A stretch of 34,250 nt of DNA. Source: a bacterium. Its GTDB lineage: Bacteria; Actinomycetota; Acidimicrobiia; Acidimicrobiales; Ilumatobacteraceae. Both the position numbers and the translations under genes were made by a program. The stretch is taken from assembly GCA_013205145.1 (NCBI GenBank), contig JABMMV010000207.1, positions 1 through 34,250 of the forward strand, given 5' to 3'. The notes below the pieces were generated by a model. It saw only the letters and a list, made by a program, of their open reading frames with translations, ran no database searches and was not told where the DNA came from. The number at the start of each line of letters is the position of its first letter. Position 1 is the stretch's first letter. Below, piece after piece: positions 1 to 34,250 of the stretch.

Positions 1-407
1 GTGATAAAGCCACCCGACTCAATAATGCGGTCAAATGCAGAGCGATCAACCATGAGGTCTTTAATAATCGGGAACGCTGCAGCACGCCATGGCTCAATAA
101 CAATTTCTGCTCCACTTGAGAACTTGCGCATATGCAATTGGCATGTGGCGGTGCTGCGTTCAGGACCATGTGCTTGACCATTGATCATGAGGGAACATGT
201 ACCACAAATACCCTCACGGCAGTCGTGGTCGAAAACAATGGCTTCTTTTCCATCGGTAATGAGCTGCTCATTGAGGTAGTCGAGCATTTCAAGAAACGAT
301 GCTTCATCGCTAATTTCGTCGACTTTATATGTTTCAAAACGACCTGAGTCTTGCGGGCCATTTTGACGCCAAATTTTAAGGATGATGTCCTTGAGATGAT
401 TACTCAC
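1..407 (-). CDS. sdhB: Succinate dehydrogenase iron-sulfur subunit, N-terminal part (gene continues past the left edge)
   Basis: Reverse strand reads GTG-start [96 protein letters not shown]..., with the plant-type [2Fe-2S] CREGICGTC motif. The GTG start overlaps the sdhA TGA stop (GTGA). Confidence 0.95.
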
Positions 408-2326
408 TTGTAGCTCCGTGTTGCGAGTTGGACACTTTCAAATTCGAGTTCTTCAATGTTGCGTTTTGCGGTCATCGGATCGCCCGACCATTCCCAGGCA
501 GCTACGTGACAGAACTTGTCGTCGTCACGCAACGCTTCGCCTTCATCTGTTTGATATTCCGACCGGAAGTGACCGCCACAACTTTCTTGACGCTCGAGAG
601 CATCGCGACACATCAACATGCCGAGTTGGAAGAAGTCGTCGACGCGACCTGCTTTTTCTAACGTTTGGTTGAGGCTTTCACCGCCACCTGTAACACGAAG
701 ATCTTTTTTGAACTCGTCGTACAGGGCAGGAAGCTCCGACAGGGCTTTTTCTAAACCTTGTTCGGTGCGCTCCATGCCGCAGTAGTCCCAAATAATTTTT
801 CCTACTTCACGATGGAACCAATCGGGTGAACGCGTTCCACCAATATTGAGATAACTATGGAACCGTTCACGTGCTGCAAGTTCAGCAGCTTTGAATTCGG
901 GGTGATCGACACTCGGAATTGCCTTGTTCAACATTGGCGCCAAGTAGTTACCAATGGTGTAAGGCAAAACAAAGTAACCGTCGGAAAGACCTTGCATTAA
1001 TGCAGATGCACCCAATCGGTTTGCACCGTGGTCTGAGAAATTTGCTTCACCCGCTGCATACAAGCCGGGAATGCTGGTCATGAGTTCGTAGTCAACCCAC
1101 AAGCCGCCCATGGTGTAGTGCGATGCAGGATAAATACGCATCGGCATGTCGTAAGGATTTTCTCCGGCAATGCGCTCGTACATGTCGAAGAGGTTTCCGT
1201 AACGCTCTTTCACAACATCTTTACCCAAGCGTGAAATTGCTTCGGCGAAATCGAGATACACACCATTTTTCAGTGGCCCGACACCCTGACCCTTATCTAC
1301 CAAACGCTTTGCCGCGCGCGAAGAAATGTCTCGCGGTGCCAAGTTTCCAAACGATGGGTACAGGCGCTCGAGGTAGTAGTCGCGATCTTCTTCTGGAATA
1401 TCTGCAACCCTGCGGCTCTCATCGGGGCTTTTTGGTACCCAAACACGACCGTCGTTACGCAGTGACTCCGACATGAGTGTGAGCTTCGACTGAAACTCGT
1501 CGCTCTGAGGAATACATGTTGGGTGAATTTGTGTGTAGCAAGGGTTTGCAAAATATGCACCCTTGCGGTGTGCGCGCCAGGCGGCAGTGACGTTGCACGA
1601 CATTGCATTTGTCGACAAGAAGAATGCGTTTCCGTATCCACCAGTTGCCATCACCACAGCATGCGCTGCATGTGAAGTAACTTCCCCTGTCATCAAGTCG
1701 CGCACAACAATTCCTGCTGCACGACCTTCTACTGTGACCACATCAACTAATTCGGTGCGGTTAAATAGGCGCACCCCACCCAAACCAATTTGTCGTGCAA
1801 GTTGCTGATACGCACCCAGCAACAACTGCTGACCAGTTTGACCACGAGCGTAAAAAGTTCTGCTTACTTGAGCACCACCGAATGAGCGGTTATCGAGGAG
1901 GCCGCCGTATTCGCGAGCAAATGGAACACCTTGGGCCACCATCTGGTCGATGATGTTCACAGATACTTCTGCCAAGCGATGCACGTTTGCTTCGCGCGAA
2001 CGGAAGTCGCCACCTTTAATGGTGTCGTGGAACAAGCGGTGCACGCTGTCGCCGTCACCTTGGTAGTTCTTCGCAGCGTTAATGCCACCTTGTGCAGCAA
2101 TGGAGTGCGCACGACGAGGTGAGTCGTGAAAAGTAAATGCGTCTACTTGGTAACCAAGTTCCGCAAGCGTTGCCGCTGCAGATGCTCCGGCAAGACCGGT
2201 TCCCACCACAATTACTTTGAATTTGCGCTTGTTGTTGGGGTTCACCAACTTCACATCTTCTTTATAAGAGGACCACTTGTCACCAAGTGGGCCAGCAGGG
2301 ATTTTTGAGTTCAATTGTGTGCTCAT
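404..2326 (-). CDS. sdhA: Succinate dehydrogenase flavoprotein subunit
   Basis: 640 aa; FAD-binding [45 protein letters not shown] and [25 protein letters not shown] motifs. Confidence 0.97.
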
Positions 2327-2350
2327 GATTTTTCCTTATGTCCTGCTCTC

Positions 2351-3115
2351 TCAGCCGCCCACGATGCCAGCAAGCACCGCAACCGGGAATGAAACATTTC
2401 CTACAACAACGATGGTTGCAACTCCTGCTGCAATTGAACGTCGCCATTCATTAAAACGCGGTCTATTCCAGCCCATCGACTGAAAAAGGCTCCATACTCC
2501 GTGAAAGAGATGGATTCCTAACATGATGTTGGCCGCGATATAAAACAATGCAACTGGCCAGCGTTCAAAACTGCGCACCACATTGTCGTAGACATCGGCC
2601 TTAACGAACTCGCCATCGGCTCCGACGGTGTTGACTACGCCCCATGTGAGATCGAGTAAATGCCAAGTAACAAACAAAATCACCGTGACACCGGTGTAGC
2701 GCATTGAGCGGCTTGCAAAACTTGCGACTTGATAGTCACGCTCACTTTGGTACTTCACTGGGCGCGCTTTGTGATTCAACTGCGTCAATGAATACGCAGC
2801 ATGTATGTGCAGAGCAACCATGGTGAGCAACCCACCGCGCAACAGCCACAACACAACGCCTTTTGGCGCTATGGGATAAAGCAATTCTTTGAGGAACTCT
2901 GCGTAGTGGTCGAGATCTGACTGGCCGTAATACATCTTCAAGTTGCCAATCATGTGGAACACCACAAAACCGATGAGAGCAATTCCGGTGAGTGCCATGA
3001 CGTACTTTTTGCCCACAGCTGTGCTGTAGAGGTCGAGTAAAAACGGACGACGCTTCTTTTTCGCTACAGCGGTGCCCGTCACGGGTCCACGCTGTGATTC
3101 GAGTACTTGTGCCAT
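2351..3115 (-). CDS. sdhC: Succinate dehydrogenase cytochrome b subunit (b558-type, SdhC family)
   Basis: Multi-TM protein next to sdhA. Likely start is MAQVLESQRGPVTGT at 3115 rather than the ORF-track start at 3259. Includes MALTGIALIGFVVFHMIGNLKMYYG, typical of single-subunit b558-type SdhC. Confidence 0.88.
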   Translation of the reverse strand: MAQVLESQRGPVTGTAVAKKKRRPFLLDLYSTAVGKKYVMALTGIALIGFVVFHMIGNLKMYYGQSDLDHYAEFLKELLYPIAPKGVVLWLLRGGLLTMVALHIHAAYSLTQLNHKARPVKYQSERDYQVASFASRSMRYTGVTVILFVTWHLLDLTWGVVNTVGADGEFVKADVYDNVVRSFERWPVALFYIAANIMLGIHLFHGVWSLFQSMGWNRPRFNEWRRSIAAGVATIVVVGNVSFPVAVLAGIVGG

Positions 3116-3236
3116 CGAGACGTACCTTTCAAAAAAACTCGCCCGGAAAGCCGAGAAGAGCCATTGCGTTGAAAACGGTAGCCCCCACGACCCGCTCAAG
3201 TGAACTTCTTCAAAGAGGGCGACACAATTCACGCCG

Positions 3237-3262
3237 TCTTTGTTACCCATTAGTAACAAAGA
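3237..3262. promoter_or_regulatory. Candidate operator dyad between divergent sdhC and hppA
   Basis: tctttgttac-ccatta-gtaacaaaga: perfect 10-bp inverted repeat with 6-nt spacer in the noncoding sdhC/hppA divergent region. Confidence 0.5.
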
Positions 3263-3378
3263 GGGACTGTTTTGTGACCATATTCGCCCTGAGGTGGGTG
3301 AGTTACCTACACTCTCAAGGTCGGAAACAAACCCTGGGGAAGGTTCGCCTTACCCCCCCATACGAAAGGTCACCACAC

Positions 3379-5748
3379 GTGACAGGACTTCTCGCATCTG
3401 AAGGCGGTTGGCAGGAATTCTCACTGCAAGGCGGAGAGTGGCTCATTTTGCTTCTTTCTGCTTTGTCAGCACTACTTGCCATCGCAGTTGGTTTTTATCT
3501 CATGAAATCGGTACTTGCCGAAGATGAAGGTACGCCAAAAATGAAAGAAATTGCTTTGTTGATTCAAGAAGGCGCATGGGCATACCTCAAGCGTCAGTTT
3601 CGCACCATTGCAATCATCCTTGTTCCCGTTGCCATCGTGGTGTTTCTCACCTCGGCATCAATTGAGAACGCAGACGGTGTTGAAAAACTGAGCTATATGG
3701 CTTCAGGTACTTTCCGCACCATCTCATTCATCCTCGGATGTTTTGCATCTGGTCTTACTGGTTATATCGGTATGACCCTGGCAACTCGCGGCAACGTGCG
3801 AACAGCAGCTGCTGCGTTAACTGGCTCCATGCCAAAAGCATTGCAAATTGCTTTCCGCACTGGCGGTATTGCAGGAATGTTCACCGTTGGTCTTGGACTT
3901 CTCGGCGCAACGCTCATCATTGCAGTATTTCAAAACACATCATCAGCAATGCTCATCGGCTTTGGTTTTGGTGGATCACTCCTTGCACTCTTCTTGCGCG
4001 TAGGTGGCGGAATCTTCACTAAGGCTGCCGACGTAGGTGCAGACCTTGTGGGCAAAGTTGAAGCAGGCATTCCTGAAGACGACCCACGTAACCCGGCAAC
4101 TATTGCCGACAACGTAGGTGACAACGTAGGTGACTGTGCCGGTATGGCTGCTGACTTGTTCGAAAGCTACGAAGTAACACTTGTTGCTTCCATCATTTTG
4201 GGTGTTTCAGCGTTTAGGTCGGTCGACATGAACCCAGCACTCGGCTTGGTATTCCCTCTCGCCGCTCGTGCCATTGGTGTCATTGCATCAATCGCTGGAA
4301 TCTTCGCTGTAAAGGCGAAAGAAGGCGAAACCAATGCTTTGAAGCCAATCAACCGTGGCTTTTTAACTGCCGGAATTATCACCGTTGTCGGAACACTTCT
4401 TCTTGCACTTGGCTACGTAGGTAACGAATCTACAGTGATGTCGAATGTAGGTTGGCGCGTCTTTGGCGCAGTACTCATCGGGCTCGTACTTGCTCAAGCA
4501 GTAAGTCGTCTCACCGAGTACTACACCGGAACCGAATACGGTCCAGTGCAAGAAATTGCTGAAGCAACCCAAACTGGCCCCGCAACTGTTGTTCTTGCAG
4601 GAACCGCATCGGGTCTTGAGTCGTCGGTGTATGCAGCAATTGCAATTGCTCTTTCACTTGCTGGCACATTGATGCTTGGTGGCGGCAACTTGCAGTTCTC
4701 GCTTTACCTTGTTGCTTTGTGTGGCATGGGAATGCTCGCCACCACTGGTGTCATTGTTTCGGAAGATACGTTCGGCCCTGTTTCAGACAACGCTGCAGGT
4801 ATTGCCGAAATGAGCGGCGAGTTCCATGGTGAACCGCAACGCATCATGGTGAGCCTCGATGCTGTTGGTAACACAACAAAAGCCGTAACAAAAGGCTTCG
4901 CAATTGGCTCTGCTGTTATTGCAGCTGTTGCACTCTTTGCGTCGTACATTGAAACCATTGCTGGTGAACTTGGGCTTCGTTATAGCGAAGGAAACCTTGC
5001 GCTCTACGGCAAGACTTCTGAATTCATCGGTGAGCGTCTTGAAGGTAGCGACGTATTTAAAGCTATTGAAACGCAAATTAACGTTGCCGACGTGAAGACA
5101 TTCATTGGTCTCCTCATTGGTGGCTCGGTTGCATTCCTCTTCTCTGCACTTGCTATTCGCGCCGTTGGCCGTACTGCTGGTGTAGTTGTACAAGAAGTGC
5201 GCAACCAGTTTGCAGACGGTGGCATTATGGCGGGAACCAAAAAGCCGGACTACGGCCCAGTCATTGACATTTGTACAGCAGCATCATTGCGTGAGCTCAC
5301 CACTCCTGCACTTCTTGCAGTACTCACCCCAGTCATTGTTGGATTCGGCATTAACTACACCGCTCTTGGTGCATTCCTTGCAGCAGTAATTGTGACCGGT
5401 CAGCTCATGGCGGTATACCTCAGCAATGCTGGTGGTGCATGGGACAACGCCAAGAAGTACATCGAAGATGGACACCATGGTGGCAAGGGCAGCGATGCTC
5501 ACAAAGCTGCAGTTATTGGCGACACTGTTGGTGACCCATTCAAAGACACAGCTGGTCCTGCATTGAACCCGCTCATCAAAGTAATGAACTTAGTATCGCT
5601 CCTCGTTCTGCCAGCTGTCATCAGCTTGCGCGACAACGATGGCGCCAGGTTTGCTATTGCAGGTGCAGCGCTCATCATCTTGATTGGTGCACTCGCCTTT
5701 TCAAGTCGTAAAGCACCATCACTTGTTAGCTCACCTGTAGCTAAGTAA
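3379..5748 (+). CDS. hppA: Membrane-bound proton-translocating pyrophosphatase
   Basis: DVGADLVGKVEAGIPEDDPRNPATIADNVGDNVGDCAGMAADLFESY and GDTVGDPFKDTAGPALNPLIKVMNLVSLL motifs. Likely GTG start at 3379 (VTGLLASEGGWQEF...) behind a GAAAGG site, not the 3094 ORF start. Confidence 0.96.
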   Translation: MTGLLASEGGWQEFSLQGGEWLILLLSALSALLAIAVGFYLMKSVLAEDEGTPKMKEIALLIQEGAWAYLKRQFRTIAIILVPVAIVVFLTSASIENADGVEKLSYMASGTFRTISFILGCFASGLTGYIGMTLATRGNVRTAAAALTGSMPKALQIAFRTGGIAGMFTVGLGLLGATLIIAVFQNTSSAMLIGFGFGGSLLALFLRVGGGIFTKAADVGADLVGKVEAGIPEDDPRNPATIADNVGDNVGDCAGMAADLFESYEVTLVASIILGVSAFRSVDMNPALGLVFPLAARAIGVIASIAGIFAVKAKEGETNALKPINRGFLTAGIITVVGTLLLALGYVGNESTVMSNVGWRVFGAVLIGLVLAQAVSRLTEYYTGTEYGPVQEIAEATQTGPATVVLAGTASGLESSVYAAIAIALSLAGTLMLGGGNLQFSLYLVALCGMGMLATTGVIVSEDTFGPVSDNAAGIAEMSGEFHGEPQRIMVSLDAVGNTTKAVTKGFAIGSAVIAAVALFASYIETIAGELGLRYSEGNLALYGKTSEFIGERLEGSDVFKAIETQINVADVKTFIGLLIGGSVAFLFSALAIRAVGRTAGVVVQEVRNQFADGGIMAGTKKPDYGPVIDICTAASLRELTTPALLAVLTPVIVGFGINYTALGAFLAAVIVTGQLMAVYLSNAGGAWDNAKKYIEDGHHGGKGSDAHKAAVIGDTVGDPFKDTAGPALNPLIKVMNLVSLLVLPAVISLRDNDGARFAIAGAALIILIGALAFSSRKAPSLVSSPVAK

Positions 5749-5767
5749 TTCCGAACTACGCAACACC

Positions 5768-6385
5768 ATGCTCGCCCTCTTCAACATTCAAAACTGGTTG
5801 GAGAGCGGCGGGCTGGTATTGCTCGGATTAATTGTTTTTGCAGAATCTGGTTTACTTATCGGATTCTTTTTGCCCGGCGACTCACTGTTATTTATTGCGG
5901 GGTTTTTGTCGTCAAGTGCAGGAAGCAATGTTCTTCCCCCACTCCCCTTGGTTGCTCTCGTCACCACACTGTGCGCCATTGCTGGTGACCAAGTCGGCTA
6001 TTGGTTTGGCCATCGCGTGGGGCCAGCATTATTTGACCGCCCAAAGTCGCGCGTTTTTAATCCTAAAAATGTTGAGAAAGCTCACGCCTTTTTAGAAAAG
6101 TACGGCGCCAAGACCATCGTCCTCGCGCGATTTGTTCCTGTAGTGCGCACCTTTGCTCCCATTGTTGCCGGTGTGGGAAAAATGAACTACCGCACATTCG
6201 TTCTCTACAACATCATCGGCGGTGTCGTTTGGGGTGGAGGCGTTACCACTCTTGGTTATTTCCTCGGCGAAGTGAACTTCGTCAAAGAGAACATTGAAAT
6301 AGCCAGCCTTGCCATTGTGGCACTCTCCATTGCCCCTATTGCCGTTGAATTTATTCGCCACCGGCGCACGTCACACCAGAAGTAA
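5768..6385 (+). CDS. DedA family membrane protein
   Basis: 205 aa; ESGLLIGFFLPGDSLLFIAGFL and GAKTIVLARFVPVVRTFAPIVAGVGKMNYRTFVLYNIIGGVVWG are DedA signatures. Confidence 0.93.
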   Translation: MLALFNIQNWLESGGLVLLGLIVFAESGLLIGFFLPGDSLLFIAGFLSSSAGSNVLPPLPLVALVTTLCAIAGDQVGYWFGHRVGPALFDRPKSRVFNPKNVEKAHAFLEKYGAKTIVLARFVPVVRTFAPIVAGVGKMNYRTFVLYNIIGGVVWGGGVTTLGYFLGEVNFVKENIEIASLAIVALSIAPIAVEFIRHRRTSHQK

Positions 6386-6390
6386 GACTC

Positions 6391-6789
6391 ATGAGTACTG
6401 TTCGCTACCTCAGCCTCGACTGGATTGAAGCAATTGGCACACGTGCTGCAGAAAATGCGCATCTACAGTCACTCGGCTCCACCTTGAACATTGGTATTAC
6501 CCAAATGGTCAGCGATGGCCCGGAAGACACCGTGTTGTACCACCTTCAAGTAAGAGACAACGCAATCACATTTGGTGCCGGCCCAGCCGACCCAGAACAT
6601 GTGCGTCTTGAACAAGAATGGGAAACTGCCGTTGCGGTAGCAACTGGTGAAATGGCTGCCGAAGATGCATTCATAACTGGTGCAATACGTATTGGAGGTG
6701 ACGCACAAATGCTTCTGCACAGCCAAGAAATTTTTGCGGCGCTCGACCCCATCTTTGAAGAAGTAGCGCAAATCACCGTTTACAAATAA
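6391..6789 (+). CDS. Small SCP-2-like (sterol carrier/lipid transfer) domain protein
   Basis: 132 aa; pattern ...LEQEWETAVAVATGEMAAEDAFITGAIRIGGDAQMLLHSQEIFAALDPIF resembles the C-terminal part of SCP-2 domains (small ligand-binding domain with G-x-GD segment). Confidence 0.6.
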   Translation: MSTVRYLSLDWIEAIGTRAAENAHLQSLGSTLNIGITQMVSDGPEDTVLYHLQVRDNAITFGAGPADPEHVRLEQEWETAVAVATGEMAAEDAFITGAIRIGGDAQMLLHSQEIFAALDPIFEEVAQITVYK

Positions 6790-7214
6790 CTGCCCGACTT
6801 CAATGCAAGATACGTTGCCTCGGCATTATTTTCCTCAACTTGTACAGCATCATCGGCAAGCGGGTTCACCCACACGGCCACAATGAGTGCAAGGTCATGT
6901 AAATCATTTGTACCAAAGACGCCGTTGTCGCGCGCTTTTTGCACACCCCGCGCCACACCACGTTGAGCAGCACCCCAGGTGAGATCACCGTGATGCTCGG
7001 TTTCAATGGTTGCCTTGTTCACAAAAAGCGTCATTGGCTGCAACGGTTGATTTGGTGCAGCAACCGCCACAAAACGCGTATGCCCAACACTTGGAGTTGC
7101 TAAACCAGTTGCCCACGCTGTTCCTACTGCGCCCTCCCTGTCGCCAAGCACTGTGTTGATATGTGCGGCGTTAGTTCCTTCTCCGACAAATGATTCTCCG
7201 TATTCAGATTTCAT
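6780..7214 (-). CDS. Formaldehyde-activating enzyme (Fae) family protein
   Basis: 144 aa; GESFVGEGTNAAHINTVLGDREGAVGTAWATGLATPSVGHTRFVAVAAPNQPLQPMTLFVNKATI...WGAAQRGVARGVQKA...DLALIVAVWVNPLADDAVQVEENNAEATYLALKSG matches the Fae pattern, including the conserved AHI histidine. Confidence 0.85.
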   Translation of the reverse strand: MKSEYGESFVGEGTNAAHINTVLGDREGAVGTAWATGLATPSVGHTRFVAVAAPNQPLQPMTLFVNKATIETEHHGDLTWGAAQRGVARGVQKARDNGVFGTNDLHDLALIVAVWVNPLADDAVQVEENNAEATYLALKSGSYL

Positions 7215-7993
7215 TGGGGCAACCTTCCGTATCGCGAGAGCTTCAATTCATCTGACGAATCGGTACCACTCTTTGTGTCGTACGCCAACAGTGCAACAAT
7301 GCGCAAAGTGTTGCCCTCAACAGGAGTCACCTTATGCAATGATGTGCGGCCGTTAAAAATCATCAGCGTGCCTGCATGCATTGGTTCTACACGAATACGG
7401 TCTTGTGCGTTGCCCAACAACACGCTTTGCACACCGTCATAATTTTCATCGCTTGCCGTGCGAAGTCTTTGTGCGTTTTCAAATTTCCCACCAGCCTGCG
7501 AAGGTTGCAATGCAAGCGACACCACGAAGTCGGTCATATCGAAATGCCAACCCAATTGGTCACCTTCACTCATGACGGCAAGATTCAATGCACCAAAAGG
7601 GTCTGCGTACCGGTGAAGCTTTTCTTGCCCAAGGACACTGGCAATAAAACTCATGAGTTCCTCAGACTCATACAGTTCACGCACCGCATGATGTGCTGGT
7701 ACATGGTCATAAGCAATAACTTCGACTGCAGACGACTGCACAGTTCGGCGGGGGTGGCCAACCGGAAATGAGTCGTCTGGAGCGCTTAAATACACGGTTT
7801 TATGAGACTCCGAGCGGTGAGCCAGCGCAATGAGTTCTTCGGTTTCTGCCACCATACGCAGAACTACATCGCTCGAAATAAAGTCTGGCAACACCACAAC
7901 GCCATCACGCTGAAACATTTCGCGTAAGCGCGCAGTGGTCTGAAAATCAGAAAGCGACCACTCGCTGGTATTCACGAGAGCCGCTACTGACAT
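7211..7993 (-). CDS. Fe(II)/2-oxoglutarate-dependent oxygenase (possibly related to the HalD/BesD-type family, hydroxylase-like HxD)
   Basis: 260 aa; QRDGVVVLPDFIS start, GWHFDMTDFVVSL (HxD ligands), GTLMIFNGRTSLHKVTPVEGNTLRIVALLAYD (distal His and 2OG-binding Arg). TGA stop overlaps the Fae ATG (ATGA). Confidence 0.82.
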   Translation of the reverse strand: MSVAALVNTSEWSLSDFQTTARLREMFQRDGVVVLPDFISSDVVLRMVAETEELIALAHRSESHKTVYLSAPDDSFPVGHPRRTVQSSAVEVIAYDHVPAHHAVRELYESEELMSFIASVLGQEKLHRYADPFGALNLAVMSEGDQLGWHFDMTDFVVSLALQPSQAGGKFENAQRLRTASDENYDGVQSVLLGNAQDRIRVEPMHAGTLMIFNGRTSLHKVTPVEGNTLRIVALLAYDTKSGTDSSDELKLSRYGRLPQ

Positions 7994-8013
7994 TGTAAAT
8001 ATTTTCTCTTGTA

Positions 8014-9000
8014 CTAGATCAGCCCAAGTTCACGAACTGCGTCGCGCTCTTCAACAAGTTCTGCAACCGATGCATCAATTTTGCCTCGGCTGTATGCATC
8101 GATGTCGAGACCCTGAACAATTTTGTATTCACCGTTCTTACATACACATGGGAAAGACGAAATGAGTCCTTCAGGTACACCATATGAGCCATCGGAGGGA
8201 ACTGCCATAGAAACCCAATCACCTTCTGGCGTATCGGTAGCCCATGAGCGAACGTGGTCGATAGCCGCATTTGCTGCCGAGGCTGCCGACGACAAACCGC
8301 GGGCCTTAATAATGGCAGCGCCACGCTTGGCAACGGTGGGGATAAAAGTTTCATCGAGCCATTGCTGGTCGTTCACTGCTGCTGCTGCATTTTTGCCGTC
8401 AACTTCGCAATGGAAAAGATCGGGGTACTGAGTAGTGGAGTGGTTGCCCCAAATGGTCATCTTTTTAATAGATGACACTGGGCGATTGAGTTTTGCTGCC
8501 AACTGCGAAATAGCGCGGTTGTGGTCGAGGCGGGTCATTGCTGTGAACTGACCTGGGTTCATTCCCTTTGCGTTATTCATTGCAATGAGAGCATTGGTGT
8601 TTGCGGGGTTGCCCACCACAAGCACTTTGATGTCCTTTTTTGCATTCGCAGCAATTGCTTGGCCTTGTGGTTTGAAGATGCCACCGTTTGCCGACAACAA
8701 GTCGGCTCGCTCCATGCCGTCTTTGCGAGGCATTGCACCAACAAGCATGGCTACATCGGCATCGCCGAAAGCAACGTCACCCGAATCGGTACACACCACT
8801 TGCTGGAGAAGCGGGAATGCGCAATCTTCGAGTTCCATTTTGACGCCCTCTAGTGCGCCAAGTGCTGGGGTAATTTCAAGCAACTGCAAAATGATGGGTG
8901 TGTTTGGTCCCAACATTGCGCCAGATGCGATACGGAATAAAAGGCTGTAGCCAATTTGGCCTGCTGCGCCGGTAACGGCGACTCGTACGGGGGTTGTCAT
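8014..9000 (-). CDS. mdh: Malate dehydrogenase
   Basis: 328 aa; [61 protein letters not shown] motifs. Confidence 0.97.
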
Positions 9001-9053
9001 AGACCTCTATCGTAGGTCGCACGTGCCCGCCACCCAAGCCGAAGCGATACAAG

Positions 9054-11147
9054 CTATTTCACGGAAGTGGTGGTTGCCCGCTGGGCAACTGAGGTGGTAG
9101 TGCTCGAGGTGCTCGTCGTTTGCCCCGGTGCCGTTAAGACCGCTTCTTCGAACTGCGGCCCAGGACGTCCTAAAGCCTCCATGATGAGCGCGGTGTACTT
9201 GCGCTGACCCAAAGGGCGCAGGTGCGTGAGGTCGTCGTAGAGCCATTTGGGGTGCTCTGTGGCGTACTTCTTCCAATCGACGATCTGCACATTGGGGTAA
9301 CGCTCGGGCAATGCGCGAATGAGACGGTTGTTTGATGCCTCCCAGCCTTTTCCGGGTACTGCGTTCGTGAGTACCACTACCCGGGGAACATCGGCCAACA
9401 CGCTCACAATTCTGTCAATTGTTTCTTGTGACGTGCCGCTATTGGTGCCCAAGTGAATGACCACAGCACTGCCGAGAGCGTTAATAGATTTCACGTAGTT
9501 CACAATTGGCAAGGCGGCTTTAAAAGCGCGGCTCTTTTGCGCATCAACCGTCACCCCATATTTTGTCATTTCTGGCGCAGCACCCAGCATGACAGAGTCG
9601 CCAATTGCCAAAATATCGATCCGTTCAGCCGGCACTGTTGTTGGCGCAACGGTTGAAGTTGTTACTTGACCAGCGACGAAACTTGTGGGGATGGTTGACG
9701 GCACGGTGGTGGGCATGAGGTTGGTAATGAAACCATCAGCATCAACCAAGCTTTGACTAATTGCGTCGAGTTCAATTTTTGCTGTTGACAAATTTGCAAT
9801 GGCAAAAACTGGAGCGAGAGAAAGCACTACTCCAATGCTCACCATTTTTCGCCGATGCAACTGGCGCTCCGGAGTAGGCGCTCCGCGCCATGTGCGCAAC
9901 CAGACACCAAGTTTCCCTTTTCTGATAGGAGTCTCGATGAATCGATAAGACGCTTCGGTAATGAGCAACGTACAGGCCATCAAAAATGTAAAACGGCCCC
10001 AACTCAGTGCGTTACCGGCAACTTGGCGAGAAATTTGAAAAATAGGCCAGTGATATAGGTACAAACCATACGAGCGAACACCAAGCCAAACAAAAACTTT
10101 ATTTCCTAAAACAACTCTTCCAAGAAAAGTTGAAGGATGCGTTACTGCGGCAATAACTGCAACCGTTGCCAACGCCACAAGAAAGAAGCCGCCACGATAC
10201 AAAAGGTCATAACCATGACTCCCTGTTTCTGCTCCAGTGACCACGTTGGTAAAGCGCCATGCCATGAATGCAAGCGAAACCAAGCCAAGAACCCCAACTA
10301 CATCGACAAGTACTGATCGTTGAGCAATACGCGCCTGAGAGATATACCACGGACGCCACCACACACCAAGTGCACCACCAAGGAACAATCCGCTCGCTCG
10401 AGTGATGGTAGACAGGTACACAAAATCAATGCGAGCCACATCGCGACCAAGAAACGTAAAGTACTGATTCGCTGTATCGGTTGCGTTGGAAATTGGCCCG
10501 GTGCGATACATCACCGCAGTTAATACTGCAATACCCACTGCAGAGAGAAAAAAACATAAACCAATAAGTGGCAGTCGACGTCGTGACAATTTCAATAGCA
10601 CAAACATCAGAAGCGGCCATATCAAATAAAACTGCTCTTCAACTGCAAGCGACCACAGATGGCGCAGAGGCGCAAAAGCAAAAGCACTGAAATAAGAGCT
10701 ACCGGTGTGAATTTGGAACCAATTGGAAATGTAGAAAAAGCCAGCGAGCACGTCACCGCGCAGCGTTCCTAACTCATTGCGTTTAAACAACGAAACATAA
10801 ACAGTGATACCTACGAGCAGTGTCCATAACGCTGGCAACAAGCGACGTGCGCGGCGTAGCCAAAATTCACGTAAATTAATGGTGCCCGTGCGCTGCGATT
10901 CGGCAACTAAAAGAAGCGTGATGAGATAACCACTAATCACAAAAAATACTTCGACGCCCAAGAATCCACCCTCTAACCAAGAGTGGTTTGCATGATAGAA
11001 AATGACCGCAATGACGGCGACCGCGCGCAACCCATCGAGCCCAGGCAGATAGGGCACCACTGCTGGCGTACGCGAGCCTCCCGCGGAATCAGGTGGCAGA
11101 CGAGACAACCGGTAACCCCAAGTTTGCATAGATCTCACGCGTCGCAC
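9054..11147 (-). CDS. Acyltransferase 3 (OafA/YrhL type) fused to a C-terminal SGNH hydrolase-like domain
   Basis: 697 aa; YLPGLDGLRAVAVIAVIFYHAN...GGFLGVEVFFVISGYLIT and SLAVEEQFYLIWP (acyltransferase 3); C-terminal DILAIGDSVMLGA, VIHLGTNSG and DDLTHLRPLGQRKY (SGNH blocks). Start uncertain (11147 or 11129). Confidence 0.93.
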   Translation of the reverse strand: MRRVRSMQTWGYRLSRLPPDSAGGSRTPAVVPYLPGLDGLRAVAVIAVIFYHANHSWLEGGFLGVEVFFVISGYLITLLLVAESQRTGTINLREFWLRRARRLLPALWTLLVGITVYVSLFKRNELGTLRGDVLAGFFYISNWFQIHTGSSYFSAFAFAPLRHLWSLAVEEQFYLIWPLLMFVLLKLSRRRLPLIGLCFFLSAVGIAVLTAVMYRTGPISNATDTANQYFTFLGRDVARIDFVYLSTITRASGLFLGGALGVWWRPWYISQARIAQRSVLVDVVGVLGLVSLAFMAWRFTNVVTGAETGSHGYDLLYRGGFFLVALATVAVIAAVTHPSTFLGRVVLGNKVFVWLGVRSYGLYLYHWPIFQISRQVAGNALSWGRFTFLMACTLLITEASYRFIETPIRKGKLGVWLRTWRGAPTPERQLHRRKMVSIGVVLSLAPVFAIANLSTAKIELDAISQSLVDADGFITNLMPTTVPSTIPTSFVAGQVTTSTVAPTTVPAERIDILAIGDSVMLGAAPEMTKYGVTVDAQKSRAFKAALPIVNYVKSINALGSAVVIHLGTNSGTSQETIDRIVSVLADVPRVVVLTNAVPGKGWEASNNRLIRALPERYPNVQIVDWKKYATEHPKWLYDDLTHLRPLGQRKYTALIMEALGRPGPQFEEAVLTAPGQTTSTSSTTTSVAQRATTTSVK

Positions 11148-11961
11148 TCGACCGATTCAACGTATAAAAATGCAACCCTGGTGCACCCGCATCGAGCAAT
11201 TGGGCGCACAACTCAGTTGCTGCTTCTACTCCGATACGACGTACTTCTTCTGGGTCATCTACTTTGGCGAGCCGATGAGCTAAATCTTGTGGGAAAGCCG
11301 CCCCCGACATTTCTGCCATGCGTTCTACTTGACTTTTGTTGGTCACAGGCATAATGCCCGGAATGATGGGCTTATGAATTCCGAGTGCCGTAAGTTCTTC
11401 AACAAGGCGCACATAGTGTTCTACTTCAAAGAAAAATTGGGTAATGGCGAAGTCGGCCGTCCGTAGCTTTTCTGCCAAAAATTTGCGGTCATCGCTGCGT
11501 GATGTACTACGCGGATGCACTTCTGGGTGTGCGGCAACGCCAATGCTGAACTGACCAGCTGCTTGTAACTCATTAACGAGATCGGAGGCAAAGCGATAGT
11601 CGCTCGGGCGCACATCGGCAGGGTCAGTTGGTGGGTCTCCACCAAGAGCGAGAATGTTTTCAACACCTGCGTCTGTATATGACTGAAGGATTTCTGCAAT
11701 ATCGCCACGCGTATGGCCGACACAGGTGAGATGCGCCATCGGCGAAATAGATGTTTCGCGACGCATCCACGTAACGAGATCGCGAGTTCGTTCGCGGGTA
11801 CTTCCACCAGCACCATAAGTAACCGACACAAAACTGGGATGCAAAGTTTCTAATTCCGCAATTGTTCGACCTAAAGATAATTGCGCAGCGTCGGTCTTTG
11901 GCGGGAAGAACTCGAAAGAGAATGTACGACCACGAGCGAGGAGTTCCGTAATGCGGGCCAT
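11089..11961 (-). CDS. metF: 5,10-methylenetetrahydrofolate reductase
   Basis: 290 aa; FSFEFFPPKTDAAQ, SVTYGAGGSTR, HLTCVGHT, NILALGGDPP, PGIMPVTN motifs. Confidence 0.95.
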   Translation of the reverse strand: MARITELLARGRTFSFEFFPPKTDAAQLSLGRTIAELETLHPSFVSVTYGAGGSTRERTRDLVTWMRRETSISPMAHLTCVGHTRGDIAEILQSYTDAGVENILALGGDPPTDPADVRPSDYRFASDLVNELQAAGQFSIGVAAHPEVHPRSTSRSDDRKFLAEKLRTADFAITQFFFEVEHYVRLVEELTALGIHKPIIPGIMPVTNKSQVERMAEMSGAAFPQDLAHRLAKVDDPEEVRRIGVEAATELCAQLLDAGAPGLHFYTLNRSSATREIYANLGLPVVSSAT

Positions 11962-11970
11962 CGCAATAGT

Positions 11971-13464
11971 TTAGTGACGGAAGTGGCGTGTACCAGTGAA
12001 GAGGAGCACAATGCCATGTTCATTTGCTGCGGCAATGACTTCCTCATCACGAACACTGCCCCCTGGCTCGACAACGACATGAACCCCAGCGGCTGCCAAC
12101 ATATCGAGCCCGTCACGGAATGGGAAAAAAGCATCACTTGCCGCTACCCCACCAATGGCTCGGGTCCCTGCGCGTTCGCACGCCAACCGCGCTGCGTCGA
12201 GACGATTTTGCTGGCCCCCGCCAATACCCACCGCTTCATTATTTTGTGTGACCACAATGGCATTCGAGCTCACCGCGGCACAGACCTTCCACGCAAAGCC
12301 AGCCTGCTGTAGCTGCTCTGGGGTGGGCTGAGCGCTACTTGCCACAGTCCATGTTGCAGGGTCATCGTTCACGCCATCGGGACTTTGCACAAGAACACCA
12401 CCGCTCACGCTACGTATTTCGTATTCGGGAAGCTTGGGGTCACTTGCTCGCATGATGCGCAAATTTTTCTTACCTTGGAGCACCTGAAGTGCCGACTCTG
12501 AATATGCCGGAGCAACAACAACCTCAGTAAATACATTGCAAATTTCCTGTGCGGTCGCTTCATCAACCTCGCGGTTGAGGGCAATAATTCCGCCAAACGC
12601 ACTCACCGGGTCACAAGCATGAGCACGTTGGTAGGCATCAAAAAGTGTTGCCCCGGTTGCTACACCACAGGGGTTAGCGTGCTTAACAACGACCGCTGCT
12701 GCTTCAGAAAATTGATGCACTAGCTTCCATGCTGCGTCGGCATCGAAAACATTGAGATACGACAGTTCTTTGCCACCCAGTTGCTCTGCAGAGCTCCACC
12801 AACTGTGGCTACCTTCTAGCCGATACAAGGTACCCGTTTGATGTGGGTTCTCTCCATAGCGCAAATCTGAAACATGCTCTAACTGCAAAGACAACGAAGA
12901 CTTCTCATCTCCACTCATCCATTGCTCAATTGCTTTGTCGTAATCACGGGTAGTAGCAAATGCTTGTGCTGAAAGCTGACGTCGTGTTTCTAAACTCACA
13001 ACTCCATTCGCCGTAATTTCTGCAAGTACTGGCGTGTACTGTGATGGTTCTACTACTACACCTACTCGCGCAAAGTTTTTGGCAGCTGCACGAATCATTG
13101 CTGGACCACCAACATCGATGAGGTCAACACTGGGATTACTGGAAAACGGATACAGGTTCACCACAACTAGATCGATGGTTTCAATGCCGTACTCAGCCAT
13201 ATCGGCTACATGATGCGGCAGTGCAGTATCGGCAAGTATCCCTCCGTGCACTTTGGGGTGCAGCGTGACCACGCGGTGATCAAGAATTGCGGGCACGCCA
13301 GTGAGGTCGGCTACATCGGTCACGTTGACGCCCGCTTCGATGAGCGCCTTTGCTGTTCCACCGCTCGAGATGATGCTCCACCCAGATGCAACAAGGCCCC
13401 GCGCAAATTCTTCTATGCCTGTTTTGTTATAGACACTGAGAAGGGCGCGGGGCACTGTGGTCAA
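11971..13464 (-). CDS. purH: Bifunctional AICAR formyltransferase/IMP cyclohydrolase
   Basis: 497 aa, TTG start; [71 protein letters not shown] motifs. Confidence 0.96.
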
Positions 13465-13487
13465 ACTTTCTGAATTACCTTGGTGAC

Positions 13488-14387
13488 TTACTTTAAGCCC
13501 TTGACAATTTCTGCCATGAGCGCACCAGCTTCAGTTGGATTCAAACCAATTTGTACGCCTGCTTCACGCAATGCGTCCATCTTGCCTTGTGCCGTTCCTT
13601 TGCCGCCAGAAACAATTGCTCCGGCGTGGCCCATTTTTTTACCAGCTGGTGCAGTAACACCAGCGATGTATGCACTCATTGGTTTTGTCACATTGGCTTT
13701 AATGAACTCTGCAGCCTCTTCTTCTGCAGACCCACCAATTTCACCAATCATGATGATTGCGTGTGTCTCTGGATCTTTTTGGAACTCTGCAAGACAATCA
13801 ACAAATGAAGTTCCTGGTACCGGGTCTCCACCAATTCCTACGCAGGTGCTCACGCCAATTCCCTGCTGCTTCAATTCGTAGAGCGCCTGATACGTGAGTG
13901 TTCCTGAACGTGAAACGATGCCCACGTTTGGACCTTTTGCTGAAGGCAACTCTGCAATTTCTCCAGCAGTAATACCGATGTTGCATTTCCCTGGGCTAAT
14001 AATTCCTGGGCAGTTGGGGCCGAGCAAACGTACTTTTGGATAATCGCGAAGAAGAGTGTTGAACACCTTCGCTTCGTCTTGGGCCGGGATGCCCTCGGTA
14101 ATGCACACGATGAAAGTGATTCCGGCTTTTGCTGCTTCCAAAATTGCTGCAGCAGCTGCCTTTGGTGGAACCGCAATAAATGAGGCATCGGCACCTGTCG
14201 CTTTTACCGCATCGGCAACAGAGTCGAAAACAGGAATGCCTTCAACATCTTGCCCACCCTTACCTGGTGTTACGCCTCCAACAACATTGGTTCCGTAAGC
14301 ACGGTTGCGCAACCCATGAAATTTTCCTTGACCTCCGGTGAGTCCTTGAACAATCACCTTGGTGTTCTCGTTTACAAAAATAGCCAT
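13488..14387 (-). CDS. sucD: Succinyl-CoA synthetase alpha subunit
   Basis: 299 aa; VIVQGLTGGQGKFH, GPNCPGIISPGKCNIGI, VGIVSRSGTLTYQA, KKMGHAGAIVSGGKGTAQGK motifs. Confidence 0.96.
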   Translation of the reverse strand: MAIFVNENTKVIVQGLTGGQGKFHGLRNRAYGTNVVGGVTPGKGGQDVEGIPVFDSVADAVKATGADASFIAVPPKAAAAAILEAAKAGITFIVCITEGIPAQDEAKVFNTLLRDYPKVRLLGPNCPGIISPGKCNIGITAGEIAELPSAKGPNVGIVSRSGTLTYQALYELKQQGIGVSTCVGIGGDPVPGTSFVDCLAEFQKDPETHAIIMIGEIGGSAEEEAAEFIKANVTKPMSAYIAGVTAPAGKKMGHAGAIVSGGKGTAQGKMDALREAGVQIGLNPTEAGALMAEIVKGLK

Positions 14388-14395
14388 GGTGTTTT

Positions 14396-15547
14396 CTACT
14401 TCCCGTTCGCAAGTGCTACAGCAGCACGGGCTGCTTCAAGCATTGTTGGCTTACTCATTAATTTTGATTCTGGAATTCCTGCAGAAGCCAAAATTTCACG
14501 TCCTTCTTCGGCGTTAGTGCCATCGAGTCGAATAACAATGGGTGCACGCAAGTCGACGCGCTTCATTGCTTCAACAATTCCTTTGGCAACTTCTTCACCT
14601 CGTGTGATTCCACCAAAGATATTGATGAAAATACTCTTCACATCTTTGTCGAAGTTAATTACTTCAAGTGCTGCTGCCATTTGATCGGCATTTGCACCAC
14701 CACCAATATCGAGGAAGTTTGCTGCAGTGCCGCCTACTTGGTTCACAACGTCGAGCGTGCTCATTGCCAAGCCGGCACCGTTGGCGATAATGCCAACAGT
14801 TCCTGAGAGCCCAATGTACTGCAAGCCCTTTTCGCGAGCGAGTTGCTCACGATCGTCGAGTTCTTCAGTTGCGCTGTATTCAGCCCACTCTGGGTGACGA
14901 TATTCAGCATTTCCATCGAGGCTCACTTTTGCGTCAAGCGCATGCACTTCGCCAGTTGGCTTCAAAATGAGGGGGTTGATTTCTGCAAGGTCACAGTCGC
15001 CTGCAGTAAAGCAGTCGTACAACTGAACCAAAATCTTTGCCACGCCCTCGAGTGCCTTTGCTGGAATCTTCGCGTCGACTGCTGCCTGACGGGCAACTTT
15101 TTCGCTGAGACCATCTACAGGGTTGATATACAACTTCACAATTGCGTCGGGATCTTTTTCTGCTACTTCTTCAATTTCAACGCCACCTTGAGCAGACAAC
15201 ATTAAAAGATGCATCTTTGCGGCACGATCGAGCGAGAAAGATGCGTAATACTCTTCGTCAATATCGGACGCATGTTCTACCCAAATGCGCTTGACCACGT
15301 GGCCTTTAATATCCATTCCCAGAATATTTCCTGCATGCAAACGCACTTCGTCGGCGTTATTGGCCAACTTAATGCCGCCAGCTTTTCCGCGACCGCCCAC
15401 TTGCACTTGAGCTTTTACTACAACTGGGTACTGCGATGCGTCGGCAACTTTCACTGCTTCGTCAACAGTGACTGCTACGCCACCGGCTGATACAGGAATA
15501 CCGAACTTGGCAAAATATTGTTTGCCTTGATATTCAAAGAGGTCCAC
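14396..15547 (-). CDS. sucC: Succinyl-CoA synthetase beta subunit
   Basis: 383 aa; MDLFEYQGKQYFAKFGIPVS, VVKAQVQVGGRGKAGGIKLA, INPLILKPTGEVHALDAKVSLD, NIFGGITRGEEVAKGI motifs. Confidence 0.96.
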   Translation of the reverse strand: MDLFEYQGKQYFAKFGIPVSAGGVAVTVDEAVKVADASQYPVVVKAQVQVGGRGKAGGIKLANNADEVRLHAGNILGMDIKGHVVKRIWVEHASDIDEEYYASFSLDRAAKMHLLMLSAQGGVEIEEVAEKDPDAIVKLYINPVDGLSEKVARQAAVDAKIPAKALEGVAKILVQLYDCFTAGDCDLAEINPLILKPTGEVHALDAKVSLDGNAEYRHPEWAEYSATEELDDREQLAREKGLQYIGLSGTVGIIANGAGLAMSTLDVVNQVGGTAANFLDIGGGANADQMAAALEVINFDKDVKSIFINIFGGITRGEEVAKGIVEAMKRVDLRAPIVIRLDGTNAEEGREILASAGIPESKLMSKPTMLEAARAAVALANGK

Positions 15548-15609
15548 TCTTACTCCTTATTATTAATTGAGATCTTGGATGCAAAAATAACATTTACTGC
15601 TTCAGAAAA

Positions 15610-16011
15610 TTATTGTGCTGAGTCGAGCGTCTCCTCTAGCCAAGCACAAATGGCTTTCAACGACGAACCAGGTCCGAACACTTGGCTCACGCCTTGTTCC
15701 TTCAAAGTTCGTGCATCGGCATCGGGAATCACTCCACCGCCAAAAATGAGAATGTCTCCAAGATCGCGAGCACGGAGTTCTTCCATGACGCGGGGGAACA
15801 ACGTGAGGTGGGCACCCGACAATAATGACAGCCCCACTGCGTCAACGTCTTCTTGCAGAGCCGTCTCTGCAATTTGCTCTGGGGTTTGGTGCAAACCCGT
15901 ATAGATGACTTCGAATCCATGATCTCGAAGGGCACGCGTAATGGTTTTTGCACCACGATCGTGACCATCGAGCCCTGGTTTAGCTACGACAACTCGGTAA
16001 GGCCTCTTCAC
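15610..16011 (-). CDS. Stand-alone cobalamin-binding subunit/domain of a methylmalonyl-CoA-mutase-type enzyme
   Basis: 133 aa; VVVAKPGLDGHDRGAKTITRALRDHGFEVIYTGLHQTPEQIAETA, DAVGLSLLSGAH, ILIFGGGVIPDADA: the B12-binding DxHxxG...SxL...GG pattern. Confidence 0.92.
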   Translation of the reverse strand: MKRPYRVVVAKPGLDGHDRGAKTITRALRDHGFEVIYTGLHQTPEQIAETALQEDVDAVGLSLLSGAHLTLFPRVMEELRARDLGDILIFGGGVIPDADARTLKEQGVSQVFGPGSSLKAICAWLEETLDSAQ

Positions 16012-16068
16012 AAGAAAGAAACCCTACGCCGTTGTGGCATCTTCCTTCTAACCCGCCACACTGTGGGG

Positions 16069-16551
16069 GTGGCATCTTCTCGACTCAAGTCTCCCCTCGC
16101 AAGAGCTTTTGCCCCCGTTGGGGCAGGAATTGTCTTTTTTGCACTGCTCTTTTTGGCCTTATGGGGTGCAGCTTCCCTTATTTCCCGCAACCCCGAGAGC
16201 ATCACCAACCTCGGCGCTCAAACCTTTCGCGTGGGCTCAGTCACTCAAGTTGCGAAAACTGTCACAGAGTCGGGCCCTGTCCTTTACCCCGACCTGCGCG
16301 ACCCCGATGGCAAGCGCAGCATTGTTCTCGACCACCAAGGCACCGACCCCGCGAAGGGTTGGCGGGTGTTCTACGCCTACCCAGCCGATCGCGACGAGAC
16401 CTGTCTCGCTACACAAGTAAAAGAGACACGTACTTTCACCGATTGTTCGGGTCGCAATGTAGAACTCGATGAGTTGGCAACGCCAACAGATGTTCGGCCT
16501 CTGGTAGAGAACCGCATCACTTTATATATCGACTTGCGCGCTACGAAGTAG
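16069..16551 (+). CDS. Membrane-anchored hypothetical protein; C-terminus faintly Rieske-like but without cluster ligands
   Basis: ORF-track frame is open from 15853, but the upstream part is antisense to the mutase gene. GTG starts at 16063 or 16069 give (V)ASSRLKSPLARAFAPVGAGIVFFALLFLALWGAASLI..., one TM helix then a soluble domain. Confidence 0.7.
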   Translation: MASSRLKSPLARAFAPVGAGIVFFALLFLALWGAASLISRNPESITNLGAQTFRVGSVTQVAKTVTESGPVLYPDLRDPDGKRSIVLDHQGTDPAKGWRVFYAYPADRDETCLATQVKETRTFTDCSGRNVELDELATPTDVRPLVENRITLYIDLRATK

Positions 16552-16978
16552 CAAGCACAGACACTAAACGATCGACAAAAATTTCTGTGTGCTCGCCCAA
16601 CTTGCCACGGTGAAGTGCAAGACCACCCACAACTTCTGCCCCACGTGTTTCCAAAATACGCGTCATTGTGTCGAGGGTTTTTGCTGGGTTTAATGCAAAC
16701 GTACAAAATGTGGCAACTTTTTTATCGCGCATTGCAGGAAGTTTTGCTAGTGCAACCGCACCCCATGGTGCTTGCCCGACAACAAAAAGGCCATGCACCC
16801 AAGTACCCACGAGCACAATGTCGGCACTTTGAATAGAGCCATGATCTGGTTTACGAACTGGCGACAAACCTGTGATGCTCCACCCTGATTGTTGCAAATT
16901 TGCGCCAATCATTTCAGCGGCCTTCCAGGTATTTCCCGTCAAACTCTCTACAAGTAGTGCTGCCTTCATGACCTTCAC
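16541..16978 (-). CDS. Flavodoxin-like protein
   Basis: 145 aa; AALLVESLTGNTWKAAEMIGANLQQSGW (FMN phosphate loop-like T-x-T/S-GNT variant), DIVLVGTWVHGLFVVGQAP, KKVATFCTFALNPAKT. Confidence 0.75.
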   Translation of the reverse strand: MKVMKAALLVESLTGNTWKAAEMIGANLQQSGWSITGLSPVRKPDHGSIQSADIVLVGTWVHGLFVVGQAPWGAVALAKLPAMRDKKVATFCTFALNPAKTLDTMTRILETRGAEVVGGLALHRGKLGEHTEIFVDRLVSVLATS

Positions 16979-17025
16979 TCTACTTCTGGCACGCGTCTCG
17001 GCAAGACACCACTGCGGCTCAAAAC

Positions 17026-19254
17026 TTAGAGTCTTTTCAAAGGCGCCCAGGCCAGGGCAAGTATTTTTGTGCCTTTGTCGCGAAAGCGAATGGTTACTTC
17101 TGCTTTTTCGCCGGCACCTTTAATGTCGATGACGACACCTTCACCAAATGTTGGGTGCACAATATCTTCGCCCACCTTAATATCGGACAAAACATTGGCA
17201 TTCACTACTGGCGATGCGGCATGACCTGCTGCAATGGCTGCATCAACAACACGGTTTGTGTGTTCATCTGAAAATGAATTGCCGTAGGTGCGCTCGCGAC
17301 GGCTTGAACCGCTTGCGCCAAATGAGGAAGTTCCGCCAGAAAAACTTTGACCGTTCGCATTGCCTTCAATGCGGAAAAGCTCATGTGGAATTTCTTCTAA
17401 GAAGCGTGACGGCGGGTTGTATTGAGTATTGCCATACAAACTACGGCTCCATGCATGCGAAACATTGAGCAGTTCACGAGCACGCGTAATACCTACATAT
17501 GCAAGGCGGCGCTCTTCCTCCATCTCTTCAGGTTCTGCGAGGCTGCGGCTATGCGGGAACACACCTTCTTCAAAACCTGCAAGAAATACAACGGGAAATT
17601 CCAAGCCTTTTGCTGCATGCAGGGTCATGAGCATGACACGGTTTTCACCATCTATTTGATCGGTATCGGCAACCAGTGCAACTTGTTCAAGAAAATCGTC
17701 AACGGAATCGAACTCTTCTGCAAAGCCAATGAGCTCAGCAAGGTTCTCAAGGCGACCTGCCGACTCGACCGTGTCTTCGTTTTCCAACTCTGTCATATAA
17801 CCCGAGCTCTTCAGTACCAAACGCAGTACTTCTGCTGGGCCTTCGCTTTGATGGTTACCAGCTTCATCGAGCGATGCAAGAAATGCGGTAATACCTTTTA
17901 GTGCGGCTCCGCCAACCGAGGCTGCAGCCGCATTGTGGAGCGCAAATGAAAACCCTTGGTAATGATTACGAGCGTATGTATCGAGTTTGTCGACACTGGT
18001 GTCGCCAATGCCGCGCTTAGGAACATTGAGCACTCGCTTCACATTTACTTCATCAGTTTCGTTAATGGAAGCACGCAAGTAAGCAAGAGCGTCTTTCACC
18101 TCGCGACGCTCATAAAAACGAGTACCCCCAATAATTTTGTAGGGAACACCAAAACGTATGAGCGACTCTTCAAGAATACGACTTTGCGCATTCGCACGAT
18201 AGAAAATGGCCATTTCGCCCCATTGGCGCGCATCGTTTTCGTGTGCCTCGTGAATTTGTTGCGCAATCCAGCGCGCTTCATCGTGCTCATCATCGGCGTA
18301 ATAACGCACGATGGGGTCACCTGCTTCGGAGTCGCTCCAGAGGTTCTTTGGCTTGCGCTCAATGTTGTTTGAAATAACCGCATTGGCTGCATTCAAAATG
18401 TTTTGCGTGCTGCGGTAGTTCTGTGCCAACACGACAGTGGTGACATCAGGAAATGCTTCCTCAAACTGCATGATGTTGCGGAAATCTGCACCGCGGAAAC
18501 GATAAACCGATTGGTCGGTGTCACCCACAACACAAACGTTGTGATGCTTTGCGCCGAGCATAAGAACAATTTCATTTTGTGAAATGTTGGTATCTTGATA
18601 TTCATCTATCAAAATGTGTTCAAAGCGCTCTTGGTACATTGCCAGCACATCGGGATGCTGCTTGAAGAGTTGCACCGTACGCATGAGCAAATCGTCAAAG
18701 TCCATTGCCCCAGCGCGCTCTAAACGCAACTGATACTCAATGTAAACATCGGCGTGCTTCGACTCGAGCATTCCGGTAGAGCGATCTTTTGCTTTACCTG
18801 GTGTGAGCAATTCGTTTTTCCACAAACTGATTCGTGCCTGAACACCACGTGCTGGAAAGCGCTTGACGTCGAGCCCCAGATCGCGAATGACGTAACTAAC
18901 GAGACGCTGAGCATCTGACTGGTCGTAGATAGAAAATGTTTTAGGAAACCCTAAGAGATCGGCATGGGCCCGAAGTATGCGAACACATGCTGCGTGAAAG
19001 GTACTCACCCACATTTGTCGCGCTACCGGACCAACCAATGTTTCCACGCGATCACGCATTTCACCAGCAGCTTTGTTGGTGAAAGTGATTGCAAGAACGC
19101 GCATGGGATGTACCCCACCCTCAATGAGCCATGCAATGCGCTGAGTTAATACTCGCGTTTTCCCTGAACCTGCCCCTGCAACCACCAACAGTGGCCCACC
19201 TTGGTGCACCACCGCATCGTATTGATCGGGGTTAAGAGTATTGAGGTCCAGCAC
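17026..19254 (-). CDS. pcrA: ATP-dependent DNA helicase, UvrD/PcrA family
   Basis: 742 aa, GTG start; LNPDQYDAVVHQGGPLLVVAGAGSGKTRVLTQRIAWLI, VSTFHAACVRILR, ILIDEYQDTN, VVGDTDQSVYRFRGAD, LMTLHAAKGLEFPVVFLAG helicase motifs. Confidence 0.96.
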   Translation of the reverse strand: MLDLNTLNPDQYDAVVHQGGPLLVVAGAGSGKTRVLTQRIAWLIEGGVHPMRVLAITFTNKAAGEMRDRVETLVGPVARQMWVSTFHAACVRILRAHADLLGFPKTFSIYDQSDAQRLVSYVIRDLGLDVKRFPARGVQARISLWKNELLTPGKAKDRSTGMLESKHADVYIEYQLRLERAGAMDFDDLLMRTVQLFKQHPDVLAMYQERFEHILIDEYQDTNISQNEIVLMLGAKHHNVCVVGDTDQSVYRFRGADFRNIMQFEEAFPDVTTVVLAQNYRSTQNILNAANAVISNNIERKPKNLWSDSEAGDPIVRYYADDEHDEARWIAQQIHEAHENDARQWGEMAIFYRANAQSRILEESLIRFGVPYKIIGGTRFYERREVKDALAYLRASINETDEVNVKRVLNVPKRGIGDTSVDKLDTYARNHYQGFSFALHNAAAASVGGAALKGITAFLASLDEAGNHQSEGPAEVLRLVLKSSGYMTELENEDTVESAGRLENLAELIGFAEEFDSVDDFLEQVALVADTDQIDGENRVMLMTLHAAKGLEFPVVFLAGFEEGVFPHSRSLAEPEEMEEERRLAYVGITRARELLNVSHAWSRSLYGNTQYNPPSRFLEEIPHELFRIEGNANGQSFSGGTSSFGASGSSRRERTYGNSFSDEHTNRVVDAAIAAGHAASPVVNANVLSDIKVGEDIVHPTFGEGVVIDIKGAGEKAEVTIRFRDKGTKILALAWAPLKRL

Positions 19255-19256
19255 CC

Positions 19257-20498
19257 CTAGAGGGTACGGGCGTTAATGCGAACTGGCAATTCACGTGGAC
19301 CGCGAATTTGGCCGACACTCCATTTCACTACTTCATCGGGTGCGATCTCGAAATCGGGGAACGCCGCAATGAACTCTTCAACTGCAACGCGCAGTTCAAG
19401 ACGTGCCAAGTTTGACCCCAGACAGCGATGGATACCAAGCCCGAATGCAGCATGGCGATTCACTTCGCGGTCAATGAGTACTTGATCGGCATTCTCAAAT
19501 TCTTCTGGATCACGGTTAGCAGCAGGGAATGGTAAAAGTACCCAGTCGTTTTGCTTCATTTCATTTCCGTGAAAGTTGTAGTCATCTTTTACAACACGCG
19601 CCATGGTGACTGGTGCGTATGCGCGAAGAAACTCTTCAATAGCTGTTGGCATCAGAGCAGGGTTATCGACCAATCGACGACGGTCGACAGGGTTTGTTGC
19701 TAGGTGCCACAAACTTGAACCAATTGCGCTCCATGTTGTATCGATGCCAGCAATGAGTAGCAAGATGATGCTGCCACCAACATGTTGGAGGCTGAGTGGC
19801 TGATCGTAAATTTTTGCATTCAACAAAAAGTTCGTCAGGTCATCACGTGGGTTGTCAATGTGATCTTGCACTTGCTTTGCAACGTACGCATCGAGCGCCA
19901 TGAAAGCTTCTGCACGTTTCCCAGGCGCCAAGTTGATGGCCTCCAAAACATCGTGCACAAAACCACGGAATACTGCACCGTCTTCTGGGGGGAAGCCCAA
20001 CATGCGAGCGATGACGTTGACAGGAATGTGCTGTGCAAATTGCGTAGCGGCATCGACCACGTCGGCTGCTTTCATGTCGGCTATGAGCTCGCGACACAAT
20101 ATACGAATTTCTGGTTCCCACTCATCAATCATTTTAGGAGAAAACGCAGGCAACAGAATTCGGCGTGCATCTTGATGAAAAGGTGGGTCTGACGTAATTG
20201 GCGGTGCACCACCAATGGGGGCAGGAATCGCGTCGGGAAGGTCGCTTGGCTTCACCGTTGCAACTACTACACCTCGACTAGAAAAGTGTTCTGTGTCATA
20301 GGCAATTTCATGCACATACTCGTGAGTGACTGGCAGCCAGGTATTGCCATAACGCTCAGTGTGCGCGACCGGACATGTGCCGCGTAATTCGCTCCAAATT
20401 TCATGTGCATTTTCGTTATACGACGGGTCTGCGTGGTCGAAGTCAGTTTGCCAGTTTGTTACTGGCCCATAAATAGATTTTTCGTCAAGTGTTGTCAT
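19257..20498 (-). CDS. Cytochrome P450
   Basis: 413 aa; I-helix LLLIAGIDTTWSAIG, EEFLRAYAP (ExxR), heme loop AAFGLGIHRCLGSNLARLELR. Confidence 0.96.
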   Translation of the reverse strand: MTTLDEKSIYGPVTNWQTDFDHADPSYNENAHEIWSELRGTCPVAHTERYGNTWLPVTHEYVHEIAYDTEHFSSRGVVVATVKPSDLPDAIPAPIGGAPPITSDPPFHQDARRILLPAFSPKMIDEWEPEIRILCRELIADMKAADVVDAATQFAQHIPVNVIARMLGFPPEDGAVFRGFVHDVLEAINLAPGKRAEAFMALDAYVAKQVQDHIDNPRDDLTNFLLNAKIYDQPLSLQHVGGSIILLLIAGIDTTWSAIGSSLWHLATNPVDRRRLVDNPALMPTAIEEFLRAYAPVTMARVVKDDYNFHGNEMKQNDWVLLPFPAANRDPEEFENADQVLIDREVNRHAAFGLGIHRCLGSNLARLELRVAVEEFIAAFPDFEIAPDEVVKWSVGQIRGPRELPVRINARTL

Positions 20499-20512
20499 AA
20501 AAACTTTCTTTG

Positions 20513-20707
20513 CTATTCAACAATGCTGATGGCGTACTCGGGACAGTTAGCAACGGCGAGGCGGGCTTTTTCTGCAAGGTGCGGCTCTACGACCCCATCT
20601 CCAATTGCAAAAGCATTACCCATGTCATCGACATCAAAAAGTTCAGGGGCAATGGCATAGCATCGGTTGTGCCCTTGGCACTTCGATTGATCTACCTGTA
20701 CTTTCAT
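20513..20707 (-). CDS. Small ferredoxin of the P450-partner type
   Basis: MKVQVDQSKCQGHNRCYAIAPELFDVDDMGNAFAIGDGVVEPHLAEKARLAVANCPEYAISIVE; CxxHxxC...CP pattern. Likely start 20707 behind GAGGGG rather than 20722. Confidence 0.92.
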   Translation of the reverse strand: MKVQVDQSKCQGHNRCYAIAPELFDVDDMGNAFAIGDGVVEPHLAEKARLAVANCPEYAISIVE

Positions 20708-20771
20708 AAATTGTCCCCTCACCCTCGCTACCCAAACACCTTATTACCCTTCGGTAGGTAAGTCACATTCC

Positions 20772-21566
20772 TTGCCGAAAACGAGAGAAAAAAGTTGTAT
20801 GCCTGTAAAGAAAAACATGTTTGTACTTCTTCCTCCTTCGGAAGGGAAAGCCCAAAGTGGTCTGCCGAAAACGAAATGGTCACCTTCCCAAGGGGTATTC
20901 GGAAAGGCTCTTGGCGCTCATCGCCAGGCCATCGTTACTTCACTTCACAAAGCGCAGGGTGGCTCTGCGGCGCTCCTCGGCGTATCGGGTAAACACCTTG
21001 ACCGCGCCCAATCAGCGAACTCATCTCTTGCCGGCTCGCCCACTCTTGTTGCCTGCGAGCGCTACACGGGGGTGGTCTGGGGCCATCTCGACCTCCCTAC
21101 TTTGACACCTACCCAGCACAGTTTTGCTCGTGACCACATTGTGGTAGTGAGCGGGCTACTGGGTGCAGTGCTGGGTTCTGACCCCACCCCCGACTACCGC
21201 TTGAAAATGGGTGCTCGCATAGCCGTGGAAAAGCACCCCATCCAAACCATGTCAAAATTTTGGCGCGAACCCGTGACGGCGGCACTGAACAACTTATGTG
21301 CCGGGCACATTGTTGTTGATGTGTTGCCACAAGACCACAGGGGAATATTTCTGCCCGACCAGTCGCTATTGAAGGGATATATTTCCGTCGATCTCGTCAC
21401 AAAATCGAATGGGAAAGCTGGCGGGCACGATGCAAAAGCCGCCAAAGGACTCCTCGTGCGCCATTTGTTTTCAACACCAAAAAGCCTGAGCAGTGTTGAA
21501 CTCATTCTTGACCGCATCTCTAGTTTTTCTCACCCGCAATTTAAGGTTGTGACAAAAGTCAACTAG
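20772..21566 (+). CDS. yaaA: YaaA family (DUF328) peroxide-stress protein homologue
   Basis: MFVLLPPSEGKAQ..., YTGVVWGHLDLPTL, VVSGLLGAVLGSDPTPDYRLKMGARI, FWREPVTAALN motifs. Start uncertain (20772, 20802 or 20817). Confidence 0.85.
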   Translation: MPKTREKSCMPVKKNMFVLLPPSEGKAQSGLPKTKWSPSQGVFGKALGAHRQAIVTSLHKAQGGSAALLGVSGKHLDRAQSANSSLAGSPTLVACERYTGVVWGHLDLPTLTPTQHSFARDHIVVVSGLLGAVLGSDPTPDYRLKMGARIAVEKHPIQTMSKFWREPVTAALNNLCAGHIVVDVLPQDHRGIFLPDQSLLKGYISVDLVTKSNGKAGGHDAKAAKGLLVRHLFSTPKSLSSVELILDRISSFSHPQFKVVTKVN

Positions 21567-21575
21567 ATTCCTTCT

Positions 21576-23201
21576 ATGGAAAAACAGTTTGCAACTATTT
21601 GGGAATCTATTGCCGACTCCATTGGAGACTCTCCTGCCGTCACCCAAGGAACAGTGACTCGCACCTGGAGCGAATACGACCAACGTGCTGCACGAATTGC
21701 AAGTGCACTTGTTGACGCTGGTCTCCAGCCACAAAGCAAAGTGGGTCTCTACCTCTACAACTCGAATGAGTACTTAGAGGCGCAATTTGCCGCCTTTAAA
21801 TTTCGTGGCGTGCCCGTCAATGTGAACTATCGCTACCTCGACGAAGAGTTGCTCTACCTCCTTGATAACAGCGACGCCGAAGCGCTCTTCTTTCACTCAT
21901 CACTCGGCGATCGCGTTGCACGCGTTGTAGACCGACTCCCCAAATTGAAATTGCTTGTTGAGGTGAGCGACGACGGCGAGCACCATGTTGTCTCCGCGGT
22001 TCCGTACAACACTCTGATAGCCGACTACGACCCAATGCCGCGCATCACACGCGACGAAGACGACATCTACATGCTGTACACCGGCGGAACCACGGGTATG
22101 CCGAAAGGCGTGATGTACCAAATGGGCTCGTTGGTTGAAGGTTTCGTGAATGGAGGTTTGGCTTTTATTGGCATGACCCCTCCTGCAGAGATTTCGCAAC
22201 TAGACAAAACTGTTCGCGATGCCCATGCAAATGGCATTCGACCCATCACCATTCCTGGTTGCCCCATCATGCATGGCACCGGAATGTGGATTGGCGCAAT
22301 GATGCCGCAGTCTGGTGGTGCACACGTCGTTACTTTGCAAAAGCGCAGTTTTGATGCGCACGAATTGTTTCAGGTAATACAAGACAAAAAGGCAACGCTC
22401 GCCGTTGTTGTAGGCGACTCATTCGTGAAACCAATGATTCGCGCACTCGACGAGGCCACCGCAAAAGGCACCGCTTACGATGCGAGCAGTTTGAAAATGA
22501 TTGCCTCCTCGGGCGTCATGTGGACTTCAGAAGTGAAAGAAGCGTTGCTTGAGCGCATTGAACACGTCGTACTTCTCGATGCCATGGGCTCAAGTGAAGG
22601 CTCTATGGGAACCTCCATCAGCATGAAGGGGCTTCCTCCTAAAACTGCGAAATTTGCTGTTGCCCCCACCACAAAGGTTTTCACCGAAGACGACCGCGAA
22701 GTTCAACCTGGTTCTGGCGAAATTGGCAAAGTTGCAGCCGGTGGCGCAGTGCCTATTGGCTATTACAAAGACCCAGAGAAGTCGAGCAAAACATTCCGCA
22801 CCATCAATGGTGTGCGCTATTCATTTCCAGGCGACATGGCAACAGTAGAAGCCGACGGTTCTCTCACACTTCTTGGCCGCGGAAGCCAGGTCATCAACTC
22901 TGCTGGTGAAAAAATATTTCCAGAGGAAGTTGAAGAAGCGGTCAAGCGAGTTGAGGGCGTTCTCGATTGTCTCGTTGTTGGCATTGACGACGAAAAATTT
23001 GGCCAGGCAGTAACTGCCGTCGCTTCGCTCTCACCAGGTGCCAAGGTGGAAGAAGCAACCATCATTGCAAACGTGAAAACCCAACTAGCCGGATACAAAG
23101 CTCCGAAACGCGTGGTGTTTGTTACTCAAATTCCTCGGGCACCAAATGGTAAGGCCGACTACAAAACAGCGCGTGATATGGCTATTGCTGGGCTGGCGTA
23201 A
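21576..23201 (+). CDS. AMP-dependent acyl-CoA synthetase (FadD-like)
   Basis: 541 aa; DDIYMLYTGGTTGMPKGVMY (P-loop of ANL enzymes), DAMGSSEGSMG, GRGSQVINSAGEKIFPEEVEEA, PNGKADYK. Confidence 0.95.
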   Translation: MEKQFATIWESIADSIGDSPAVTQGTVTRTWSEYDQRAARIASALVDAGLQPQSKVGLYLYNSNEYLEAQFAAFKFRGVPVNVNYRYLDEELLYLLDNSDAEALFFHSSLGDRVARVVDRLPKLKLLVEVSDDGEHHVVSAVPYNTLIADYDPMPRITRDEDDIYMLYTGGTTGMPKGVMYQMGSLVEGFVNGGLAFIGMTPPAEISQLDKTVRDAHANGIRPITIPGCPIMHGTGMWIGAMMPQSGGAHVVTLQKRSFDAHELFQVIQDKKATLAVVVGDSFVKPMIRALDEATAKGTAYDASSLKMIASSGVMWTSEVKEALLERIEHVVLLDAMGSSEGSMGTSISMKGLPPKTAKFAVAPTTKVFTEDDREVQPGSGEIGKVAAGGAVPIGYYKDPEKSSKTFRTINGVRYSFPGDMATVEADGSLTLLGRGSQVINSAGEKIFPEEVEEAVKRVEGVLDCLVVGIDDEKFGQAVTAVASLSPGAKVEEATIIANVKTQLAGYKAPKRVVFVTQIPRAPNGKADYKTARDMAIAGLA

Positions 23202-23949
23202 GAAGTTTTTCTTGTAAAAATGCAACGACGCGTTCGACACCTTCATCAACGCGCTGCTCTGTGAGAACAGAATGATCTTTCTTCGACGCTGAGGGAAACT
23301 CAATGCCAATGAATGCACTGCCAAGCAGTGTGCGAAGTGCAGAGAATCGGTCACCCACCAGCTTGTCGTCACTAAATTTGAGACCCAATACCTGACAACC
23401 TGCTGCTGCTCGATTGGCAATGACCACCGCATCATCTGCAGACAAGTTGAGGTCGCTCGAATTCTTTTTGCCGATAGCAAACGGAAGTGACGGCTGAGAA
23501 AGCACAGGAGCAATCATTCGCTCGTCGAGCATCATGCCCAACGCGAAACCACCGCTGAAGCACATGCCAATCGCCCCTACACCTGGTCCGCCAACATCTT
23601 CGTGAAGTTGCCGCGCTAGCGCACGCAACCACGAAATAACTGGTGACGTCTGTTCAGCTGCAAGCGTCGCGAACTCTCGTGACACACAAATTTTAGACAT
23701 TGATGACGCAATATATTTGCCGCTCACTTCTCGGCCAGCTTCACCAACAAGCAACGGCATGACCACGGTGAAACCTGCTTGCACTACTTCTTCAGCAAAA
23801 CGTAAAACGGCGGGCGTAATGCCAGGAATTTCATGTACGACCACGACACCCGGGCCACTGCCTTTGCGGTAGGTCGTATGTGTGATATTTGCAGCAGAAA
23901 ATGAACCACGTTCCCAACCCACTAGTTCTTGCATAGTTTCATTTTTCAC
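23182..23949 (-). CDS. Dienelactone hydrolase family protein
   Basis: 255 aa; VVVHEIPGITP, GAIGMCFSGGFALGM nucleophile elbow with Cys, ATG overlaps upstream stop (ATGA). Confidence 0.88.
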   Translation of the reverse strand: MKNETMQELVGWERGSFSAANITHTTYRKGSGPGVVVVHEIPGITPAVLRFAEEVVQAGFTVVMPLLVGEAGREVSGKYIASSMSKICVSREFATLAAEQTSPVISWLRALARQLHEDVGGPGVGAIGMCFSGGFALGMMLDERMIAPVLSQPSLPFAIGKKNSSDLNLSADDAVVIANRAAAGCQVLGLKFSDDKLVGDRFSALRTLLGSAFIGIEFPSASKKDHSVLTEQRVDEGVERVVAFLQEKLLTPAQQ

Positions 23950-24962
23950 TTTTTGCTCCCTTGCAATGCGTGAAGTGCTGACTCGACCATCATTTCAACA
24001 GAACGCTGGAGCGGTGTTGGGTCGAAGTCAGATTTCCCCATTGCACCGTGCACATACCGTGCATATACGCCCTCAGAAATGACTGCGAGCCTCCATGAAG
24101 AAAATGCAACGTAGTAATCGATGTTGCTCACATCACGACCAGACTTCTGTCCGTACATCGCCACCATTTCTTTATACGTAGGAAAGCCTTCCAAGCCAGA
24201 TGGATCATTTTCCTTACGTGCAAGAGCGCCAGGGTCACTCCAATACACACCTAAGTACCCAATGTCGGCAAGCGGGTCGCCCAGAGTGCACAGCTCCCAG
24301 TCGAGAACTGCTCTAATTTCGCCAGTTGAAGTATTGGTGAGGCAGTTACCAAATCGGTAATCGCCATGGGCAATTGTTGCGCCGTGTTGCACAGGCATTC
24401 CCTCCCGCAACAGCCGTTCAACCTCATCCATTTCGGGAAGCTCACGTTGCTTAGAGTTTTCCCACTGCGCACTCCAACGTTTGATTTGCCTTTCGATATA
24501 CCCATCGCGTCGGGCAAGGTCACCAAGACCCACATCGTCAATGTTGACGTTATGCAATGCCACCATGACGTCGATGAGATTCTCGCTCGCTGTACGACGC
24601 AACTCAGGAGTCATCACACTTGCTTTTATTTGCGAATCGAGCACTTCGCCTTCTACGTAACTCATAACATAGAAAGGAGAACCATTCACTTCTAAATCTG
24701 TACACACACCAAGTGTTTTTGGCACTGGCACTGCAGTTTTGCCAACTGCGGAAATGATGCGATATTCGCGCGCCATGTCGTGTGCTGTAGCCAATACATG
24801 ACCTGTAGGAGGTCTGCGCAAAACCACTTGGTTACCCGCAGCATCTACAACGCGATACGTAATGTTGGAGCGACCGCCAGCAATCATGTTGAATTCAAAT
24901 GGGCCGCGCAGACCGTCAATATGACTTTCTAGCCACTGCGAAACTCGATTGATCTCAATCAT
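23946..24962 (-). CDS. Aminoglycoside phosphotransferase-like (APH/ACAD10-type) family protein
   Basis: 338 aa; IAGGRSNITYRVVDAAGNQVVLRRPP, ATIAHGDYRFGNCL (HGDxxxxN), RAVLDWELCTLGDPLADIGYL. Confidence 0.92.
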   Translation of the reverse strand: MIEINRVSQWLESHIDGLRGPFEFNMIAGGRSNITYRVVDAAGNQVVLRRPPTGHVLATAHDMAREYRIISAVGKTAVPVPKTLGVCTDLEVNGSPFYVMSYVEGEVLDSQIKASVMTPELRRTASENLIDVMVALHNVNIDDVGLGDLARRDGYIERQIKRWSAQWENSKQRELPEMDEVERLLREGMPVQHGATIAHGDYRFGNCLTNTSTGEIRAVLDWELCTLGDPLADIGYLGVYWSDPGALARKENDPSGLEGFPTYKEMVAMYGQKSGRDVSNIDYYVAFSSWRLAVISEGVYARYVHGAMGKSDFDPTPLQRSVEMMVESALHALQGSKK

Positions 24963-25007
24963 GATGGCTACCTTGCATCACTACAGATTACTGCAGTGCA
25001 CCACGAC

Positions 25008-26078
25008 TTAACCCGGACGTGTGACTCCAACAACCCGACCCCAGTCGACCGGAGCAATGCGCACCACATCACCACGCCGAGGAGCGTGCACCATTCGGCC
25101 GCCTCCGATATAGAGACTCACATGCCCAATAGGTGTACGGCTAAAAATAAGGTCACCTGGCTGAGCTGCAGAAATAGGAATCTTCGGACCGCGTTGGAAT
25201 TGTGCGCGCGAGTAATGCGGCAGGCTCACTCCGGCTTGACCCCATGCGTACAAGGTGAGCCCAGAGCAGTCGAATGCAACACCAGGCGTGCTGCGAGCAA
25301 ATTGATAAGGGGTGCCAATTTGTGCCAGCGCTGATTGAACCGCAATACCTGCACGCGAAGAAGGAGACTTCACTTTTATATTGATTGCTTGCGACTGATA
25401 CTTCGCCGAAATGGCGCGCGACTGTTCTAGCGCCACCGCATCGCGGCGATTGCGCTCTATCTGTAACGCTTCTCCCAGATCAGATTGAGCTTGACCCAAC
25501 TTCGATTGGTACGCGTTCGCCAAGTTTTCTGCCGCATTGAAACGGCTTGTTGCCACCTGGGCTTGCTTTTCTGCTTCAGTTTTTTTCTTCTCTAACTTTT
25601 GGCGCTCCAAGTTGAGGTCTTCCACAAGCGCATCAAGCTCGTCGCTCGAGTTTGCGCCAGCATTCACAGCAACCGACAAATAATGTTCACGCTGCACCAT
25701 GGCATTGAGCCCACCAGTGTCGGTGAGGAGTGAGGTCAAACTATTCGTGCGACCACCACTCATAAACGCCTGCTTGGCGACTCCGAAGAGGTCTTTGCGC
25801 ATTCCTGCAAGCTGGGCTTCTTTCAGCGCAACATTTGCCTTTGAAGATTCAATTTCTACGACGAGGTCATCTTGCTTCGATAACGCTGCTGCATAATCTT
25901 CGGAAATGGCATCCATCTGCCCTTCGAGCTGGTCGAGTTCGTTCAAAATGGCATTCACCTGGTTTTGGATATTGTTCGAGGCAGCTGCTGCAGGGGCAGG
26001 GGCCCACAACGTGGGCCCAGCAAAACTGCTGAGAGCGACCACCAAGGCGATCAGTCGGGCACGGGGGCGTACGAACAT
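25008..26078 (-). CDS. Secreted NlpC/P60 family peptidoglycan hydrolase with N-terminal coiled coil
   Basis: 356 aa; signal peptide LIALVVALSSFAGPTLWAPAPAAAA, long coiled coil, C-terminal AFDCSGLTLYAWGQAGVSLPHYSRAQF...GDLIFSRTPIGHVSLYIGGGRMVHAP. Confidence 0.94.
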   Translation of the reverse strand: MFVRPRARLIALVVALSSFAGPTLWAPAPAAAASNNIQNQVNAILNELDQLEGQMDAISEDYAAALSKQDDLVVEIESSKANVALKEAQLAGMRKDLFGVAKQAFMSGGRTNSLTSLLTDTGGLNAMVQREHYLSVAVNAGANSSDELDALVEDLNLERQKLEKKKTEAEKQAQVATSRFNAAENLANAYQSKLGQAQSDLGEALQIERNRRDAVALEQSRAISAKYQSQAINIKVKSPSSRAGIAVQSALAQIGTPYQFARSTPGVAFDCSGLTLYAWGQAGVSLPHYSRAQFQRGPKIPISAAQPGDLIFSRTPIGHVSLYIGGGRMVHAPRRGDVVRIAPVDWGRVVGVTRPG

Positions 26079-26176
26079 GACCCTCTGAGCCTACGAGCGA
26101 CTGCTCACGAGGGGCGATATCGGGTCAATATTTCCGATTATCCCGTCAAAATTGCGCGAAATGAGCGAAAAATGCT

Positions 26177-27736
26177 CTATTCCCACTCAATCGTGCCCGG
26201 TGGTTTCGAGGTCACGTCGTACACCACGCGGTTGATGCCCGGTACTTCATTGATGATGCGGTTCGACATTTTCTCTAAGAGGTCATAGGGCAAACGCGCC
26301 CAGTCGGCCGTCATGGCATCGTCGCTTGTGACGGCACGAATGATGATGGGGTGCCCATAGGTACGTTCATCGCCCATCACACCCACCGAGCGAATGTCGG
26401 CAAGAACAGCAAAGGCCTGCCAGATCTCTCGCTCGAGGCCGGCAAGACGCACCTCTTCGCGCACGATGGCATCGGCTTCTTGCAAAGTTGCCACACGCTC
26501 GGGGGTGACCTCGCCAATAATGCGCACGCCAAGCCCTGGGCCCGGGAACGGTTGACGCCAGACCATTTCATCGGGAAGACCAAGTTCGCTACCCAACTTG
26601 CGCACTTCGTCTTTGAAAAGTGTGCGCAGTGGCTCCACCAATTTCAAGGTCATATCTTTTGGCAAGCCACCGACGTTGTGATGGCTTTTAATGACAGATG
26701 CTGTGCCATCACTTCCGCCGCTTTCAATGACGTCGGGGTACAAAGTTCCTTGCACCAGAAATTCTGCATCGGTCACCCCACCTGTATTTTCTTCAAAAAT
26801 ACGCACGAAGAGTTCGCCAATTGCTTTACGTTTTGCTTCTGGCTCTACTACGCCTGTGAGTTTGTTGAAAAACTTTTCGCCAGCGCTCACATGAATGAGT
26901 TCAATACCCATATTGCGTTGGAACATCTCGACTACTTGTTCACTTTCACCTTTGCGCATGAGCCCAGTATCGACATAAACGCAAGTGAGCTGTGCGCCAA
27001 TTGCTTTATGAACAAGTGCAGCGGCAACAGATGAATCGACGCCGCCAGATAAACCGCAAATAGCGCGTGCATTTCCTACTTGTGCGCGAATTGCTGCGAC
27101 CTGAGTGTCAATGATGGAATCCATTGTCCAGTTAGGAGTGCAGCCAGCGAGCTCGATGAGGAAACGTTCAAGAATTTTTTGTCCGTGCTCAGAGTGCACG
27201 ACTTCGGGGTGGAACTGCACTGCCCACACTTTGCGTTGTGCATTTTCCATTACAGCAATAGGTGCATCGGGTGTAGAAGCCGACGAAGTAAACCCGTCTG
27301 GCATGCGCGCAACAAAATCGAAATGGCTCATCCATACCGAATATTCGGACGGCAAATCATGCAACAGCATTGAGGTCTCGTTATTGCGAGTGAACAGTGC
27401 ACGGCCGTATTCACCGCGGCCACCTCGCGATACTTCCCCACCAAGTTGTTGTGCAATCAGTTGGTGCCCATAACAAATTCCGAAGATAGGAATGCCCAAG
27501 TCATAGATGGCGGGGTCAAGCACCGGGGCACCTTCAACATGCACACTTTTGGGCCCACCCGACAAAATGATTGCCCGCGGATTTTTTTTCTGTACTTCGC
27601 TTGCCGTGATGCGGTGCGGCACTATTTCTGAGTACACATGGGCCTCGCGCACACGGCGCGCAATGAGTTGGGCGTATTGAGCCCCAAAATCGACCACTAA
27701 GACGGTGTCATATGTATCAGACATCGCTATGACCAT
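26177..27736 (-). CDS. guaA: GMP synthase (glutamine-hydrolysing)
   Basis: 519 aa; [71 protein letters not shown]-terminal [10 protein letters not shown]. Start may be 27724 (MSDTYDT). Confidence 0.97.
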
Positions 27737-27745
27737 AGTTCCCGT

Positions 27746-28090
27746 TTGGCATCTGCGCCCGTGCCGTGTGACGATGGCGGAGTGCCATCTGTCGCTTTTC
27801 CCTCATCAGTGTCTGCCAGCTCAGAGACACCCATCACCGAACCCCTCTACACCTATGACATCGATCGCGAACCGAGCGACTGTATTGGGCTGTATCCAAA
27901 GCCTGGATGCGGAAAAGCTCCCACTCAAGCTGGTGACCGTGGTGGAAGTTTGCAGTACGCCACTTTCGGGCTCATCATTATTGGCCTTGCCATCGTTTTT
28001 ACCGTCATCTTTCGCAATGTCATTCGAGCCGACAAGCGCAAAGCAACCGAGGTCGCTGACCCAAACCAAAAATGGTCACCTCGCGACTAA
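27746..28090 (+). CDS. Small single-TM hypothetical protein
   Basis: 114 aa, TTG start in the ORF track; [25 protein letters not shown] then hydrophobic [18 protein letters not shown] and basic tail. True start uncertain. Confidence 0.6.
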
Positions 28091-28169
28091 ACGACGGTGC
28101 CACAGCCCACGATCGCCTATAACGTAGGTAACGCAATAGATAACGCAATTCGAATACAACTACAAACAA

Positions 28170-28296
28170 CTCCTTGCGGGGTACGGGTGCAAGTCCCAAC
28201 CGGCAGTCATAGTCTGCGAACCCTTTCACTTCGGTGATTGGGCCGAATTGGTGGAACTCCAATACCGACGGTCATAGTCCGGATGGGAGCAAGGTG
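28170..28296 (+). promoter_or_regulatory. FMN riboswitch (RFN element) upstream of ribD
   Basis: ccttgcggggtacgggtgcaagtcccaaccggcagtcatagtctgcgaaccc...gggccgaattggtggaactccaataccgacggtcatagtccggatgggagcaagg follows the RFN consensus (GACCGGCGGT-, GGTGaAAnTCCa-, CCGACGGT-AGTC-GGATGGGAG). P1 is ccttgc/gcaagg. Confidence 0.95.
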
Positions 28297-28301
28297 GAGG
28301 C

Positions 28302-29318
28302 ATGACAAATAATGCGAGCACGCCTAGCGTGCGCGATGAACAATTCATGCGCCGTGCACTCAGCACGGCGTTGCAGGCGCGTCTCATTTCGCGTCCTAAC
28401 CCATGGGTGGGTGCTGTTGTCGTTGCCGCCGATGGTTCCACTTATGAAGGATGCACTTCGGCTCCTGGCGGGCCACATGCAGAAATTCATGCGTTACGCC
28501 GCGCTGGCGAAGTAGCCCGCGGATCCACTCTCTACACCACTCTTGAGCCCTGCTCACACACTGGTCGAACTGGCCCCTGTACCCAAGCCATTATCGACGC
28601 AGGCGTTCAACGTGTTGTTGTGGGAATAGTTGACCCCGACCCGAAAGTTGCTGGCACTGGCATCGGTGCCCTGCGTGCTGCCGGTATTGAAGTAGAACTT
28701 GGAGTACTTGCGGGCCAAGTGCACTCACAGCTCCTCCCCTACATTTATCACCGTACTACTGGCATGCCATTTGTAGTTCTTAAAATGGCAAGCACACTCG
28801 ATGGTAAAACTGCGGCAGCAAATGGCACCAGCCAATGGATTACTGGAGCATCTGCTCGACAACGTGTTCATGAATTACGTGCAGAGAGCGATGCCGTCGT
28901 CGTTGGTGCAGGAACTATTCGCGCAGATGACCCTGAACTCACTGTTCGCGATGCACAAGGATCTTCTCCGCGACGCATTGTTCTTGGTAGCGCACCACCA
29001 CAGGCAAAAGTGCACCCATGCACTGAATACAGCGGAGACCTCACCACCCTGCTGCGCAAACTTGGCAGTGAAGATGTCCTGCAATTGCTTGTTGAAGGTG
29101 GTCATCACGTAGCCGGCGCATTCCATCGTGCTGGCCTAGTGAATAGATACGTATTTCACTTTGCCCCGGCCATAGCCGGCGGCGACAATGCTCCCGGAAT
29201 ATTCAGCGGCGACGCAGTTGGCGATATTGCCAACATGTGGCGCGGCACCATTTCATCAGTTCAACAACTCGATACCGACATAGAAGTCGTTGTTGAGGTG
29301 CGAAAGGAAAAACCATGA
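28302..29318 (+). CDS. ribD: Bifunctional diaminohydroxyphosphoribosylaminopyrimidine deaminase/reductase
   Basis: 338 aa; NPWVGAVVV, GGPHAEIHAL, TTLEPCSHTGRTGPC deaminase motifs; KMASTLDGKTAAANGTSQWITG reductase motif; preceded by FMN riboswitch. Confidence 0.96.
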   Translation: MTNNASTPSVRDEQFMRRALSTALQARLISRPNPWVGAVVVAADGSTYEGCTSAPGGPHAEIHALRRAGEVARGSTLYTTLEPCSHTGRTGPCTQAIIDAGVQRVVVGIVDPDPKVAGTGIGALRAAGIEVELGVLAGQVHSQLLPYIYHRTTGMPFVVLKMASTLDGKTAAANGTSQWITGASARQRVHELRAESDAVVVGAGTIRADDPELTVRDAQGSSPRRIVLGSAPPQAKVHPCTEYSGDLTTLLRKLGSEDVLQLLVEGGHHVAGAFHRAGLVNRYVFHFAPAIAGGDNAPGIFSGDAVGDIANMWRGTISSVQQLDTDIEVVVEVRKEKP

Positions 29319-30553
29319 ATAGCACGTCCCCCCAACCCAAAGACCACGGGTTTGCCTCCATTCCCGAGGTACTTGCAGCAATTGCTCGCGGAGAAATGGT
29401 AGTCATCGTTGACGATGAAGATCGCGAAAACGAAGGCGACTTCATCATGGCTGCAGAATTCGCCACGCAGGAAAAACTTGCATTCATCGTTCGCCATTCC
29501 ACGGGCGTTGTATGTGCACCACTTACCGGTGAGCGTTGTGATGAACTTCGCCTCCCCGCCATGGTCGACCAAAATACAGAAAGCCACCGCACAGCTTTCA
29601 CCGTGTCGGTAGACCTCATGGAAGGAATAGCAACAGGAATATCTGCTGCCGACCGCGCCGCTACATTACGTGCACTCTCTGACCCCAAGGCCAACTATGC
29701 AGCATTTGCTCGGCCCGGGCACATCTTTCCACTTCGGGCCCGCGAAGGTGGCGTACTGAAAAGAGCGGGTCATACCGAAGCTGCAGTGGACCTTGCCAAA
29801 CTTGCCGGCTGCCAGCCTGCAGGTGTTATTTGTGAAATTCAAAATGATGATGGCACCATGGCACGCCTCGATGACCTGCGCGCTTTTTGCACCAAGAACA
29901 ATTTGCTCTTGTCTTCCATTGCTCTGCTCATTGAACATCGACGTCACAACGAGCGGCTAGTGGAATTTATTAGCTCTGCTCCCGTGCCTACCGAATGGGG
30001 CATCTTCACATGCCACGCCTATCGCAATACTGTTGATGGCATTGAGCACCTGGCATTTACTCAGGGTGATATTTCGGCACCAGGTGCAGTACTCACTCGT
30101 GTACATAGCGAATGTCTCACGGGTGACGTTTTTGGCAGCCGACGCTGCGACTGTGGCCCGCAACTTGGCGCAGCAATGCAAAAAATTTCCGAAGAGGGCC
30201 GCGGTGTTGTGGTGTATTTACGCGGGCACGAAGGCCGCGGCATTGGAATAGGTCATAAAATTCGCGCATACTCTTTGCAAGATGAAGGCCTCGACACAGT
30301 TGATGCAAACATTGAACTTGGCCTGCCAGTCGACAGCCGCGAATACGGCATTGGGGCACAGATTCTTGCCGACCTTGGGGCGAGAGAATTGCGACTCATG
30401 ACCAACAACCCCGCAAAATATGGCGGCCTTGAAGGTTACGGGCTTGCAGTAGTAGAACGAGTTTCAATTGAAATTGCATCAACACCTGAAAATGAGAAGT
30501 ACCTGCGTACAAAAAAAGAGCGCATGGGTCACCTCATTGATATGGAAAAATAA
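29315..30553 (+). CDS. ribBA: Bifunctional 3,4-DHBP synthase/GTP cyclohydrolase II
   Basis: 412 aa; VDDEDRENEGDFIMAAEFAT, RAGHTEAAVDLAKLAG; RVHSECLTGDVFGSRRCDCGPQL, GHEGRGIGI, LMTNNPAKYGGLEGYGL. Confidence 0.96.
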   Translation: MNSTSPQPKDHGFASIPEVLAAIARGEMVVIVDDEDRENEGDFIMAAEFATQEKLAFIVRHSTGVVCAPLTGERCDELRLPAMVDQNTESHRTAFTVSVDLMEGIATGISAADRAATLRALSDPKANYAAFARPGHIFPLRAREGGVLKRAGHTEAAVDLAKLAGCQPAGVICEIQNDDGTMARLDDLRAFCTKNNLLLSSIALLIEHRRHNERLVEFISSAPVPTEWGIFTCHAYRNTVDGIEHLAFTQGDISAPGAVLTRVHSECLTGDVFGSRRCDCGPQLGAAMQKISEEGRGVVVYLRGHEGRGIGIGHKIRAYSLQDEGLDTVDANIELGLPVDSREYGIGAQILADLGARELRLMTNNPAKYGGLEGYGLAVVERVSIEIASTPENEKYLRTKKERMGHLIDMEK

Positions 30554-30577
30554 TTCGTCTGAAGAATGGAGTAAAAA

Positions 30578-31060
30578 ATGCATGGACCAAATGATGGACT
30601 CAGCAACGTAAAAGTAAATGGAAGTGGCATGCGCTTTGGCATCCTCTGTGCAACATTTAACTTCGACATTGTTGATGCATTGCGTGTTGGCGCTGTCCAA
30701 GGGTTCACCAACCATGGAGTGGACCCAAAAGATATTCATACAATTTGGGTACCCGGGGCATTTGAGCTACCCGTTGCAGCCTTAGCGCTAGCGAAGTCTG
30801 GGAAAGTAGATGCAGTTGTGGCTCTTGGTGCAGTCATTCGTGGAGATACCCCACATTTTGAATACGTATCGGGCGAAGCCGCTTCTGGTTTGCAGCAAGC
30901 CGCATTGCAGTCGGGTGTACACGTTGCCTTTGGCGTGTTGACCGTTAATACCCTTCAGCAAGCACTCGACAGGTGTGGCACAGAAGGCAATAAAGGTGAA
31001 GAGGCGGCAATTGGGGCAATTATGACCGTGCAGGCCCTAAAAGAAATTGCGGCACTCTAA
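30578..31060 (+). CDS. ribH: 6,7-dimethyl-8-ribityllumazine synthase
   Basis: 160 aa; TIWVPGAFELPVAALALAKSGKVDAVVALGAVIRGDTPHFEYVSGEAASGLQQAAL, AFGVLTVNTLQQALDRCGTEGNKGEEAA. Confidence 0.97.
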   Translation: MHGPNDGLSNVKVNGSGMRFGILCATFNFDIVDALRVGAVQGFTNHGVDPKDIHTIWVPGAFELPVAALALAKSGKVDAVVALGAVIRGDTPHFEYVSGEAASGLQQAALQSGVHVAFGVLTVNTLQQALDRCGTEGNKGEEAAIGAIMTVQALKEIAAL

Positions 31061-31101
31061 GCAACTCTTTGCACACACATACGTATCTGACAGGAGCGTA
31101 T

Positions 31102-31551
31102 ATGGGTGCAGTTTTCGCACACGCTTTTATTGCCGCAACACTTGTTGCCCCATCGCCACATAGTTTGGCTCAATCAATTTCCGTCATTGAACGCGGAGCA
31201 TTTGCTACCTCGCTAGCGGCATTCCCTCGTTTCGAAAAAACTTACAGGAAACAATTCCCGCAACTCGATTGGACAACCGATTATTGCAGTAGTCCGTTAG
31301 TAGGCAACACAGGACGTTCGTTTAATTTCACCATGTCTTGTCGTCGACATGATTTTGGATACCGAAGCTTTAAATTAATCAGCCGATCTTCTGGCATAAA
31401 TTTTTGGACTGAAGATCTTCGCTTCAAGGTAGACCTGCAGTTTTATAACGACATGCTCTCCACCTGCGAACCCCGAGTAATTTCTCAGCGCTTCAACTGC
31501 AGAGCTTGGGCGCGTGCTTTTTATCAGTTAGTGAGAACGCTAGGTAGCTGA
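31102..31551 (+). CDS. Secreted prokaryotic-type phospholipase A2
   Basis: Signal-peptide-like MGAVFAHAFIAATLVAPSPHSLA; TTDYCSSPLVGNTGRSFNFTMSCRRHDFGYRSFKLI (CxRHDFGYR catalytic His-Asp) and four Cys. ATG at 31102 behind CAGGAG preferred over the 31069 TTG. Confidence 0.85.
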   Translation: MGAVFAHAFIAATLVAPSPHSLAQSISVIERGAFATSLAAFPRFEKTYRKQFPQLDWTTDYCSSPLVGNTGRSFNFTMSCRRHDFGYRSFKLISRSSGINFWTEDLRFKVDLQFYNDMLSTCEPRVISQRFNCRAWARAFYQLVRTLGS

Positions 31552-31552
31552 A

Positions 31553-32215
31553 CTAAATATTGAGGGAAATATGCAGCAATTGGGTAAGAATTCGTGCAGT
31601 AGCACCCCAAATAGTTTCATCATCAAGGTGGAACATATAAATATTGCGTGAGCCCATTGGCGTTTCCCATACTTCACAGGCAAATGTATCGGTTCGCACA
31701 AGTTCATGTAACGGAACATGCAATATGCGATCTACTTCATCTGCCGATGCAACAAGTGTTGGCCTGTATGGCAAAATTCCCACAATGGGAACGATGTAAC
31801 TATTGCTCACGATGGTGAGTAAGTGGTCGAGCTCGCCAACCAAAGTGACATCGTGTGCAGGCAACGACACCTCTTCCACCGCTTCTCTTAATGCGGCTTC
31901 GTAAACCTGTTCATCTGGTTCAACTCGACCCCCAGGAAAAGAAATTTCACCCTTATGGTTTTTTAAGTGAGCTGCGCGTTTGGTGAGAACTACTTCAACG
32001 CCCGATGGCCCCTGGTACAAGTTCACCAGCACCGCGCTTGCTCGCGCTTCTGGCATGAATTCTGTTGCAGCAACTTGTGGTGAATGCGCAGCTATTTGTG
32101 CAACGACATGCTCAAGTGATTGGAGTGGGGCGAAGTCGAGACCAATCCACCGTGCCGGACTTCCTTTTTCCCATTGCGATGGACGCGGAATCTTCTGCTG
32201 TCCACCTGCGCGCAT
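31553..32215 (-). CDS. Nudix hydrolase, CoA pyrophosphatase-like
   Basis: 220 aa; SFPGGRVEPDEQVYEAALREAVEEVSLP Nudix box with the SFPGGR context of CoA pyrophosphatases; downstream of a small co-directional ORF. Confidence 0.9.
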   Translation of the reverse strand: MRAGGQQKIPRPSQWEKGSPARWIGLDFAPLQSLEHVVAQIAAHSPQVAATEFMPEARASAVLVNLYQGPSGVEVVLTKRAAHLKNHKGEISFPGGRVEPDEQVYEAALREAVEEVSLPAHDVTLVGELDHLLTIVSNSYIVPIVGILPYRPTLVASADEVDRILHVPLHELVRTDTFACEVWETPMGSRNIYMFHLDDETIWGATARILTQLLHISLNI

Positions 32216-32224
32216 GAAGGCGGC

Positions 32225-32392
32225 CTAAGCCGAAGGCACCCAGCCTGAAGTTTGTAGTTGGCGCAAAATATCGGCGAGGCCAGCAGTTTTTAAATTGGCA
32301 AGTACTCGACCTGGTGCTTCTTCGCCTTTTTCCCATGATTCCCATGCGGTAATGAGTTTGTCTAGATCGGGAAGTGGTCGTTCAAATGCCAT
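32225..32392 (-). CDS. Small (55 aa) conserved-looking ORF, absent from the supplied ORF track
   Basis: Reverse strand ATG...TAG encodes MAFERPLPDLDKLITAWESWEKGEEAPGRVLANLKTAGLADILRQLQTSGWVPSA; 9 nt upstream of the Nudix start; soluble amphipathic composition. Confidence 0.65.
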   Translation of the reverse strand: MAFERPLPDLDKLITAWESWEKGEEAPGRVLANLKTAGLADILRQLQTSGWVPSA

Positions 32393-32405
32393 AGGGAGAG
32401 GTTAC

Positions 32406-32765
32406 CTACAAGCGGGCATGCTTCGTCACTCGTGAGAGGTAGATGATGAACCCTTGTATGACTGCTAGGGCAAAAAGTGAGAACCGATTCGCGACCGGTT
32501 GGCTTCCAATGGATCCGGCCAGAACTGCTCCGAGAACTAATGCCATGTCTATTGCATCGTGAATTTTGCGAGGCACTAACCGATACGCAGCAAGTGGCCC
32601 CTGTGTGGAAGCTGCATTTAACAATGCAATCAGGCCAAGTATTGCCAACAGCAATGGATATATGGCCCGAGTAATGAGAACAAGAAAACCTAATGCCACT
32701 GCATAATCGCCAACTTGATGAAAAAGACCTAAACGCTGTCCGCGAGATGACTTGTGTTGTACCAC
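32406..32765 (-). CDS. Small multi-TM membrane protein of unknown function
   Basis: 119 aa, several hydrophobic helices: YAVALGFLVLITRAIYPLLLAILGLIALL, IDMALVLGAVLAGSIG, FALAVIQGFIIYL. Confidence 0.65.
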   Translation of the reverse strand: MVQHKSSRGQRLGLFHQVGDYAVALGFLVLITRAIYPLLLAILGLIALLNAASTQGPLAAYRLVPRKIHDAIDMALVLGAVLAGSIGSQPVANRFSLFALAVIQGFIIYLSRVTKHARL

Positions 32766-32780
32766 TCCCTCAGCGTAGAT

Positions 32781-32814
32781 AAAAAAGATCCCGGGTCAGT
32801 GACCCGGGATCTTT
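32781..32814 (-). terminator. Rho-independent terminator downstream of groEL
   Basis: Perfect inverted repeat aaagatcccgggtca / tgacccgggatcttt at 32784-32798 and 32800-32814; on the minus strand the stem is followed by a T run (aaaaaa on plus at 32781-32786). Confidence 0.9.
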
Positions 32815-32840
32815 CAGTTCTCCAAAAGGAAAAGAACGAC

Positions 32841-34250
32841 TTACATCATTCCCATTCCACCGGGCATTCCACCGCCGCCGGCTGGTGCTGCACCTGGCTT
32901 CTCGGGCTTGTCGGCCACGAGGCACTCTGTGGTGAGCACGAGCGCAGCAATTGATGCAGCGTTCTGCAAAGCAGCACGCGTTACCTTTGCGGGATCCAAA
33001 ATTCCGGCCTTAATGAGGTCGGTGAATTCGCCTGTGGCTGCATTCAAGCCAATGGCACCCTTTTCTGACTCCACACGCTGAACAACTACTGCGCCCTCAA
33101 GACCAGCATTGTCGGCAATGTGACGTGCTGGCGATGTAAGTGACTCGTACACCGTACGTGCACCTGTTGCTTCATCACCAGTTAGTGCCTCGACAACTTT
33201 GAGTACTGCAGGACGAGCACGTATGAGTGCAGTTCCGCCGCCGGCTACAACGCCTTCTTCAATTGCTGCGCGGGTTGCAGAAACAGCATCTTCAATACGA
33301 TGCTTCTTTTCCTTCAACTCCACTTCGGTTGCTGCTCCTACCTTGATCACGGCAACGCCGCCAGCAAGTTTCGCAAGACGCTCCTGAAGTTTTTCGCGAT
33401 CCCAATCGGAATCGGTGTTGTCAATTTCGGCTTTGATTTGGTTAATGCGACCATTGACTTCATCTTTTTCACCAGAACCATCGACGATTGTGGTGTTGTC
33501 TTTGGTGATGATGACACGCTTTGCACGACCCAAAAGGTCGAGCGTGACATTTTCCAATTTCAAGCCCACTTCTTCACTGATTACTTGTCCACCAGTAAGA
33601 ACTGCCATGTCTTGCAACATTGCCTTACGACGATCGCCAAAGCCTGGTGCCTTCACAGCAACCGAGTTGAACGTACCGCGGATTTTGTTCACAACAAGTG
33701 TGGCAAGTGCTTCGCCTTCTACATCTTCAGCAATGATGACGAGCGGGCGACCACTCTTCATGACGGCTTCAAGAGCTGGAAGCATGGACTGCACAGATGA
33801 AATTTTTGATGCATAGAGCAAGATGTACGGATCTTCAAGAACCGCTTCTTGGCGCTCCGCATCGGTGACGAAATATGGGCTTTGATAGCCCTTATCGAAC
33901 TGCATGCCTTCAGTGAAGTCGAGTTCGATACCAAAGGTATTGCTCTCTTCAACTGTTACTACACCATCTTTACCAACACGGTCGATGGCATCGGCAATAA
34001 CATTTCCGATACTTGAATCGGCAGCAGAAATGGTTGCGACGTTCGCAATATCTTGCTTGTCGTCTACTTCTTTTGACTGAGCTTTGATTGACTCAACAGC
34101 AGCAGCAACAGCTTTTTCAATACCGCGCTTCAAACCCATTGGGTTTGCACCGGCAGCGACGTTACGCAAACCAAGATGAACCATGGCCTGAGCAAGAACT
34201 GTTGCAGTTGTAGTGCCGTCACCGGCTACATCGTTGGTCTTTGTTGCAAC
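32841..34250 (-). CDS. groEL: Chaperonin GroEL, 5' end truncated by the right window edge
   Basis: Open reading continues from [48 protein letters not shown] to GGM-rich tail [14 protein letters not shown]. Confidence 0.97.

Follow-up and report, generated by a model that had tools for sequence, protein, structure and literature searches.

A gene of the formaldehyde-activating enzyme (Fae) family was found overlapping an Fe(II)/2OG oxygenase gene in an actinobacterial genome, and the question that this locus raises is what the two products do together. The initial annotation had suggested a demethylation-plus-formaldehyde-capture pair in an organism where a tetrahydromethanopterin (H4MPT) pathway would be unexpected.

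Source and organization of the locus

The window (the whole stretch of DNA that was analysed, 34,250 nt) belongs to a genome of 1.85 Mb that is 80% complete and distributed over 239 contigs. The genomes most closely related to it are MAGs that bear the names Ilumatobacteraceae, Acidimicrobiaceae or Actinomycetota, in several cases with the name of a lake, and judging from these names the host is likely a freshwater member of the Acidimicrobiia. Two MAG records titled Bifidobacterium breve (L018 and L023) hold the Acidimicrobiia locus with 96% protein identity, and their titles look mislabelled.

On the minus strand, the malate dehydrogenase gene mdh (8014-9000) is followed after a gap of 20 nt by the oxygenase gene (7211-7993, 260 aa) and then by the Fae-family gene (6780-7214, 144 aa), both of which are intact ORFs. 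The two are coupled by an ATGA overlap at 7211-7214, in which the TGA of the oxygenase (7213-7211) and the ATG of Fae (7214-7212) are interlocked, and a GGAAGG stretch lies immediately 5' of the Fae ATG. The overlap and the position about 20 nt behind mdh are as the initial annotation had described them, and the observation of a coupled oxygenase-Fae-like pair is confirmed. An SCP2-like gene on the plus strand (6391-6789) converges with Fae and shares 10 bp with the end of that gene (6780-6789). The mdh context is kept within the genus and in L006, from another genus, and no further; the SCP2-like neighbour is kept within the genus and in L006 and L014, and is absent from the unit elsewhere. 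As they accompany the pair no further than the genus itself and one or two genera related to it, mdh and the SCP2-like gene were rejected as members of the unit. Elsewhere in the window, reading of the minus strand at 11089-11961 revealed a look-alike of metF-type methylene-tetrahydrofolate reductase, which would mean folate C1 metabolism in this organism.

Conservation and co-occurrence of the pair

Fifteen of 61 close relatives were Fae-positive, and the oxygenase lay beside Fae in all 15 (in L014 it runs off the contig). Co-occurrence was determined across a sample of 345 Acidimicrobiia genomes. An oxygenase was called orthologous above 225 bits, a threshold that we set between the orthologue and sister scores, and a fragment of 217 bits in G117 was also accepted. 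Fae was present in 41 genomes, the orthologous oxygenase in 39 and both in 36 (Fisher p 7e-40), and the genus-level counts were 20/3/2/142 (p 1e-20), with shared ancestry above the genus uncorrected in both tests. The pair was adjacent in 27 of these 36 genomes, while the other nine have kept both genes unlinked; in G062, which consists of one contig, they are 275 kb apart. When the adjacent-pair genomes were left out, the association still had a p of 5e-12. The 27 adjacent pairs lie in varied genomic surroundings, and one is divergently transcribed. Five genomes have Fae without the oxygenase: in two, the genome is incomplete or a congener carries both genes, one has the other operon type, described below, and two have a divergent Fae. 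Conservation across relatives, which the initial annotation had named as a check, extends to at least 10 families of Acidimicrobiia and includes co-occurrence of unlinked genes.

The median dN/dS within the genus was 0.04 for Fae, 0.07 for the oxygenase and 0.02 for mdh, and both genes of the pair are under strong purifying selection. Chance pairing and pseudogenes were rejected on the grounds of co-occurrence and dN/dS. Conserved and co-occurring, the oxygenase and the Fae-like gene constitute a functional unit. In two MAGs one gene is damaged: the Fae of G007 (L024, 5001-5342) has lost 31 residues, K67, H75 and Q84 among them, through an in-frame deletion and stands next to an intact oxygenase, and the oxygenase of G004 (L019/L010) has an in-frame TAG at codon 25. 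These are exceptions among the MAGs, reflecting either decay or assembly error.

No third partner is constant across the families. In some of them, acyl-CoA dehydrogenases, SDRs and an F420-dependent LLM protein are found repeatedly in the vicinity of Fae or of the oxygenase, but they were not counted because they are only about 32-43% alike across families and belong to large families. Likewise, neither amine, carrier or formaldehyde-oxidation genes nor an enzyme that would process a hydroxy amino acid further were consistently linked to the pair. We found no description of an oxygenase partner of Fae, or of Fae in Acidimicrobiia, in the open-access literature searched.

The Fae-like protein and the H4MPT question

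The Fae-like protein scored 143 bits against Pfam PF08714 (cut-off 27) and 126 bits against TIGR03126 (cut-off 118), and its model matched 1y5y with a TM of 0.94, the structurally aligned sequences being 36% identical. H18 is the histidine of the AHI motif; 93% of the group and every canonical Fae included have it, and the histidine and overall Fae pattern of the initial annotation were borne out. H18, K67 (the NK lysine) and Q84 (the GxAQ glutamine) are common to the canonical Fae of M. extorquens. However, the canonical invariants HID aspartate, Q78, F83, F118 and W121 (1y5y chain numbering) are not kept, with fixed switches of the HID aspartate to asparagine (HxN), Q78 to H75, F118 to W115 and W121 to P118. 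Part of these switches is also seen in other non-canonical Fae. Given the switched residues, the chemistry of the protein may have been altered. Compared with relatives in other genera, the Fae of the window has a C-terminus shorter by about 20 residues, and this is true of its genus.

In a tree whose reference set was proteobacterial and held no archaeal Fae, window-side Fae were split from the Fae of H4MPT clusters by a branch of 2.04 (100/100). The window side comprises Acidimicrobiia, other actinobacteria, S. clavuligerus, Burkholderia, Caballeronia and Ensifer, with weak backbone support. By this tree the Fae-like protein is placed outside the clade of H4MPT-linked bacterial Fae, and a grouping with canonical Fae was not supported. 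Using archaeal genomes as positive controls, we looked by family searches only for two H4MPT markers, methenyl-H4MPT cyclohydrolase (MCH) and RFAP synthase. MCH was not found in 53 Fae-positive genomes (15+38), nor RFAP synthase in 15. The earlier doubt about an H4MPT pathway was justified, and so was the caution that the protein may work with a different pterin or serve a different purpose.

Fae-like genes outside Acidimicrobiia

Relatives of the Fae-like gene from S. clavuligerus, Burkholderia, Caballeronia, Ensifer and further actinobacteria lie in operons with aldehyde dehydrogenases, some with an enolase-superfamily enzyme. At eight of these loci (L118, L119, L121, L124-L127 and L073), a reductase and a succinate-semialdehyde-type dehydrogenase were found beside the Fae-like gene, in some cases with an ABC transporter; the transporter near the S. 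clavuligerus gene is of the betaine type. Actinobacterial loci of this second context add an MR/MLE enzyme, an aldehyde dehydrogenase, an Fe-ADH or a GABA-type aminotransferase, and the context is likely a catabolic operon. More divergent Fae-like genes occur near an MR/MLE enzyme at L128-L131 (G420, G571, G541 and G483), and at three of these loci there are also peptide-type ABC transporter genes and a zinc alcohol dehydrogenase that belongs to the class III / mycothiol-formaldehyde dehydrogenase family.

The orthologous oxygenase was absent from eight actinobacterial genomes outside Acidimicrobiia that have operon-type or more divergent Fae-like genes. Since the relatives sit in other operons and the actinobacterial genomes tested outside the class have no orthologous oxygenase, Fae-like proteins appear to have a wider role in small-molecule catabolism, which is tied to the oxygenase in Acidimicrobiia; the same observation speaks for a Fae-like function independent of an oxygenase product.

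The oxygenase

The oxygenase scored 65.6 bits against Pfam PF23169 (HalD; cut-off 26) and 30 bits against the BesD equivalog (cut-off 450). Its AlphaFold model had a pLDDT of 96, and the top Foldseek matches were BesD (6nie, E 1.8e-16), HalB, HalD, HalA and the lysine hydroxylase 7jsd; by this predicted fold it is a member of the BesD/HalB/HalD amino-acid halogenase/hydroxylase family. BesD, HalA, HalB, HalD and the lysine hydroxylase hydroxylate or halogenate side-chain C-H bonds of free amino acids. Known demethylases were not found among its sequence or fold neighbours.

The HxD...H...R set seen at first reading was upheld, H150, D152, H220 and R231 being invariant in 32 orthologues. In the halogenases of the BesD/HalD family the iron-binding carboxylate is replaced (PMC13244439). 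That halogenase site is missing here, the HxD carboxylate being invariant in all 32 orthologues, and a halogenase was rejected because HxD is intact; since the carboxylate is replaced in the family's halogenases, hydroxylation is the expected reaction from the motif. Aligned with HalB, the stretch around the iron motif differs at several positions (HGWHWGDFSF vs LGWHFDMTDF), so lysine should not be assumed as the substrate. Identity to the BesD/HalD relatives is too low for a substrate to be transferred.

The Fae-associated oxygenases formed one clade (100/99), which included only two members from genomes without a detected Fae (G156, 85% complete, and G365). Sister oxygenases, including those on Pantoea and Klebsiella plasmids, fell outside it, and in the phylum sample they came from genomes without a Fae match. 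Eight unlinked oxygenases formed a clade across three families (f43, f51 and f59), and f51 occurred in several places of the tree; linkage therefore follows the gene tree and not the family. Sister oxygenases without Fae adjoin an M24 protein resembling the DMSP lyase DddP (loci L157, 6980-8371; L161, 6894-8093; L159), and the M24 proteins scored 428 and 240 bits against DddP (cut-off 600). The plasmid oxygenase of Pantoea and Klebsiella (L132 and L133) lies with LysR, DUF2817/M14 and ArgT-like binding protein genes, possibly in an amino-acid catabolic island.

Proposed reaction and alternative explanations

Canonical Fae, a hydro-lyase by EC class (EC 4.2.1.147), joins an amine and formaldehyde via a carbinolamine, and Fe/2OG hydroxylation adjacent to nitrogen also yields a carbinolamine. 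As this intermediate occurs in both reactions, the simplest common chemistry would have the Fae-like protein act on what the oxygenase forms, or on an aldehyde set free from it, with no need of H4MPT. Our tentative preference is for a two-enzyme unit in which hydroxylation next to nitrogen is followed by Fae-like handling of carbinolamine or formaldehyde without H4MPT. The oxygenase, with its HxD site, would accept a small substrate, amino-acid-like or zwitterionic, and hydroxylate it at a nitrogen-bonded carbon (N-methyl or N-CH2) to give a carbinolamine, and the Fae-like protein would then resolve the carbinolamine or take over the formaldehyde or aldehyde, using an acceptor other than H4MPT. 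We infer the substrate class, the position of hydroxylation and the retention of carbinolamine/formaldehyde chemistry by the Fae-like protein.

This two-enzyme reading is favoured by the co-occurrence, including the nine unlinked genomes, by the varied surroundings and the single oxygenase clade, by low dN/dS and the failure to find MCH and RFAP synthase, and by a Fae fold with H18, K67 and Q84 together with an oxygenase fold like that of BesD, HalB and HalD. It is weakened because the known oxygenase relatives attack side-chain carbons and not N-methyl groups, because genes for amines, carriers or formaldehyde oxidation do not regularly accompany the pair, because Fae-like relatives elsewhere sit in other operons, with no orthologous oxygenase in the actinobacterial genomes tested outside the class, and because the switched Fae residues could mean changed chemistry. 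Release of formaldehyde by the oxygenase would be possible, though not the default expectation. Of the demethylation-plus-capture proposal, the functional unit stood, but the oxygenase is not close to N- or O-demethylases, its fold being that of BesD/HalA/HalB/HalD and the lysine hydroxylase.

The oxygenase may instead form a stable C-hydroxylated amino acid, as 7jsd does, with the Fae-like protein acting on that product in a formaldehyde-unrelated reaction such as dehydration or ring formation. On its own we regard this as rather unlikely, although it is nearly as good as the two-enzyme reading because no oxygenase relative was found that is known to attack N-methyl groups. The fold and HxD of the oxygenase fit C-hydroxylation of an amino acid, and the switched surroundings of the Fae active site and the hydro-lyase EC class are compatible with a re-used fold, as are the operons of the Fae-like relatives, which contain aldehyde dehydrogenases and sometimes also an MR/MLE enolase-superfamily enzyme. 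However, H18, K67 and Q84 of Fae are retained, and an enzyme acting downstream on a hydroxy amino acid is not consistently linked.

True N- or O-demethylation, in which the Fae-like protein would load the released formaldehyde onto a different C1 carrier, for example tetrahydrofolate, seems improbable. The tight gene coupling agrees with it, a link of non-canonical Fae groups to tetrahydrofolate has been put forward (PMC11748545), and some divergent actinobacterial Fae-like genes adjoin the formaldehyde dehydrogenase-family zinc ADH described above, but the sequence and fold neighbours of the oxygenase include no demethylase and nothing points to a carrier. It is highly improbable that the protein is a classical Fae supplied with H4MPT made by a divergent route or taken up: the TIGR03126 equivalog score above its cut-off and the shared fold are countered by the MCH and RFAP synthase results, the separate clade on a branch of 2.0 (100/100) and the asparagine in place of the aspartate after the AHI histidine. 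Equally slight is the chance that the Fae-like protein is not an enzyme but senses or regulates formaldehyde or the oxygenase, in line with the sensing or regulatory roles proposed for Fae groups 2-4 (PMC11748545), given that the residues common to canonical Fae are kept under strong selection and there is no DNA-binding domain.

Implications

The database label 'formaldehyde-activating enzyme' on non-canonical Fae-like proteins is misleading in that it suggests methylotrophy or H4MPT. For such Fae-like proteins, which lack a known function (PMC11748545), a strict partner gene provides a testable substrate lead. The pair might represent an H4MPT-free Fae-family enzyme dedicated to the carbinolamine or formaldehyde of its own oxygenase, in an undescribed route of oxidative C-N cleavage or N-demethylation; if true, a non-canonical Fae group would thereby receive its first assigned function. 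Carriers include actinobacteria of freshwater lakes, and the unit may bear on the turnover of dissolved amino-acid-like or methylated compounds.

Comparison with known systems

Of the five Fae groups that have been distinguished, only group 1 (bacterial) and group 5 (archaeal) have a known function, and sensing/regulatory or tetrahydrofolate-linked roles have been suggested for groups 2-4; that study comprised 78 sequences and used complementation of an M. extorquens delta-fae mutant as a test (mSystems 2024, PMC11748545). Groups 2-4 resemble the window protein in being non-canonical Fae relatives that also occur in actinobacteria. In Methyloversatilis, growth of fae2 and fae3 mutants on C1 compounds was unimpaired (PMC5023235).

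The M. extorquens Fae (1y5y/1y60) shares with the window Fae the Pfam/TIGRFAM family, the whole fold, the AHI histidine, the NK lysine and the GxAQ glutamine. In contrast, the window protein is 36% identical, belongs to a separate clade, has HxN for HID and the other fixed switches, comes from a type of genome in which the H4MPT markers were not found, and has an oxygenase as neighbour. The Fae-like proteins of S. clavuligerus, Caballeronia, Burkholderia and Ensifer lie on the same side of the H4MPT-Fae branch with 46-57% identity to the window Fae, whereas their genes adjoin the reductase and succinate-semialdehyde-type dehydrogenase (some with the ABC transporter) and not an oxygenase.

The Pantoea and Klebsiella plasmid oxygenases are 36-37% identical to that of the window over the whole length, but stand outside the Fae-associated clade and have LysR, DUF2817/M14 and ArgT-like neighbours and no Fae. 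BesD, HalA, HalB, HalD and the lysine hydroxylase 7jsd share the fold, a Pfam HalD score above cut-off and the Fe/2OG motif with the window oxygenase, which differs from them by its 15-20% identity and its Fae-like partner, and from the BesD-family halogenases by having HxD in place of the halogenase site.
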